Positions 1 to 61,420 of a stretch of DNA of 61,420 nt are shown here, piece by piece. The notes under the pieces are model-generated. The model was given only the letters and a program-made list of their open reading frames with translations, ran no database searches and was not told the origin of the DNA. The translations under genes were made by a program, and so were the position numbers. How positions within the stretch are numbered: the stretch's first letter is position 1; every line of letters starts with the position of its first letter. This DNA comes from Clostridia bacterium (lineage in GTDB: Bacteria > Bacillota > Clostridia > Oscillospirales > CAG-272), in assembly GCA_017621085.1 (NCBI GenBank), contig JAGATW010000070.1, forward strand, positions 1 to 61,420. Direction: 5' to 3'.

Positions 1-62
1 AATTATAAAATGTTAAAAAAATATTAAATTTATTAACTAAATATGCACATTATGGAAATATA

Positions 63-71
63 TGCTATAAT
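63..71 (+). promoter_or_regulatory. Extended -10 promoter for the first glycosyltransferase gene
   Basis: A TATAAT hexamer at 66-71 is preceded by TG one base upstream, the extended -10 pattern that can work without a good -35. No convincing -35 is seen 17 bases upstream. It would leave a leader of about 55 bases before the gene at 134. Confidence 0.45.
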
Positions 72-133
72 AAAGCGAAATTGTTAAATAAATAAAGCTT
101 TAGTTAACAAATAGTTGATAATTTGGAGCGTAT

Positions 134-1438
134 ATGGATTACATAAGAATAGTAAATATAATTTTTGATATTTTATACGGCTTAACAGGAGCAATTGTAC
201 TTCACTATATAGTTTTTGCAATTGTGGGTCTTTTTAAAAGCAAAAAATATCCACCGGTTGAGGAAAAGCTAAAATACGGTCTTATCATTCCTGCAAGAAA
301 CGAGGAAAAGGTGGTAGGAAACCTAATAAAAAGCATACAGAAAAACAACTACCCACAGGAAAAGCTACATATTTTTGTAATTGCTCATAACTGTACAGAT
401 AATACAGCCAATATTGCAAGAGAGCTTGGTGCAACCGTTTATGAATACAATAACCCAAATGAATGTACAATGGGCTATGCCTTTAGATATTTGTTTGACC
501 AAATAGAAAAGGACTACGGTAGGCAAAGCTATGACGGATTTTTCCTTTTCAACGCAGACAATATTCTTGACGAAAATTATTTTAACAAAATGAACGATGC
601 CTTTGTGGCACACGGGAAAAAGGACATAATTACATCCTTTAGAAACTCCAAAAATTTCGGAGAGAATGTAATGTCAGCCTGTTATGGACTATATTTTGTA
701 TATGGTTGCTTGCTTGAAAGCAAGGGCAGAAGTGTATTAAACTGCTCTACAAGAGTTCAAGGCACAGGCTATGTTATAGGTAGTGAGCTTGTTAAAGACG
801 GATGGAAGTATGTAACGCTTACAGAGGATTGGGAGTTTACAGCCGACCAAATAGTAGAGGAAAACAAAATTTATTATTGTGATGAGGCGGTGTTCTATGA
901 CGAACAGCCTACAACCTTTAAGGTAATGTGGCGTCAAAGAGTTCGTTGGTGTCGTGGCAGATGGCTTGTATGCTTAGCTCGTCTTAAGGATTTACTTAAG
1001 TGCTTATTTAAGCCAAAAAGGAAAAACGGAAACAAATACAAGGGCTCGGTTTACGATATGACCGTTAAGGTTTTGCCTGTATTCATTATAACCACCCTTT
1101 TGTTCTTTTCTCGCTTGATTACAGTTAGCTTAGCTCCTGTTTTCTTCCCTGAGCAATATACCTTTAGTGGCGTTATTCTGCAATGGCTGTTCCGTTCGCT
1201 TGGATTTTTTGGCTTTGCATACGTTTTACTCGTTATTTCTTCGATTATCATTTATATAGTCGAAAGAAAGAGAATAAAAAATGTCAGCCTTGGAATTAAA
1301 ATTTTATCAACCCTTATTTGGCCGTTTTTCTTAGTTATTGCAACCCCTGCTGAGTTCGTTGCAATTTTCTCCAAAAACCTTGGCTGGAAGGAAATTCCAC
1401 ACAAAAACACAACCTCCTTTGAGGATTTGAATAATTAA
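134..1438 (+). CDS. Membrane-bound family 2 glycosyltransferase (processive type)
   Basis: This 434-residue protein is a GT-A fold glycosyltransferase that builds on a nucleotide sugar at the cytoplasmic face of the membrane. An N-terminal membrane segment (about residues 8-33) precedes the catalytic domain, which opens with IIPARNEE (51-58). The metal-site region is NAD (140-142), the TED motif is at 230-232, and QRVRW at 268-272 matches the Q-x-x-RW signature of chain-extending synthases (BcsA, NodC, IcaA type). Three or four hydrophobic C-terminal segments would anchor it. The start follows GGAGC with 7-base spacing. It is a single-gene unit ending in a hairpin. The polymer made cannot be read from the sequence; poly-N-acetylglucosamine or another exopolysaccharide is possible. 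Confidence 0.85.
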   Translation: MDYIRIVNIIFDILYGLTGAIVLHYIVFAIVGLFKSKKYPPVEEKLKYGLIIPARNEEKVVGNLIKSIQKNNYPQEKLHIFVIAHNCTDNTANIARELGATVYEYNNPNECTMGYAFRYLFDQIEKDYGRQSYDGFFLFNADNILDENYFNKMNDAFVAHGKKDIITSFRNSKNFGENVMSACYGLYFVYGCLLESKGRSVLNCSTRVQGTGYVIGSELVKDGWKYVTLTEDWEFTADQIVEENKIYYCDEAVFYDEQPTTFKVMWRQRVRWCRGRWLVCLARLKDLLKCLFKPKRKNGNKYKGSVYDMTVKVLPVFIITTLLFFSRLITVSLAPVFFPEQYTFSGVILQWLFRSLGFFGFAYVLLVISSIIIYIVERKRIKNVSLGIKILSTLIWPFFLVIATPAEFVAIFSKNLGWKEIPHKNTTSFEDLNN

Positions 1439-1443
1439 CGCAA

Positions 1444-1488
1444 AAAAGCACATAGGTTACTCAAATTTCGAGCAACCTACGTGCTTTT
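1444..1488. terminator. Bidirectional terminator hairpin between convergent genes
   Basis: AAAAGCAC (1444-1451) pairs with GTGCTTTT (1481-1488), continuing through TAGGTT/AACCTA with single mismatches. It lies just after the glycosyltransferase stop and supplies A and T tracts on both strands. Confidence 0.7.
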
Positions 1489-1496
1489 GTTATACT

Positions 1497-1530
1497 AAAA
1501 AGGTGTACCAACTGCCTGTGTTGGTACACC
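1497..1530 (-). terminator. Terminator for isocitrate dehydrogenase
   Basis: A perfect 11-bp stem (1502-1512 with 1520-1530) and 7-base loop are followed on the minus strand by a T run at 1501-1497. It sits directly downstream of the icd stop codon. Confidence 0.85.
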
Positions 1531-1536
1531 CATATT

Positions 1537-2754
1537 TTATGCTAATTTCTTTTCAAGACGGGCGCGAATTTCCTTAATAAATGTACTTGTGTTTACAGCA
1601 GTTGCATTAAAGCCTGCCTCTACAAGTCCAACTAAGTCCTTTGTCATAATACCGTCGTTTAGCGTATCGATACAAGCGCACTCAAGCTTGTCAGCAAATT
1701 CAACAAGGTCGCAAAGACCATCAAGTTCACCACGCTTACGCAAAGCGCCTGACCATGCAAAAATTGTTGCCATTGGGTTAGTTGAGGTGTCCTCACCCTT
1801 TAAATATCTGTAATAGTGTCTTGTAACTGTTCCGTGTGCAGCCTCATACTCATATTTTCCGTCAGGAGAAACAAGAACAGAGGTCATCATAGCAAGTGAG
1901 CCAAAGGCAGTGGAAACCATATCGGACATAACGTCACCATCATAGTTCTTACAAGCCCAAATGTAGCCACCCTCACTTCTTATAACTCTTGCAACAGCAT
2001 CATCAATAAGTGTATAGAAATATGTTATGCCAAGCTCCTCAAATTTTGACTTGTAGCACTCATCAAAAATTTCTTGGAAAATAAGCTTAAAGGTTTGGTC
2101 ATACTGCTTTGAAATTGTGTCCTTTGTTGCAAACCAAAGGTCTTGCTTTGTGTTAATAGCATAGTTAAAGCAGGAATGTGCAAAGGAGCGAATAGAGGAG
2201 TCTTTGTTATATTGACCCTGTAAAACACCCGGGCACTCAAAATCGTAAATTTCCTTTTTAAAGCTTACATTACCGTTTTCATCTGTGAAAACAAGCTCTG
2301 CCTTGCCCTTAGTAGGAACACGATATTCAGTAGCCTTGTATACATCACCATAAGCGTGACGTGCAATTGTAATTGGCTTTTTCCAGTTGCGAACAGCAGG
2401 CTTTATCGAGTCAATAAGAATAGGAGCTCTAAATACCGTACCGTCAAGAATAGCACGAATTGTTCCGTTAGGGCTCTTCCACATTTCAGTTAAATTATAT
2501 TCCTCAACTCTTTGCTTGTTAGGAGTAATTGTAGCACACTTAACGCTAACACCGTACTTTTGGTTAGCATAAGCAGCATCAAATGTAACCTTGTCCTTAG
2601 TTTTTTCTCTTTCGGGTAAGCCAAGGTCATAATATTCGGTTTTTAAATCTATAAATGGAAGAAGAAGCTCATCCTTAATCATCCTCCAAATAATTCTTGT
2701 CATTTCATCTCCATCCATTTCAACAAGTGGAGTTGTCATTTTAATTTTTTCCAT
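1537..2754 (-). CDS. icd: NADP-dependent isocitrate dehydrogenase (type II, eukaryote-like)
   Basis: The 405-residue enzyme oxidatively decarboxylates isocitrate to 2-oxoglutarate in the cytoplasm, feeding glutamate synthesis. The sequence follows the homodimeric eukaryote-like subfamily rather than the E. coli type: [16 protein letters not shown] at the N terminus, then SPNGTIR, GRHAYGD-like [20 protein letters not shown] and [12 protein letters not shown]. The start at 2754 is chosen because GGGAGG lies 8 bases upstream. A longer in-frame reading to 2802 would begin upstream of the expected transcription start of its own promoter. It is monocistronic and ends in a strong hairpin terminator. 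Confidence 0.93.
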
Positions 2755-2793
2755 TTTTGCGCCTCCCATGGCTGATTTTTTTATCATTATAAC

Positions 2794-2822
2794 ATTATAC
2801 AACAGGATATAAAAATTTTCAA
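2794..2822 (-). promoter_or_regulatory. Sigma-A promoter of icd
   Basis: Read on the minus strand, TTGAAA (2822-2817), a 17-base spacer and TATAAT (2799-2794) form a near-consensus promoter. Transcription should begin about 2787, which excludes the longer icd start. Confidence 0.75.
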
Positions 2823-2864
2823 TAGAAACTTGAATATTTTATCGTGTTAAAATGATAAATTTTG

Positions 2865-2893
2865 TTGACATATGGGACTAATTAGTATATAAT
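2865..2893 (+). promoter_or_regulatory. Consensus promoter of the aryl-acid operon
   Basis: TTGACA (2865-2870), a 17-base spacer and TATAAT (2888-2893) match the sigma-A consensus exactly. The roughly 95-base leader before the first ligase gene contains an 8-bp hairpin (2916-2923 with 2941-2948) that is not followed by a T run. Confidence 0.85.
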
Positions 2894-2994
2894 ATTATTT
2901 ATAATACGAAAAACGGCTCTTTTATTGTATTTTTATTCACAAAAGAGCTAAATAAAAAACATAAAAGTGCATTTGATAAGGAAAAGGCAGTAGT

Positions 2995-4299
2995 ATGATT
3001 TGGGCAAAGGAAGAAACTCTTTCAAGAGAAGAAATGGAGGCCTTACAATTAGAAAGGCTTCAAGAAACAGTAAAGCGAGTATATGAAAAGGTAGAGCCAT
3101 ACAGACGTAAAATGGACGAGTGTGGCATAAAGCCGGAGGACATTAAGTCCTTAAAGGATTTATCAAGACTACCATTTGTGACAAAGCAGGATTTGAGGGA
3201 CAATTATCCCTTTGGTCTTTTTGCAGTACCAAAGGAGGAGCTTTTAAGAATACACGCATCCTCAGGTACAACAGGAAAGCCAACAGTTGTCGGCTACACT
3301 AAGGGGGATATGGACACATGGACCGAGTGCGTTTCCCGTATTGCAGTAGCAGGTGGCGCAAAGGCTGATGACGTAGCGCAAATTTGCTTTGGCTACGGTA
3401 TGTTTACAGGAGCTCTTGGCTTGCACTATGGACTTGAAAACATAGGCGCTACAATAGTTCCGTCATCAACAGGTAACTCTGAAAAGCAAATTATGTATAT
3501 GAAGGACTTTGGCACAAGCCTTCTTGTAGCAACACCTTCCTATGCACTTCGCTTAGCAGAGGTTGCAAGAGAAATCGGAGTTGACCCCAAAACCGATTTA
3601 AAGGTTAAAATCGGTCTTGTGGGAAGTGAATTGTTAACCGACGCTATGCGTGAAGAAATGCATAAGTGCTGGGGAGAAGATATGCTTGTTACCTCAAACT
3701 ACGGTATGAGTGAGCTAATGGGACCCGGTGTTTCAGGTGAGTGCGAGTATCTTTGCGGTATGCATATTAACGAGGACTTTTTCATTCCTGAAATTATTAA
3801 CCCCAAAACCGGGGAGGTTTTGCCTGAAGGCGAATGGGGCGAGCTTGTAATTACTTGTATTAAAAAGGAAGCGCTTCCACTTATAAGATATAGAACAAAG
3901 GACATAACAAGGCTAATTTATGAGCCATGTAAGTGTGGAAGAACAACTGTAAGAATGGAAAACCTTTCGGGCAGAAGTGACGATATGCTTAAGATTAGAG
4001 GCGTTAACGTATTCCCAAGCCAGATTGAAGAGGTTGTATTAAGTGTTGAGGGACTTGGCCCACACTATGAAATTATAGTTGAAAGAGATGGCTATTCCGA
4101 TAAGCTGACAGTAAGAGTAGAGCTTGCAAGCGCAACTGACTCCTTTAAGGTTCTTGAGGAAATAGAAAAAACTGTTAGAAATAAGCTTAAGGTAATGCTT
4201 GGCTTGGATGCTAAGGTTAAGCTTGAATCCCCAAATACCTTGGCACGCTTTGAGGGCAAGGCAAAAAGAGTAAGAGATTTACGAAAGGAGCAAAAATAA
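2995..4299 (+). CDS. paaK: Phenylacetate-CoA ligase family enzyme, copy 1
   Basis: This 434-residue AMP-forming ligase should activate an aryl acid (phenylacetate, indoleacetate or similar) to its CoA thioester. The adenylate-forming signature [11 protein letters not shown] lies near residues 87-97, followed by [15 protein letters not shown], the YRTKDITR hinge region and [19 protein letters not shown] at the C-terminal lid, all typical of PaaK. It is the first gene after a consensus promoter, and its stop codon overlaps the start of iorA (TAATG), so translation is coupled. A second, diverged copy follows iorB. The exact acid cannot be fixed from the sequence. Confidence 0.9.
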
Positions 4300-6038
4300 T
4301 GAGTGAAAAGAGAATAATGCTTGGTAATGATGCCATTGCCAGAGGCGCATATGAGGCAGGAGTTAAGGTTTCAAGCTCCTATCCGGGCACACCAAGTACA
4401 GAAATAAGTGAATTTTTAGCAAAGTATGAAGAGGTTTATACAGAGTGGGCGCCAAATGAAAAGGTAGCCTTGGAGGTTGCAGCAGGAGCTTCAATTTCAG
4501 GTGTACGCAGTATGGCTTGTATGAAGCACGTTGGCTTAAACGTAGCCTCTGACCCACTTTATACTCTTGCATATACAGGTATTAATGCAGGTCTTGTAAT
4601 TGTAGTAGCAGACGACCCCGGTATTGCAAGCTCACAAAACGAGCAGGACACAAGAATGATTGCAAGAAGCGCTCACCTACCACTAGTTGAGCCAAGCGAC
4701 AGTAACGAGGCAAAGGAATACTTTAAGTACGCATTTGACCTAAGTGAAAAATATGATACCCCTGTTATTTTCAGAACAACAACAAAGCTCTCACACTCAC
4801 AAAGCATAGTTGAATTAGGTGAAAGAGTAGTTCCTGAAGATAAGACATACGAAAGAAGCATGACTAAGTATGTTATGATGCCTGCATCTGCCATAGGAAG
4901 ACACAAGGTTGTTGAGGCAAGGGAAATCCAAATGGAAAAGGATGCTTCCACCTTCCCAATTAACAAGGTTGAATATAACGATAAGAAAATCGGCTTTATT
5001 ACCTCCGGCGTTCCTTATCAGTATGTTAAGGAAGCATTTCCAAATGCAAGCGTATTAAAGCTTGGTGTTATCAATCCATTGCCAAAGGCTATGATTGAGG
5101 ACTTTGTAAAAGAGGTTGAAACAGTTTACATAATTGAAGAATTAGAGCCTGTAATTGAAGAGCAGGTAAGAAGCTGGGGCTTAAATGTAAAGGGTAAGGA
5201 ATGCTTTACAAAGCAGGGCGAGTACAGTGCAAATATGCTTAAAAAGGTAATTAATGGTACTGATGACTGCGTATTTGAAAAGGCAGTGTCCCCAGCCCGT
5301 CCACCTATTTTGTGCCCAGGCTGTCCGCATAGAAGCGTATTTTCAGTTCTTAACAAGCTTAAGATACACGCATCAGGCGATATTGGTTGCTATACCTTAG
5401 GCGCAGTTGCTCCGCTTAACGTAATTGATACAACAATTTGTATGGGCTCATCTATTTCCCTACTACACGGTATGGAAAAGGCAAAGGGCAAGGAATATAT
5501 TAAAAACTGGGTTGCTACAATTGGTGACTCAACCTTCCTACATACAGGTGTTAACTCACTTATTAATATGGTGTATAATAAGTCAAGCGCAACTGTTATG
5601 ATTCTTGATAACCGTACAACAGGTATGACAGGACATCAAGAGCATGCAGCTACAGGAAAAACTCTTAAGGGCGAGGACACCTATGCAATTGATTTAGCAG
5701 AGCTTTGCAGAAGCATTGGTGTGCCAAATGTAATTGAAATTAACGCCTTTGACGTACAGGGACTTGAAAAGACAGTTAAGGAAAGCGTAAATAGTGATAC
5801 CTTAACCGTAATTATTGCAAAAGCACCTTGCGCACTTTTAAAGGGACAAAAATTCCCATATGTATGTAAGGTTGATAGTGAAAAGTGCAAAAAATGCGGT
5901 ATGTGTATGAAGATTGGTTGTCCTGCAATGACAAGAAATGAGGACGGCACAGTTAAAATAGACGAAACAATGTGTAATGGATGTGGTCTTTGCACAAATT
6001 ACTGCAAATTCGGCGCTATTAGCAAGGAAGAAAGATAA
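4299..6038 (+). CDS. iorA: Indolepyruvate:ferredoxin oxidoreductase, alpha subunit
   Basis: The 579-residue catalytic subunit uses thiamine diphosphate and iron-sulfur clusters to interconvert arylpyruvates with aryl-acetyl-CoA, CO2 and reduced ferredoxin. The N-terminal pyrimidine-binding domain begins with GNDAIARGAYEAG, and a central CPGCPHRSV motif starts the second half. GDIGCYTLG and GDSTFLHTG...DNRTTGMTGHQEH form the diphosphate-binding part. Two ferredoxin-like cysteine groups close the protein: CKKCGMCMKIGCP, with an unusual four-residue gap before the last Cys, and CNGCGLCTNYC. Its start overlaps the stop of the upstream ligase and iorB follows 15 bases later. Confidence 0.95.
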   Translation: MSEKRIMLGNDAIARGAYEAGVKVSSSYPGTPSTEISEFLAKYEEVYTEWAPNEKVALEVAAGASISGVRSMACMKHVGLNVASDPLYTLAYTGINAGLVIVVADDPGIASSQNEQDTRMIARSAHLPLVEPSDSNEAKEYFKYAFDLSEKYDTPVIFRTTTKLSHSQSIVELGERVVPEDKTYERSMTKYVMMPASAIGRHKVVEAREIQMEKDASTFPINKVEYNDKKIGFITSGVPYQYVKEAFPNASVLKLGVINPLPKAMIEDFVKEVETVYIIEELEPVIEEQVRSWGLNVKGKECFTKQGEYSANMLKKVINGTDDCVFEKAVSPARPPILCPGCPHRSVFSVLNKLKIHASGDIGCYTLGAVAPLNVIDTTICMGSSISLLHGMEKAKGKEYIKNWVATIGDSTFLHTGVNSLINMVYNKSSATVMILDNRTTGMTGHQEHAATGKTLKGEDTYAIDLAELCRSIGVPNVIEINAFDVQGLEKTVKESVNSDTLTVIIAKAPCALLKGQKFPYVCKVDSEKCKKCGMCMKIGCPAMTRNEDGTVKIDETMCNGCGLCTNYCKFGAISKEER

Positions 6039-6053
6039 GGAGGGCTGAGATAT

Positions 6054-6617
6054 ATGAATATAATGGTAGTTGGCGTTGGCGGACAGGGAACATTGCTCAC
6101 CAGCAGAATTATTGGAAAAACAGCCCTTAATGCAGGCTGGGATGTTAAGCTTTCCGAGGTGCACGGTATGGCACAGCGTGGAGGAAGCGTTGTTACCTTT
6201 GTAAGATATGGCAAAAAGGTTTATGAGCCTGTTTGCGAGGAGGGTAGCGTTGACGTTCTTATCTCTTTTGAAAGACTTGAGGCACAAAGATATGCTCACT
6301 TCTTAAAAAAGGACGGCATTATGATTGTAAACGATACAAGAATTGACCCAATGACAGTTGTTATAGGCGCTTGTCAGTATCCAAACGGAATTTTGGAGGC
6401 TCTATCTTCGGAGCATAAGGTATATACAATCAACGGTGGAGAAATTGCAAAGAGCCTTGGCAATTCAAAGGTTTTAAACTCTGTTGTTTTAGGACTTGCA
6501 GCAAAGCATATCGGCTTTACAAAGGAAGAGTGGCTCGAGGTATTACAAGCAACAGTTCCACAAAAGACAATCGAAATTAACACAAGAGCATTCGAAAAGG
6601 GATACGAGGTAGAATAA
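6054..6617 (+). CDS. iorB: Indolepyruvate:ferredoxin oxidoreductase, beta subunit
   Basis: The 187-residue gamma-domain subunit pairs with IorA. MVVGVGGQGTLLTSRIIG near the N terminus and SEVHGMAQRGGSVVTFVR (about residues 41-58) are the family signature for the CoA/2-oxoacid oxidoreductase gamma domain. An AGGAGGG ribosome binding site precedes the ATG. The next ligase gene starts two bases after its stop, so the cluster is a single tight operon. Confidence 0.95.
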   Translation: MNIMVVGVGGQGTLLTSRIIGKTALNAGWDVKLSEVHGMAQRGGSVVTFVRYGKKVYEPVCEEGSVDVLISFERLEAQRYAHFLKKDGIMIVNDTRIDPMTVVIGACQYPNGILEALSSEHKVYTINGGEIAKSLGNSKVLNSVVLGLAAKHIGFTKEEWLEVLQATVPQKTIEINTRAFEKGYEVE

Positions 6618-6618
6618 A

Positions 6619-7917
6619 ATGATTTGGAATGAACAAATGGAGTGTATGTCACGTGAGGAAATGACTAAGCTTCAAGATGAAAGACTTGTTAAATTAGTTA
6701 AGTATGTTTACGATAATGTAGAATATTATCGCAACAAAATGGACAAATGCGGTGTTAAGCCTGAGGATATTAAGGGCATTTGCGATATAACAAAGCTCCC
6801 TTATACAACTAAGGACGACTTACGTGATACATACCCCTTTGGACTTTTTGCAGCTCCTCATTCCGATATTGTAAGAATACACGCATCCTCCGGTACAACA
6901 GGAAAGGCAACAGTAGTTGGCTACACACAAAACGATATTGATATGTGGAGTGAGTGCGTTGCACGTTGTATGTCAATGGCAGGCGTTACCAAGGACGATA
7001 TTATTCAAGTAGCATATGGCTATGGCTTGTTTACAGGTGGTCTTGGCGCACACTATGGTGCTGAAAGGCTTGGCGCGATGGTAGTTCCTATGAGCACAGG
7101 TAACTCCAAAAAGCTAACAACAATGATGGTTGACTTTGGCGCAACAGCAATTGCTTGTACACCATCATATCTCTTACACTTATCTGAGGTTTTAAGAGAT
7201 GAGGGCTTAATTGATAAAATAAAATTAAAGGCAGCTATTTGCGGTGCAGAGCCTTGGACAGAAAAAATGCGCCACGAAATCGAAACACGTCTTAACATTA
7301 CAGCTCACGACATTTACGGTCTTAGCGAAATTATGGGTCCCGGCGTTGCCTGTGACTGTAAGGAGCACGCAGGACTTCACATTTGCGAGGATTATTTCTA
7401 TCCTGAAATTATTGACGCAAAAACCCTTGAGCCTGTAAGCGACGGAGAAACAGGAGAGCTTGTATTTACAACTCTTACTAAAGAGGGTATTCCTCTTATT
7501 CGTTACAGAACCAAAGATTTAACAAGCATAACACGTGAAAAATGCAAGTGTGGAAGAACCAGCGCAAGAATTTCACGCTTTAAGGGTAGAAGCGACGATA
7601 TGCTTATTATTCGTGGTGTTAACGTATTCCCAAGTCAGGTAGAGGCAGCGCTTATTAATGTTGAGGAGGTAACACCTCACTATATGATGATAGTAGATAG
7701 AGAAAACAACCTTGACAGCCTTGAAATTCAGGTTGAGGTTGATAGCAAATACTACACAGACGAAATTAAGGGAATTGAAAAGCTTACTAAGAAGATTGCA
7801 GGTGTAATTCAAAGTGCTCTTGGCATTAGCGCAAAGATTAAGCTAATGGGTCCAAACTCACTAAAGCGTAGTGAGGGCAAGGCAGTTCACGTAATTGATA
7901 ACAGAAAGCTATATTAA
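6619..7917 (+). CDS. paaK: Phenylacetate-CoA ligase family enzyme, copy 2
   Basis: This is a 432-residue paralogue of the ligase at the head of the operon. It shares the [11 protein letters not shown] adenylate loop, YGLSEIMGPGVACDC, YRTKDLTS and [19 protein letters not shown] motifs. The two copies differ through the middle domain that lines the acid pocket, which suggests different preferred aryl acids rather than a recent duplication; this is an inference from reading the two proteins side by side. The next gene follows after an AGGAGG ribosome binding site. Confidence 0.9.
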   Translation: MIWNEQMECMSREEMTKLQDERLVKLVKYVYDNVEYYRNKMDKCGVKPEDIKGICDITKLPYTTKDDLRDTYPFGLFAAPHSDIVRIHASSGTTGKATVVGYTQNDIDMWSECVARCMSMAGVTKDDIIQVAYGYGLFTGGLGAHYGAERLGAMVVPMSTGNSKKLTTMMVDFGATAIACTPSYLLHLSEVLRDEGLIDKIKLKAAICGAEPWTEKMRHEIETRLNITAHDIYGLSEIMGPGVACDCKEHAGLHICEDYFYPEIIDAKTLEPVSDGETGELVFTTLTKEGIPLIRYRTKDLTSITREKCKCGRTSARISRFKGRSDDMLIIRGVNVFPSQVEAALINVEEVTPHYMMIVDRENNLDSLEIQVEVDSKYYTDEIKGIEKLTKKIAGVIQSALGISAKIKLMGPNSLKRSEGKAVHVIDNRKLY

Positions 7918-7930
7918 GGAGGACAAAGAA

Positions 7931-8359
7931 ATGACAGTTAATCAGGTATCCGTTTTTATAGAAAACAGACAAGGCAGACTTGGCGAGGTTTTAAATGTTT
8001 TAAAGGAGAATGACGTTAACATTTTGTCAATTTCCTTGGCAGACACAACAGAGTATGGTCTTTTAAGACTTATAGTTAATAAGCCGGAGCACGCAAAGGA
8101 CGTTCTTCTTTCTGCAGGCTTTTCAACAATGCTAACAGAGGTGCTTATTATTAAGGTGCCACACGTAGCAGGGGCACTTCAGGACATTCTTTCTGAAATT
8201 GCAAAGGCTAATATAAGTATTGAGTATATGTACGGTCTTTCTGTTGAGGCAAATGATGCATCAATAGTTATGAAAACAAATCAGCTAAATGAGGCTTGCA
8301 ACGTACTTAAGAACAAAAACATTGGAACAATGACAGAAAAGGAAATAGAGTCCTTATAA
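7931..8359 (+). CDS. Tandem ACT-domain protein
   Basis: This 142-residue protein consists of two ACT units (about 1-70 and 71-142) and no catalytic domain. The first begins VSVFIENRQGRLGEVLNVL and has the typical beta-alpha-beta pattern; the second begins near VPHVAGALQDILSEIAK. ACT domains bind amino acids, and stand-alone tandem ACT proteins often sit beside aromatic amino acid or PaaK genes. A role as an amino-acid sensor for this operon is inferred. The start at 7931 follows AGGAGG with good spacing; an in-frame start 36 bases earlier lies inside the upstream gene and has no such site. Confidence 0.8.
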   Translation: MTVNQVSVFIENRQGRLGEVLNVLKENDVNILSISLADTTEYGLLRLIVNKPEHAKDVLLSAGFSTMLTEVLIIKVPHVAGALQDILSEIAKANISIEYMYGLSVEANDASIVMKTNQLNEACNVLKNKNIGTMTEKEIESL

Positions 8360-8362
8360 TAA

Positions 8363-9163
8363 ATGATAATAGATTTCCATACCCATATTTTCCCTGACAA
8401 AATTGCCGAGGCAACAATTCAAGCACTTTCAAAGGGAGCAAGCATTCCACCACACTCAAACGGAGCATTAAGTGGACTTTTAGATAAAATGAGCAAGGCA
8501 GAGGTTGATGTAAGCATCAACCTTCCTGTCTTAACAAAGGCAAAGCAATTTGATAGCATTTTTTCCTTTGCAAGGGGTATTAATGAAAGCGTTAATAACG
8601 TAATCTCCTTTAGCGGTATTCACCCTGATGATGAGGAGTACGAAAAGCATCTTTGCTTAATAAAGGAAGCAGGAATTAAGGGAATAAAAATTCATCCTGA
8701 CTATCAAGGCACATTTTTTGATGATGAAAAATATGTAAAAATCCTTGCCTTAGCAAAAAAGCTTGACCTGATTACAGTTACCCACGCAGGGCTTGACGGT
8801 GCATTTGTAGGCGAAGAAATTAAGTGTACTCCGAAAAGAGTGCTTAACCTGCTTGATAAAATAGGTAGCTATGATAAATTAGTTCTTGCCCACTTAGGTG
8901 GAAACGAGCTATTTAGTGATGTATATGAGAATTTGGCAGGAGAAAATGTTTATTTTGATACAGCCTACGTGCTACCTTTTTTAACTAAAGACCAATTTGA
9001 AAAAATGGTAATAAGGCACGGGGAAGGTAAAATTTTGTTTGCAACCGACAGCCCTTGGCAGGACCAGGGCGAAATGGTAAGCTTTATAAAGAGCTATAAT
9101 CTTGGTAAGCAGGTTGAAAATAAAATTCTATATGAAAACGCAAAAAAATTACTAAATATTTAG
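8363..9163 (+). CDS. Amidohydrolase-superfamily metal-dependent hydrolase
   Basis: The 266-residue protein has the TIM-barrel amidohydrolase pattern: DFHTHIF (metal ligands H6 and H8), KIHPDYQG, VTHAGLDG, LAHLGGNE and the ATDSPW aspartate near the C terminus. This set resembles the amidohydrolase-2 and TatD-like groups, which use one or two divalent metals for hydrolysis or decarboxylation. It starts three bases after the ACT gene and has only a weak ribosome binding site, so it is probably translated by coupling. The substrate is unknown; an aryl-acid amide, a conjugate or a decarboxylation substrate would fit the operon. Confidence 0.75.
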   Translation: MIIDFHTHIFPDKIAEATIQALSKGASIPPHSNGALSGLLDKMSKAEVDVSINLPVLTKAKQFDSIFSFARGINESVNNVISFSGIHPDDEEYEKHLCLIKEAGIKGIKIHPDYQGTFFDDEKYVKILALAKKLDLITVTHAGLDGAFVGEEIKCTPKRVLNLLDKIGSYDKLVLAHLGGNELFSDVYENLAGENVYFDTAYVLPFLTKDQFEKMVIRHGEGKILFATDSPWQDQGEMVSFIKSYNLGKQVENKILYENAKKLLNI

Positions 9164-9170
9164 GTGAAAT

Positions 9171-10358
9171 ATGTTTAACGAAAAAATGTATGCTTTAGGC
9201 AGTAAGCGCTCTATTATAAGAGAAATTTTTGAATACTGCAAGTCAAGAGCAAATGAAATAGGGGCGGACAAGGTTTTTGATTTTAGTATCGGAAACCCAA
9301 GCGTTGAGCCACCAATTGAAATAAGCAATGCTATTTGCGACCTTGTAAATAACGCAAATTCCGTTCTTTTACACGGCTACACCTCAGCGCAGGGCGATTT
9401 AGGTGTAAGAACAGCAATAGCTGACGAAATTAACGAAAGATTTGGCGCAGGAGTAGGTCCTAACAATATTTATATGACCTGTGGTGCAGCAGCATCACTT
9501 ACCATCTCCCTAAGAGCACTTTTAAACGAGGGAGAGGAGTGTGTAGTATTTGCTCCATTCTTTACAGAATATAGAGTATTTATTGAAAATGCTCAGGGAC
9601 GTGTGGTTGTTTCCACTCCTTTAGAAAAAACCTTCCAGATTGACACAGTTGATTTGGAAAGCAAAATCACTGAAAAAACAAAGGCAGTAATTATTAACTC
9701 CCCTAACAATCCAAGTGGAGTTGTGTACAGCGAGGAAACAATAAAGGCTGTAACAGATATACTTAAAAAGAAGGAAAAGGAATTTTCCCATCCAATATAT
9801 CTAATTGCCGATGAGCCATACAGAGAGCTTGTATTTGGCGACGTTACCGTTCCTTATCTTATGAATTACTATGATAATACCATAGTTTGCTACTCATACT
9901 CAAAGGCACTTTCCTTGCCGGGTGAAAGAATTGGCTATATTGCAGTAAGCCCAAAAATGCAGGACTCACAAAACGTATATCTTGCAATTTGTGGCGCAGG
10001 ACGTTCTCTTGGCTATGTTTGTGCTCCAAGCCTTTTCCAACAGGTAATTAAAAATACTATTGGCGCAAAGGTAGATGTAAACATTTATAAGGAAAACAGA
10101 GATATTCTTTATAATGCTTTGACAGAATATGGCTACGAGTGTGTTCAGCCTGATGGCGCATTCTATCTATTTGTAAAGGCGCTTGAGGACGATGCCTACA
10201 AGTTCTTTGAAAAGGCAAAGTCCAAGGAAATTTTAGTTGTTCCTTGTGATGACTTTGGTGTAACAGGCTATGTGCGTATTGCATACTGCGTTGATAAGCA
10301 AAGAATAATCAATGCGCTCCCTGCCTTTAAAGCATTAGCAGAGGAATATAAGAAATAA
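9171..10358 (+). CDS. Class I/II PLP aminotransferase
   Basis: The 395-residue fold-type I aminotransferase contains NSPNNPSGVVY, the IADEPYREL aspartate and SYSKALSLPGERIGY, where Lys245 should hold pyridoxal phosphate. It is the last gene of the aryl-acid operon, followed by a strong terminator. Converting arylpyruvates to aromatic amino acids, or the reverse, would close the chemical circuit with the ligases and IorAB. That substrate assignment rests on neighbourhood; aspartate or alanine aminotransferase activity is also possible. Confidence 0.88.
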   Translation: MFNEKMYALGSKRSIIREIFEYCKSRANEIGADKVFDFSIGNPSVEPPIEISNAICDLVNNANSVLLHGYTSAQGDLGVRTAIADEINERFGAGVGPNNIYMTCGAAASLTISLRALLNEGEECVVFAPFFTEYRVFIENAQGRVVVSTPLEKTFQIDTVDLESKITEKTKAVIINSPNNPSGVVYSEETIKAVTDILKKKEKEFSHPIYLIADEPYRELVFGDVTVPYLMNYYDNTIVCYSYSKALSLPGERIGYIAVSPKMQDSQNVYLAICGAGRSLGYVCAPSLFQQVIKNTIGAKVDVNIYKENRDILYNALTEYGYECVQPDGAFYLFVKALEDDAYKFFEKAKSKEILVVPCDDFGVTGYVRIAYCVDKQRIINALPAFKALAEEYKK

Positions 10359-10360
10359 TA

Positions 10361-10396
10361 AAAGTGTGTACTGACATTGTCAGTACACACTTTTTA
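10361..10396 (+). terminator. Terminator of the aryl-acid operon
   Basis: A perfect 12-bp stem (10364-10375 with 10379-10390) with a three-base loop runs into TTTTT. It follows the aminotransferase stop by a few bases. Confidence 0.9.
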
Positions 10397-10448
10397 TTTG
10401 CCTATGTAAGCTGTAACTAGTTAAAAGGACAAAATAAATAATTGTGAG

Positions 10449-11261
10449 TTAATATAAAATAAGCTCCCTTATTTTTCTAACAGTACTATTGACCTTTTCT
10501 ATATTTACAATTCCTGTTTGCAAATCAAAGGATGTTGCCTCAGTTGTAAAGTCACCCTTGTAGTTAATTTTCTTTACGAAGTCAAAAAATTTATTAAAAT
10601 CAACACATCCGTCCCCTACGTGCAGCACACGTAAGTTTTGCCAATCCTTATATTCGCCAAGACGGTCATTTATGTGCAAATGTGCAAAATGGTCTACCAC
10701 GTGTCGATTATTTTCGTCATAAATTAGGTCAATCTGCTTGTGAAAGTCTGCCATTTTAGTATCAAAGGTAAATTTAATGTCAGGATAGGCATCGCAAAGC
10801 AGGCACAAATAATAAAAGGGGTCACGTTGATTGCAAACAACATTTTCAACGGTTAAGGTTAGGTCATAATGCTTTGCAATATTGTCAAGATATTCAAAGC
10901 ACTTAATATTGTAATCAATATTTTTGTCGGAAATTGGCCCGTTCCATAAATGTAAAACAAGCTTGTTTGCTCCTATGTCACGAGCAAGGGCGCAATTAAT
11001 TTCCATTCTTTCAAGGGCTTCGTCTAATTTTGAATAGCTTATAAGCTCACCGATTTGCTTTTCCAAGTGGAAAACCACAACAGGCATATCAAGAGATAAA
11101 ACAGTTGATTTTAAAGCTCCGATTTTATCATACCAGCTATCGTACATTAAAAGCTCAAGTCCGTCACATTCAAGCTTAGGCACTATGTCTTTAAGCAAGG
11201 TAAAATCTCTGCCATTTGGTCTGCCAATTAAAGCGCCGGTTGAAACAAGCACTCTATTCAT
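10449..11261 (-). CDS. Sugar phosphate isomerase/epimerase-like TIM barrel protein
   Basis: The 270-residue protein fits the xylose-isomerase-like/AP-endonuclease-2 barrel: VLSLDMPVVVFHLEKQ, LVLHLWNGPI, TLTVENVVCNQ, FTFDTKMADFHKQ and HLHINDRLGEYKDW supply the expected Glu, Asp and His metal ligands in order, followed by a distal acidic residue near FTTEATS. These enzymes isomerise or epimerise sugars or sugar acids with a divalent metal. It is transcribed divergently from the large glycosidase, which suggests a shared carbohydrate-use function. The substrate is unknown. Confidence 0.75.
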   Translation of the reverse strand: MNRVLVSTGALIGRPNGRDFTLLKDIVPKLECDGLELLMYDSWYDKIGALKSTVLSLDMPVVVFHLEKQIGELISYSKLDEALERMEINCALARDIGANKLVLHLWNGPISDKNIDYNIKCFEYLDNIAKHYDLTLTVENVVCNQRDPFYYLCLLCDAYPDIKFTFDTKMADFHKQIDLIYDENNRHVVDHFAHLHINDRLGEYKDWQNLRVLHVGDGCVDFNKFFDFVKKINYKGDFTTEATSFDLQTGIVNIEKVNSTVRKIRELILY

Positions 11262-11294
11262 AGCAATTCCCCCTTTAAGAATTATTTCAATGAC

Positions 11295-11323
11295 ATTATA
11301 TATTAAATTTTTTTGTGTGTCAA
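11295..11323 (-). promoter_or_regulatory. Promoter of the isomerase gene
   Basis: On the minus strand TTGACA (11323-11318), 17 bases and TATAAT (11300-11295) match consensus. It is divergent from the glycosidase promoter about 40 bases away. Confidence 0.8.
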
Positions 11324-11362
11324 TGATTGTAAAATAAAATTACATAGTTTATATTAAATTTC

Positions 11363-11391
11363 TTGTCAATGCTAAATTTATGTGGTAAAAT
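11363..11391 (+). promoter_or_regulatory. Promoter of the glycosidase-glycosyltransferase-glf operon
   Basis: TTGTCA (11363-11368), a 17-base spacer and TAAAAT (11386-11391) lie 33 bases before the GTG start at 11424. Confidence 0.65.
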
Positions 11392-11423
11392 AAAGAAAAT
11401 AAGCTAGTAAGGGGGATTTCTAA

Positions 11424-14234
11424 GTGAAGCAAGTAGAAAAGCAATATAGGTGCGTACCATTTTGGTCTTGGAATGATAAATTAAACAAGGACGAGCTTGT
11501 AAAGCAGGTTGAGTGGATGAACGAAAACGGCGTGGGTGGATTTTTCATGCACGCACGTGGTGGACTTAAAACCGAATACCTTGGAAAAGAATGGTTTGAG
11601 TGTATTGAGGCTTGCGCTAAGCGTGCCAAGGAGCTGGGCATGGAAGCCTATGCCTATGACGAAAACGGTTGGCCAAGTGGCTTTGTTGGCGGTAAGCTTC
11701 TTGAGGACATTGAAAATCACGACAGATACTTAACATATTCATATGGTAAGTATGATAAAAATGCACTTGCTTCCTATGATATTAGCACAAGTGCCTTAAA
11801 AAAGGCAAGAAAGGGAGATACAAATTGCCTTAATGTATATGAGCATTATTCAACATCAACGGCGGACATATTAAACCCTGAGGTTGTGGATAAGTTTATT
11901 GAAATGACCCACGAGGAATACAGAAAAAGAGACAAATATGACCTAAAGGGCTTTTTTACCGATGAGCCACAGTATTTCCGTTGGGACACTCCATATACAA
12001 AAATGCTCCCCATCTACTTTAAGGAAAAATACGGAGAGGACATTTTAAAGGGCTTAGGACTTTTATTTGTGGAAAAGCGTGGTTATCGTGATTTTAGGTA
12101 TAAGTATTGGAAAGCATTACAGGAATTAATGCTTGAAAGCTTTGCGAAAAAAATTTACGATTGGTGCGAAAAATATGGCTACAAGCTAACAGGACACTAT
12201 ATTGAGGAAAACTGCCTTGCAGGGCAAATGAATTGCTGTGGTGGAATTATGCCATTTTATGAGTATGAGCATATTCCGGGCATTGACTACCTTGGCAGAG
12301 GCTTAGATGATGAGCTTGCTCCTAAGCAGGTATCAAGTGTAGCCTGTCAGCTTGGCAAAAAGCAGGTGCTAACCGAAACCTTTGCTGCCTGTGGCTGGAA
12401 TATTTCCCCCATAGATTTAAAAAAGATAGCCGAGCTGCAATATGTGGCAGGAGTTAATTTAATGTGTCAGCATCTTTTGCCATATAAAGAGGCAGGACAA
12501 AGAAAAAGAGATTACCCGGCCCATTTTTCAAGCATAAACCCTTGGGTAAAAGAGGGCTTTACTACATTTAACGACTATTTTTCATATCTTGGCAAACTTA
12601 TTGCAAATAGCGAGGAAATTGTAAATGTAGGCGTATTACAGCCAATAAGAAGTGCATATTTTGATTATAAGCCTACATCAAGAGAGCCATATAACGGAAT
12701 AGAGCCACTTGAAATGGATTTAAAGCGCACTATTCGCACCCTAACCTATTATGGCATAGGACATCATTTTATTGATGAAACTATTTTGGCAAGGCACGGA
12801 TATGTTGAGGGTAAGCAATTAATTGTTGGCAAGTGTAAATACGACTATATTGTTTTGCCATCAATGTACACAATGGATAAAGCCACCTGTGAAATTTTAA
12901 ATGAGTACATATCAAACGGTGGCAAGGTGCTGCTTGACGGCAAAAAGCCACAGTACTTAGAGGGTAAAAGACATACTCACAGCTACTTAAAAACAAACAC
13001 AGGGTGGGGTGAAATTATAAAAGCTCAGCCACACAGGATAAAAAATAACAAGGATGTTCGTATGTCATACAGACGTGACGAAAATGGCAGAGAATTTATA
13101 TATGCTGTAAATCTAGGTAAGGAAATAACAGTTGATTTTACCTTGAAAAATGGTAAATCCTTTGAGAAATACGATATTCTAAATGATAAGAGCGAAATTA
13201 TACCAACCTCTGTTCATTTTGATAATGGTCAGTCATATTTACTTTATGTATCAAATGAAAAGCCAAAGGTAAGAGAAGAAAAGAAAAAGCTAATACTTGA
13301 CTCAAGCTTTAGCTTAGCTGACAAGGTTAATAACTATATGACCCTTGACACTCTTTCCTATTCCACAAATGGCAAGGACTACTCAGAAAAAAGATACCAT
13401 ATGTGCGCCCTTGACGAGCTTTTAAAAATGAGATATAAGGGCAGGCTTTACCTAAAATACACAGTAAATATAAACACTCCCCCTGCAAAATGCTTGCTTT
13501 TAGCCGAGGAAATGGGTATAATAAGCATAAGCGTAAATGGTAAGAGTGTAAACAAAGAGGGCATCTCTCCCTTAGAGCTTGCAAGTGAGTGCTACAACGT
13601 AGCAAATGCCTTAAATCAGGGCGAAAACGAAATAATTATAGAAACCGACTACTATCAGGGTGAAAATGTTTATTATGCTTTGTTTGGTGAAAATGTAACA
13701 GAAAGCATTAAAAACTGCTTAGCCTATGATACTGACATTGAGCCTATATATCTATATGGCGATTTTGGTGTTTACGGTGAATTTGAAAATGGCAAAAATG
13801 ACTTTATACTCTTAGGGGATAATTTCTATATTGATAAGCAAAAAAGTGAAATTACATCTCTTGAAAGTGACGGCTATCCATTCCTTTCAGGACAGGTGCG
13901 CCTAAAGAAAAAAATTAATTTAAGCGACACAGGGTACGTTCTTTACATTGAAAAAAGCTTCCATATGGCAGAAATTTATGTAAACGGACAAGGGGCTGGA
14001 AATATGATGCTTGAAAGAAGCCTTGATATTTCTAACCTTTTAAGCGTAGGAGAAAACGAAATAGAGATTATACTAACTCTTGGAAACCGAAACCTGTTAG
14101 GTCCATTCCACACAAATGAAGAAGAGCCATACTTTGTAGGGCCCGATACCTTTGAGCGCTTTGGAAGCTGGGAAAATGGCAAGAGCAGATATTATAATCC
14201 AAAATATGCCCTTGTTAAAGCGTTGCCATTCTAA
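11424..14234 (+). CDS. GH106-like glycoside hydrolase (alpha-L-rhamnosidase superfamily)
   Basis: This 936-residue protein has no signal peptide and should act in the cytoplasm. It opens with RCVPFWSWNDKL and GGFFMHARGGL, followed by YAYDENGWPSGF, a pattern I associate with GH106-related hydrolases. A barrel with LTGHYIEEN and LTETFAACGW follows, then a Rossmann-like domain (about 400-530) and two beta-sandwich carbohydrate-binding domains of the GH2 sugar-binding type in the last 300 residues. The GTG start follows a GGGGG ribosome binding site. It precedes a glycosyltransferase and UDP-galactopyranose mutase. Family assignment is moderate; a rhamnose or uronate glycoside is the likely target. 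Confidence 0.65.
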   Translation: MKQVEKQYRCVPFWSWNDKLNKDELVKQVEWMNENGVGGFFMHARGGLKTEYLGKEWFECIEACAKRAKELGMEAYAYDENGWPSGFVGGKLLEDIENHDRYLTYSYGKYDKNALASYDISTSALKKARKGDTNCLNVYEHYSTSTADILNPEVVDKFIEMTHEEYRKRDKYDLKGFFTDEPQYFRWDTPYTKMLPIYFKEKYGEDILKGLGLLFVEKRGYRDFRYKYWKALQELMLESFAKKIYDWCEKYGYKLTGHYIEENCLAGQMNCCGGIMPFYEYEHIPGIDYLGRGLDDELAPKQVSSVACQLGKKQVLTETFAACGWNISPIDLKKIAELQYVAGVNLMCQHLLPYKEAGQRKRDYPAHFSSINPWVKEGFTTFNDYFSYLGKLIANSEEIVNVGVLQPIRSAYFDYKPTSREPYNGIEPLEMDLKRTIRTLTYYGIGHHFIDETILARHGYVEGKQLIVGKCKYDYIVLPSMYTMDKATCEILNEYISNGGKVLLDGKKPQYLEGKRHTHSYLKTNTGWGEIIKAQPHRIKNNKDVRMSYRRDENGREFIYAVNLGKEITVDFTLKNGKSFEKYDILNDKSEIIPTSVHFDNGQSYLLYVSNEKPKVREEKKKLILDSSFSLADKVNNYMTLDTLSYSTNGKDYSEKRYHMCALDELLKMRYKGRLYLKYTVNINTPPAKCLLLAEEMGIISISVNGKSVNKEGISPLELASECYNVANALNQGENEIIIETDYYQGENVYYALFGENVTESIKNCLAYDTDIEPIYLYGDFGVYGEFENGKNDFILLGDNFYIDKQKSEITSLESDGYPFLSGQVRLKKKINLSDTGYVLYIEKSFHMAEIYVNGQGAGNMMLERSLDISNLLSVGENEIEIILTLGNRNLLGPFHTNEEEPYFVGPDTFERFGSWENGKSRYYNPKYALVKALPF

Positions 14235-14252
14235 AAACTAAAGGAGATAAAA

Positions 14253-15377
14253 ATGGTAAAGGTAAGTGTTGTTGTTCCTGTATATAACACAGAAAAATAT
14301 TTAAAAAAGTGCCTTGACAGCCTGCTTATGCAAACCCTAAAGGAAATAGAGGTAATTTGCGTAAATGATGGCTCACAGGACTCCTCTCTTAGCATTATTA
14401 TGGAGTATGTGGAGCGTGACAAACGCTTTAAGGTGATAGATAAGGCTAATAGTGGCTATGGAGCGACAATGAACCAAGGCTTTGATATATCAAGTGGTGA
14501 ATATGTGGGAATTTTGGAAAGCGATGACTTTTTTGAGCCCACTATGCTTGAAGAACTGTATTTTAACGCTAAAAATGACGACCTTGATGTATGTAAGGCA
14601 GGCTTTAATTATTACTACTCTCAAGGCAAAAGCACAAGTGCAGTTATGCCACAGAGCCTTATAGATAAAGGAATATTTTGCCCAACTACTGATTTTAAAT
14701 CAGCTAAGGAGCAGTTAGCACTATTTAAAATTAAGCCAACAATTTGGTCTGCAATTTATAAAAGAGAATTTATAAAGGCAAATAACATTCGCTTTACGGA
14801 AACAAGCGGTGCATCCTTTCAGGACACAGCCTTTAATTTTAAGGTGTGGGCAAGTGCTAAGCGTGTAAGACTTATAAAGCCTTGTCTTATTAATTACAGA
14901 CAGGACAATGAGGAATCATCAGTACATTCAAGTAGTAAAGCATTCTTTATTTGTAAGGAATATGCAGAAATAGAGAGATTTTTAAGTAATCACCCAAACA
15001 AAAGCACCTTGGAGTCAATTAAAAACGCACTAAAATACGAGGCTTATTTGTGGAATTACGAAAGACTTGATAGTGAGGCTTCAAAGGAATTTATTTTAGT
15101 TGCTTCAAATGAGCTAAAATCAGATATGGACCGAGGAAATTGCCAAAAAAAGCTATATTCTTGGGACAAATGGAATCAGCTTTGCCAAATTATAAATAAT
15201 CCGAAAAAGTTTCATAATTTACGTCAAGAGGAAAAGAAATTTGAAGCAAGTCTTGGCGAAAGTGAAAGACAAGGTGGCAAATTAAAAACAATTAAAGCTT
15301 CAATTAAGAAAAATGGTGTAGGACGCACAATAAAAGCGCTTACAATGAAATTAAAAAGGAAGCTGCAAAGAAAATAA
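14253..15377 (+). CDS. Family 2 glycosyltransferase
   Basis: The 374-residue soluble transferase begins VSVVVPVYNTEKYLKKCL and has the ICVNDGSQDSS nucleotide-binding loop and ESDDFFEP metal motif of GT-A family 2 enzymes. The last 120 residues are basic and helical, and could bind the membrane surface. It sits 18 bases after the glycosidase gene and 15 before UDP-galactopyranose mutase, so transfer of galactofuranose is a reasonable but unproven guess. Confidence 0.85.
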   Translation: MVKVSVVVPVYNTEKYLKKCLDSLLMQTLKEIEVICVNDGSQDSSLSIIMEYVERDKRFKVIDKANSGYGATMNQGFDISSGEYVGILESDDFFEPTMLEELYFNAKNDDLDVCKAGFNYYYSQGKSTSAVMPQSLIDKGIFCPTTDFKSAKEQLALFKIKPTIWSAIYKREFIKANNIRFTETSGASFQDTAFNFKVWASAKRVRLIKPCLINYRQDNEESSVHSSSKAFFICKEYAEIERFLSNHPNKSTLESIKNALKYEAYLWNYERLDSEASKEFILVASNELKSDMDRGNCQKKLYSWDKWNQLCQIINNPKKFHNLRQEEKKFEASLGESERQGGKLKTIKASIKKNGVGRTIKALTMKLKRKLQRK

Positions 15378-15392
15378 AAGGGAGGGTAAGGG

Positions 15393-16496
15393 ATGAAAAG
15401 GTATGATTATCTAATAGTCGGCGCAGGACTTTTCGGCTCCGTTTTTGCCTATGAGGCAAGGAAAAGGGGTAAGCGCTGCTTAGTGATAGATAAAAGAAGC
15501 CATATAGGTGGAAATGCTTATTGCGAAAAAATTGAAGATATAAATGTACACAAATATGGCGCGCATATTTTTCATACCTCAAATAAAGAAATTTGGGACT
15601 ATGTAAATTCCCTTGCCAAATTTAATGATTTTATTAATTCCCCCTTGGCAGTTTATAAATCGGAAGCCTATAATCTTCCCTTTAATATGTACACCTTTAG
15701 TAAAATGTGGGGAATAACAACTCCCGCACAGGCAAAGGAAATAATAGAAAAGCAAGTAAAGGAGGCAGGAATTAAAAGCCCAAATAATCTTGAAGAAAAG
15801 GCGCTTTCCTTAGTTGGCAGAGATATTTATGAAAAGCTAATTAAGGGCTATACAAAAAAGCAATGGCAAAGGGAATGTAACACCTTACCCCCTTCAATTA
15901 TAGAAAGAATACCTATTAGATTTACCTATGATAATAACTATTTTAACGATACCTATCAAGGCATACCAATAGGTGGCTACAATGTAATAATTGAAAAGCT
16001 TTTAAGTGGCACAGAGGTAAGACTGAATACTGACTATTTTGACCTCGAGGAAAGAGAGGAAATAGCAGAAAAAACAATATACACAGGACCGATTGATAGG
16101 TTTTTTGACTATCAATTAGGCACACTTGAATACCGTAGCATAAGGCTTGAAACTAAGGTTATTGATTGCTGTGACTATCAAGGAAACGCAGTTATAAATT
16201 ATTGTGATGAGGAAATTCCATACACAAGAGTAATAGAGCATAAGCATTTTGAATTTGGCAAGCAGCCAAAAACAGTTGTTTCCTGGGAGTATTCAAGAGA
16301 ATGGACCAAAAACGACGAGCCCTTTTACCCAATAAATGACGAAAAAAATAACGCCCTATACCAAAAATATAAGGAGCTTGCAAGCACAAAGCCCAATATA
16401 ATTTTCGGTGGCAGACTGGGAGAGTATAAATACTACGATATGGACAAGGTAATAGAAAAAGCCCTTGACCTTGCCAAAAAAGAGATTTATAATTAA
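15393..16496 (+). CDS. glf: UDP-galactopyranose mutase
   Basis: The 367-residue flavoenzyme interconverts UDP-galactopyranose and UDP-galactofuranose, the donor for galactofuranose-containing surface glycans. The FAD-binding start YLIVGAGLFGSVFA is followed by IGGNAYCE and HKYGAHIFHTSN. Later motifs include GYTKKQWQRE, RIPIRFTYDNNYFND and YQGIPIGGYN, and FGGRLGEYKYYDMD near the end contacts the substrate and cofactor. Length and motifs fit the bacterial family. It ends the operon at a strong bidirectional hairpin. Confidence 0.95.
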   Translation: MKRYDYLIVGAGLFGSVFAYEARKRGKRCLVIDKRSHIGGNAYCEKIEDINVHKYGAHIFHTSNKEIWDYVNSLAKFNDFINSPLAVYKSEAYNLPFNMYTFSKMWGITTPAQAKEIIEKQVKEAGIKSPNNLEEKALSLVGRDIYEKLIKGYTKKQWQRECNTLPPSIIERIPIRFTYDNNYFNDTYQGIPIGGYNVIIEKLLSGTEVRLNTDYFDLEEREEIAEKTIYTGPIDRFFDYQLGTLEYRSIRLETKVIDCCDYQGNAVINYCDEEIPYTRVIEHKHFEFGKQPKTVVSWEYSREWTKNDEPFYPINDEKNNALYQKYKELASTKPNIIFGGRLGEYKYYDMDKVIEKALDLAKKEIYN

Positions 16497-16504
16497 AACA
16501 ATTA

Positions 16505-16538
16505 AAAATCCCCTGATAGATTGCTATCAGGGGATTTT
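16505..16538. terminator. Bidirectional terminator
   Basis: A perfect 14-bp stem (16505-16518 with 16525-16538) with A and T tracts on both arms separates glf from the convergent membrane-protein gene. Confidence 0.85.
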
Positions 16539-16579
16539 GACGTTAATATAGGAGCTTTTGTTTATCTTATATTATTCAA

Positions 16580-17920
16580 TTATTTCTTTGTTCTTTTTGC
16601 TATACAAGCTACAAGCGTGGAAAAATAGCAAAGCACGATTATTTCCACAATAAAATGGTAGATGTTGACTTGTAAGGTATCTATTTGTGTGCGTAAAAAC
16701 AACTCCACACCAACAAAAATGGCAAAAGCACCTATCACAAGGCGATGTGCCTTGTTAATGAGCTTATCCTTTACAAGTGCAAAAATAATAAGCACAAAGC
16801 CTACCATATTAGCAAGAGCTAAAGCATCTCCAATGAACACATTTGCAAAAGAGAAAAGCTGATTTATTATATATGCATCTTGACTGATTATTTCAGGCAT
16901 AAATACAAATATCAAGCTACTAAGAATTTGACCAATAAATATGGATAAAGCCTCGCTTAAAAGTATAGTGGTACAACCGGCATTAAGAAGCTTATTTTTG
17001 TGCAATCTTTGATATTCATAACCAAAATAGGTAAGAAAAATTAAAAGTGTCATTTTTATATAAATATCAAAGTTAGACAATATTGAAACAAGCTGTGTAG
17101 CGCTTGTCTGTGATATAGGCAGACTGTCTATAAATATGACGCATGCAGTATATACTGCATAAATAAAAATTGTGATAAGCAAGGAGATAATAGTGGACTT
17201 GGAAATAGAATTTTCACAATCATAGCTACATTTTTCAAGGAATGAGTAGAGTAGATATAGCAAAGAAAGCTCTATGAAGGAAACGAAAAAATATACTAAT
17301 ATTTCTAAAATGATTTTTAATATAATTGTCGAGCTAAGGCTTTTTACTATTAATAGCCCCAAAAAAGAAATTATAGCTATGCCAAGAAAAGCTAAAGCAT
17401 AAAGAGAAAGCTTTCCTATATTCTTAAAAACATTTTTATAATAGTGTTCGCTATCCATAATAGAATAGTTAAAATAAATATCGTTTCTTCTAAAGCTGAA
17501 AACAACATATACCCCTACAATAAAGAGCAGAACAAATATAATCCCACCAAAGCCCTGGTCAGCAAAATTATATGACTTGCCAATATATAAAGCAATAGGC
17601 ATAACAAAGGCAAATACACCTAAGATTAATTTTATCAAAATTGATGAAGCCTTGTTATAAAAAGCATTTTTTATTAAGTCAGCTCGCTCGTCCTTTACGC
17701 TAAGCTTACTTATTATAAAGCCAATAGCTAAAACTATTAATGTGCTTACGCAAATGGCAATTTCCAAGCTAACAAACCAAAAATGCTTGTTGCCATGAGA
17801 GTTTCTAATTATATTTGCAAGGTGAATAATACCAAGCATCAAGGAAATAACAAAGGACATAAAAATAGCATTACGTGATATTTTCCCCTTTACATTTTCA
17901 ATTCTTTCGTCGTAAAACAT
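16580..17920 (-). CDS. Polytopic membrane protein paired with an XRE regulator
   Basis: This 446-residue protein has about ten to twelve hydrophobic segments and short charged loops, and no enzymatic motif that I recognise. The start at 17920 follows GGAGGGAATAAT and lies two bases after the stop of the upstream XRE gene. A longer in-frame reading would overlap that gene by about 95 bases. Small XRE repressor plus polytopic membrane protein pairs are common in Firmicutes, often as sensory or export modules; the function here is unknown. Confidence 0.8.
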   Translation of the reverse strand: MFYDERIENVKGKISRNAIFMSFVISLMLGIIHLANIIRNSHGNKHFWFVSLEIAICVSTLIVLAIGFIISKLSVKDERADLIKNAFYNKASSILIKLILGVFAFVMPIALYIGKSYNFADQGFGGIIFVLLFIVGVYVVFSFRRNDIYFNYSIMDSEHYYKNVFKNIGKLSLYALAFLGIAIISFLGLLIVKSLSSTIILKIILEILVYFFVSFIELSLLYLLYSFLEKCSYDCENSISKSTIISLLITIFIYAVYTACVIFIDSLPISQTSATQLVSILSNFDIYIKMTLLIFLTYFGYEYQRLHKNKLLNAGCTTILLSEALSIFIGQILSSLIFVFMPEIISQDAYIINQLFSFANVFIGDALALANMVGFVLIIFALVKDKLINKAHRLVIGAFAIFVGVELFLRTQIDTLQVNIYHFIVEIIVLCYFSTLVACIAKRTKK

Positions 17921-17921
17921 A

Positions 17922-18113
17922 TTATTCCCTCCAAAACAAATCATTAAGCGTAACACCCAATTCCTTACATATGCGAATACATAATTCCACCGTGGGATTA
18001 TAGCCACCGTTTTCAATCATATTAATTGTTTGTCTTGAAACTCCGATTTTTTTTGCAAGCTCCGTTTGTGACAAGTTTTTTAAAGCACGCGCTTGCTTCA
18101 TCTTTTCGTTCAT
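17922..18113 (-). CDS. Small XRE-family transcriptional regulator
   Basis: This 63-residue protein is almost entirely a helix-turn-helix domain: LSQTELAKKIGVSRQTINMIE holds the two DNA-binding helices, followed by GYNPTVELCIRICKELGV. It is the Cro/YozG-like minimal XRE type. An AGGAGG ribosome binding site overlaps the edge of a TGTCAA palindrome. Two such palindromes flank its own -10 box, so autorepression is likely. It is co-transcribed with the downstream membrane protein. Confidence 0.93.
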   Translation of the reverse strand: MNEKMKQARALKNLSQTELAKKIGVSRQTINMIENGGYNPTVELCIRICKELGVTLNDLFWRE

Positions 18114-18123
18114 TTTGACCTCC

Positions 18124-18188
18124 TGTCAAATATATTTGACAAATTGATTATATCACAGACATCATAAATTGTCAAGTATATTTGACAA
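18124..18188 (-). promoter_or_regulatory. Promoter with two palindromic operators for the XRE operon
   Basis: On the minus strand, TTGACA (18175-18170), a 17-base spacer and TATAAT (18152-18147) form a consensus promoter. A perfect 18-bp palindrome TGTCAAATATATTTGACA (18124-18141) lies between the -10 box and the ribosome binding site, and a second near-perfect copy (18169-18188) contains the -35 box. Centres are 46 bp apart, about 4.4 helical turns. Occupancy of both would block polymerase. Confidence 0.85.
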
Positions 18189-18195
18189 TTTCGGT

Positions 18196-18226
18196 AAAAA
18201 AACAGCCTCGCAAACACGAGACTGTT
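18196..18226 (-). terminator. Terminator downstream of the four-helix-bundle gene
   Basis: AACAGCCTCG (18201-18210) pairs with CGAGACTGTT (18217-18226) with one mismatch, and the minus strand continues into five or more T residues. It isolates the four-helix-bundle gene from the XRE promoter. Confidence 0.75.
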
Positions 18227-18247
18227 CTTTTGATATTAATTTTTAGC

Positions 18248-18601
18248 TTACTGTTTTTCCTTTAAGGTTGTAATAGAGGAAACAAGCATTCGGCGGAGAG
18301 TAATAATTTGGTTATTATAGTAAGCAAGCCTTTCATTTGAAAGACGTCCAACCTCAAAAAGAAGAGAAAGCCAAAACTCGCTCTCGTTACATTCTTTGAG
18401 AGCAATTTCAAGCTTAGATATAAAATCCTTTGTTCCCTGCGCATATTGAGCCTCGTGAATATTTGCTCCTACCGAGGTGCCACAACGAATTAATTGATTT
18501 ATTAAAGCGCCTTCTACACCATTGGCTTTTAATTCTCTAAAAAGAAAAACTATATCTTTTGCAAAAACCTTTGATTTTTCTCTTAAAATGCTATCTGCCA
18601 T
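18248..18601 (-). CDS. Four-helix-bundle protein (S23 / Avd-like family)
   Basis: The 117-residue, all-helical protein matches the four-helix-bundle family first seen in 23S rRNA intervening sequences. Family features visible are VFAKDIVFLFREL, LINQLIRCGTSVGANIHEA, DFISKLEIALKECNESEFWL and a C-terminal helix ending in SSITTLKEKQ. The same fold is used by the Avd accessory protein of diversity-generating retroelements. Its start follows AAGGGAG. There is no rRNA nearby, so this is a free-standing copy. The 5' flank holds an array of short hairpins, described separately. Nucleic-acid binding is inferred from the family. Confidence 0.85.
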   Translation of the reverse strand: MADSILREKSKVFAKDIVFLFRELKANGVEGALINQLIRCGTSVGANIHEAQYAQGTKDFISKLEIALKECNESEFWLSLLFEVGRLSNERLAYYNNQIITLRRMLVSSITTLKEKQ

Positions 18602-18625
18602 ATTTGCTCCCTTCTGGTTTCAAAC

Positions 18626-18787
18626 GTGACGTAGTCACTCATAACTACACGAAGTGTATCATAACAATGCGAAGCATTTCATAACATTTTCACAGATACA
18701 AAGATAAGAGTTGCTATAGCAACGTTATGAGTTAGCAAGCTAACGTTATGAATTAAGCGAAGCATTTAGCTTCGCTTAATGTTATGA
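18626..18787. repeat. Array of six short hairpins separated by a TCATAAC heptamer
   Basis: Six palindromes occur in 162 bp: 18626-18638, 18646-18658 and 18666-18678 (each 5-bp stem, 3-base loop), then 18710-18723, 18731-18744 and 18752-18780 (12-bp stem, 5-base loop). Each of the first three is followed at once by TCATAAC (18639, 18659, 18679). Each of the last three is followed by its reverse complement GTTATGA (18724, 18745, 18781). Arm sequences differ between hairpins but pairing is kept. The two halves can therefore also pair with each other. The array lies between the guaA stop and the four-helix-bundle gene. Confidence 0.9.
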
Positions 18788-18836
18788 TATTAATTTTTTG
18801 TGAAAATTCATAGTTGATTTTTGATTGCATCAAAAA

Positions 18837-19832
18837 TCATTCCCACTCAATAGTAGAAATTGGCTTTGGTGAGAGGTCATATGCAACACGGCATACACCA
18901 TCTACTTCCTTTAGAATTCTGTCGGTTACAGTTTTTAAAAGCTCCCAAGGAAGCTCAGGTACAGTTGCGGTCATTGCGTCAACAGAGTTAACAGCACGAA
19001 TGATTACGCACCAGTCGTAAACTCTGTGGTCGTTTTTAACACCAACGGAGCACATATTTGGAATTACAGTAAAGAACTGCCAAATCTTGTCTGTATAGCC
19101 TGCCTTTTCAACCTCTTCACGAAGAATAGCATCACTTTCTCTTACAGCCTCAAGTCTATCTCTTGTAATAGCGCCTGTGCATCTTACACCAAGACCGGGA
19201 CCCGGGAATGGCTGACGATAAACCATAGACTCCGGCAAGCCAAGAGCGATACCTACAACTCTTACCTCGTCCTTATAAAGAAGCTCAAGTGGCTCAACAA
19301 GCTTAAACTTCAAATCCTTTGGAAGTCCACCAACATTGTGGTGAGCCTTGTGACCCTTTTTGCTTTCAATAATGTCAGGATAAATAGTACCCTGAGCTAA
19401 ATATTTAACACCCTTAAGCTTTCTTGCCTCTTCAGCAAAAACCTCAATAAATTCTTTACCGATAATAGAGCGCTTTTCCTCAGGACCGGCTACATTTTTA
19501 AGCTTACCTAAGAAACGGTCAGTTGCATCAATATAAATAAGATTAGCATTAAGCTCCTTTTGGAAAACCTCAATAACGCTTTCACTCTCATTCTTACGCA
19601 TTAAGCCGTGGTTAACGTGAACGCAGTAAAGCTGCTTGCCAACTGCCTTAATAAGAAGTGCAGCCAAAACAGAGGAGTCAACACCACCGGAAAGAGCCAA
19701 AAGAACCTTTTTGTCCCCTACCTGATTACGAATGTTTTCAACCTGTTCGTCAATAAATTTGTTTGCAAGCTCCATAGTGGTAATACGTGGCATATCGTCC
19801 GGACGTACAACCTCGTTTTTCTTTTGAGCCAT
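18837..19832 (-). CDS. guaA: GMP synthetase, ATP pyrophosphatase subunit only
   Basis: The 331-residue protein is the ATP-PPase and dimerisation half of GMP synthetase, which adenylates XMP and replaces AMP with ammonia to form GMP. SGGVDSS (48-54) is the PP-loop; GTIYPDIIES, QPFPGPGLGVR and the C-terminal SPKPISTIEWE are diagnostic. The usual N-terminal class I glutamine amidotransferase domain (about 190 residues) is absent. The gene has its own ribosome binding site and promoter, so it looks intact rather than truncated. A separate amidotransferase subunit elsewhere or direct use of ammonia is implied. A short inverted repeat (18813-18837) overlaps the stop. Confidence 0.93.
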   Translation of the reverse strand: MAQKKNEVVRPDDMPRITTMELANKFIDEQVENIRNQVGDKKVLLALSGGVDSSVLAALLIKAVGKQLYCVHVNHGLMRKNESESVIEVFQKELNANLIYIDATDRFLGKLKNVAGPEEKRSIIGKEFIEVFAEEARKLKGVKYLAQGTIYPDIIESKKGHKAHHNVGGLPKDLKFKLVEPLELLYKDEVRVVGIALGLPESMVYRQPFPGPGLGVRCTGAITRDRLEAVRESDAILREEVEKAGYTDKIWQFFTVIPNMCSVGVKNDHRVYDWCVIIRAVNSVDAMTATVPELPWELLKTVTDRILKEVDGVCRVAYDLSPKPISTIEWE

Positions 19833-19875
19833 AACTAATCCTCCTGTGAATTAATTGTAGAATTTTGATAAAAAA

Positions 19876-19904
19876 AGTATATCACAAAATCTTTTGCAGT
19901 GCAA
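19876..19904 (-). promoter_or_regulatory. Promoter of guaA
   Basis: On the minus strand TTGCAC (19904-19899), 17 bases and TATACT (19881-19876) sit about 40 bases upstream of the guaA start. I see no purine riboswitch in the rest of this 248-base gap, which is mostly A/T runs. Confidence 0.65.
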
Positions 19905-20048
19905 GTGGGTTGAACATACTTTTTTTGAAAAAATTAAAAAAATTTTTATAGCTTTTTTGTGTAAATCTACAATGTTTTAAAAAACAATAAATTTTTGTTG
20001 ATATTTCAACATTTTTGTGGCATAATAAAAGCAACTGCGGTTATGAAT

Positions 20049-20078
20049 AAAATCCCTCTCAAACAAGAGAGGGATTTT
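20049..20078. terminator. Bidirectional terminator after gtrA
   Basis: A perfect 12-bp stem (20049-20060 with 20067-20078) has A and T tracts on both arms. On the minus strand it ends the pepF-gtrB-gtrA transcript. Confidence 0.85.
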
Positions 20079-20080
20079 TG

Positions 20081-20545
20081 CTATTTATTTTTCTTTTTAA
20101 AAATAATAAACTTGCTAAAGAAGTAATTTAGAATTATAACAATTACAGCTAAAATAACCTTAGCAATCAGGTCGCCTGTTAATGTAAAGAAGGATAGGTC
20201 AATTGCAATATTCTTAAATGCAAGGACCTCTACAAAAAGTAACAAGCCGGCTTCCTCAATTAAGAAGCTTAAAACCCTTGCACCTAAAAACTCCAAAAGC
20301 TCACGTGTTATTGTTTTTGCATCAAATGCTTTAACCTCGAAAACAAAAAGCTTGTTTACCACATAGGCAAAAAGTGCCGCTATTACCCACGCAATAAGGT
20401 TGGTAACTAAGTATAATTCCTTGTCTAAAATAAGGTCAAATAAAATATAAGCTACAAAGTTTACAAGGGTAGTTAAAGCGCCAAATATTATATAGAGTAT
20501 AATTTCCTTATGCTTTAGATAAAGTGATTTAATTTTGCTCATCAT
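20081..20545 (-). CDS. gtrA: GtrA-family membrane protein
   Basis: This 154-residue protein has four hydrophobic segments in the GtrA pattern, including YIIFGALTTLVNFVAYILF near residues 16-34 and AKVILAVIVIILNYFFSKF near the end. GtrA proteins are thought to flip or present undecaprenyl-phosphate-linked sugars across the membrane. Its start overlaps the end of the upstream GtrB-like transferase by 17 bases, so the two are translationally coupled partners in transferring a sugar to a surface glycan. Confidence 0.88.
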   Translation of the reverse strand: MMSKIKSLYLKHKEIILYIIFGALTTLVNFVAYILFDLILDKELYLVTNLIAWVIAALFAYVVNKLFVFEVKAFDAKTITRELLEFLGARVLSFLIEEAGLLLFVEVLAFKNIAIDLSFFTLTGDLIAKVILAVIVIILNYFFSKFIIFKKKNK

Positions 20546-21479
20546 TCTTTTCCTTTATCTCAAGCTTGTCCTTTAAAATATACACAGGACGATTTTTTGC
20601 CTGAACATACATTTTAGCAATATATTCACCTAAAACGCCTAAGCAGAACAGCTGAATACCACCTATTAAAAGAACAAGAACAACTATTGTTGCATATCCG
20701 GGCACATCAATACCGAAGGCGAGCTTTTGCACAATTACAAAAATAAGATAAGCAATTGACAAAAGTGAGCTTATAAAGCCAACATAAGTGGACAATTTAA
20801 GTGGTGAGGTAGAAAAGGCAAATATACCCTCGAAAGCATACCTGATAAGCTTTTTAGTCCCCCACTTGCTCTGACCGCTTTCTCTTTTTGCCACCTCATA
20901 TGGAATATACTCAGTATTAAAGCCAACGTAGCTGAAAATTCCCTTAGAAAAGCGATGGAACTCTGTCATTTGCAATATGGCATCAACCATATTTCTTTTC
21001 ATTAAGCGAAAGTCGGACGCACCATTTACAAAGCGAACATCGGAAATCTTATTTATAAATTTGTAAAAGCCTGACTTAATAGCTGACATAAGCTTATTTT
21101 CCTTGCGCTTTTTTTGATACGCAGTTACACAGTCAAGCTCAGGATTAGCATTTAAAACCTCAAGCATTTCAAGGACAACCTGTGGTCTTTGCTGTAAATC
21201 GGCATCTATTAAGCAAACAAGGTCACCGCGAGCGTGAGAAAGCCCTGCATAAATAGCGCTTTCCTTGCCAAAGTTACGGCTAAAACACAAAACCTGTACA
21301 TTTTGTGGGCTTGAAGCGTGTATTTCCTTTAGTCTTTGATAGGTTTTGTCACTACTACCATCGTTTACAAAAACAAATTCATAGCTATCAACCTTGCCCT
21401 CAAAGGCAGAGCAAACCTCATTATAAAATGCGTGAACATTTCCCTCCTCATTATAGCAGGGAACAACTAATGATAACAT
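20529..21479 (-). CDS. GtrB/DPM1-like polyprenyl-phosphate glycosyltransferase
   Basis: The 316-residue family 2 enzyme should load a sugar onto undecaprenyl phosphate. LSLVVPCYNEEGNVHAF, FVFVNDGSSDKT, FSRNFGKESAIYAGL and IDADLQQRPQ are DPM1/GtrB motifs, and two C-terminal membrane helices (about 228-250 and 262-287) complete the bactoprenol glucosyltransferase layout. GGAGG precedes the start. It lies 18 bases downstream of the oligopeptidase gene and overlaps gtrA. Confidence 0.92.
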   Translation of the reverse strand: MLSLVVPCYNEEGNVHAFYNEVCSAFEGKVDSYEFVFVNDGSSDKTYQRLKEIHASSPQNVQVLCFSRNFGKESAIYAGLSHARGDLVCLIDADLQQRPQVVLEMLEVLNANPELDCVTAYQKKRKENKLMSAIKSGFYKFINKISDVRFVNGASDFRLMKRNMVDAILQMTEFHRFSKGIFSYVGFNTEYIPYEVAKRESGQSKWGTKKLIRYAFEGIFAFSTSPLKLSTYVGFISSLLSIAYLIFVIVQKLAFGIDVPGYATIVVLVLLIGGIQLFCLGVLGEYIAKMYVQAKNRPVYILKDKLEIKEKNDEQN

Positions 21480-21497
21480 AAAAATCCTCCAAGCAAA

Positions 21498-23186
21498 TTA
21501 CGCTAATTTTTCAAGCAGCTCCTGACAAAGCTCTGCAACCTCAGAAAGCGCGCCCTTTTCAAATGGTGACTTTAAATCTGCCATTTCAATTAGCTTAGTA
21601 AAGGTATAGTTGCCTGTACGCCTTGCGTGGTCTATATAGGTACGTAAAGCACCATCATAGTCCTTTAAGCTTAGCTGTAAAAACTCAAAGGCAATAACCT
21701 GCGCTAAGCAGTAGTCAATATAGTAAAACGGGCTTTGGAAAATATGGTTTTGATATTGCCATCTTGTACCCTTTTCAAGATACTCTATGCCATTTGCATT
21801 CATATAAGGACGGAACTTGCCTTCAAGCTCAAGCCATAGCTTGTTTCTTTCGGCAGGTGTCATTTCCGGGTTTTCATAAACCACCTCTTGGAAGTAGTCA
21901 ACAATAACTCCGTAAGGAATAAAGGAAAGAGCAGAGAAAAGGTGCTTATATTTGTATTTGTCAGCACTCTTGCCAAAGAACTTATCAATATATTTCCAAG
22001 CGAAGAACTCCATGCTCATAGAGTGGCTCTCGGCTGTTTCCATTCCACCTAAGGAAAGCTCCGGAGTCATTTCATCTCTACCTACAAAGTAAGCAAACGC
22101 GTGACCTGCCTCGTGTGTAATTACATCAACATCGGCAGTTGTACCATTAAAATTCGCAAATATAAATGGCTGACGGTAATCGGGGAAAAATGTCATGTAG
22201 CCACCTGTCCACTTGCCTTCTCTTGGCATAACGTCAAAGGCATCGGACTCAAACATCATATCAATAAACTCACAGGTTTCAGGGCTCATTTCGTGATACA
22301 TTTCCTTGCCTGCCTCTAAAATACCCTTAGCATCAAGAATTGGTACAGGGTCAATTTCAAAGTAAGTGCTATCATCATAAAGCTTCATTTCATCAATTCC
22401 AAGCTTTGCAGCAATCTTCTTTTTTAAATTTGATATAACAGGCACTAAATCACTTAAAACATTTTCACGGAAAACCTTTATAGCCTCTTTGTCATAAGAG
22501 GTTCTTTGCATAAGGTTGTAGCCAAGCTTAACATAGTTATCATAGCCAAGCTTTTTTGCCATTCTGTCCCTTACTTTAACCATTTTGTCATAAATTCCGT
22601 CAAGGAACTCACTATTATCGCCTAAGGACTTACCAAGAGCATTGTAGGCTTCCTTTCTTGTTTCTCTGTCACTGTCCTGCATATATTTACGCAAAGCACC
22701 CAAGGTTAGCTTTTCGCCACGGAAATCATAGGTAAGCTCGGAGACAAACTTGCTATATTCGGTTGTTAGCTTATTTTCCTCCTGCATTTCCTCTAAAATA
22801 CGCTCATCAACGCACTTTAAGGAAAGCTCCAACATTGTAATAACAAGAGGATTTAAGGTCTTTTTTGCTTCCTCTAAATATGGGGAGCTAAGAAAAGCCT
22901 TTGTGAATTTAACGTCGTACATTTGAATTTCGGGAAGAGCAGAGTTATAGTAATCCATTTCCTTTTCATAAAATTCATCACGGCTGTTAAGATTTAGGCG
23001 AGTTGAGGCAAGACGTGCCACCGTGCCAACATGCTCACTTAGCTTATTGTATTCCTCACGTAAGGAAAGAAGCTCGTCACCACTTGCTGCATTTTCAGTC
23101 CTTGTAATTATGTCCTTAATTTTTTCAATAACAGAGTCCTTATCAACTCTTTCATATTTCATTTCACTTATTTTAGTATATTTCAT
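21498..23186 (-). CDS. pepF: M3-family oligoendopeptidase (PepF type)
   Basis: The 562-residue cytoplasmic zinc metallopeptidase cleaves short peptides. HEAGH (His358, Glu359, His362) is the thermolysin-like zinc site, with the third ligand in GMETAESHSMSMEFFAW downstream. The N-terminal helical half and a C-terminal FTKLIEMADLKSPFEKGAL match the M3B subfamily. The start at 23186 follows AAGGAG; an earlier in-frame ATG at 23207 lacks such a site. It heads an operon with the gtrB-like gene and gtrA, which has no obvious functional link. Confidence 0.9.
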   Translation of the reverse strand: MKYTKISEMKYERVDKDSVIEKIKDIITRTENAASGDELLSLREEYNKLSEHVGTVARLASTRLNLNSRDEFYEKEMDYYNSALPEIQMYDVKFTKAFLSSPYLEEAKKTLNPLVITMLELSLKCVDERILEEMQEENKLTTEYSKFVSELTYDFRGEKLTLGALRKYMQDSDRETRKEAYNALGKSLGDNSEFLDGIYDKMVKVRDRMAKKLGYDNYVKLGYNLMQRTSYDKEAIKVFRENVLSDLVPVISNLKKKIAAKLGIDEMKLYDDSTYFEIDPVPILDAKGILEAGKEMYHEMSPETCEFIDMMFESDAFDVMPREGKWTGGYMTFFPDYRQPFIFANFNGTTADVDVITHEAGHAFAYFVGRDEMTPELSLGGMETAESHSMSMEFFAWKYIDKFFGKSADKYKYKHLFSALSFIPYGVIVDYFQEVVYENPEMTPAERNKLWLELEGKFRPYMNANGIEYLEKGTRWQYQNHIFQSPFYYIDYCLAQVIAFEFLQLSLKDYDGALRTYIDHARRTGNYTFTKLIEMADLKSPFEKGALSEVAELCQELLEKLA

Positions 23187-23217
23187 AGTATGCTCCTTAA
23201 AAAACATTTACCTTATA

Positions 23218-23257
23218 ATAATAACATAAAACAAAATAACTGTCAAGTAACTTGACA
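23218..23257. promoter_or_regulatory. Back-to-back divergent promoters with a palindromic core
   Basis: For pepF (minus), TTGACA (23246-23241), 17 bases and TATTAT (23223-23218). For the rightward gene, TTGACA (23252-23257) has TTAAAA (23275-23280) 17 bases on. The two -35 boxes create a perfect 9-bp-arm inverted repeat with one central base (23240-23258). Confidence 0.6.
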
Positions 23258-23314
23258 GGCTAAGTGATTGCGTGTTAAAATATATAAGATATCAAACCTA
23301 AAAAGGAAGAACAA

Positions 23315-23806
23315 ATGTTAAATTTAGTATATATTTTTACGCCACTTATTTTAATACTTGGCGTTGCAGGAATTTTTGCCCTTGCAAAAAAGGAAAATGA
23401 GCGTAAAACAAGTAAGCTAAACAGACGTGATTTTACAATTCGCTCCTCTTACGTATGGGGTGGAATTATGATAACCATTGATGTAATTACATTAGTAATG
23501 CTTGTTTTCGGCAATATCGGTGAGCCATTTCCCATTGGCTTTAATTTAGTGCTTGCCACCGTTTTTGTCATATTCGCCTTTGGAATTTTACAGGTGTTTA
23601 GAGAAAAGGTTAAGGTTAAGGACAATGATATTATATATACCCCTGCAATAGGTCGAACATGCACCTACACCTTTTCACAAATTGAAAAAATTGAAAGCAA
23701 AAAAACAGGCACAGCAGTATTTATAGGTGGCAAAAAAGCCTTTACCTTAGACACTAACGGTGTTGGCACACTACTGTTTATTGAAATTTTTAAAACACGT
23801 AAATAA
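23315..23806 (+). CDS. Small membrane protein with a PH-like C-terminal domain
   Basis: This 163-residue protein has three hydrophobic segments (about residues 3-23, 49-66 and 73-93). They are followed by a soluble beta-rich tail, VKVKDNDIIYTPAIGRTCTYTFSQIEKIES, that resembles the small PH-like domains in other short Firmicutes membrane proteins. No catalytic motif is visible and I do not recognise the family with certainty. It is single-gene and divergent from pepF. Confidence 0.7.
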   Translation: MLNLVYIFTPLILILGVAGIFALAKKENERKTSKLNRRDFTIRSSYVWGGIMITIDVITLVMLVFGNIGEPFPIGFNLVLATVFVIFAFGILQVFREKVKVKDNDIIYTPAIGRTCTYTFSQIEKIESKKTGTAVFIGGKKAFTLDTNGVGTLLFIEIFKTRK

Positions 23807-23839
23807 AATAGCAAGAACAAAATCTGTTCTTGCTATTTT
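23805..23839. terminator. Bidirectional terminator between convergent genes
   Basis: A perfect 15-bp stem (23805-23819 with 23825-23839) with flanking A and T tracts serves both the small membrane protein gene and pflA. Confidence 0.85.
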
Positions 23840-24568
23840 TTACTTTGAATGAATTGCTGAATTAATAACCTCAAGAGCTTTTTGCGCATCGCTCTTTGTT
23901 AGCTGAGGCACACCGTTTAATGGGTATTCAATGCCCAAGCCTTCATACTTAGAAACACCTAAGGTATGGTATGGTAAAACATCAATTTTATCAATACAGC
24001 CGTAATTTTTAATTAATCCACCAAGACGTAAAAGATATTCGTCTTTATAGGTTATATCCGGCACAATAACGTGTCTTATCCACACACGCTTTTCCTTTTT
24101 TTCTAAATATTCAAGGAAATTAAGCACACTTTCGTTTGAAAAGCCTGTTAGCTTCTTATGCTCGTTTTTATCAATATGCTTTATATCAAGCATAATAAGG
24201 TCGCAATATTCCATTAACTTATCAAAGTTAGCTTGATTTTCCTTGTTAAAGGTAATACCGGAGGTATCAAGGGCTGTATGTATGCCCCTTGCTTTAGCAA
24301 GCTTAAAAAGCTCTGTTAAAAAGTCTATTTGCATTAAGGGCTCGCCACCGGTTGCAGTAATGCCACCTGTTTCGTAAAATGGCAAATTTCTTACCATCCT
24401 ATCAATAAGCTCCTGTGCCTCGTACTCCGTGCCTGCGTGAGTTACCCAAGTGTCAGGGTTGTGACAGTAAAGGCAACGCATAGGACAGCCTTGGAAAAAC
24501 ACTACAAAGCGTACTCCGGGGCCATCAACCGTGCCAAAGCTTTCTATGGAGTGAACATACCCCTTCAT
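23840..24568 (-). CDS. pflA: Pyruvate formate-lyase activating enzyme
   Basis: The 242-residue radical-SAM enzyme installs the glycyl radical on PflB. GCPMRCLYCHNPDTW holds the CxxxCxxC cluster ligands close to the N terminus, preceded by SFGTVDGPGVRFVVFFQ. GGITATGGEPLMQ, DTSGI and LMLDIKHIDKNEHKKLTG are further family motifs. It starts one base after the pflB stop (TGATATG) without a clear Shine-Dalgarno, so translation is coupled to pflB. A longer reading to 24658 would run inside pflB. Confidence 0.95.
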   Translation of the reverse strand: MKGYVHSIESFGTVDGPGVRFVVFFQGCPMRCLYCHNPDTWVTHAGTEYEAQELIDRMVRNLPFYETGGITATGGEPLMQIDFLTELFKLAKARGIHTALDTSGITFNKENQANFDKLMEYCDLIMLDIKHIDKNEHKKLTGFSNESVLNFLEYLEKKEKRVWIRHVIVPDITYKDEYLLRLGGLIKNYGCIDKIDVLPYHTLGVSKYEGLGIEYPLNGVPQLTKSDAQKALEVINSAIHSK

Positions 24569-24569
24569 A

Positions 24570-26798
24570 TCAGATACAGCAATGGAAGGTTCTTGAAATA
24601 ACCTCGTCCTGTTGCTCCTTTGTAAGCTTAATAAAGTTAACTGCGTAGCCGGACACACGAATTGTTAATTGTGGGTATTTTTCAGGATGCTTTTGAGCAT
24701 CTAATAAAAGCTCTCTGTCAAATACATTTACATTAAGGTGGAAGCCACCCTTCTTGGAATAACCGTCGAGAAGAGCAATAAGATTGCGTCTTTGCTCATC
24801 CTCCTCCTTACCAAGGGCAGATGGAATGATTGTAAATGTGTTGGAAATACCGTCCTGCGAATCCATAAATGGAATTTTAGCAACAGATGCAAGGGATGCA
24901 ATAGCACCGTTTGTATCTCTGCCGTGCATTGGGTTAGCACCGGGCGCAAATGCCTCGCCCTGCTTTCTTCCGTCAGGGGTAGAGCCTGTATTCTTACCGT
25001 AAGAAACGTTAGAGGTAATTGTTAAAATAGAGGTTGTGTGTACGCCGCCACGGTAGGTATGATTCTGACGCAAATATTTAATGAATGTATGCAACACCTC
25101 AGTGGCAATAGAGTCAACTCTGTCGTCATCATTACCGTATTTAGGGAAGTCACCCTCTGTAATGTAGTCAGTTACAATTCCTTTTTCGTTTCTTACAACC
25201 TTAACCTTGGCATATTTAATGGCAGAGAGTGAGTCAGCAACAACGGAAAATCCTGCAATACCTGTTGCAAACCATCTCTTAACATTTTTGTCGTGTAATG
25301 CCATTTGAAGTCTTTCGTAGGAATACTTGTCGTGCATATAGTGGATAATGTTAAGAGCATTAATATATACTCCTGCAAGCCATTCCATCATAGCATTGTA
25401 TTTGGTCATTACATCGTCATAGTCAAGGTATTCACCCTCAACAGCACGATATTCAGGACCAACCTGCTCACCGGTAATTTCGTCCTTACCACCGTTAATT
25501 GCGTAAAGCAAGCATTTAGCAAGGTTAGCTCTTGCACCAAAGAATTGCATTTCCTTACCTATTCTCATAGAGGAAACACAGCAAGCAATACCATAGTCAT
25601 CACCATGGAGAGGGCGCATTAAATCGTCGTTTTCATACTGTATTGCGTGATGCTCAATAGAAATCTTTGCACAAAATTCCTTGAAGGCATCAGGCAATTG
25701 TGTTGACCAAAGCACAGTTAGGTTTGGCTCTGGTGCCGCGCCTATGTTGTTTAAGGTATTTAAGTAACGGAAGGACATTTTTGTAACCATATGACGTCCG
25801 TCAGTACCAACACCACCAATAGACTCAGTTACCCAAGTAGGGTCACCTGCAAAAATAGCATTATAGTCAGGAGTTCTTGCAAAGCATACAAGACGTAGCT
25901 TCATAATAAAGTGGTCAACAATCTCCTGTGCCTCTTTTTCAGTAATAATACCTGCCTTTAAATCTCTCTCAGCATAAATGTCAAGGAAGGTAGAGGTTCT
26001 ACCAAGGCTCATAGCAGCGCCATTTTGCTCCTTAACTGCTGCAAGGTAAGCAAGATATAGCCACTGTACAGCTTCCTTTAAGGTCGAAGCCGGCTTGGAA
26101 ATATCAAAGCCGTAAAATTCACCAAGCTTTTTGAGCATTTGTAATGCTCTTATTTGCTCGGAAATTTCCTCGCGCTCTTGTATAACGTCGGAATACATAA
26201 CTATTCTTGTTCCGTTTTTCTTAGCTTCCTTGTCCTGAATTAAACGGTCAATACCGTAAAGAGCAACAAGACGATAGTCACCAATAATTCTGCCACGACC
26301 GTATCCGTCAGGCAAGCCTGTAATAATATGGCTGGAGCGACATTTTCTCATCTCAGGCGTGTATGCGTCAAAAACACCTGCATTGTGTGTTTTTCTGTGC
26401 TCAGTAAAGAAGTCAACAATTTCAGGATCAACCTCATATCCGTTTTGCTTGCAAGCCTGCATAGCCATTCTGATACCGCCATAAGGCTGAAGAGCTCTCT
26501 TTAATGGCTTGTCTGTTTGCAAGCCTACAATTTGCTCCTTGTCCTTGTCAATATATGCAGCTTTGTGTGATGTGATTGTAGAAACCGTGCGAGTGTCCAT
26601 ATCAAGAACACCACCATTTTCAATTTCCTGCTTCTTTAGGTCGCTTACCTGCTTCCACAAATCAAGGGTAGCATTAGTTGGTCCGCAAAGAAAGCTATCG
26701 TCACCATCATATGGTGTATAGTTCTTCTGTATAAAGTCGCGCACGTTGATTTCATTTTCCCATGCGCCACCATTAAAATTAATCCATTCATCTCTCAT
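24570..26798 (-). CDS. pflB: Pyruvate formate-lyase (formate C-acetyltransferase)
   Basis: The 742-residue glycyl-radical enzyme converts pyruvate and CoA into acetyl-CoA and formate anaerobically. The catalytic pair Cys406-Cys407 lies in [12 protein letters not shown], and the radical site Gly717 lies in RVSGYAVNF near the C terminus. The start at 26798 follows GGGAGG; an earlier in-frame start at 26876 overlaps the promoter. Length and order are normal for the family. It is followed directly by pflA and faces an AraC regulator gene read in the same direction. Confidence 0.97.
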
Positions 26799-26844
26799 AA
26801 TAGTGTCCTCCCTTCGAGGTAAATGATAAAATCTTTTCACATAT

Positions 26845-26873
26845 AATATACCATTTTTTTGTCGTAAAGTCAA
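26845..26873 (-). promoter_or_regulatory. Promoter of pflBA
   Basis: On the minus strand TTGACT (26873-26868), 17 bases and TATATT (26850-26845) precede the pflB start by about 45 bases. The remaining 190 bases up to the AraC gene are A/T-rich without another clear feature. Confidence 0.75.
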
Positions 26874-27067
26874 CAATAATTGAATATTATTCTATAATCA
26901 TTACTTTATACATAAAAAGCTTAAAGCACGACCTTTCTTTTGTTGATTTGCAACATTTTCTTTTAGCAAAAGATTTATTCAGGTTGTAGATGTAGTATAT
27001 AATAAAAAGATTTGCAATACAATTGCATTTTCATCAAAATATATTGCACTTCTTGTCATGTATAAGG

Positions 27068-27934
27068 TTAGCTAAAAACATTAAATTTTCTCTTATATTC
27101 GCTGGGAGAAGTCTTGGCATACGCCTTAAAGCTGCGAGAGAAGAAGTTAACATCATCATAACCACACATTCGTCCTATTTCACCAATTAACATATCACTT
27201 GTTTTTAAAAGCTCAGCTGCCAATTCCATTCGTAGCGTAAGTATATACTTAGTGGGGGACATGCCCATTAGCCTTTTGAAGTGTAAATTGTAAGTGGTCA
27301 TACACATATTCTCCAGGCTTGCAAGATAAGGTATTTTGATGCTTGTTGTATAGAATTCGTTTATAAACGAAATTGATTTTGAAAGAAGGGAGCCACGGCT
27401 TTTGCTTTTTGCTCCTCTTGAAGCCTCGATAAAAATTCTTTCAAGAAGCAGAGAGAGCTCCTTCTCACGGTACTTATCGTTTTTGGAAAATGCGTCAAAA
27501 AGTGAATTGAATCTTATTTGAACACTGTTACCAACGGCGAGATGATTTATTTGTGGAAAAAGCTTTAAATCATATTTTGCTAACAATTCAAAGGCACGGC
27601 TTCCTGTAAAGTGTACACACAAATAGCTAAAGGGAAACTTTGTTGAAAAGATAGTGTAAGGAGTGTTTGGAGGAATGATAATTATATCGTTTTGATAAAA
27701 ATCCACCACCTCGTGTCCGATTTTTGCGTGTAGCTCTCCTGAAACCAAGAAAATAAAATAATAGTCAAGTCTGCCACATTTGTTGTAATTAATGCAATTT
27801 TTATCTGTAACAGAGGTGCTGCCGGCAACATTTACAGCCAAGGGTATGTCAGTTCTTAAACAGCTGTTGTGGTTTATTTCCCAATCTTGAAAAAAGCCAT
27901 CCTTGGTTATTGTTGATAGACGTAGATTTTTCAT
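27068..27934 (-). CDS. AraC-family transcriptional regulator
   Basis: The 288-residue protein has an N-terminal cupin-like sensing domain (about 30-150; VDFYQNDIIIIPPNTPYTIF) and a C-terminal pair of helix-turn-helix motifs. The second motif, IGEIGRMCGYDDVNFFSRSFK with TSPSEYK, is the AraC signature. It is divergent from the gene for a secreted leucine-rich-repeat protein and upstream of, but co-directional with, pflBA. The ligand and targets are unknown; sugar-responsive regulators often have this architecture. Confidence 0.92.
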   Translation of the reverse strand: MKNLRLSTITKDGFFQDWEINHNSCLRTDIPLAVNVAGSTSVTDKNCINYNKCGRLDYYFIFLVSGELHAKIGHEVVDFYQNDIIIIPPNTPYTIFSTKFPFSYLCVHFTGSRAFELLAKYDLKLFPQINHLAVGNSVQIRFNSLFDAFSKNDKYREKELSLLLERIFIEASRGAKSKSRGSLLSKSISFINEFYTTSIKIPYLASLENMCMTTYNLHFKRLMGMSPTKYILTLRMELAAELLKTSDMLIGEIGRMCGYDDVNFFSRSFKAYAKTSPSEYKRKFNVFS

Positions 27935-28060
27935 TTTTATCTTCCTTTCCTTAAACGTTAAATAATGCTAAAATAATGTCAAAATTTGCATAGAAATTTA
28001 CACATAAATAGTGTATCATAAAATTAGCGAAATGTCAAATAATACATAAGGAGAATGAAA

Positions 28061-29566
28061 ATGAAAAAGAAATTTTTATTGATAATTTCAATGTTAATTG
28101 TTTTTTGTTGCTTTTTTGCAATCAGTATAAGTGCTGCTGCAACTGACGAATTTGGCACACCCGAAACAATTAACGGAATTGATTTAACAGGAATGAATGA
28201 GGACACGGTGGCACGTGTAGTAATTGTGGACGCAAATGGGGAATATCACACCTACCCTGCTCAATATGTGGTGTCAAGCAATACAAAATTTTATTACAAC
28301 TTTAAGCCAATCAACACAGCTCTCGGCACAAATTATAATAAGCACAGCATAATAAGAATTGAGGTTCCGGATAATATACAAATTGCTACAAACTGTGGTG
28401 ATTTATCACAAACTAACAATATGGTGGAAATTAAATTTTTCCCAAGCTCAGAGCTACATACTCTTGAATATGGTTGCTTCTACGCAAACAAAAAGCTTCA
28501 AAAGCTTAATATTCCGCCAAAAGTTACCACTATGGGAACCTTGCTTATCAACAACTCTTACATTAAAGAGCTTATATTTATGGACGGCTTTTCTGCCATT
28601 CCACCAAAGGACTCATTCAAAGGTGCTTCTGGTGTTAAAAAGGTTGTTTTCTCAAACCAAATGACCACTATGGAAGACCGTTCCTTTGATGGAACCTTTG
28701 GTGAAGAGCTTGAGGAATTTTATTTTGGCGCAAGCCTTAAGGATTTGGGTACTAACAACGCAGCTTGGGTAAAGCAGTCTGTTAAATTCTATATTCCTGC
28801 ACAGTTCTTGTCAGAGGTAGAAGAGGTTAAAATGGAGACCTATTCTTGGTGGGCAAGCTCAGCATGCTTGCCAACAGGCGTTATCTTCTTTACAGGAACA
28901 AAGGAGCAAGCACAGGCAATAATTGATAAATCAACCTATGATAGAGTTTTTTGCTCAAGCGCAGAGCTTGTTGCATGGGATTCCAACGTAAGTGATGATG
29001 ACTATGTGCCAAGCAGTGGCTGGAGAATTGTTTACGGATACAATACCTGTCGTGCATTTTATGAAAATGCGCACGATATGAACGGTAAAAACACACCCAA
29101 TGTAAAGAGCTATTTTGAAAAAATTACAGTTGGCGATATGTGTAAGCGTTGCTTAAGCGGTGTTGTGTCAGAGGAAATTGACCCATTGTTTGTATGCAAG
29201 GGCTACACTGTATCAACCTTTGGAGAAACATTCTCAATGGCACAGGGCTTTGTTATTAACAATGAGGCAATTGAAAAATATATGAAGTACGTGCCGGACT
29301 TTGAGTATGGCTTAATCGTAGCAGGCAATACGGCTGATAACGAAGCCTTTGCACCTGCTCTTAATGGGGATTTGTGTATACCACAGAATAAGCTTACACA
29401 CGATTATTTTGACATTAAGATAACAGGTATAACAAGTGATTATGCTGATAGTAAAATTGTATTTTGCGCTTATGTAAAGGCTGGCGAAAAGGTATATTAT
29501 CTTGATAACTACAAAACCTGTGAAGCATTAACAGGCATTAGCTATAACGAAATTCCTAAAGCATAA
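28061..29566 (+). CDS. Secreted leucine-rich-repeat protein (BspA-like)
   Basis: The 501-residue protein has a clear signal peptide (MKKKFLLIISMLIVFCCFFA, cleaved near residues 25-27). The middle (about 100-240) has BspA-type repeat cadence: LQKLNIPPKVTTMG, IKELIFMDGFSAIP, VKKVVFSNQMTTM, LEEFYFGASLKDLG. The C-terminal 200 residues are unlike anything I recognise. No sortase motif or membrane anchor is seen, so it is probably released or held by protein contacts. ATG 28061 is chosen because AAGGAG lies 7 bases before it; the ATG at 28055 is too close. It is divergent from the AraC gene. Confidence 0.75.
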   Translation: MKKKFLLIISMLIVFCCFFAISISAAATDEFGTPETINGIDLTGMNEDTVARVVIVDANGEYHTYPAQYVVSSNTKFYYNFKPINTALGTNYNKHSIIRIEVPDNIQIATNCGDLSQTNNMVEIKFFPSSELHTLEYGCFYANKKLQKLNIPPKVTTMGTLLINNSYIKELIFMDGFSAIPPKDSFKGASGVKKVVFSNQMTTMEDRSFDGTFGEELEEFYFGASLKDLGTNNAAWVKQSVKFYIPAQFLSEVEEVKMETYSWWASSACLPTGVIFFTGTKEQAQAIIDKSTYDRVFCSSAELVAWDSNVSDDDYVPSSGWRIVYGYNTCRAFYENAHDMNGKNTPNVKSYFEKITVGDMCKRCLSGVVSEEIDPLFVCKGYTVSTFGETFSMAQGFVINNEAIEKYMKYVPDFEYGLIVAGNTADNEAFAPALNGDLCIPQNKLTHDYFDIKITGITSDYADSKIVFCAYVKAGEKVYYLDNYKTCEALTGISYNEIPKA

Positions 29567-29569
29567 AAC

Positions 29570-29600
29570 AAAACGGAGAGAAAGGTTTCTCTCCGTTTTT
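29570..29600. terminator. Bidirectional terminator
   Basis: A 14-bp stem (29570-29583 with 29586-29599) and flanking A/T tracts separate convergent genes. The stop codon of the AEC transporter lies within it. Confidence 0.8.
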
Positions 29601-30522
29601 AAATTAGTAAGCACATAATAGGAATTGTAATAGCACTTAATGAGGTGCTTAATAAAACCATATTTGCAGCAGTTCTTTGACCTTGACCTAACATTTCCGC
29701 AAATGTTAAAATTACGCTTGCCACAGGGCAAAGGAACAGTATGTAAATTGTTAGCTTTAAATTATGCTCAATCGGTAAGGGTAACAAAATAAGCAAAACT
29801 AAAAGCGGTAATGCAATTTGCTTAATTAGTGCAATTAAATATTGCTGTGGCTTTGTAAATACGTCTTTTAGTGGGGCACAGGCAAGTCGCATACCCATAA
29901 TAAGCATACAAAGCGGAGTTGTCATTCTGGCAAGAAGGCTTATCATACCATCTATTTGACTTGGAAAATCAACACCGAAAATTAAAAGCGGAAGCGCAAC
30001 AAAAAGAGCAATTACCGCAGGGTTTAAAATAATCTTTTTAATGCTCATATATTTTCTGTCACGAGTTATTACGTAAGATGCAACAGTCCAGCCAAGAATG
30101 TTCATAGCAAGGGAGAACATAGCGGAAATTACAACAGCCTCGGGGTAATGTGGCAAAAGTGCTTGTAAAATGGGAACGCCCATAAAGCCACAGTTTGAAA
30201 AGGATGTGCAAAGGGTAAAAATTCTATATGATGGGTCGCTCTCCTTTTTCTTAAACACAAATGAAAACACAAGCAAGAAGGTAATAAGCACAACTAAAAT
30301 AAATAAAAATGAAAATATCATTTTCCACATTAGCTCAATGGAAAAGTCAACAGAGGTAATGGAGTTTATAACAAGCATAGGAGAGCAAACATACATAAGC
30401 AGCTTAGCAAAGGCAGGGATAGCCTCACTTTTAATAAGCTTTGACTTTATTAACAAAAATCCGGGAATAGCATAAAAAAGCATAATTCCAACAGTTGTAA
30501 GCGCAGTAATAAAGCTACTCAT
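29599..30522 (-). CDS. AEC-family permease
   Basis: This 307-residue integral membrane protein has about ten hydrophobic segments arranged as two five-helix halves, the auxin-efflux-carrier/malate-permease plan. FSNCGFMGVPILQAL in the first half and CPVASVILTFAEMLGQ in the second are the matching crossover regions. Start 30522 follows GGGGG with good spacing. Family members move organic acids, amino acids or auxins. It is a single-gene unit, so the substrate cannot be inferred. Confidence 0.85.
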   Translation of the reverse strand: MSSFITALTTVGIMLFYAIPGFLLIKSKLIKSEAIPAFAKLLMYVCSPMLVINSITSVDFSIELMWKMIFSFLFILVVLITFLLVFSFVFKKKESDPSYRIFTLCTSFSNCGFMGVPILQALLPHYPEAVVISAMFSLAMNILGWTVASYVITRDRKYMSIKKIILNPAVIALFVALPLLIFGVDFPSQIDGMISLLARMTTPLCMLIMGMRLACAPLKDVFTKPQQYLIALIKQIALPLLVLLILLPLPIEHNLKLTIYILFLCPVASVILTFAEMLGQGQRTAANMVLLSTSLSAITIPIMCLLI

Positions 30523-30608
30523 AGTGTCCCCCTTTAACATTTTTTACTAATGATAGCACATAAATCAATGGTTTTCAATAATAATTTCAAAAAATTTAAG
30601 TCAAAATA

Positions 30609-30637
30609 TTGAAATGAAAAAAATAGTGTGATAGAAT
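30609..30637 (+). promoter_or_regulatory. Promoter of ddh
   Basis: TTGAAA (30609-30614), 17 bases and TAGAAT (30632-30637) precede a GGAGG ribosome binding site and the ddh start. Confidence 0.7.
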
Positions 30638-30670
30638 AATTTTATTATTTTTTGCACGGAGGCAAATTGT

Positions 30671-31654
30671 ATGATAAGAATTGGAATTTTTGGCTATGGC
30701 AACCTTGGCAAAGGTGTTGAGTGTGCTATTATGCAAAATAAGGATATGGAGCTTGTAGCTGTATTTACAAGACGTGACCCAAGCACAGTTAAAATTTTAA
30801 CACAGGGCGTTTCTGTATGCCATGCTGATAATGTTCTTGATTTTAAAGATAAAATAGATGTTATGATTTTATGTGGTGGAAGTGCAACAGACCTACCAAA
30901 GCAAACACCATATCTTGCAAAGCATTTTTGCGTAGTTGATAGCTTTGATACTCACGCAAAAATTCCTGAGCATTTTGCAAATGTTGATGCAAGTGCTAAG
31001 GAGGGTGGCAACATTGGTATGATTTCCGTTGGATGGGACCCCGGCATGTTTTCACTTAACAGAGCTCTTGGCAGCTCTATATTGGTTGATGGCTGTGACT
31101 ATACCTTTTGGGGTAAGGGCGTTAGCCAAGGACACTCTGATGCTATAAGACGTGTTGAGGGTGTTTTGGACGGAAAGCAATATACAGTTCCTGTTAAAGA
31201 AGCCTTAGAGGCTGTAAGAAGTGGCGCAAATCCACAGCTAAGCACACGTCAAAAGCACACAAGAGAGTGCTATGTAGTTGCAAGCGAGGGAGCAGACAGA
31301 GCTAAAATAGAAAAGACAATTAAGGAAATGCCAAACTACTTTAGCGATTATGATACAACAGTTAACTTTATCTCCCAAGAGGAGCTAAACGAAAAGCATA
31401 GTGGCATTCCACACGGTGGCTTTGTAATTCGTAGTGGAAAAACAGGCAAGAATTTAGAAAATACTCACATTATCGAGTATAGCCTAAGGCTTGACTCTAA
31501 TCCGGAATTTACAGCATCCGTATTAGTTGCATACGCACGTGCAACCTATCGTATGCACAAGGAGGGCTTTGTAGGAGCAAAAACAGTTTTAGACGTTGCG
31601 CCCGCATATCTTAGCTCCTTAAGCAACGAGGAATTAAGAAAAACATTGTTATAA
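30671..31654 (+). CDS. ddh: meso-Diaminopimelate D-dehydrogenase
   Basis: The 327-residue NADPH enzyme aminates L-2-amino-6-oxopimelate directly to meso-diaminopimelate, the one-step branch to lysine and peptidoglycan. IGIFGYGNLGKGVE is the Rossmann loop, followed by VFTRRDP. LCGGSATDLPKQTP, SVGWDPGMFSLNRAL and GKGVSQGHSDAIRRVEGV are diagnostic for Ddh rather than for saccharopine or aspartate-semialdehyde enzymes. It is monocistronic between its own promoter and a terminator. Confidence 0.95.
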   Translation: MIRIGIFGYGNLGKGVECAIMQNKDMELVAVFTRRDPSTVKILTQGVSVCHADNVLDFKDKIDVMILCGGSATDLPKQTPYLAKHFCVVDSFDTHAKIPEHFANVDASAKEGGNIGMISVGWDPGMFSLNRALGSSILVDGCDYTFWGKGVSQGHSDAIRRVEGVLDGKQYTVPVKEALEAVRSGANPQLSTRQKHTRECYVVASEGADRAKIEKTIKEMPNYFSDYDTTVNFISQEELNEKHSGIPHGGFVIRSGKTGKNLENTHIIEYSLRLDSNPEFTASVLVAYARATYRMHKEGFVGAKTVLDVAPAYLSSLSNEELRKTLL

Positions 31655-31661
31655 CAAATGA

Positions 31662-31687
31662 GGCTACCTTGTTGGTAGCCTTTTTTA
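31662..31687 (+). terminator. Terminator of ddh
   Basis: GGCTACC (31662-31668) pairs with GGTAGCC (31674-31680), followed by TTTTTT. Confidence 0.9.
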
Positions 31688-31746
31688 TACCCAAATGTTG
31701 ATTTTTACGCTTACTGTATGATAAAATAAATTAGGGAGGCGATGAA

Positions 31747-32475
31747 ATGACAGATATTGAAATGATAAAAGATATAATTGATAATAGCGAAAACATAGTG
31801 TTTTTTGGTGGCGCAGGTGTATCAACTGAAAGTGGAATACCTGATTTTCGTGGTAATGGTGGGCTTTACACAAAAGAAAGTGACGATGTTTCTCCTGAGG
31901 AAAAGCTACACATAAGCTATCTAAAAGCAAATCCGAGTGGCTTTTATGAATATTACAAAAATAATATGATTTGCACCTGGGCAAAGCCAAATGATGCCCA
32001 TTATATGCTTGCCAACCTTGAAAAGGAGGGAAAGCTAAAGGCAGTAATTACACAAAACATCGACGGACTACACCAAATGGCAGGAAGCCAAAGGGTAATT
32101 GAGCTGCACGGAACAGTCCATAAAAACTATTGTATGGACTGTGGAGCAAATTACCCCCTTGACTATGTTTTAGAAAGCGACGGTGTTCCTTACTGTGAAA
32201 AATGTGGCGGAGTTGTGCGTCCTGACGTTGTAATGTACGGAGAGGGCTTGGATGCTAAGGCTTGGTATGAGGCTGAGGAAGCAATTTATAATTGTGACAC
32301 ATTAATAGTAGGTGGTACATCCTTAACGGTTTACCCTGCCTGCACTCTTGTTGATGCCTACGAGGGAGAGCATTTAGTTATAATAAACAAAACTCCAACT
32401 CCAAAGGATAGCGACGCAGAGCTTGTAATAAACGAGCCAATAGGAAAAACCTTAAAGGAAGCGTTACAAGAATAA
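31747..32475 (+). CDS. cobB: NAD-dependent protein deacetylase (sirtuin)
   Basis: The 242-residue Sir2 enzyme removes acyl groups from lysines using NAD. GGAGVSTESGIPDFR (21-35) and TQNIDGLH (102-109) bind NAD, and His121 in ELHGTVH is the catalytic base. The zinc site is complete: Cys129, Cys132, Cys150 and Cys153. Bacterial sirtuins commonly deacetylate acetyl-CoA synthetase and other metabolic enzymes. It is monocistronic and convergent with the decarboxylase gene. Confidence 0.93.
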   Translation: MTDIEMIKDIIDNSENIVFFGGAGVSTESGIPDFRGNGGLYTKESDDVSPEEKLHISYLKANPSGFYEYYKNNMICTWAKPNDAHYMLANLEKEGKLKAVITQNIDGLHQMAGSQRVIELHGTVHKNYCMDCGANYPLDYVLESDGVPYCEKCGGVVRPDVVMYGEGLDAKAWYEAEEAIYNCDTLIVGGTSLTVYPACTLVDAYEGEHLVIINKTPTPKDSDAELVINEPIGKTLKEALQE

Positions 32476-32505
32476 AAAACTATTAAAAACCTTTGCATAA
32501 AAATA

Positions 32506-32527
32506 GCCTTCTCCCGCGGGAGAAGGC
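32506..32527. terminator. Bidirectional terminator
   Basis: A perfect 22-base GC-rich palindrome (GCCTTCTCCC and its complement) with flanking A/T tracts separates the sirtuin and decarboxylase genes. Confidence 0.8.
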
Positions 32528-32535
32528 ATTTTAAA

Positions 32536-33849
32536 TTATTCAACAACGTAACAGCTATTAATGCCATAGCTTTTGCATAGGTTAATTATACTTTCGTTAA
32601 ACTCCTCGCCACAAACTATCAAGGAAACAGCAGGTGGACAGGTAATATTCGGACTTGCCAAAGTTCTGCCAAGGGCTTTTTCAATAGGCACACGGGTGCG
32701 CTTGGAAAAAATAGCCTTTCTTATGCTCATTTTTCTTTCAGGTGGAATTAAAGTGTTGTTCTTTTTAGAAATATCCTCTTTAATTTCAATTTGAGCAAAA
32801 ACCTTTTCAAGATGGTCAAGGTGTGAAATGTCATTTTCTGGAGTTACCATAAGCACGCAAAAGTCCTTATCGTAAAATTCGCACATAATACCGTTATTTT
32901 CAAGAATTTTTGCAAAATCCTGACCCCTGTGTCCGATTTTTGAAGCTTCAATGGTCAATTTTAAAGGCTCATTTATCTTAATATAGCTATATTTTTCAAA
33001 CCTTTTAAGCTCCCTTGCAATATCATTTATTTTTTTGCCGTAGCCATTACTTAAAAGCTTGTTTGCGTTATCTAAGGACGCAAGAATAAGGTAAGATGGG
33101 CTTGTGCTACCAAAAAGAGCTAAAGCACCTTTGCCCTGCTCCTTAAAAAGAGAAGGAGCATTTTTTGAAATATGTAAATAAGCACCACCTGTTATAACAG
33201 GCAAGGTTTTGTGTGCAGAGTCACAGCACATATCAGCACCCATTGTTATAGGGTGCAAATCATTATTCAAAAACCTTAAATATGCTCCGTGTGCATTGTC
33301 AACAAGCAATGGCACACCATATTTTTTGCATACTCTTGATAAAGCTGAAATATCACACATATTGCCGAGATAATCGGGGCTGGTAACATATACGCAGCAG
33401 GGTAAATTATCTACACTCCCCAAGGCTTTTTCAAGAATTTCACCTGTAATAGTACAAGAAAGATAGCTTTCATCACTATTTGGAAACAACCACATAACCT
33501 CAAGGTCATTTAAGGCGCAAGCAGATATAAATGATGAGTGTGCATTTCGACCGGCAAAAACATAACTGCTTTTACTATTCATTTTTGCAAGATAGAGCAT
33601 AGCTCTTATACAAAGAGAAGAGCCCTCACAGGAATAAAGCGTTTGCTCGCTGCCAAAAAGCTTTGTTGCATTAAGCTCGCTTTCTTTTATAATGCCATTT
33701 GCATCGTATAAGCTATCAGCGCCTGTAAACTCGGTAATATCGTATTTTTCAAAGCCTAAAAATGATTTTCCCTTATGCCCGGGCATATGGAGTCTTATAA
33801 TGTCCTTATCTATGTATTCGTTTATAAAATCACAAATAGGAGTTTTCAT
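32536..33849 (-). CDS. Orn/Lys/Arg decarboxylase-family PLP enzyme
   Basis: The 437-residue fold-type I enzyme has HMPGHKG (21-27), FTGADSLYDANG, the VDNAHGA aspartate and SAHKTLPVITGGAYLH with the PLP lysine at 214. This is the short group-III decarboxylase group (YaaO/SpeA-like) that forms polyamines or cadaverine from basic amino acids. Its ATG shares one base with the stop codon of the SCIFF maturase, so the two are translated together. Which amino acid it uses is not visible. Confidence 0.87.
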   Translation of the reverse strand: MKTPICDFINEYIDKDIIRLHMPGHKGKSFLGFEKYDITEFTGADSLYDANGIIKESELNATKLFGSEQTLYSCEGSSLCIRAMLYLAKMNSKSSYVFAGRNAHSSFISACALNDLEVMWLFPNSDESYLSCTITGEILEKALGSVDNLPCCVYVTSPDYLGNMCDISALSRVCKKYGVPLLVDNAHGAYLRFLNNDLHPITMGADMCCDSAHKTLPVITGGAYLHISKNAPSLFKEQGKGALALFGSTSPSYLILASLDNANKLLSNGYGKKINDIARELKRFEKYSYIKINEPLKLTIEASKIGHRGQDFAKILENNGIMCEFYDKDFCVLMVTPENDISHLDHLEKVFAQIEIKEDISKKNNTLIPPERKMSIRKAIFSKRTRVPIEKALGRTLASPNITCPPAVSLIVCGEEFNESIINLCKSYGINSCYVVE

Positions 33850-35219
33850 TATTCACCAAGCTCTTTTGCTACAGCAACAGCTATTGCACATTCCATTCTC
33901 TTTCTAAACAGGCGACAGCCATACTCATAAATACCCCTTACACTACCTGTTGCGTGGTAAGCATTTGCAGCGCAACCACCGGAGCAGTATAGCTTAGCCC
34001 AGCAGTCCTTACAGTCGGGACGTGCATAAACATTACAAGAGGCAAATTCATCTCTTGCCTCGGTGTTTGTAACTCCGTCCCAAATGTTGCCAAGCTTGTA
34101 TTTTTCCTCGCCTACAAATTGGTGGCAAGGGTACAAATCGCCCCAAGGAGTAACAGCCATATATTCTGTGCCTGAGCCACAGCCTGATATCCTTTTATAG
34201 ATACAGGGTCCACCCTTTAGGTCTATCATATAGTGATAGAAGGTAAAGTCCTTGCCCTGCTTGTGTCTTTTAATCATAAGATTTGCTAAGTCCTCATATT
34301 GCTTGCAAACAATAGGAAAGTCCTCTTCGGTTAATTCTTCCTTATCTCCCTTTGCACAAACAACAGGCTCCATGCTTAATTCATTAAAGCCAAGGTCAAG
34401 CATAACCTTAATGTCCTCTAAAAAGTCTGGGTTTGCGTGGGTAAAGGTGCCTCTCATATAGTAATTTTTGCCACCTCTTGCATCAACAAGCTCCTTGAAT
34501 TTAGGTACAATCTTGTCCCAGCTACCCTTTCCGTTATAGTCAACTCTGTATCTGTCGTGTATTTCCTTACGTCCGTCAAGAGAAAGAACAACATTGCTCA
34601 TTTCACGATTGGCAAAGTCAATTACGTCCTTGTCAATTAAAACACCGTTAGTAGTAAGTGTAAAACGGAAGTTCTTGTTGTGCTTTTTCTCAATTTCACG
34701 GGCATAAGCAACTAAATCCTTAATCATTTGGAAATTCATAAGTGGCTCGCCACCGAAAAAGTCAACCTCTAAATTACGACGCTTTCCCGAATTTTCCACT
34801 AAGAAATCAAGTGCGCGCTTACCAACCTCCAATGACATAATGGCTCTTTCTCCGTGATACTTGCCCTGTGAGGCAAAGCAGTAGGAGCAATTTAAGTTAC
34901 AGGTATGGGCAACGTGAAGGCAAAGTGCCTTTACAACGCCGCTTGTTTTTTGCTTAAGTGTATCAGCCATAGGCTCAAAGGTGTCGGGAGTAAATAAACA
35001 GCCACTATTTTTAAGCTCTACTATTTGCTCGTAGCACTCATTAATATCATCAAGGCTTAAATCCTTGTATTTTTCAGAAATGGCTGAAACCACTTCGCTC
35101 TTGGAGTGCTTTTCAAACATTTCAATTATGTCATAAGCACAGGAGTCAACAACGTGAACGCCACCTGAGCAAATGTCAAGTACAATATTGTAGCCCCCAA
35201 ATTTGAATTGATGTACCAT
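33849..35219 (-). CDS. scfB: SCIFF peptide maturase (radical SAM, SPASM domain)
   Basis: The 456-residue enzyme forms thioether bonds in the SCIFF peptide. A RiPP-recognition-like N-terminal domain (about 1-90) precedes the radical-SAM cluster ligands Cys107, Cys111 and Cys114 in CNLNCSYCFASQG. The FFGGEPLMN motif follows. The C-terminal SPASM/twitch region contributes further cysteines (GCGSGTEY, YPCHQF, ARPDCKDCWAKLYCSGGCA). Start 35219 is preceded by AGAAGG. The substrate peptide gene lies just upstream, behind an attenuator-like hairpin. Confidence 0.95.
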   Translation of the reverse strand: MVHQFKFGGYNIVLDICSGGVHVVDSCAYDIIEMFEKHSKSEVVSAISEKYKDLSLDDINECYEQIVELKNSGCLFTPDTFEPMADTLKQKTSGVVKALCLHVAHTCNLNCSYCFASQGKYHGERAIMSLEVGKRALDFLVENSGKRRNLEVDFFGGEPLMNFQMIKDLVAYAREIEKKHNKNFRFTLTTNGVLIDKDVIDFANREMSNVVLSLDGRKEIHDRYRVDYNGKGSWDKIVPKFKELVDARGGKNYYMRGTFTHANPDFLEDIKVMLDLGFNELSMEPVVCAKGDKEELTEEDFPIVCKQYEDLANLMIKRHKQGKDFTFYHYMIDLKGGPCIYKRISGCGSGTEYMAVTPWGDLYPCHQFVGEEKYKLGNIWDGVTNTEARDEFASCNVYARPDCKDCWAKLYCSGGCAANAYHATGSVRGIYEYGCRLFRKRMECAIAVAVAKELGE

Positions 35220-35273
35220 AAAAAACCTTCTTTTATATTTACTAAGTAGCAAAAGCTACCAAAAATTTCAATT

Positions 35274-35300
35274 AAAAAGGCTGTTTGGTATCAAACAGCC
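35274..35300 (-). terminator. Hairpin terminator/attenuator between scfA and scfB
   Basis: A perfect 9-bp stem (35279-35287 with 35292-35300) and four-base loop run on the minus strand into TTTTT (35278-35274). It lies 12 bases after the scfA stop. Partial read-through would give much more peptide than maturase mRNA. Confidence 0.8.
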
Positions 35301-35311
35301 CTGTGCGTTAA

Positions 35312-35458
35312 TTATTTATTGTTGTTTTCGCACTGTTGGTTAGCGATACCGCAGCTTGTCTTGCAAGCAGACTGGCAAGAAGTCTGGCACTCACCGCAGC
35401 CACCATTCTTTGCGCTTTCGCAAAGATTACTTGTTTTGATTGTCTTAATATGTTCCAT
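35312..35458 (-). CDS. scfA: SCIFF (six-cysteines-in-forty-five) precursor peptide
   Basis: This 48-residue peptide has the canonical SCIFF start MEHIKTIKTSNL and core GGCGECQTSCQSACKTSC. It contains seven cysteines (13, 21, 24, 28, 32, 36, 43); the six from 21 onward are the usual ones and Cys13 is extra. Residue 37, where the known thioether acceptor Thr sits in characterised homologues, is Gly (SCGIANQQC). GGAGG precedes the ATG. It has a consensus promoter and lies directly upstream of its maturase. Confidence 0.96.
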   Translation of the reverse strand: MEHIKTIKTSNLCESAKNGGCGECQTSCQSACKTSCGIANQQCENNNK

Positions 35459-35490
35459 TGTGTAAACCTCCAAAAACATTTGTTTAGAAA

Positions 35491-35519
35491 ATTATAGCAT
35501 ATCTTAAAAATAAAGTCAA
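35491..35519 (-). promoter_or_regulatory. Promoter of the SCIFF locus
   Basis: On the minus strand TTGACT (35519-35514), 17 bases and TATAAT (35496-35491) precede scfA by about 30 bases. Confidence 0.85.
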
Positions 35520-35542
35520 TACAAATGTTAGAAATTTCTTGG

Positions 35543-35571
35543 TTGATTATTTGCAAATTATGTGATACAAT
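35543..35571 (+). promoter_or_regulatory. Promoter of the cyclophilin-antiporter operon
   Basis: TTGATT (35543-35548), 17 bases and TACAAT (35566-35571), divergent from the SCIFF promoter. Confidence 0.7.
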
Positions 35572-35613
35572 AGGTAGGTAATGTATTAAATCAAAAAGAT
35601 GAAAGGAAATATT

Positions 35614-36297
35614 ATGGAGAAAACAAATACCGGAAATACCTTGTCCTATAAGGAAAAGGTAAGAATTGCAAAAAGAAATATAATGATTAAAAGGGCGATT
35701 ATAGGATTAATAGTTGTGTGCATCCTGGCTTCACTGATATTAGCCATTGCTATGGCAAATCGCCCATATTATGCAGATATTGAAATTGAGGGCTATGGCG
35801 TAATAACGGTAGAGCTTGATAAAAGCGCAGCGCCAAAAACCGTTAAAAACTTTGTAAAGCTTGCAAAAAGTGGCTTTTACGATGGACTTACCTTTCATAG
35901 AATAATAGAGGGCTTTATGATGCAGGGTGGCTGTCCTAATGGTAATGGCACAGGTGGTAAACTTGATAAAAACGGAAAAGAAATCAACATAGTTGGCGAG
36001 TTTTCCAAAAACGGCTATGCAAACAGCATTTCTCACGAAAGAGGTGTTATTTCAATGGCTCGCTCAGGTGGATATCCGGAAAAGGATTATTACAACACAG
36101 CTTCAAGCCAGTTCTTTATAGTTCATCAGGACTCACCGCATTTAGACGGAAGCTATGCAGCCTTTGGCAGAGTTATTTCCGGTATGGAAATAGTTGATAA
36201 GGTTTGCGAAAGTGCAAAGCCAACAGATAGTAATGGCACTATTCCAAAGGAAGCACAGCCGATTATAAAAACAATCACTATAAAAAGAAGTAATTAG
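35614..36297 (+). CDS. Membrane-anchored cyclophilin-type peptidyl-prolyl isomerase
   Basis: The 227-residue protein has one N-terminal membrane anchor (about 28-47) and an outward-facing cyclophilin domain that isomerises proline bonds during folding of exported proteins. VELDKSAAPKTVKNFVKLA, YDGLTFHRIIEGFMMQGG, SMARSG and SSQFFIVHQDSPHLDG carry the expected catalytic Arg, Phe, Met and Gln. Start 35614 follows AAAGGA; an earlier ATG at 35599 is itself part of that upstream stretch. The antiporter gene follows 8 bases later. Confidence 0.9.
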   Translation: MEKTNTGNTLSYKEKVRIAKRNIMIKRAIIGLIVVCILASLILAIAMANRPYYADIEIEGYGVITVELDKSAAPKTVKNFVKLAKSGFYDGLTFHRIIEGFMMQGGCPNGNGTGGKLDKNGKEINIVGEFSKNGYANSISHERGVISMARSGGYPEKDYYNTASSQFFIVHQDSPHLDGSYAAFGRVISGMEIVDKVCESAKPTDSNGTIPKEAQPIIKTITIKRSN

Positions 36298-36305
36298 GTG
36301 GATTT

Positions 36306-37391
36306 ATGGAATGGTATGTAATCCCATTGTTTATAGCAGGTCTCTTATGTCTTATTAAAGGTGGAGATTGGTTTGTTGAAGGAGCGAGCGGTATTGCTAA
36401 AAGATTTAGAATACCGGAAATTTTGATTGGCGCAACTGTTGTTTCAATCGGAACAACCTTGCCGGAGGTTATGGTTTCTGCAACATCAGCAGTGGAAGGC
36501 TTTGGCGGCATAGCCTTTGGAAATGCCATTGGCTCAATAATTTGCAATTCAGCTTTAATAGCAGCAATAACTATTAGTGTAAAGGCAGGCAAAATTGACA
36601 GAAGAACAATGATAACCCCTGTTTTGTTCTTTTTTGCATCAGCAATTTACTATAGCTTGACAGCATATATTTCCGGAAAATTCACAAGAATAAGTGGCAT
36701 AATTTTGCTCATAATCTTTGTTGCTTATATGGTTATAACCGTTCTTATGATGAAGCGTAAGGATGACACTCCCGAGGAAATAGCAGAGCTTGAATTGAAA
36801 AGGTTGCAGATAGAAAAATGCACATGCGTTGACATTGATGTCAAGTGTGAGCATTGCGAAAAAATCGACACAGGTGAACCTGTTTTGAAGAAAAAAGTCT
36901 TTGATAAGATGCTTATCAAGGAAATTGTATTTATCGTAATCGGAGCAGCTTTAATTGCAATAGGGGCGCGCTTGCTTGTTGATAATGCAACTGTTATGGC
37001 AAGGTTTTTCGGCATGAGTGAGGCTATTATCGGTCTTACCATAGTAGCTCTTGGTACATCACTGCCCGAGCTTGTGACGGCTATTACATCTCTTGTAAAG
37101 GGTCATGGCTCACTGTCCCTTGGAAACGTAATTGGCGCAAATCTATTTAATTTGATATTGGTGTCCGGTGTGAGTATTACTATTTCTCCATTTGCTGTTC
37201 CCGTGGAGGATGTTTTGCCAAACGGTATGCTTTCATCCTTGGTAATTGACATTCCGGTAATGCTTGGAGTTATGGCGATCCTTTCAATACCTGCACTGAT
37301 AAGGGGTAAGCTGTCAAGAGTACAGGGCATATCTCTTTTGGCAATTTATGCAGGATATATTGCCTTGAGAATGTTGCTTATTCAAACGTAA
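36306..37391 (+). CDS. Calcium/sodium antiporter (CaCA family) with Cys-rich loop
   Basis: The 361-residue exchanger has two inverted five-helix repeats. Their ion-binding motifs are GTTLPEVMVS (49-58) and GTSLPELVTA (250-259), with GNAIGSIICN and GNVIGANLFN matching in each half. The loop between the halves (about 150-200) is longer and more hydrophilic than usual. It contains Cys172, Cys174, Cys181 and Cys184 as CxC and CxxC pairs, a possible metal or redox site. It exports calcium in exchange for sodium or protons by family analogy. Confidence 0.9.
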   Translation: MEWYVIPLFIAGLLCLIKGGDWFVEGASGIAKRFRIPEILIGATVVSIGTTLPEVMVSATSAVEGFGGIAFGNAIGSIICNSALIAAITISVKAGKIDRRTMITPVLFFFASAIYYSLTAYISGKFTRISGIILLIIFVAYMVITVLMMKRKDDTPEEIAELELKRLQIEKCTCVDIDVKCEHCEKIDTGEPVLKKKVFDKMLIKEIVFIVIGAALIAIGARLLVDNATVMARFFGMSEAIIGLTIVALGTSLPELVTAITSLVKGHGSLSLGNVIGANLFNLILVSGVSITISPFAVPVEDVLPNGMLSSLVIDIPVMLGVMAILSIPALIRGKLSRVQGISLLAIYAGYIALRMLLIQT

Positions 37392-37393
37392 AT

Positions 37394-37424
37394 AAAGGGC
37401 TTGTAAAGACAAGCTCTTTTCTTT
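37394..37424 (+). terminator. Terminator after the antiporter
   Basis: AGGGCTTGT and ACAAGCTCT pair across a short loop and run into TTTTC, three bases after the stop codon. Confidence 0.65.
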
Positions 37425-37469
37425 TACAGTCAAAATAGCGACTTCGCTTTTTGTATACATGCTTTATTG

Positions 37470-37498
37470 TTGACAAATTTAAAAAAATATGTTAATAT
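37470..37498 (+). promoter_or_regulatory. Promoter of the capEFG operon
   Basis: TTGACA (37470-37475), 17 bases and TAATAT (37493-37498) precede capE by about 30 bases. Confidence 0.8.
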
Positions 37499-37533
37499 AG
37501 GTGTGATAAATATCAATTTTTGAGGTGGTAGCT

Positions 37534-38589
37534 ATGAAGGATTCAATTTTCAAGGGCAAAACTTTAATGATTACAGGAGGCACAGGCTCCTTTGGTAATG
37601 CTGTACTAAATAGATTTTTAAAGACAGACATTGGGGAAATAAGAGTATTCTCACGTGATGAGAAAAAGCAAGACGATATGCGCCATGAATTTCAGGCAAA
37701 AATGCCTGAGGTGGCTGAAAAGATAAAGTTTTACATAGGCGATGTAAGAGACCTTGCAAGCGTTAAAAACGCAATGCATGGTGTTGACTACATTTTCCAC
37801 GCAGCAGCGCTTAAGCAGGTTCCATCCTGTGAGTTTTTCCCAATCGAGGCTGTAAAAACAAATGTTTTAGGTACTGAAAATGTTCTAACTGCTGCAATTG
37901 AGGCAGGAGTTAAAAATATAGTATGCTTGTCAACCGACAAAGCGGCATATCCTGTTAACGCAATGGGTACATCAAAGGCAATGATGGAAAAGGTTATTGT
38001 TGCAAAGTCAAGAACCGTTTCCCCTGAAAAGACAAAAATCTGCTGCACAAGATACGGTAATGTAATGTGTTCTCGCGGCTCTGTAATTCCATTGTGGATT
38101 GACCAAATAAGAGCAGGTAATGAAATTACAATTACAGACCCATCAATGACTCGCTTTATTATGTCACTTGACGAGGCAGTTGACCTTGTATTGTTTGCAT
38201 TTGAGCATGGCGAAAGCGGTGATATTCTTGTTCAAAAGGCTCCTGCTTGTACAATTGAAACACAGGCAAAGGCTGTAATTGAGCTTTTCGATAAGGAAAA
38301 GAAGACAGGAATTAAGATAATCGGTATTCGTCACGGTGAAAAAATGTATGAAACACTTCTTACAAACGAGGAGTGTGCAAATGCAATTGACCTTGGTAAC
38401 TTCTATCGTGTGCCTTGCGATAAGCGTGGCCTTAACTACGATAAGTACTTTAAGGACGGCGATAAGGAAAGAAATCCTTTAACCGAATTTAACTCACACA
38501 ATACAGAACTTTTAGATGTAGAGGGAGTTAAGGAAAAGCTTCTTTCCCTTGCATACATAAGAGAAGAGCTTGAAAAGGAAGCAAAATAA
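37534..38589 (+). CDS. capE: UDP-N-acetylglucosamine 4,6-dehydratase/5-epimerase
   Basis: The 351-residue extended short-chain dehydrogenase catalyses the first step from UDP-GlcNAc toward UDP-N-acetyl-L-fucosamine. TGGTGSFG (14-21) binds NAD(P). The catalytic region DKAAYPVNAMGTSKAMMEK has the Met-x3-Lys arrangement of the FlaA1/CapE group in place of Tyr-x3-Lys, and GSVIPLWIDQI and GEKMYETL follow. ATG 37534 is favoured because GAGGTGG lies five bases before it; an in-frame GTG at 37525 is part of that site. It overlaps capF (TAATG). Confidence 0.92.
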   Translation: MKDSIFKGKTLMITGGTGSFGNAVLNRFLKTDIGEIRVFSRDEKKQDDMRHEFQAKMPEVAEKIKFYIGDVRDLASVKNAMHGVDYIFHAAALKQVPSCEFFPIEAVKTNVLGTENVLTAAIEAGVKNIVCLSTDKAAYPVNAMGTSKAMMEKVIVAKSRTVSPEKTKICCTRYGNVMCSRGSVIPLWIDQIRAGNEITITDPSMTRFIMSLDEAVDLVLFAFEHGESGDILVQKAPACTIETQAKAVIELFDKEKKTGIKIIGIRHGEKMYETLLTNEECANAIDLGNFYRVPCDKRGLNYDKYFKDGDKERNPLTEFNSHNTELLDVEGVKEKLLSLAYIREELEKEAK

Positions 38590-39785
38590 TGAGAATACTT
38601 GTAACAGGTGCAAGGGGCTTTGTTGGTAAAAACCTTTGCCAAGCACTTAAAAATATTCGTGATGGTAAGGACCGTACAAGAAGTATTGTAATAGACGATG
38701 TTTTCGAATACGATATTGACACTCCGGAGGAATATTTACAAAATTATTGCGATAATGCAGATTTTGTATTTAACCTAGCCGGCATTAACAGACCCAAGGA
38801 CAACAGCGAGTTTATGCAAGGCAATTTTGGCTTTGCGGACAAGCTTCTTTCCTGTCTTGAAAGGGCAGAAAATAAGTGTCCTGTTATGATTTCCTCTTCA
38901 ATTCAAGCTACCTTGATTGGCAGATATGGGGAAAGTGACTATGGCAAAAGCAAGCTTGCAGGCGAGGAGCTTTTGTTTGAATATGGCAAAAAAACTGGAG
39001 CACGTGTCTTAGTTTATCGTTTTCCTAACCTTTTTGGAAAATGGTGCAGACCCAACTACAACTCAGCAGTTGCAACATTTTGTAACAATATAGCAAATGA
39101 CCTACCCATACAGGTAAATGACAGAAGCGTTTTGCTTGAGCTTTTGTATATTGATGACCTTGTAGATGAAATGCTAAATGCATTAGAGGGTAAGGAAACA
39201 AGATGTAATTATGATGGTCTTAACCCTGTGCTTGATAATAACGGTAGATATTGTGTAGCTACCGTAACGCACAAGGTCACCCTTGGCGAAATTGTAGATT
39301 TGCTTTATACATTTAGAGACCAGCCCAACAATTTAGTTGTTCCCGAAATTCCAAACGGCTCATTTGCAAAAAAGCTTTATTCTACATATTTGTCCTATTT
39401 GCCAAAGGAAAAGGTATCATTTCCACTTAAAATGAACGTGGACCAAAGAGGAAGCTTTACAGAGCTTATTAAAAGCCAAAAGTGTGGACAAGTGTCCATA
39501 AACATATCAAAGCCCGGCATTACAAAGGGTCAGCATTGGCACAATACAAAATGGGAAATTTTCATTGTTGTAAGTGGCAAGGGCTTAATCCAAATGCGCA
39601 AAATCGGCTCTGACGAGGTCCTTAACTTTGAGATAAGCGGTGAAAAAATCGAAGCGGTTCATATGCTCCCTGGTTACACCCACAATATAATCAATTTAAG
39701 CGAAACCGAGGACTTAGTTACAGTTATGTGGGCTAACGAGTCCTTTGACCCAAATCACCCCGACACCTTTTTTGAGACTGTTTAA
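38589..39785 (+). CDS. capF: CapF-like bifunctional epimerase-reductase with cupin domain
   Basis: The 398-residue protein combines an N-terminal NAD(P)-binding reductase (TGARGFVGKNL, Tyr-Gly-Lys-Ser-Lys catalytic segment near ESDYGKSKLAGEE) with a C-terminal cupin (RGSFTELIK, KGQHWHNTKWEIF) that holds metal and epimerises. In CapF these two domains convert the CapE product to UDP-N-acetyl-6-deoxy-L-talosamine. The stop codon falls inside the first copy of a 104-bp repeat. The overlap with capE couples translation. Confidence 0.92.
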   Translation: MRILVTGARGFVGKNLCQALKNIRDGKDRTRSIVIDDVFEYDIDTPEEYLQNYCDNADFVFNLAGINRPKDNSEFMQGNFGFADKLLSCLERAENKCPVMISSSIQATLIGRYGESDYGKSKLAGEELLFEYGKKTGARVLVYRFPNLFGKWCRPNYNSAVATFCNNIANDLPIQVNDRSVLLELLYIDDLVDEMLNALEGKETRCNYDGLNPVLDNNGRYCVATVTHKVTLGEIVDLLYTFRDQPNNLVVPEIPNGSFAKKLYSTYLSYLPKEKVSFPLKMNVDQRGSFTELIKSQKCGQVSINISKPGITKGQHWHNTKWEIFIVVSGKGLIQMRKIGSDEVLNFEISGEKIEAVHMLPGYTHNIINLSETEDLVTVMWANESFDPNHPDTFFETV

Positions 39786-39884
39786 GCTTTGAAAATCTGT
39801 GTTGCTCCTGCTCCATGACCTTGACGTACGCCAAGTACGTCTGCGCCCACGGAGTGCGGTGCGCCTTGATTTTCTGTGCTTAAA
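39781..39884. repeat. Inverted-terminus repeat, copy 1
   Basis: This 104-bp unit starts TTTAAGCTTTGAAAATC and ends GATTTTCTGTGCTTAAA, which are inverted versions of each other at 14 of 17 positions. An inner perfect 7-bp hairpin (39823-39829 with 39835-39841) lies in a GC-richer centre. The unit supplies the capF stop codon (39783-39785). A diverged copy follows 125 bases downstream. Confidence 0.85.
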
Positions 39885-39905
39885 AGCCTCAAAACCGATA
39901 GATTG

Positions 39906-40008
39906 TTTAAGCTTTGAAAATCTGTGTTACTACTTAGCTTGAGACCTCGACGTACATTGAGTACGCCGTCGCCCCCAATCTGCGTAATGCCTTGATTTTT
40001 CGTGCTTA
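39906..40008. repeat. Inverted-terminus repeat, copy 2
   Basis: This 103-bp copy keeps the same first 17 bases and the GATTTTTCGTGCTTA end, and the central GACGTAC...GTACG hairpin with an altered loop. The interior differs by many substitutions, so the duplication is old or the copies arrived separately. Confidence 0.82.
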
Positions 40009-40052
40009 TTAACAATCAACCAACAAATCCAAAACAATGGAGAATAGATAAA

Positions 40053-41237
40053 ATGAACATTAAAACTGATTATTCTGACGTATCATTCAAGAATGACGGA
40101 CGTCTTAAGCTATTAATAATTGTAGGAACAAGACCTGAAATTATTCGTCTTGCTGCTGTTATAAATAAATGTAGAAATTATTTTGACTGTGTACTTGCTC
40201 ACACGGGTCAAAACTATGACTATAACTTAAACGGAATATTCTTCCGTGACCTGAAGCTTGCAGACCCTGAGGTTTATATGGATGCAGTAGGTGATGATTT
40301 AGGTGCAACAGTTGGTAACATAATTAATTGCTCATATAAGCTTATGGCACAAACAAAGCCGGATGCACTTCTTATTTTAGGCGATACCAACTCCTGTTTA
40401 TCCGCTATTTCCGCAAAAAGACTTCATATTCCTATTTTCCATATGGAAGCAGGTAACAGATGCAAGGATGAGTGCTTACCAGAGGAAACAAACAGACGTA
40501 TTGTAGATATAATTTCTGACGTTAACTTAGCATACTCTGAGCATGCAAGAAGATATTTAGCTGAGTGTGGCTTGCCGAAGGAAAGAACCTATGTTACAGG
40601 CTCACCAATGGCTGAGGTTTTACACCAAAATCTTGATGAAATCAAGAGGTCTGATGTATTAAAAAGACTTGGCTTAGAGCCTAAAAAATACATACTCTTG
40701 TCAGCGCACAGAGAGGAAAATATTGACACAGAGAAGAACTTTTTATCACTTTTCAACGCTATAAACAAGCTTGCGGAAAAGTACGATATGCCTATTCTTT
40801 ACTCCTGCCATCCACGTTCAAGAAAACGTCTTGAGGCAAGTGGATTTGTTCTTGATAAGAGAGTAATAAGAAATGAGCCCTTAGGCTTCCACGATTATAA
40901 CAAGCTTCAAATGAATGCCTTTTGCGTGGTGTCAGACAGCGGAACATTACCTGAGGAGTCCAGCTTCTTTACAAGCGTTGGCAATCCATTTCCGGCTGTA
41001 TGTATTCGTACATCAACAGAAAGACCTGAGGCGCTTGACAAGGCTTGCTTTATTTTAGCGGGAATTGATGAAAAATCACTTCTACAGGCTGTTACAACAG
41101 CCATTGATATGAATGAAAATGGCGATTACGGTATGCCTGTACCAAACTATGTTGATGAAAATGTTTCAACAAAGGTTGTAAAAATCATTCAGTCCTACAC
41201 AGGCGTAGTTGACAAAATGGTGTGGCGCAAATTTTAG
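40053..41237 (+). CDS. capG: UDP-N-acetylglucosamine 2-epimerase family (CapG)
   Basis: The 394-residue enzyme has the non-hydrolysing 2-epimerase plan: LLIIVGTRPEIIRLAAV, HTGQNYDYN, GDTNSCLSA, HMEAGNRCKDECLPEETNRR, SAHREENID and SDSGTLPEESSFF. With capE and capF upstream it should catalyse the last epimerisation to UDP-N-acetyl-L-fucosamine, a capsule or cell-wall sugar precursor. Start 40053 follows GGAG at good spacing. The reading frame is open 51 bases further upstream, but that stretch lies mostly in and beside the repeat and has no ribosome binding site. Confidence 0.9.
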   Translation: MNIKTDYSDVSFKNDGRLKLLIIVGTRPEIIRLAAVINKCRNYFDCVLAHTGQNYDYNLNGIFFRDLKLADPEVYMDAVGDDLGATVGNIINCSYKLMAQTKPDALLILGDTNSCLSAISAKRLHIPIFHMEAGNRCKDECLPEETNRRIVDIISDVNLAYSEHARRYLAECGLPKERTYVTGSPMAEVLHQNLDEIKRSDVLKRLGLEPKKYILLSAHREENIDTEKNFLSLFNAINKLAEKYDMPILYSCHPRSRKRLEASGFVLDKRVIRNEPLGFHDYNKLQMNAFCVVSDSGTLPEESSFFTSVGNPFPAVCIRTSTERPEALDKACFILAGIDEKSLLQAVTTAIDMNENGDYGMPVPNYVDENVSTKVVKIIQSYTGVVDKMVWRKF

Positions 41238-41271
41238 TTGTCCTACCTTATAATTGAATAGTAAATAAAAT

Positions 41272-41331
41272 GATGTACTGACGAAAAATGCCGAATTTTT
41301 TAGCATTTTGCTTGTTCAGTACATCTTTTTT
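41272..41331 (+). terminator. Terminator of the capEFG operon
   Basis: A 10-bp outer stem (41272-41281 with 41316-41325) encloses an inner AAAATGC/GCATTTT pairing and is followed by TTTTTTT. Confidence 0.85.
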
Positions 41332-41426
41332 TATGATTTACTAAAAAAAATTTTGTGTCGAAAACCCTTGTATTTCGGGCATTTTGAGATTTTTTGAAAA
41401 AAATTTTGAAAAAAATTAATTTTGTG

Positions 41427-41455
41427 TGTAACCAAATGACATCTTTTTCCGTCTA
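41427..41455 (+). promoter_or_regulatory. ECF-sigma-type promoter
   Basis: TGTAAC (41427-41432), a 17-base spacer and CGTCTA (41450-41455) fit the AAC/CGTC pattern of extracytoplasmic-function sigma promoters and do not fit sigma-A. No ECF sigma gene is present in the window. Confidence 0.55.
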
Positions 41456-41475
41456 TTATGGTGAAAGGGCAAATT

Positions 41476-41581
41476 GCGCCTGTTTATCGTTACCCCATAA
41501 TCGCGATAAAACAGGTGCGTGTCCAACACTTAATGCATAGTAGCTTATGCATTTTAAGTTGAAATCAGCGTTGGCTTGGAC
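41476..41581 (+). ncRNA. Candidate structured RNA or leader
   Basis: Two stem-loops stand out. The first pairs 41476-41489 with 41504-41518 (14 bp, one bulge). The second is closed by GTCCAA/TTGGAC (41521-41526 with 41576-41581) around a 12-bp inner hairpin (41528-41539 with 41546-41559). They begin about 15 bases after an expected ECF start site. No known RNA family is assigned. Confidence 0.4.
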
Positions 41582-41623
41582 GCAAAATTCTTCGTATACT
41601 GTTACAAGCAAATTATTTTTTAA

Positions 41624-41825
41624 AAGGAGGAAATCAAGAGGTACGCCGAAAAGGCAAAAGAGGTCATATTGTATGCTCGAATAATGAGTAGCTTAAAAAG
41701 CTTTCGAAACACGCAAATTTTGGGCATTTTACATAATTTTTTGACTTTCGTTTTCAAAAGGAAAATCAAAAAATTGTGCAGTATGACGAAAAAAATCAAG
41801 TTGCAACGACAAAAATTATTTAATG
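41624..41825. other. Remainder of the 660-bp gap: orphan ribosome binding site and inverted repeat
   Basis: AAGGAGG at 41624-41630 is a strong Shine-Dalgarno with no ATG or GTG at usable spacing after it. A 13-bp inverted repeat (41732-41744 with 41766-41778) follows. Short reading frames exist on both strands, but they resemble each other only because of the inverted repeat. No supportable gene is seen. Confidence 0.5.
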
Positions 41826-41854
41826 TTGCAAAAATTAACATTGCGTGTTATAAT
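41826..41854 (+). promoter_or_regulatory. Promoter of the coiled-coil/MoxR operon
   Basis: TTGCAA (41826-41831), 17 bases and TATAAT (41849-41854) lie just before an AGGAGG ribosome binding site and the start at 41901. Confidence 0.8.
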
Positions 41855-41900
41855 ATAATAGTAATAAAATTGGTGTTTGACAAATTTAGGAGGATTTTTT

Positions 41901-44900
41901 ATGGAATTGAATCAGTTAGTAAAGCCATATAAGAAAAGATTAATAATTGAATCTCTTATTAAGGCTTCCGCTATTGGAGCATTCTTTGGATTGTGCTTAA
42001 CACTTATCACAGCACTTATCTTTAGAATGTTCCCGCAAAACTGGTACGGAATGCAGCTTGGCTTTATATTAAGCTCTGTAATTTCCGGTGTTGTATGTGC
42101 AGTTATTGTAGGTGTAATCATTTATAGAGTACGCTATACACACGGTATTGCACAAATCGCAAAGAGAATTGACCAGCTCGGCTTAGATGAGCGTGTTAGT
42201 ACAATGATTGAGTATCAAAACGATAAATCATATGTAGCTAAGGTTCAAAGAGATGACACTAAGAGCCGTATGTCTCAAATGAGCGTTAAGGAGCTCAGAA
42301 TTGACGTACCTAAGAAAACACTTGCAGGCTGTCTTGCAATTTTACTTGCAATTTTGCTTGTGTTCTCAGTTTACGCAGCAGAGCCAAACCCACACTACAA
42401 AAAGGCTCAAGAGGTTATTGAGTTCTTAGATGAGGTTGTTGATGGCTCAAATATGAGTGATGCTGATAAGGATGCCATTAATGATATTTTGGATGGTTAT
42501 AAGGATAGCTTAAAGCAGGATATCTCCAAGGAAGAGCATCTTGACATTCTTGAACAGACAAAGGATAAGCTTCAAGACTACTTAAATCAGCAAAAGGAAA
42601 TCAGAGATACAATTATTGAAAGCCTTAAGAACAATGATATTACTGAGGACTTAGCTGATGCAATTGAAAAGCAAGACCCGGAGGCAATTCAAGACGCTCT
42701 TGATAAGATAAAGGAAGAAATTGAAAAGCAACCAACTGCAGAAGAAAAGCAGGAAATGATTGATAAGGTTCAGGATGCATTCCAGGATGCAGTAGATAGT
42801 ACAGAACAGGATTCTGAATTAAAGGATGCCTTTGAGGAAGCAATCAAGGACCTTGAAAAGGTAGAAGAGGAGCTTGACAAGATTGAAGAGGAAATGGATA
42901 AAATCCAGGAAGACCTCGACAAGATTCAAGAGGAAATAGACAAGACTCAAGAAGAAATCGATAAGACTCAAGAGGAAATGGATAAAATCCAAGAGGAAAT
43001 AGACAAGACTCAAGAGGAAATGGATAAGACTCAAGAGGAAATCGATAAGACCCAGCAGGAAATTGAGAACACCGATGAAAAGATTGACGAAAAGCAAGAG
43101 CAAATCGATAACATCGATAAGGAGCTTGAGGAAATCGAAAAGGATGACTCAATGACCGAACAGGAAAAGGAACAGGCTAAGGAAGAGCTTGAGCAGGAAA
43201 AGGATAAGCTCGAGCAAGAAAAGGACCAGCTTGAGCAGGATAAGGAGCAGTTAGAGCAGGACAAGGAACAGCTTGAGCAGGATAAGGCAGAGCAAGAGCA
43301 AAACAAGGAACAGTTAGAGCAAGACAAGGCTGAAAAGGAAGAAACAAAGAACGAGCAAGAGCAAACAAAACAGGAGCAGGAGCAACAGAAGGAAAATCTT
43401 GAAAACACTGTTGACAAGTCCGAGTTCCAGGAAGAGCTTGATAAGACATTTGATGACTTGTACGATAACATTATGGATTCTATTGAAAAGGACAGCGCAC
43501 TTGAGGACACTGTTGATAAGATAGAGGACGAATTCGAAAAGATTGAGGATGAGCTTAAGGGCGAGGTTGATAACGAAATCGAAAACGGCTTTGAGGAAAT
43601 TGAAGACATCATCGAAAACTCTAAGGCAGACGAAGAGTCTAAGGATGAGATGAGAGATGAAATGGATGACCTTAAGGACAAAATTGATGATATCAATAAG
43701 GACAACTCCATGACCGAGGAAGAAAAGACCGAGGCTAAGGACGATGCTATTCACGACACACAAGATAAGATAGAGGATAAGACCGAGAAGGAAGACGAGG
43801 CTCAGGACGAAATCACTGACAATATGCAAAACAGCGATAATGAGCTTGTTGAAGACCTTGGCGACGCTATTCAATCTAAGGATGAAGACAAGATAAACGA
43901 TGCTCTTGATAAGATTCAGGAGGAGCTTGACAAAATCCAACAGGAAACAGATAAAATCCAAGACGAAATTGATAAGACTCAAGACAAGATAGATGATATC
44001 AACAAGGAAATGGAAAACATTGATAAGAATGAAAACATGACCGAGTCCGAAAAGAACGATGCTAAGCAAGAGCTTGAAAACGAAAAGAACGAGCTTGAGC
44101 AAGACAAGAGCGACCTTGAAAGCTCAAAGCAAGAGCAAGAGGACAAGAAGGACCAAATAGTTGAGGACATCTTCAATTCTGCTGAAAAGGCTCCTGACTC
44201 CGACATTAAGGATGCGGTTCAGGACTATGCACAAAACCTTGACAAGAGCGAAAACAAGGAAGACCTTGAAAACGCAACAGAGGATGCAAAGCAGGATATA
44301 AACAACGCAATCCAAAAGAACGAAACAAACAAGGAAATTGCTGACGAGCTTGACAACATTCGTCAAGAAATCAATCAGTCACAATCCAATAAGGAAAACA
44401 ACGACACAATGGAGGACATGAAGGACTCTATTGAAAACAGCGATGCAAGTGCTAACGACAAGGAAGCAGCTAAGGATTGGCTTGATAAGAACAACCAAGA
44501 AATTCAAGACGACATTCTTAACAATGACAATATGAACGAGCAGGAAAAGAATGACGCTTTAGGTGACAAGTATCAAGACATGAAGGAAGACATCAGCAAC
44601 GGAATGAAGGAAGACCAAGAGCAGTACGATAAGGACAACAGCTCCTTCCAGGATTCCAAAAATGACAACTTCCAGCAAATAGGCGAGGCACTTGAGGAAA
44701 ACAACAAGGATAAGCTTGATGGAGCAACAGAAAACATTAAGCAAGACAATAAGGAACAGAGTGACGAGGCTTGGAAAGAAACTGTAAACGATATGATAGG
44801 CGAGCTTGAGAATATCAAGAATAACGGCGAAATCAGCGACGAAATGAAGGATATCGTTGAGGACTATCAGGGCAAGCTTGAGGATGCACTTGAAAAATCA

Positions 44901-45476
44901 GAAACCGATATGGAAGGTGCTAAGGAAGATGTTGAAAACGCTACAAACGAATTCAACAAGGACTTAAGCGACTTTATGGAAGACCACTTTGGCGCTCAGG
45001 AAATGGGCAAGGATATGATTGGTAACCTTGACCAAGCTCAAGACAACCTAAACGGCGACAAGAGCGAAAACCAAGAGGGCGAAAACCAGCAGGGTGGCGA
45101 CAAGCAAGAGCAAGAGGGCGATAGCCAACAAGGTGGCGACAAGGAGCAAGAGGGACAAAATCCTGAAGGCGATAAGCAGGAGCAAGAGGGCGAGCAAGGC
45201 AAGGGCGAAAGCGAATCCGACAAGGAAAACGAGTCCGACTCTGAGTCCGAGGGCGATAGCGAAAACGAGTCCGACAGTGAAACTACCGGTGGTGGCGGAA
45301 ACAGTGAATATAAGGATGAAGCTACCATCTTTATTCCTGGATTTGGCAATATGACCTTCCAAGACCTTGTAGATCAAGGCGTGCTCAATGATGAATTTGA
45401 CAAGATGTTCGACCGTGAATTAACAGAGGAAGAGCGTCAGTTCATCGCAAACTATCTTGACACAGTTAAAAAATAA
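41901..45476 (+). CDS. Giant acidic coiled-coil membrane protein of a MoxR/VWA operon
   Basis: This 1191-residue protein has three N-terminal membrane segments (about 22-44, 52-76 and 138-160). A linker then leads to roughly 900 residues of almost pure coiled coil rich in Glu, Asp, Lys and Gln. Heptads are exact in places: EEIDKTQ/EEMDKIQ units from residue 330, and EQLEQDK units from about 430. Near residue 1050 a Gly/Gln/Glu/Ser linker precedes a folded tail (ATIFIPGFGNMTFQDLV to the end). AGGAGG precedes ATG 41901. It leads an operon of MoxR, DUF58 and two VWA proteins. Long open frames on the opposite strand are composition artefacts. Function unknown; a surface spacer or scaffold is inferred. 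Confidence 0.9.
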   Translation: MELNQLVKPYKKRLIIESLIKASAIGAFFGLCLTLITALIFRMFPQNWYGMQLGFILSSVISGVVCAVIVGVIIYRVRYTHGIAQIAKRIDQLGLDERVSTMIEYQNDKSYVAKVQRDDTKSRMSQMSVKELRIDVPKKTLAGCLAILLAILLVFSVYAAEPNPHYKKAQEVIEFLDEVVDGSNMSDADKDAINDILDGYKDSLKQDISKEEHLDILEQTKDKLQDYLNQQKEIRDTIIESLKNNDITEDLADAIEKQDPEAIQDALDKIKEEIEKQPTAEEKQEMIDKVQDAFQDAVDSTEQDSELKDAFEEAIKDLEKVEEELDKIEEEMDKIQEDLDKIQEEIDKTQEEIDKTQEEMDKIQEEIDKTQEEMDKTQEEIDKTQQEIENTDEKIDEKQEQIDNIDKELEEIEKDDSMTEQEKEQAKEELEQEKDKLEQEKDQLEQDKEQLEQDKEQLEQDKAEQEQNKEQLEQDKAEKEETKNEQEQTKQEQEQQKENLENTVDKSEFQEELDKTFDDLYDNIMDSIEKDSALEDTVDKIEDEFEKIEDELKGEVDNEIENGFEEIEDIIENSKADEESKDEMRDEMDDLKDKIDDINKDNSMTEEEKTEAKDDAIHDTQDKIEDKTEKEDEAQDEITDNMQNSDNELVEDLGDAIQSKDEDKINDALDKIQEELDKIQQETDKIQDEIDKTQDKIDDINKEMENIDKNENMTESEKNDAKQELENEKNELEQDKSDLESSKQEQEDKKDQIVEDIFNSAEKAPDSDIKDAVQDYAQNLDKSENKEDLENATEDAKQDINNAIQKNETNKEIADELDNIRQEINQSQSNKENNDTMEDMKDSIENSDASANDKEAAKDWLDKNNQEIQDDILNNDNMNEQEKNDALGDKYQDMKEDISNGMKEDQEQYDKDNSSFQDSKNDNFQQIGEALEENNKDKLDGATENIKQDNKEQSDEAWKETVNDMIGELENIKNNGEISDEMKDIVEDYQGKLEDALEKSETDMEGAKEDVENATNEFNKDLSDFMEDHFGAQEMGKDMIGNLDQAQDNLNGDKSENQEGENQQGGDKQEQEGDSQQGGDKEQEGQNPEGDKQEQEGEQGKGESESDKENESDSESEGDSENESDSETTGGGGNSEYKDEATIFIPGFGNMTFQDLVDQGVLNDEFDKMFDRELTEEERQFIANYLDTVKK
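42888..43076 (+). repeat. 21-bp coding minisatellite (heptad repeat)
   Basis: About nine tandem 21-bp units encode EEMDKIQ, EDLDKIQ, EEIDKTQ and near variants. The period equals one coiled-coil heptad, so unit gain or loss keeps both frame and heptad phase. Confidence 0.85.
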
Positions 45477-45509
45477 TTAAAAAAATAACAGTATACGGAG
45501 AATAAGATT

Positions 45510-46700
45510 ATGGGATTATTTAACAAAGCGAACAAGGAAGCTAAGCCTGAAGAATTAAAGGCAAACGTAGCAAATACAACCGAAACAAACGTAGAGCCAA
45601 AGGCTGAAACAAAGCCTGAGGTTAAGCCGGAGCCAAAGAAGGAGCCTGTGGTACCAAAGGAACCGGTTCAAGACATCAAGATTGACGAAAAGGCAGAGAA
45701 GGAATTAAAGCTCTTTGCTGAAAAGTGTGCAAAGATATTCACTGAGGTTAAGAAGGATATCATTGGTCAAGAAGAGGTTGTTCAATCAACAATCATCGCA
45801 ATTATCGCAGGTGGTAACGTTCTCTTAGAGGGTGCGCCCGGTCTTGGTAAGACACGTCTTGTACGTTCACTTGGTAAGGTATTTGACCTACCGTTCTCAA
45901 GAATTCAGTTTACACCTGACTTGATGCCTGCCGACGTAACAGGTACTAACATTATTACTAAGGATGAAAACGGAACCTCTAAGTTCGAGTTCCAGAAGGG
46001 TCCTGTATTCAGTAACATAGTACTCGCGGACGAAATTAACCGTGCTACACCAAAGACACAGGCAGCTTTACTTGAGGCCATGCAGGAGCATAAGGTTACA
46101 GTAATGGGTGTTTCTCGTAAGCTTGACGAGCCATTCTTCGTTTTAGCTACACAGAACCCAATTGAGCAGGATGGTACATATCCATTGCCTGAAGCTCAGA
46201 TGGACCGTTTTATGTTCAAAATTTTAGTCCCAAATCCATCCGCTGCTGAGCTTGGACAAATCGTTACAATGACACAAAAGACAATGGATGAAACAGCGTC
46301 TGCTGCTTGTAACGGTGAAGAGCTCTTAAGAATGAGAGAGGTAGCTAAGTCTATTCCAATTGCATCCGAGGTTCTTGAGTATGCAATGGTAATGGTAGCT
46401 TCTACTCATTACAACAGCGAAATTGCAACCGATACAGCAAAGAAATATATTCGTGATGGTGCCAGCCCTCGTGCGGCTCAGGCTCTTATCACAGCAGCAA
46501 AGGTACGTGCTCTTGTTAAGGGCAGATACAATGTATCATACGATGATATCAATACCCTTGCTATTCCGGTACTCCGCCACAGAATCAAGCTCGGCTTCGA
46601 GGCTGTAACATCTAAGCTCACAGCAGACGATGTTGTAAAGGCTCACATAGCTGACCTTAACAATGTAAGCAAGTCATCAATTATCAACAAAAAGAAATAA
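45510..46700 (+). CDS. MoxR-family AAA+ ATPase
   Basis: The 396-residue ATPase has a disordered, Pro/Glu/Lys-rich N-terminal extension (about 1-55) absent from most MoxR proteins. The Walker A GAPGLGKT (108-115) follows, then ADEINRATPKTQAALLEAM as Walker B, and NPIEQDGTYPLPEAQMDRFMF. MoxR proteins act as chaperone-like remodelers for VWA-domain partners, and DUF58 and VWA genes follow immediately. Thirty-three bases separate it from the coiled-coil gene. Confidence 0.95.
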   Translation: MGLFNKANKEAKPEELKANVANTTETNVEPKAETKPEVKPEPKKEPVVPKEPVQDIKIDEKAEKELKLFAEKCAKIFTEVKKDIIGQEEVVQSTIIAIIAGGNVLLEGAPGLGKTRLVRSLGKVFDLPFSRIQFTPDLMPADVTGTNIITKDENGTSKFEFQKGPVFSNIVLADEINRATPKTQAALLEAMQEHKVTVMGVSRKLDEPFFVLATQNPIEQDGTYPLPEAQMDRFMFKILVPNPSAAELGQIVTMTQKTMDETASAACNGEELLRMREVAKSIPIASEVLEYAMVMVASTHYNSEIATDTAKKYIRDGASPRAAQALITAAKVRALVKGRYNVSYDDINTLAIPVLRHRIKLGFEAVTSKLTADDVVKAHIADLNNVSKSSIINKKK

Positions 46701-46715
46701 TAAGGGCGGTTTGGC

Positions 46716-47615
46716 ATGAAAAGAAGAATATTAGACGGTGATTTTCTTGACCGTCTAGATGCTGCCTCTCTTATCTTAAAAACACCAATGACCGGTTTCT
46801 TCGGTGGTGGTCGTAAGGCAAGGTCATATGGTAATACAGTAGAGTTTGCAGACTTCCGTGAATACTTCCCGGGAGATGATATCAGACGTATTGACTGGAA
46901 CGTTTACGCACGTTTTGAAAAATACTTCATTAAGCTCTTTACTGATGAAAGACAAATGCACAACCAGATTTATATAGACTGCTCTGCCTCTATGGCTTGT
47001 GGAAAGCCGGAGAAGGCAGCAGCAGCCTTAAGGGTTGCGGCAGCATTTGGATACCTCTCAGTTTCTGCAATGGATAGAGTTTCTTATAAGCTTATCAAGG
47101 GCGACAAGCTCGAGGATATAAAAATAACTATTACAAATAAGGACTCCTTCTATCGTGCGGCGCAGTATCTTGAGGATACTGAGTTTGAGGGGGATTTGGA
47201 CATGGAAAAAGCCATTGTACAAGCAAAGGCACCAGGTCACGATGACGGTCTTACAATTATTATTTCAGACTTTTTGACTGAAAGCGACTGGAAAAAGGCT
47301 ATCGACTTTCTGTTATATCACAGACGTGAGGTTATGCTCATACAGATCATGTCCCCTGATGAACTATATCCCGATTTTGACGGACGTATTCATATGATGG
47401 ACTCTGAAGCACCTGACTTAGCTGACGGACGTAACATGAGAGTGGTTGTCACCAAAAAAATGGTAGAAGCCTATCAAAAGGCATTGGACGAATATGAAAA
47501 GGAGATTATCGACTTTTGCGCTGCAAGAAATGTAACCTTCTTTACAGTTTCCTCTGATGATCCAATTGAAAGGGTAATCTTTGGAAAGGGCTATGAGGCG
47601 GAAGTAATCAAATGA
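46716..47615 (+). CDS. DUF58 protein with VWA-like fold
   Basis: The 299-residue soluble protein has the DUF58 core: YFPGDDIRRIDWNVYARFEKYFIKLF followed by YIDCSASMACG, where DCSAS gives a DxSxS metal site. DUF58 proteins are the standard partners of MoxR ATPases. Its stop overlaps the start of the next gene (ATGA), indicating coupled translation. Confidence 0.93.
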   Translation: MKRRILDGDFLDRLDAASLILKTPMTGFFGGGRKARSYGNTVEFADFREYFPGDDIRRIDWNVYARFEKYFIKLFTDERQMHNQIYIDCSASMACGKPEKAAAALRVAAAFGYLSVSAMDRVSYKLIKGDKLEDIKITITNKDSFYRAAQYLEDTEFEGDLDMEKAIVQAKAPGHDDGLTIIISDFLTESDWKKAIDFLLYHRREVMLIQIMSPDELYPDFDGRIHMMDSEAPDLADGRNMRVVVTKKMVEAYQKALDEYEKEIIDFCAARNVTFFTVSSDDPIERVIFGKGYEAEVIK

Positions 47616-49636
47616 GTTTTATATATCCACTTGGTCTTTTGGGCTTACTTGCCATACCGATCATAATAATCATTTATTTATTAAGATCCAAGTATAAGAG
47701 CAAGAATGTTTCAAGTACGTTTATCTGGAAACGAAGCTTGAAATATGTTAAGCGCAAAATTCCTTTGAATTTCATAATGTCATTATTACTTATTCTTCAA
47801 ATTTTAACAGTAGTAGCGGCGAGCTTTGCCATTGCCCGTCCAACTGTTAAACCTCTTAAGAGTGAAGAAAAGGTAGTAATTATTGACGCTTCTGCCAGTA
47901 TGCTTGCTGAAAAGGGTGGGGTAACACGCTTTGAATACGCAATACAGCAGGTAAAGGAAGCGACACAGGATGCAGGCTCTAACAATCAGTACACCATTCT
48001 TTTAGCCGGTGAAACTGTAAAGGAGCTTACATCAAGAGAAACCGATAGAGGCGAAATTTTAACCAAGCTTGATGGTTTAAAATGTACAATGGGTAATGCC
48101 GACATAAGTGCTGCACTTTTGAAGGCAGGGGATGTTTTAAACCAAAACTCCGGTGCAAAGGTTCTTCTTTATACAGATAAAACATACATTAACGCAGATG
48201 GCGTTGAGATTGTTGATTGTAAGAGAGATGGCGAATGGAATGCAGGCGTTATTAATTTTGAAGATAATGAGCTTGCAAACGGAACAGAGTTTATTGCAAG
48301 TGTTGGTAACTATGGCTTAGGCTCAAGCTGCAGCATCAAGCTTTTAATTGACGGTAAGGTAGCAGGTCAAAAGACCTTGAGCTTAGAGGCTAACCAAATC
48401 AGAACAGTAAGATTTACTCACTCAACAACACAGGGTGCTGATGATAGTGAGATAAGAATTGAATTAAGCCAGGCTGTAAAGAGCTATACAGAGGCAACTG
48501 TTGTTATTAACTCAGAGGATAATTTTGAATATGATGATTCCTTTACAATTTATCCAAAGGAAAAAATCAATCCGAAAATCCTTTATGTCAGCAAATATGT
48601 TGACTTTAATGGCGGTAAGGTATCTTGTACTCGTTCACTCTTGTACAGAGCCTTCTTGGCGGTAGGCTATTCAATTGACTCATCGAATATGTATTCAAGC
48701 GTTGACCAGGTTGACGAATACAAGGGCTATGACCTTTATATCTTTGAAGGTGTTGAGCCTTATGATATTCCAACCGACGGTGCTGTTTGGATACTTGATG
48801 CAAAGCAAGTGCCGGATAAGGCAGGTATTGTAATTGATAATACAGAATACGATGCATCTGCTATGGGCAACAAAAACGGATTTAAGTTTGAAAAAACACT
48901 TAGTCTTGATATAATTGAAGAATTGGTAAAGAATGTTTATTTTGACCCAATGAAAATCAATCTTGCATCAGGACCTATCTATGTTGACGCAGCTCTTACA
49001 AAATATCGTCCTATTATAAATAAGGGCACATTTAAGCCTGTATTTACAGCACAGGGACAAGATGTTATGGTTGCAGGTAATATAGGCAGTGTTCGTATGA
49101 TTGTAACATCCTTTGACTTTACAAATTCATCCTTGGGAGCATATGTTTCTGACTTCCCGATTCTTGTTTGGAATATGGTTAACTACTCAATTCCGGACCC
49201 ATTACCCGATAGAACGGCAACTGTTGGCACAGAGGTATCCTTTAACTACCCGGCAGGTGCTACAACCATTACATATAATTTTAATGGTGAAATGGTAAAT
49301 AAGAAGGACTTAACAGGACAGGGCACAAGTGACGAGGAGCTTGTACACAAGTTTGTAATTAACGAGCCCGGCAAATATGAGCTTATTGTTACATATCCGG
49401 ATGGCGACGACGCTGATAATCTTGAGGAAGTTAAGAGATATATTGTAACCGGACACGTATCTGAAAACGAGTCTATGATAGTACAAAGAGTACCAACAGA
49501 ATCAATAAGCGCTCCCGAGCCACAGGATGGCACGCAGGAAACCTTTGAGCCTGTTGAGATATTCCCGTATCTTATTGCCTTACTGATTTTATTATTAATA
49601 ATTGAATGGGGGGTATATTATCGTGACCAATATTGA
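47612..49636 (+). CDS. BatA/VWA-type membrane protein
   Basis: The 674-residue protein starts with the BatA-like pair of membrane helices (about 4-25 and 56-74; FIYPLGLLGLLAIPIIIII). A VWA domain with IIDASASM follows, providing an intact DxSxS metal site. Immunoglobulin-like and amidotransferase-like regions lead to a C-terminal anchor (PYLIALLILLLIIEWGVYY). Most of the protein is therefore outside or held at the membrane. The next gene begins inside its last codons. Confidence 0.9.
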   Translation: MSFIYPLGLLGLLAIPIIIIIYLLRSKYKSKNVSSTFIWKRSLKYVKRKIPLNFIMSLLLILQILTVVAASFAIARPTVKPLKSEEKVVIIDASASMLAEKGGVTRFEYAIQQVKEATQDAGSNNQYTILLAGETVKELTSRETDRGEILTKLDGLKCTMGNADISAALLKAGDVLNQNSGAKVLLYTDKTYINADGVEIVDCKRDGEWNAGVINFEDNELANGTEFIASVGNYGLGSSCSIKLLIDGKVAGQKTLSLEANQIRTVRFTHSTTQGADDSEIRIELSQAVKSYTEATVVINSEDNFEYDDSFTIYPKEKINPKILYVSKYVDFNGGKVSCTRSLLYRAFLAVGYSIDSSNMYSSVDQVDEYKGYDLYIFEGVEPYDIPTDGAVWILDAKQVPDKAGIVIDNTEYDASAMGNKNGFKFEKTLSLDIIEELVKNVYFDPMKINLASGPIYVDAALTKYRPIINKGTFKPVFTAQGQDVMVAGNIGSVRMIVTSFDFTNSSLGAYVSDFPILVWNMVNYSIPDPLPDRTATVGTEVSFNYPAGATTITYNFNGEMVNKKDLTGQGTSDEELVHKFVINEPGKYELIVTYPDGDDADNLEEVKRYIVTGHVSENESMIVQRVPTESISAPEPQDGTQETFEPVEIFPYLIALLILLLIIEWGVYYRDQY

Positions 49637-52577
49637 TATTTCGGTAGATCACCCACTATTATTCTTAATACTTATACCGGCTTTAATTTTAGGAATTATT
49701 CCTTTCTTAAGATTGAACAAAAAGCGTAGGGCATCTACAAAGCATTTAATTCCATTTATAATACACTTATCCCTTGTATTCCTTTTGTCAGGCTTGCTCG
49801 GTGGCATTAATGTTACTGAAACAACTGATGAAAAGCTCGAAACAAAGGTGGTATTTGTAGCTGACGTATCTGACAGTAATATTAATATGAAGGATGATAT
49901 GAATGCCTTTATTAAAGAGGTTATTAAGTCATCCGACAGAAACAACACAAAATTTGCTGTTGTTATGTTTGCAAACAATGTAATAAAAACTGTTGATGAC
50001 GACAAATTTGACACAAACACAAACGATTATTTGAAGTTTGATGCAAATGGTATGAAAACCGATCAAACTAATATTGAACAGGCTTTAACCATTGCAGCAG
50101 AGCTTTTTGAGCAAAAGGATGACCCGTTTGCTAAGGGTCAAAACAAGAAGATAATTGTTTTATCTGATGGTCTTGAAACCTTGGGCGACAGTATTGCAAA
50201 AGCCAACAAGCTAAGCGATGATATTCAAATAAGTGGCTCATACTTCAACATGGTAGCTGAGGGCACATCCAATAAAGAGGTACAGCTCGTCTCCATTAAT
50301 ACAAACGGTAAGGTTGCCGAGGGTAAGGATGTAACTGTTGAGGTTGTTGTTAAGGCTACAAGATTTGTTCGTAATGCAGAAATTACAATTTATGACGGTG
50401 ACATTGAAAAGACGCACCGTACTGACCTACAGCCCGGAACAAATGTGTTTAAGCTCACATATACTCCGGAGGTAGCAGGTGTTAACACTATTCGCGCAAC
50501 TGTTAAGGTTGACTCAAGAAGTGATATGTTAGAGGGTAATAATACTCTTTATGCATGGTATTCTCTTGACGCACAAAAGACAGTTTTGATAGTTGATGGT
50601 GATTATAGCACAGGCAAGAGTCAGTTTAACCAAATTAAGAACAGTACAGTTCTTAATAACCTAAGCGAGTATGAAATTAAGGGTCCTGTTTCCCCAAGAG
50701 CCTTCCCAAATACACTTGAAGGACTTTTGAAATATGACCAAATTGTACTAATGGATGTAAACTTTGACGACCTTCCATCAAATGCAGGCGCTAACCTGAA
50801 GCGTTATGTTGAGGAGGTTGGTAGAGGCTTATTCGTATCCTTCGGTGATAACTTCTATGATATTAACGAGGGTACATATTATGAATCTCCTATTGCTGAA
50901 ATTCTTCCCGTTGAGCTAAAGCTCCAGGAGGAAAGAGAAACAGTTGCCATGGTTATGGTAGTTGACCTTTCGTCCTCAATGAAGAAGATAATGAGCGGTA
51001 GTAGCAAATCAAGATTTGAGGTAGTTGTAGAAAGCGTTAAAAAGGTATTAATGCTTGGTGCAACTAAAGAGGAACAGGAAAAGGGCGAAGGATTTTCCGA
51101 TACTGACTATGTTGGTATAGTGTGCTTCGACCAGGACTCTCACGTAGCTCTTGAAATGCAACAGCTTGGTGATGCGAAGAACAGAGAAGAGATTTGTGAG
51201 GTTGTTGAATACGAATTAAGACACTATTACTATTCCTACTATCTTGATAAGAATGGTAAGGAGTCTGACATTCCAATCCACAAGGATGATGGCGATAAGT
51301 ATATAACACAGGGCTATACAAGACCTAATGATTATAGCAGAGGCGGTACTGACGACAGTACAGGTATATACATTAAGAGCTATGGTACATCCTATAAGTG
51401 GGCTATTCAGTCAGCCAGCGATATGCTTTCCAAGAAAAATAATGAGGTAACACTTCACATAAAGCAGGTTCTTATGATGTCTGACGGTGCGCCTAATGAT
51501 ATTGGCTCAGGCTATGAGGGCATTGTTGAGCGTATGGCAAAGGCGGGAACCATTACATCTGCAATTTCAATCGGTAATGATGATACATCACAAGCAGCCG
51601 AGCTTACCAAGATTGCTGAGGCAGGTAAGGGTACAATTTATGTTGCTCACAACGCAAACGATTTGACAAATGAAATCGTTGAAAAGGCAGAGGACATAAC
51701 AACAGAGCTTGTTAATGAAAAGCCTGTATTACCTTATCAGCTTTCCTTAAGCTCAAGTGTACTTAAGGGTGTTCGTGATTATGAAATTATCGGTGGTTAT
51801 TACAGCTCTGTAATTAAGGAAGAGGCTGAGCTTGTTCTTTACGTTGACAGAATGAAGCCACTGTATGCTGAATGGACCTATGGTCTTGGAAAGGTAAGCG
51901 TTTATATGTCTGACCTTGGTAATGAGGATTGGACAGGTGTACTCTTTAGAGATAACAATGGTATCACTCTTGTTTCCAATATGTTTGATGCTACTATGAA
52001 TCGTCAGGTTGACTCAACCGGACTTGATTACACAGCATCACGTGATGAGCTTGAAACAACAGTTACAGTTAACACCTACGAAAACGTTCGTGAGGGTGAG
52101 CATTTAATAGCCCAGGTATATAACAGTAGTGGCAAGCTTGAAACAACAGTTACCTTTGGTAAGATTGCTGAAAAGAAGTACAGAGGAATAATTCCTACAA
52201 ACAAGGTTGATGAAACCTATACAATTCAGCTAATGATTATTGATGATGCCACAAGCAAAATCAATGATACAACTACATTTGCTGTAACAGGCTATTATAA
52301 CTCTGAATATGATGTATTCAGTGATGCAGGTAAGAATAATCTTACAGCTATTACAAACAATGGCGGTGGAGAAATTCTTACAGATACTAAGGGCTTGTTT
52401 GAGGAGCTCGAGGGTCAAATTCGTATTCTTGAATACGATGTAAGCACACCTGTTGCTATTTTAGCACTCATTTTGTTCATCGCTGATATCTTGTTTAGAA
52501 ACATAGTTATTAAGCGCAAGAAGGAAAAGATAGAAATGACTGCTGAGGAGCAAGCAGCATCAATGAAGGGCAGATAA
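49623..52577 (+). CDS. Large membrane protein with two VWA domains and a GATase-like domain
   Basis: This 984-residue protein begins with two membrane helices. A first VWA domain contains VADVSDSN and a second contains VVDLSSSMKK; both keep DxSxS. Between them lies a class I amidotransferase-like segment (TVLIVDGDYSTGKSQ to AEILPV) without an obvious catalytic Cys. A C-terminal helix (PVAILALILFIADILF) and basic tail end it. GTG 49623 is preferred because GGGGGG lies 9 bases upstream; an earlier TTG at 49602 has no ribosome binding site. It is the last gene of the MoxR operon. Confidence 0.9.
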   Translation: MTNIDISVDHPLLFLILIPALILGIIPFLRLNKKRRASTKHLIPFIIHLSLVFLLSGLLGGINVTETTDEKLETKVVFVADVSDSNINMKDDMNAFIKEVIKSSDRNNTKFAVVMFANNVIKTVDDDKFDTNTNDYLKFDANGMKTDQTNIEQALTIAAELFEQKDDPFAKGQNKKIIVLSDGLETLGDSIAKANKLSDDIQISGSYFNMVAEGTSNKEVQLVSINTNGKVAEGKDVTVEVVVKATRFVRNAEITIYDGDIEKTHRTDLQPGTNVFKLTYTPEVAGVNTIRATVKVDSRSDMLEGNNTLYAWYSLDAQKTVLIVDGDYSTGKSQFNQIKNSTVLNNLSEYEIKGPVSPRAFPNTLEGLLKYDQIVLMDVNFDDLPSNAGANLKRYVEEVGRGLFVSFGDNFYDINEGTYYESPIAEILPVELKLQEERETVAMVMVVDLSSSMKKIMSGSSKSRFEVVVESVKKVLMLGATKEEQEKGEGFSDTDYVGIVCFDQDSHVALEMQQLGDAKNREEICEVVEYELRHYYYSYYLDKNGKESDIPIHKDDGDKYITQGYTRPNDYSRGGTDDSTGIYIKSYGTSYKWAIQSASDMLSKKNNEVTLHIKQVLMMSDGAPNDIGSGYEGIVERMAKAGTITSAISIGNDDTSQAAELTKIAEAGKGTIYVAHNANDLTNEIVEKAEDITTELVNEKPVLPYQLSLSSSVLKGVRDYEIIGGYYSSVIKEEAELVLYVDRMKPLYAEWTYGLGKVSVYMSDLGNEDWTGVLFRDNNGITLVSNMFDATMNRQVDSTGLDYTASRDELETTVTVNTYENVREGEHLIAQVYNSSGKLETTVTFGKIAEKKYRGIIPTNKVDETYTIQLMIIDDATSKINDTTTFAVTGYYNSEYDVFSDAGKNNLTAITNNGGGEILTDTKGLFEELEGQIRILEYDVSTPVAILALILFIADILFRNIVIKRKKEKIEMTAEEQAASMKGR

Positions 52578-52600
52578 TTTGTAATTCTTTCATAAACATA

Positions 52601-52636
52601 AAAACCACTCTGCACAGAAATGCACAGAGTGGTTTT
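52601..52636. terminator. Terminator of the MoxR operon
   Basis: A perfect 12-bp stem (52601-52612 with 52625-52636) with A/T tracts on both arms. Confidence 0.85.
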
Positions 52637-52672
52637 GTTATAATTGTAAAAAGCAAAAGGTTCTTGCAAGCT

Positions 52673-52705
52673 AATAAAGCTCCCTTTATACAAGGGAGCT
52701 TTATT
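52673..52705. terminator. Second terminator, serving the leftward DUF436 gene
   Basis: A perfect 14-bp stem (52673-52686 with 52692-52705) lies 22 bases beyond the DUF436 stop. Confidence 0.8.
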
Positions 52706-52727
52706 GACATTTAATGCGGCAAGGAAT

Positions 52728-53267
52728 TTATAATAAATCCTTATCGTAAATTGCTCTTTCTCCACCTATAAACTTAGGACGAGTTCTTGCACAGGTAAAT
52801 AGAGCATTACCTATTTTGTTAGTAGAAAGACGAACAGGTACAGCAACCTTTTTTAAGTGCATACCAATTAAGGTAAGACCAATATCAATACCGCAATCAG
52901 CCTTAATTTCCTCAATAACAACAGGATTTTTAAAGCTATTATATGCAACGGTTGCAAGTGAGCCACCTGCCTTTTTTTGTGGCACAACATTAACTCTTTC
53001 ACTAAAAGGAACACACTCCTTTTCTGTTACAATGGCTCTGTTTAAATGCTCACAGCATTGTACAGCCAAGTAAATTCCACGAGGAGCTAAAACTGACATA
53101 ATACCCTCGTAAATTTCAAGTGCAGTGTCCGGGTCAGAGTTAGTGCCGATTTTTGAGCCTACAACCTCACTTGTAGAGCAACCAACAACAAGTATATCAC
53201 CCTTTGTAAGCTCCGCTACATCGCAAAGTTCAGTAATTACACTTATACATTCATTTTTAATAGACAT
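52728..53267 (-). CDS. DUF436 / TIGR01440 family protein
   Basis: The 179-residue protein is a member of the YwlG-like conserved family of Firmicutes. LVVGCSTSEVVGSKIGTNS, YLAVQCCEHLNRAIV, VNVVPQKKAGGSLATVAY and DIGLTLIGMHLKKVAVPVR are strongly conserved blocks. The fold resembles thiamine or nucleotide-binding enzymes, but no reaction is established to my knowledge. Start 53267 follows GGAG. It is monocistronic and divergent from gpmI. Confidence 0.85.
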   Translation of the reverse strand: MSIKNECISVITELCDVAELTKGDILVVGCSTSEVVGSKIGTNSDPDTALEIYEGIMSVLAPRGIYLAVQCCEHLNRAIVTEKECVPFSERVNVVPQKKAGGSLATVAYNSFKNPVVIEEIKADCGIDIGLTLIGMHLKKVAVPVRLSTNKIGNALFTCARTRPKFIGGERAIYDKDLL

Positions 53268-53408
53268 AAAAAACACTCCAAATCTAAAATTCTTTAATAA
53301 TTTTAACATTATATTGTAAAAAAGTCAACTATTTTGTGACAGTTCAAGATTTGTTCATAAATATAGTATATAATATATGTGGTAAATAATTAAAAGTGAG
53401 GATATATT

Positions 53409-55061
53409 ATGGCAAAAGTTCTTAACAAAGCAAGCAAGCAAATAGGCGTAACAGGTCCTGTTCTTACAATTGTAATGGACGGAGTAGGACTTGCTCCCGC
53501 AACTGAGGCAAACGCAGTTAGTCTTGCATATACACCAACACTTGATATGTTAATGTCAAAGTATCCAACAGTTAAGCTCAAGGCTCACGGTACAGCAGTT
53601 GGCTTACCGGGGGATGACGATATGGGTAACTCTGAGGTTGGACACAATGCTCTTGGCTCAGGTCAGGTTTTTGCACAGGGTGCAAAGCTTGTTTCACAGT
53701 CAATTGAAAATGGTAAGATGTTCTCATCTTCCACATGGCAAAAGGTAGTTTCCAATGTAAAGGCAAACAACTCTACATTACACTTTATGGGTCTTTTCTC
53801 TGACGGTAATGTTCACTCTCATATTAATCACCTAAAGTCTATGATTGACCAAGCTAAAAAGGAAGGCGTTTCCAAGGTAAGACTTCATATTTTAATTGAC
53901 GGTCGTGACGTTGGCGAAACAAGCGCGCTTGATTATATTCTTCCATTTGAGGAATATCTAAATGGCTTGAGAGATAATAGCTTCGATATTAAGATTGCAT
54001 CCGGTGGTGGACGTATGGTTATCACTATGGATAGATATGAGGCTAACTGGAAAATGGTTGAGCTCGGCTGGAAAACTCACGTTTTGGGCGAGGGCAGACA
54101 GTTTAATTCTGCAGCTGAGGCAGTTGAAGCATATAGAAACGAGCTTAAGGTTATCGACCAAGACCTCCCACCATTCGTAATTGCTGAAAATGGTGTTGCA
54201 GTTGGTACAATTAACGACGGAGACAGTGTAGTATTCTATAACTTCAGAGGCGACAGAGCAATTGAAATTTCTAAGGCATTTGATGATAAGAAATTTACAA
54301 AGTTTGATAGAGTTCGCTATCCAAACGTAGTATATGCAGGTATGCTTGAGTATGATGGCGACCTTCATATTCCATCTAACTATCTTGTAAATCCACCGGA
54401 AATTACAAACACAATGGGCGAATACCTTGCAAGCACAGGCATTTCTCAGCTTGCAATTTCTGAAACACAAAAGTATGGTCACGTAACCTACTTCTGGAAT
54501 GGTAACAAGAGTGGTAAGTTTGATGATAATCTTGAAACTTATATTGAAATTCCATCCGACGTTGTTCCGTTTGAGCAAAGACCTTGGATGAAATGCGCTG
54601 AAATTACAGATAAGCTGATTGAGTGTCTTGAAAGTGGCAAGTATGCTTGCTTAAGAGTTAACTTCCCTAATGGCGATATGGTAGGTCATACCGGTAACAT
54701 TTTGGCTACAAGATGCTCTATGGAAGCTCTTGACCTTCAGTTAAAGAGACTTTTAGAGGTTGTTGACAAGCTTCACGGTGTTGCGCTTATTACAGCCGAC
54801 CACGGTAATGCTGATGAAATGTATGAGTGTGACAAAAAGGGTATGCCAAAGGCAGGCAAGGATGGTAGCTTTAAGGCTAAGACAAGCCATACACTAAATC
54901 CTGTTCCATTCATCATTTATGATAACTATTATAGCGATAAGTATGAAATTAAGGCTGACAATGGTCAGTTTGGTCTTTCTAATGTTGCTGCAACAGCAGT
55001 TAACTTCTTAGGCTATGAAGCTCCTTGCATGTGGGATGAAAGCGTAATTACCTTAAAATAA
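53409..55061 (+). CDS. gpmI: 2,3-Bisphosphoglycerate-independent phosphoglycerate mutase (plant-type)
   Basis: The 550-residue manganese enzyme interconverts 3- and 2-phosphoglycerate in glycolysis. Ser75 in DDMGNSEVGHNALGSGQ is the phosphoserine nucleophile. HILIDGRDVGE, NFRGDRAIEI, RVNFPNGDMVGHTGN and ITADHGNADEM bind substrate and metals. It is about 40 residues longer than the usual bacterial form, and VGHNALG with QGAKLV resembles the plant-type branch. GAGG precedes the start. Monocistronic. Confidence 0.95.
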   Translation: MAKVLNKASKQIGVTGPVLTIVMDGVGLAPATEANAVSLAYTPTLDMLMSKYPTVKLKAHGTAVGLPGDDDMGNSEVGHNALGSGQVFAQGAKLVSQSIENGKMFSSSTWQKVVSNVKANNSTLHFMGLFSDGNVHSHINHLKSMIDQAKKEGVSKVRLHILIDGRDVGETSALDYILPFEEYLNGLRDNSFDIKIASGGGRMVITMDRYEANWKMVELGWKTHVLGEGRQFNSAAEAVEAYRNELKVIDQDLPPFVIAENGVAVGTINDGDSVVFYNFRGDRAIEISKAFDDKKFTKFDRVRYPNVVYAGMLEYDGDLHIPSNYLVNPPEITNTMGEYLASTGISQLAISETQKYGHVTYFWNGNKSGKFDDNLETYIEIPSDVVPFEQRPWMKCAEITDKLIECLESGKYACLRVNFPNGDMVGHTGNILATRCSMEALDLQLKRLLEVVDKLHGVALITADHGNADEMYECDKKGMPKAGKDGSFKAKTSHTLNPVPFIIYDNYYSDKYEIKADNGQFGLSNVAATAVNFLGYEAPCMWDESVITLK

Positions 55062-55070
55062 TATAAATTA

Positions 55071-55095
55071 AAAGCCCTGAATTACAGGGCTTTTT
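55071..55095 (+). terminator. Terminator of gpmI
   Basis: AAAGCCCTG (55071-55079) pairs with CAGGGCTTT (55085-55093), followed by further T residues. Confidence 0.85.
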
Positions 55096-55141
55096 CAATA
55101 AATAAGGCTTAGTGGATTTTTAATCTGCAAATAGGAGAATT

Positions 55142-55753
55142 ATGATAATATATCAAGATAAGGACATAGTTGTTTGCGAAAAGCCATATGGTGTATCATC
55201 CCAAAAAAGCGATAGGGAAAATATGGTTGATATTTTAACTGAATTAACAGGTGAAAAAATATTTCCTGTACATAGACTGGACATTCAAACAACAGGTCTT
55301 ATGGTTTATGCAAAAAATGAAAAAAGTGCCGGCATACTATCAAATCAAATTGCAAATCACCAATTTGAAAAAGAGTACCTTTGCCTATGTCACGGTAGTC
55401 TTGAGGAGCAGGGCGAAATGGTAGATTTTTTGTATCACGACAGAATAAAAAACAAATCCTTTGTTGTAAAAAGCAAAAGAAATGGAGCAAAGGAGGCAAG
55501 GCTCAAATATAAGACAATTTTAAAAAAACAGGCGGGGGAGTGTGAATTGTTTTTAGTTCACGTTAAGCTTTTTACAGGCAGAACTCACCAAATAAGAGTC
55601 CAATTTGCCTCTCGTGGCTGTCCGCTTTACGGGGATGGCAAATATGGTGCTTGCGATAACGATAAAATTCATTTGCATAGCACACACATAGGCTTTTTAC
55701 ATCCAAGAACTAATCAACCAATGGAATTTAATTCTTTGCCAAGCTGGTATTAA
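55142..55753 (+). CDS. RluA-family pseudouridine synthase
   Basis: The 203-residue enzyme isomerises uridine in rRNA or tRNA. VHRLDIQTTGLMVYAK holds the catalytic aspartate in the HRLD motif, and HVKLFTGRTHQIRVQFAS is the second family block. It lacks the N-terminal S4 RNA-binding domain and is shorter than most RluD-type enzymes, which fits the single-domain RluA group. GGAG precedes the start. The modified position is not known. Confidence 0.9.
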   Translation: MIIYQDKDIVVCEKPYGVSSQKSDRENMVDILTELTGEKIFPVHRLDIQTTGLMVYAKNEKSAGILSNQIANHQFEKEYLCLCHGSLEEQGEMVDFLYHDRIKNKSFVVKSKRNGAKEARLKYKTILKKQAGECELFLVHVKLFTGRTHQIRVQFASRGCPLYGDGKYGACDNDKIHLHSTHIGFLHPRTNQPMEFNSLPSWY

Positions 55754-55819
55754 TCCATCTTGGAACAAAAAGCTTTCTTACTCATATTATGTAGTAATGC
55801 TATTTGTGAAGGAGAAGCT

Positions 55820-56377
55820 ATGATTCAAGAAAAGGAATATTTACGTGACAGGGCGGTTACATACGCAAGAAAGTATGCCCTTGTAAGAAACCCCTTGTTT
55901 TTTACCTTTGAGGGAATAGGCGGGAATTGCACAAACTTTGTGTCACAATGCGTTTTGGCAGGCTCTTGTGTTATGAATTTTACACCGACTTATGGGTGGT
56001 TTTACCTTTCCTCAAACAGACGAGCCGCAGCCTGGACAGGGGTGGAATTTTTCTACAATTTCATGACTACAAACACAGATGTTGGTCCCTTTGGCAGGGT
56101 TGTGGACATAAGCGAGGCAATGGTAGGAGACATAATTCAACTCCAAAACGAAAAGGACGTTTTTTATCACACCCTCATAATAACTCAAATTACGGAAAGC
56201 GAAATATTTATCTGTGCAAATTCAGTTGATTCCTTGGACAGACCCCTGTCCTCATACACCTATAAATCCTTAAGAGTTATCCATATTGACGGTGTAAGAT
56301 ACGATACAAGGTTCATAATTGATTGCTTTGATAGCCTTTTAAATCCACCGGTGCAAGGAAATGAAGCACAGGGCTAA
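55820..56377 (+). CDS. Putative amidase-domain protein (Amidase_6-like)
   Basis: The 185-residue protein has an Amidase_6/CHAP-like pattern. NCTNFVSQCVLAG places a likely catalytic Cys near residue 39, and FYHTLIITQI provides a His about 80 residues later. This fold cleaves peptide or cell-wall amide bonds. There is no signal peptide, so it is either cytoplasmic or a spore or lysis protein. Start 55820 follows AAGGAG; the frame is open 60 bases further but without a site. Confidence 0.75.
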   Translation: MIQEKEYLRDRAVTYARKYALVRNPLFFTFEGIGGNCTNFVSQCVLAGSCVMNFTPTYGWFYLSSNRRAAAWTGVEFFYNFMTTNTDVGPFGRVVDISEAMVGDIIQLQNEKDVFYHTLIITQITESEIFICANSVDSLDRPLSSYTYKSLRVIHIDGVRYDTRFIIDCFDSLLNPPVQGNEAQG

Positions 56378-56460
56378 GAAACAAAACAAAAAGTTTTAAT
56401 CAAAACGCACATAAAATTAATTTAAAATAAAACTTATTTGTTAAAATAGTATAAAATCAC

Positions 56461-56489
56461 TTGACAAAAATAGGTTTTTATTGTAATAT
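56461..56489 (+). promoter_or_regulatory. Promoter of the lipoprotein glycosidase
   Basis: TTGACA (56461-56466), 17 bases and TAATAT (56484-56489). Confidence 0.8.
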
Positions 56490-56556
56490 ATACTTGTGTA
56501 TGAATCTAAACTTTTAATAGATTTGTGTGCTTAAAACTTTTTTCGGAGGAAAAGAA

Positions 56557-59316
56557 ATGAAGAAAAAATGGTTAGCACTATTATTAGCAATTGTAATGCT
56601 TATGGTAGTAGCAGTAATTACATCATGCTCTTGTGGTGATGAACGTACAGACCCACCGGGTCCTACAAGTAGCTCACAGGAGGGTGGCGATAGTACAGAC
56701 TCAAGTACTAACAAGCCGGATGGACCTGATAATCCTGATAAGCCCGGTGATAATGACGATCCTGTTAATCCGGGTGAAACAGTTGAAGAGGTTAAGCCTG
56801 TAATTCAATATGTAAGAATTGCTGATATTGGCGCTGAAACAGTTACAATAAAGTTCAATGCTAAGGGCAAAAACCTTACATACGAAATCAGATACAGCTC
56901 ATCTCCTATTACTGAGGAAAACTTTGGTGATGCTACTCTTGTAAGCGGAGTTAATGTAACAGGCTCAGGTGAGGTTAAGACAGCAGTTCTTAACTTAAAG
57001 GCTGACAAGAATACTAAAAATTACATTGCGGTACAGGCAACAAGTGGTAAGGTTAAGAGCGTGGTTGAATCTGTTCGTGCCGGCGGTCTTGACTTAGTAT
57101 ATGTTGACCCGAATAGAATTACATCCGTTTACTGTGGTGAGGTTATTAAGGACTTAACACCATTGTTCGACGAGTTTGAGGGTATTGTTGACCCAATGGG
57201 CGCAATGAATGGTGTGGAAGGTGCTGAGGCTGGTACTCTTCCAACAAACAGACTTAACCAGTTCTATTACAAAAAGGGCGACTGGCTACCCGGTATGCTT
57301 GACCCATACAATGAAACTCACGAAAGATATGGTACAGACCTTGCACCAATCATCGACCTTGAGTATGAGCATTACATTGAGGCAATCATGGTATTCTATA
57401 GCCATGAAGCATATGATTTGGATGTTCGTTCCTCAAAGGCATTTGCAAACTTTGATACTCCATCCGACTGGGATGCAACAAATGTATCTTACCCTGCTTC
57501 AAGCTTTGAAGCGAATGCTTGGAACTTAATTCCTATCGGCAAGGAAGTAAGATTTATTCAGCTTCAGTTCCTTGATGGTGAAGCTCCTGTTGAGGTAATC
57601 TTCTACGGCTATCAGACAGGTGAAACCGAGGGTGACGAGCTTGGTGAAACAAGTCATAAGCTTCCAACAGTTGGTGAGCTTATGGGTGTTTGTGGTCTTT
57701 TAGGTTGGGGTTCCGTTTGTGGCTATGAGGACCTTAAGTGTGCAACAGTTCTTCGTGAATATCACAACTTCGGTTGGTCATATAACTGGTCATCCTTCCC
57801 AAAGAAGGCAACAAATCTTATTAAAACAAACGTTGGTAACTTTGACTCATTCTATAAGGATCACAGTCCTTATAACCTAATCGTTCCTTGCTTGCAATGG
57901 AGTGATGGAGATAACCCTGCAAGAACATATAATGCATTAACAGGTAAGCTTAATGCAGAGGTTGCAAGCTTTACAGAAAAGTATTTACCAACTACATATA
58001 TTGCATATGCTGACTCCGTTTACCAGTTTGCTGCTCGTTATGGTAGCAGTAAGATGGGCTACTTATATGATAATGTAAGAGAGCACTCTGACGGTGGCGA
58101 CAAGATTGGTCTTAACTACATTAAGTGGATTGAGCTTGGTAACGAGCCTAATGGTGAGGACCAAAGAGGTACAACACCATATCAATTAGCTGCCCTTACA
58201 TCATGTGCATATGACGGTCATATGAGAACTGTATTAAGCGACGTTTACAACCCGGACGATTATACATACTTCCTCGGTGGTAAAAACGCAGACCCGGATA
58301 TCAAGCTTGCTATGGCAGGTCTTGCCGGTATTGGTAACACTTACATTACATCTATGTGCTACTGGATGAGAGCAAACAGAGAAGATATTCATGGCACATG
58401 GACATCTAAGAATGATGCAATCGCTATGGACGCATTTAACGTTCATACATACTTCGGCGAGCTCTACAACTTGAACGGTCAGCAGGTTTATGTTGGTACA
58501 TCACCTGAGGAATATGGTCTTGTTGATGCTATGTCCCGTCTTATTGAGTTTAGAAACAAGTATTACCCGGATGTTGAGGTTTGGTTAACAGAGTTTGGTT
58601 GGGATACAAACGAATCCTACGAAACAATGACATCCTCTCACGCATATGGCGACTACACATCAAGACAGGTTCAAGGTATGTGGTTAACTCGTGCATACTT
58701 GCTCCTTTCCTCCTGTGGAGTTGATAAGGCAACTATGTACATGTTAGCAGACTTCTCAGGCGCAAATGACAGAACAGCTATCGGTAAGTACGGTACCTGT
58801 GGTGTTATTGCATATAGCTTTACTGAGGATAATGAGCAAATTTTCCTTGACTCGGGTGGAAATGAATGCGTTAAGAGAAAGTACATTGACAAGGACGGTA
58901 ACGAGAAAGAAGGCTACTTCTATCTTGATAACGGTCAGCCAATGGCAGGAAGCCCTTCTGCAGAAAAGCTTGAATACAAGCCCGGCTACTACTACATGCG
59001 TACACTTCTTAACACACTTTATGACTACACATTTAGAAGAGAGCTAAAGTCCGGTAATGACGATGTTTGGGTATATCAATATTCAAATCCTGATCATGAC
59101 GAGGCTTACGCACTCTGGTGCCCAACCTCTAATATGACAAAGGTTGATGGCTACAAGCTTTATGTAGGTACAGAATACGAAAGCGTAACTCTTGTAGAGT
59201 CCGATGCCGAAAACGCAAATCCTGAAGGCAGAAAAACAGAGCTTACAGTTGATGCAAACGGCTATGTTTCAGTAAACGTATCTGAAAATCCTGTTTACGT
59301 TGTAGTTAACAAGTAA
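56557..59316 (+). CDS. Secreted lipoprotein with clan-A-like glycoside hydrolase domain
   Basis: The 919-residue protein has a lipoprotein signal peptide with ITSC (21-24) as lipobox. An acidic Pro/Asp/Asn/Gly-rich linker (about 28-80) and a fibronectin-III-like module (about 85-180) follow. The catalytic region has GNEPNG with Glu530 as probable acid/base and WLTEFGWDT with Glu679 as probable nucleophile, the spacing seen in clan GH-A retaining glycosidases (GH5/GH30/GH39 type). A C-terminal beta domain ends it. GGAGG precedes ATG 56557. It should act on a polysaccharide at the cell surface; the exact family is not recognised. Confidence 0.78.
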   Translation: MKKKWLALLLAIVMLMVVAVITSCSCGDERTDPPGPTSSSQEGGDSTDSSTNKPDGPDNPDKPGDNDDPVNPGETVEEVKPVIQYVRIADIGAETVTIKFNAKGKNLTYEIRYSSSPITEENFGDATLVSGVNVTGSGEVKTAVLNLKADKNTKNYIAVQATSGKVKSVVESVRAGGLDLVYVDPNRITSVYCGEVIKDLTPLFDEFEGIVDPMGAMNGVEGAEAGTLPTNRLNQFYYKKGDWLPGMLDPYNETHERYGTDLAPIIDLEYEHYIEAIMVFYSHEAYDLDVRSSKAFANFDTPSDWDATNVSYPASSFEANAWNLIPIGKEVRFIQLQFLDGEAPVEVIFYGYQTGETEGDELGETSHKLPTVGELMGVCGLLGWGSVCGYEDLKCATVLREYHNFGWSYNWSSFPKKATNLIKTNVGNFDSFYKDHSPYNLIVPCLQWSDGDNPARTYNALTGKLNAEVASFTEKYLPTTYIAYADSVYQFAARYGSSKMGYLYDNVREHSDGGDKIGLNYIKWIELGNEPNGEDQRGTTPYQLAALTSCAYDGHMRTVLSDVYNPDDYTYFLGGKNADPDIKLAMAGLAGIGNTYITSMCYWMRANREDIHGTWTSKNDAIAMDAFNVHTYFGELYNLNGQQVYVGTSPEEYGLVDAMSRLIEFRNKYYPDVEVWLTEFGWDTNESYETMTSSHAYGDYTSRQVQGMWLTRAYLLLSSCGVDKATMYMLADFSGANDRTAIGKYGTCGVIAYSFTEDNEQIFLDSGGNECVKRKYIDKDGNEKEGYFYLDNGQPMAGSPSAEKLEYKPGYYYMRTLLNTLYDYTFRRELKSGNDDVWVYQYSNPDHDEAYALWCPTSNMTKVDGYKLYVGTEYESVTLVESDAENANPEGRKTELTVDANGYVSVNVSENPVYVVVNK

Positions 59317-59332
59317 TTTAATAGCTAATAAG

Positions 59333-59357
59333 AACCGCCAAGCATTTGGCGGTTTTT
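59333..59357 (+). terminator. Terminator of the lipoprotein gene
   Basis: AACCGCCAA (59333-59341) and TTGGCGGTT (59346-59354), four-base loop, then TTTT. Confidence 0.9.
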
Positions 59358-59413
59358 GTTCGCTTAAAATGAAAAAAGTCTTACATATAATTATATAATG
59401 AAGAAAAAAACCG

Positions 59414-59453
59414 GCACATCTATGCAGATTTTAGGCAATGATGTGCTTTTTTT
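59414..59453 (+). terminator. Second hairpin with T run
   Basis: GCACATC (59414-59420) pairs with GATGTGC (59440-59446) across a 19-base loop and is followed by TTTTTTT. The rest of the 371-base gap before hrcA is A/T-rich and holds only the heat-shock promoter and CIRCE. Confidence 0.55.
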
Positions 59454-59578
59454 ATGAAAAAATGTTGGTTTTAAGGTTATGATTTTTAACGAAAAGCCTT
59501 GAAAATAAAGGGATTTCAATGCTTTAGCACTCGAAAAGCTAAATTGCTAAAAAAGTTGAAGAATTTTTAAAAAAGGTA

Positions 59579-59607
59579 TTGACAAAAAGAATAATTGGTG
59601 ATAATAT
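59579..59607 (+). promoter_or_regulatory. Heat-shock operon promoter
   Basis: TTGACA (59579-59584), 17 bases and TAATAT (59602-59607), immediately upstream of the CIRCE element. Confidence 0.85.
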
Positions 59608-59618
59608 ATCTATAGAAA

Positions 59619-59645
59619 TTAGCACTTGAACAAAAAGAGTGCTAA
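59619..59645 (+). promoter_or_regulatory. CIRCE operator
   Basis: TTAGCACTT, nine bases, GAGTGCTAA. This matches the CIRCE consensus TTAGCACTC-N9-GAGTGCTAA with one change. HrcA binds it and represses the operon at normal temperature. Confidence 0.95.
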
Positions 59646-59687
59646 GTTCTGACAGAAGCGAATAAACTGTAAAGGGAGGGCATACAA

Positions 59688-60809
59688 ATGAGCTTTGATA
59701 CATACGAGCTTAGTGATAGAAAAAAATCTATTTTAAAAGCTATTGTAGAGGCACACATTAAGCTTGGTGAGCCTGTTGGCTCTAAGTACTTAATGCAAGA
59801 GGGAAACATACCTTATTCCTCAGCTACCATTAGAAATGAAATGGCAGAGCTTGAAGGCCTTGGCTATTTGGAACAGCCCCATACCTCGGCAGGTCGTATT
59901 CCTTCTGAGCTTGGTTATAGGTTTTATGTTGACACTCTTGTAGCACAGTATGACGCAACTACACAAGAGGCGGGTCAGTTAAAAAAGCTCTTGTCTGTAA
60001 AGCAGGCTGAAATCGATAAGATTTTGGAAAACGCAACAAAGGTTGCCTCTGCTATGACAAACTATACAGCGCTTTCCTTGCGTCCCCGTCCCTCAAGCAT
60101 TACAATAAAAAAGTATGAGGCTGTTTACTTAGACCCCTATTCCTTTATTATAGTAATGATAGTGGGTGCCTCTGACTCAGTTAAAACAAGGAACATTAAG
60201 CTTCCATTCAGCGTAACACCTGACTTGATTAAGCTTTTGTCCCAAGTGTTAAATTTGTATTTGACAGGAATATCTATTAATGAAATGAATATTTCCTTAA
60301 TGGTAGATATGGAAACACAGTTAGAGAGCAGTAGCGGTGAGGACAAAAAGCTATGTGCTGAGCTTATTTCCATTACGGTTAAAGGCATTTATGAAACAAT
60401 GAACGAGTTAGGCTCTGAAATTAAATTTGAGGGCTTGAATAGACTCCTTGAGCATCCGGAATATAAAAACCTTGATAAGCTTCAAAAAATGATAAGCGCA
60501 ATTGAAAGCAAGGAAGATATTATAAAGGCGGTATCCACCATCGACCAAAGCGACGATGAAACAAAAATATTCATTGGCTCTGAAAATATGGTTAAGATAA
60601 TGGATGACTCCACCTTAATATATAAAAACCTAAAGCTCAATGGCAGAACAATAGGAGCAATCGGAATTATAGGTCCTTGCAGAATGGACTATTCTAAGGT
60701 GCTTAAAACAATTGATCGTCTGAGCGAGGAAATTAATAATATGTCAAGCTTAGATGCATTGCCACCGGGCACAATAATTAAGACAGAGGAAGATGATGAT
60801 GGACAATAA
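59688..60809 (+). CDS. hrcA: Heat-inducible transcription repressor HrcA
   Basis: The 373-residue repressor has an N-terminal winged helix (LSDRKKSILKAIVEAHIKLG, then YSSATIRNEMAELEGLGYL and PHTSAGRIPSELGYRFYVD) and the HrcA GAF-like dimerisation domain. It is slightly longer than typical (about 345). It binds the CIRCE element upstream of its own gene and depends on GroEL for activity by family analogy. GGGAGG precedes the start. Its last codons overlap the start of grpE. Confidence 0.97.
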   Translation: MSFDTYELSDRKKSILKAIVEAHIKLGEPVGSKYLMQEGNIPYSSATIRNEMAELEGLGYLEQPHTSAGRIPSELGYRFYVDTLVAQYDATTQEAGQLKKLLSVKQAEIDKILENATKVASAMTNYTALSLRPRPSSITIKKYEAVYLDPYSFIIVMIVGASDSVKTRNIKLPFSVTPDLIKLLSQVLNLYLTGISINEMNISLMVDMETQLESSSGEDKKLCAELISITVKGIYETMNELGSEIKFEGLNRLLEHPEYKNLDKLQKMISAIESKEDIIKAVSTIDQSDDETKIFIGSENMVKIMDDSTLIYKNLKLNGRTIGAIGIIGPCRMDYSKVLKTIDRLSEEINNMSSLDALPPGTIIKTEEDDDGQ

Positions 60810-61332
60810 GGAAAAAAATGTAAATAGCGAAAATAACGAAAATAACGAAAATAACGAAAACAATGAAAGCAATGTGAACAAGGAAGCAGGTGCTGAAAAG
60901 GACACAGAACTATTTGAAATAAAAAAGCAGTTAGCCGACACAAGCGACAAATATTTAAGAGTTCTTGCAGAGTATGATAACTTCCGTAAAAGAAGCTTAA
61001 AGGAACGAGATTCTATTTACAGCGAGGCTTATGTTGACTGCGTAAAAAATCTTCTCCCAATAATTGATAATATTGAAAGAGTATTAACTCTTGAGGGGGA
61101 TGAAAAGTTTATGGATGGATTAAAGCTAATAGTTGGCCAGGTACACGAATCCTTAAACAAAATGGGTGTTACAGAAATTGAATGTAAGACCTTTGACCCA
61201 AATTTGCATAATGCGGTAATGCACATAGATGATGAGGCTTATGGTGAAAACGAAATAATTGAGGTTTTCCAAAAGGGCTACACCTATGGTGAGCGCGTTA
61301 TAAGATATGCTATGGTAAAAGTAGCAAATTAA
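60799..61332 (+). CDS. grpE: GrpE nucleotide exchange factor
   Basis: GrpE releases ADP from DnaK. The protein has a disordered Asn/Glu N terminus, a long helix (LADTSDKYLRVLAEYDNFRKR) and the C-terminal beta domain with NLHNAVMHIDD and EVFQKGYTYGERVIRYAMVKVAN. Three consecutive ATGs lie at 60793, 60796 and 60799; the last is 8 bases after GAGGA and is chosen (177 residues). It overlaps hrcA by 11 bases. Four 9-bp AATAACGAA-type repeats (60832-60867) encode the Asn/Glu stretch. Confidence 0.95.
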   Translation: MDNKEKNVNSENNENNENNENNESNVNKEAGAEKDTELFEIKKQLADTSDKYLRVLAEYDNFRKRSLKERDSIYSEAYVDCVKNLLPIIDNIERVLTLEGDEKFMDGLKLIVGQVHESLNKMGVTEIECKTFDPNLHNAVMHIDDEAYGENEIIEVFQKGYTYGERVIRYAMVKVAN

Positions 61333-61373
61333 TTAGTTAAAAATTTACTTAATATAAACGGAGGAAAATTATT

Positions 61374-61420
61374 ATGGGAAAAATTATCGGTATTGACTTA
61401 GGTACAACAAACTCTTGTGT
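61374..61420 (+). CDS. dnaK: Chaperone DnaK, 5' end only
   Basis: MGKIIGIDLGTTNSC is the invariant Hsp70 phosphate-1 start. GGAGG precedes the ATG. The gene is cut by the window end after about 15 codons. Confidence 0.95.
   Translation, partial: MGKIIGIDLGTTNSC

Follow-up and report, generated by a model that had tools for sequence, protein, structure and literature searches.

The locus behind guaA

The window analysed here, that is the whole stretch of 61,420 nucleotides, carries a gene for a small four-helix-bundle (FHB) protein between guaA and a small HTH ORF (XRE-like, by reading). On the 5' side of the FHB gene lies an array of short hairpins, ordered on the plus strand at 18626-18787 as three hairpins each followed by TCATAAC, a core of 24 nt, and three hairpins each followed by GTTATGA, with 24 nt between the last hairpin and the start codon. 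The features of the locus are the following, with G numbers denoting the genomes and L numbers the loci used for comparison.

18228..18244, minus strand: degenerate 17-nt copy of the left-terminal region in direct orientation, directly behind the FHB stop codon
18248..18601, minus strand: FHB gene (S23/IVP, Avd-fold), 117 aa, N-terminus MADSILREKSK with R as residue 7
18626..18787, minus strand: mirrored mini-hairpin array, six hairpins with three TCATAAC and three GTTATGA spacers (from sequence, shuffles and folding)
18626..18638, no strand: hairpin GTGAC-GTA-GTCAC, read from the sequence
18646..18658, no strand: hairpin TACAC-GAA-GTGTA, read from the sequence
18666..18678, no strand: hairpin AATGC-GAA-GCATT, read from the sequence
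18686..18709, minus strand: core, with the segment T' at 18686-18694 complementary to the left terminus T (by reading)
18710..18723, no strand: hairpin GTTGCT-AT-AGCAAC, T-A changed to C-G on both sides in G002
18731..18744, no strand: hairpin GTTAGC-AA-GCTAAC, T-A changed to C-G on both sides in G019 and G002
18752..18780, no strand: long hairpin with a 12-bp stem, ATTAAGCGAAGC, compensatory changes in G019 and G002
18799..18807, minus strand: left-terminal segment T, ATTTTCACA on the minus strand, its complement repeated in the core (by reading)
18815..18839, minus strand: junction hairpin with perfect 11-bp arms and a loop of 3, the 5' arm holding the guaA stop codon
18837-19832, minus strand: guaA, at whose 3' end the array element starts

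In profile searches the FHB product matches PF05635 (E 1.9e-21, 76.7 bits against a curated cut-off of 33.8) and TIGR02436 (E 6.4e-26, 90.7 bits against a cut-off of 24), and its sole sequence match to a solved structure at E 0.1 is PDB 2rld (one entry with five chains, E 1.7e-23). The pattern TCATAACN{8,34}TCATAAC is matched four times in the window against 0.03 expected, and none of 100 shuffles reaches four. Both the six short palindromes with their mirrored spacers and the S23/Avd-like gene next to them are exactly as the original prediction had described them.

The sequence behind guaA was compared by reading in the 24 genus genomes with a guaA match. A complete array with an FHB gene is found there in G000, in G018, where the array is duplicated, and in G019, in which the counterpart of the repeat after the FHB stop codon is 39 nt long and near-perfect. 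Partial or decayed arrays occupy the site in G002, G010, G022 and others, FHB genes of other classes occupy it in G005 and G007, and nothing similar is seen in several of the 24. The alignment of the site was kept to three rows and poorly placed rows were left out, among them that of G022, which took in guaA coding sequence. Across G000, G019 and G002, both sides have changed in four hairpin pairs and in one T-T' pair, the latter from A-T to G-C in both G019 and G002, and one loop-closing pair, in the hairpin at 18731..18744, is broken in G002 (by reading).

Arrays with and without a gene

Arrays of this kind are scattered among the 30 genomes of the genus: the TCATAAC unit has 184 matches in 18 of them (17 for a reversed-pattern control) and an ATATCAC unit has 402 in 28 (3 for the control), with a few TCATAAC-pattern matches, such as the sole one in G002, being without a hairpin. 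A search with PF05635 gives 85 matches in 28 of the 30. In the FHB loci examined, the number of FHB genes of a given heptamer class does not exceed about one per genome, while gene-less arrays of that class are many, and near-identical stems occur at many sites within one genome. The source genome, a metagenome assembly of 65% completeness, holds three TCATAAC arrays, 45 ATATCAC matches and one PF05635 match. The region of one solo element (L374:11440-11598) is found 38 times among the matches listed in G012, a few of which are pieces of one place. As an array finder, the core pattern GTGATATN{22,52}ATATCAC was also tried and dropped, with few true arrays among its matches.

A motif search on 60 loci yielded 26 full-length solo TCATAAC elements for alignment, two matches in the wrong orientation being left out. 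In these 26 copies 13 of the 41 consensus pairs are changed on both sides, one of them being U-A in 13, G-C in 8 and A-U in 5, and these copies retain the T-T' complement, CTATGATTGCCC with GGGCAATCATA. The claim that structure rather than sequence is kept in the stems is borne out by these compensatory changes, with pairing retained between relatives. Two observations on solo elements stand apart. Repeats of another type, GGGACCGACGTCCCCGACGGTCC, are interspersed with the arrays at L374:10920-11480; they look dispersed and may be a separate repeat family, and the solo TCATAAC arrays of G003, G009 and G016 (L181, L190, L205) have common stems and flanks that are alike by eye, so an old conserved site seems possible there.

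The position of arrays relative to FHB genes was counted with a strict unit, defined as two copies of one heptamer at a distance of 8-24 nt that enclose at least 4 closing pairs, and sought within 330 nt of the gene. Of the 85 genus matches to PF05635, 70 were examined, and 62 had usable upstream sequence and length. Strict units are present upstream of 29 of 62 FHB genes and downstream of 3 of 61 in the genus, and upstream of 47 of 80 against downstream of 5 of 77 in a named genome collection, while a sample of the order (the 30 best-scoring loci) gives a weak contrast of 8 of 30 against 4 of 30; shuffled sequences contain at most 0.003 per sequence. An enrichment near FHB genes, by which the original prediction was to be judged, is therefore present, rather than arrays that are common everywhere alike. 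The strict count replaced a looser mirrored-spacer score (at least 5), which separated the two sides weakly (79 of 95 upstream, 61 of 99 downstream, 19 of 95 shuffled). By a rough estimate from inputs of our own choosing, chance would place about 0.1 FHB genes beside TCATAAC arrays, and about 4 are seen there.

Array numbers are also higher in genomes where the cognate FHB gene is found (P = 0.018 for TCATAAC, 0.026 for ATATCAC), apart from some array-rich exceptions. Among the FHB genes examined, the cognate gene was not found in the array-rich genomes G000 (45 ATATCAC matches), G002, G027 and G012, nor the TCATAAC-cognate gene in G003 and G015. Most of the array-rich genomes without a cognate gene are incomplete, and 15 of the 85 genus matches to PF05635 lie outside the examined set.

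Heptamer class and protein clade correspond

The heptamer of an array goes with the clade of its FHB protein. On a tree of 98 classified proteins, built with the N-terminal columns left out, the classes require 18 changes against 74.3 when shuffled, none of 200 shuffles being as low; the other 71 of the 169 distinct FHB proteins have no assigned class and are not part of this test. A tree of 93 proteins, on which 'none' was treated as one of the labels, gives 20 changes against 51.4 when shuffled. The correspondence can be read at the N-terminus, where SILRDK proteins go with ATATCAC, SILR(E/N/T)K with TCATAAC, SIMLDK with ATTTAGC, SKLRELSM with ACATCAC, SKLRDLST with ATTTCAC, and both SKLRTQSM and SELRTRAK with ACTTCAC. 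In 80 loci retrieved by protein sequence alone, from Clostridia, Oscillospiraceae and Ruminococcus-like metagenome assemblies (many of them from the ruminant gut, with overlap with the first set possible), 10 of the 14 heptamer classes are found again together with one further class, ATATAAC, and some loci have no class. As array and gene are linked, part of this match is due to common descent.

A natural chimera narrows down the part of the protein that is involved. The proteins at L055:1501-1809 and L047:1501-1806 are identical in all of their 43 C-terminal residues, differ in the N-terminal part (51 of 75) and have arrays with different spacer heptamers, which places the heptamer-linked difference outside the shared C-terminal residues. 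Among 63 proteins with a heptamer ending in C, 50 have R as residue 7 (the others being 11 L, 1 K and 1 gap), and none of 35 with a heptamer ending in T has it, a link that was noticed post hoc and with the heptamer register set by our own reading; the exceptions are the ATTTAGC proteins (L, 11) and the ATATCGC protein (K). Three independent well-supported contrasts are available for this link, of which 2.1 on average point in the same direction and none in the opposite one, and the sign test is not significant.

Taken from the sequences, this match suggests that each version of the heptamer has its own version of the FHB protein and that the protein recognises the heptamer; binding of the array by the protein is what we infer from their co-variation. 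The array and the FHB gene are probably one unit of a family of small, selfish mobile elements resembling REPIN/RAYT, in which a protein of the S23/Avd fold, and not a transposase, would recognise the heptamer. In such a family the FHB protein, whose solved relative 2rld has five chains, would recognise the repeated heptamer, perhaps through its N-terminal part, on an array folded as a single strand with the heptamers stacked into a ladder of 7-bp rungs. Gene-less copies would be served in trans by the protein, in the way proposed for RAYTs and REPINs, with the chemistry left to a DNA- or RNA-processing enzyme of the host. On a separate note, a viral contig (L314, IMGVR_UViG_3300031555_007195) carries an FHB gene of the ATTTCAC class with ten heptamer copies upstream and is a possible vehicle for spread.

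Folding as RNA or DNA

When the minus strand at 18602-18840 is folded, the z score is -9.1 as single-stranded DNA and -7.4 as RNA. Both folds contain a ladder in which GTTATGA and TCATAAC pair level by level and the hairpins protrude at the rungs; the outer halves of the array can thus pair with each other in the predicted folds, as had been supposed. This raises the question of which nucleic acid is at work. A somewhat unlikely, if serious, alternative to a mobile unit read by its heptamer is that the array is transcribed and that the structured RNA is bound by the FHB protein, as a ribonucleoprotein serving regulation, defence, or as a retro-element template in the manner of the Avd/DGR RNA. 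The strength of the RNA fold speaks for it, as does the series U-G/C-G/U-A (14, 9 and 3) at one stem position of the solo elements (columns 179-192), whose alignment leans to G-U mainly through one column. Avd and PF05635 are described as homologous (PMC10053308), and 23S intervening sequence (IVS) elements as excised as RNA (PMC4990558), both of which favour an RNA partner.

In the FHB-linked arrays, on the other hand, hairpins with one mismatch upstream of array-bearing FHB genes have 14 G-U and 18 A-C when read on the FHB strand. Such near-equal numbers would be seen if the arrays worked as DNA or if neither strand were preferred, and they give no hint of an RNA role for this strand. Promoter-like sequences lie mostly after the array where there is room for them, and Rfam has no match anywhere in the window. 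For the FHB-linked arrays we lean towards single-stranded DNA as the working form.

Element ends and their surroundings

Complementarity between the left terminus and the core is frequent among the elements. It reaches at least 8 nt in 49 of 86 loci against 4.4% in mismatched-locus controls and at least 10 nt in 36 of 86 against 0.6%, and at the 8-nt threshold it fails in 37 of the 86. At the left junction, a perfect hairpin with a stem of at least 8 is present in 67 of 94 distinct loci. Of 20 non-tRNA junctions, 12 have this hairpin overlapping the end of the host gene or lying inside it, compared with 8 of 58 ORF ends taken as controls (P = 1.3e-4), a result to be taken as a lead, since the test was post hoc and the search ranges differ between cases and controls; L056, L082, L144 and L310, with a tRNA directly upstream, were left out of it and L276, which has no such tRNA, was counted.

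At six junctions (L246, L244, L113, L098, L101 and L069; L246 and L069 by reading), the 5' arm of the hairpin is host coding sequence or a stop codon and the 3' arm repeats it in inverted form, as though produced by fold-back synthesis. The junction hairpin at L235 and L236 contains GAATGGGAATGA or GAGTGGGAATAA, by reading the final codons of guaA, and no guaA was recognised upstream; either an element that carried its junction hairpin along when it moved or a rearrangement at a later time could account for this. The 3' end of what seems to be one and the same gene, which we take to be an RNA methyltransferase from the motif HVE(S/T)VV (by reading), is occupied by FHB elements of at least three heptamer classes at L079, L095, L292, L302, L066, L098, L101 and L294. 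By eye, 51 genus loci bear an array, and in 26 of them a same-strand tRNA gene lies at most 420 nt upstream of the FHB start.

The FHB genes without an assigned class were searched for tandem repeats with periods of 4 to 12. Repeats above the threshold occur in 11 of 71 upstream regions and in 7 downstream ones, all 18 with period 7, and in none of the shuffles. In several cases the period-7 repeats on one side of the gene are inverted relative to those on the other. Hairpin-less FHB genes enclosed by inverted plain 7-nt tandem arrays were seen at L130, L146, L121, L128, L053 and L061.

Evidence on mobility

An orthologous site measures 742 bp with two arrays in G000 and 104 bp with a plain terminator and no array in G002, a between-species comparison with inexact boundaries in which loss in G002 is possible. 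Whole copies of the array stand behind the FHB gene at L139 and L140. Long direct repeats surround a few FHB elements, of 36 nt at L112 (a terminator copy), 44 nt at L081 and 39 nt at L069, and the direct repeat around the L104 element is a tRNA 3' end; such repeats are absent at most FHB elements examined. A regular target-site duplication was not found at 58 solo loci compared with mismatched-flank controls, with only L232 (a 19-nt repeat) clearly above control and the repeat at L221 lying inside the array. No enzyme is encoded within the element. Several G000 contigs end within a few hundred bases of arrays.

These findings leave room for a spread in which the FHB protein takes no part. The arrays might move by an unrelated mechanism (a HUH transposase, replication slippage or recombination), with the FHB proteins as host binding factors that, for example, protect or insulate gene ends. 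This is consistent with the array-rich genomes in which the cognate gene was not found and with the position of many elements behind tRNAs and gene ends, places at which a hairpin resembling a terminator does no harm or may be of use. It also agrees with the breakpoints of rearrangement between G000 and G012/G002, where breaks in gene order and an inversion coincide with arrays (L375, about 1814-2001 and 16331-16613). Yet the classes recur with an FHB gene beside or around its own array, and they do so at several sites and in more than one family of the order; we regard a spread independent of the protein as unlikely.

Promoters and the leader question

The array could also be the FHB gene's own 5' regulatory leader, one of the two readings that the original prediction offered. 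In the window itself this is possible in view of the short gap of 24 nt between the last hairpin and the start codon. Elsewhere the promoter usually lies between array and gene: of the 56 loci with at least 42 nt of room, 41 have a promoter-like pair in the stretch from the last spacer to the start codon, where 9.5 are expected, which makes a regulatory leader unlikely. Many arrays have no FHB gene, and at L113, L092, L074 and L129 mirrored half-arrays flank the gene. The leader is thereby highly improbable, while the other reading, that of a REP/RAYT-like mobile unit, stands as a description in the light of the gene-less copies, the class-clade match, the covariation and the enrichment. Chance palindromes or an assembly artefact, for which nothing was found other than that the source genome is an incomplete metagenome assembly, are refuted by the shuffle and reversed-pattern controls, the covariation and the recurrence in other assemblies.

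Comparison with known systems

In its population structure the unit resembles REPIN/RAYT (BIME, TnpAREP), which shares with the present arrays short, dispersed palindromic units that are non-autonomous, several sequence classes, and a single-copy gene beside its own repeats; the arrays are likewise dispersed, multi-copy palindromic units in trans. The gene, however, encodes a four-helix bundle and no HUH nuclease, PF05635 being the only match of the adjacent gene, and the element is a string of many hairpins with 7-nt spacers in place of two REP hairpins with a tetranucleotide foot. The foot of a REPIN hairpin is a GTAG or CGTC tag. This tag is absent here, where the hairpins are joined by TCATAAC or other heptamers.

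The IVS of 23S rRNA that bears S23 is described in PMC4990558 as a selfish element that replaces an rRNA tetraloop and whose function, origin and spread are unresolved, with a role in mobility proposed for its ORF in 1993. Both systems have a PF05635 protein, and both would be small selfish elements tied to hairpins. Unlike the IVS, the elements described here lie outside rRNA, behind tRNAs and protein genes, and have heptamer arrays and dispersed gene-less copies, and the window locus is not inside a 23S rRNA helix. Avd of the diversity-generating retroelements (DGR) has a homologous fold (PMC10053308) and is likewise a small protein associated with structured nucleic acid beside its gene. 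Reading of the ORFs at 14000-24000 of the window revealed no reverse transcriptase, template repeat or variable repeat.

MITEs are similar in being short, multi-copy, non-coding elements with inverted repeats, but no parent transposase is seen beside the arrays and there is no consistent target-site duplication. Elements of the IS200/IS605 type have hairpins near their ends and, internally, a segment complementary to one end. Subterminal hairpins and a guide-like T' are also present here, a likeness by analogy only, whereas TnpA is lacking and the complementarity is to the element's own left terminus. Type III toxin-antitoxin systems consist of near-identical tandem RNA repeats, a terminator and an endoribonuclease toxin gene; this was rejected, with stems that all differ, halves that are mirrored and a PF05635 gene. 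CRISPR has identical repeats, non-palindromic hypervariable spacers and cas genes; here the sequences between the heptamers are hairpins and the halves are mirrored. A figure legend in PMC10910872 lists the 23S rRNA IVP among genes linked to CRISPR adaptation modules, which is a different matter.

No description of heptamer-hairpin arrays with PF05635 genes was found among the papers listed in searches of the open-access literature of PubMed Central. The unit of array and FHB gene belongs to none of the systems compared and is, within the open-access literature searched, of a new kind; it is filed under no known system because the gene and the tag of REPIN/RAYT do not fit and the location differs from that of the IVS.

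A wider proposal

A broader scheme can be put forward tentatively. Mobile elements built from 7-nt units, in plain tandem or separated by extruded mini-hairpins, may form a whole class whose recognition factors are FHB proteins of the S23/Avd type; each clade would read its own heptamer N-terminally, with residue 7 reading the last base. Insertion behind gene ends by fold-back would leave an inverted copy of the host end as the junction hairpin, and the 23S IVS and Avd would be specialised branches of this class.

The match between clade and heptamer across many clades makes the function of PF05635 proteins directly testable. If the proposed recognition is true, it would add to bacterial genomes a kind of dispersed repeat that does without a transposase, and with it a small, readable code of nucleic-acid recognition.
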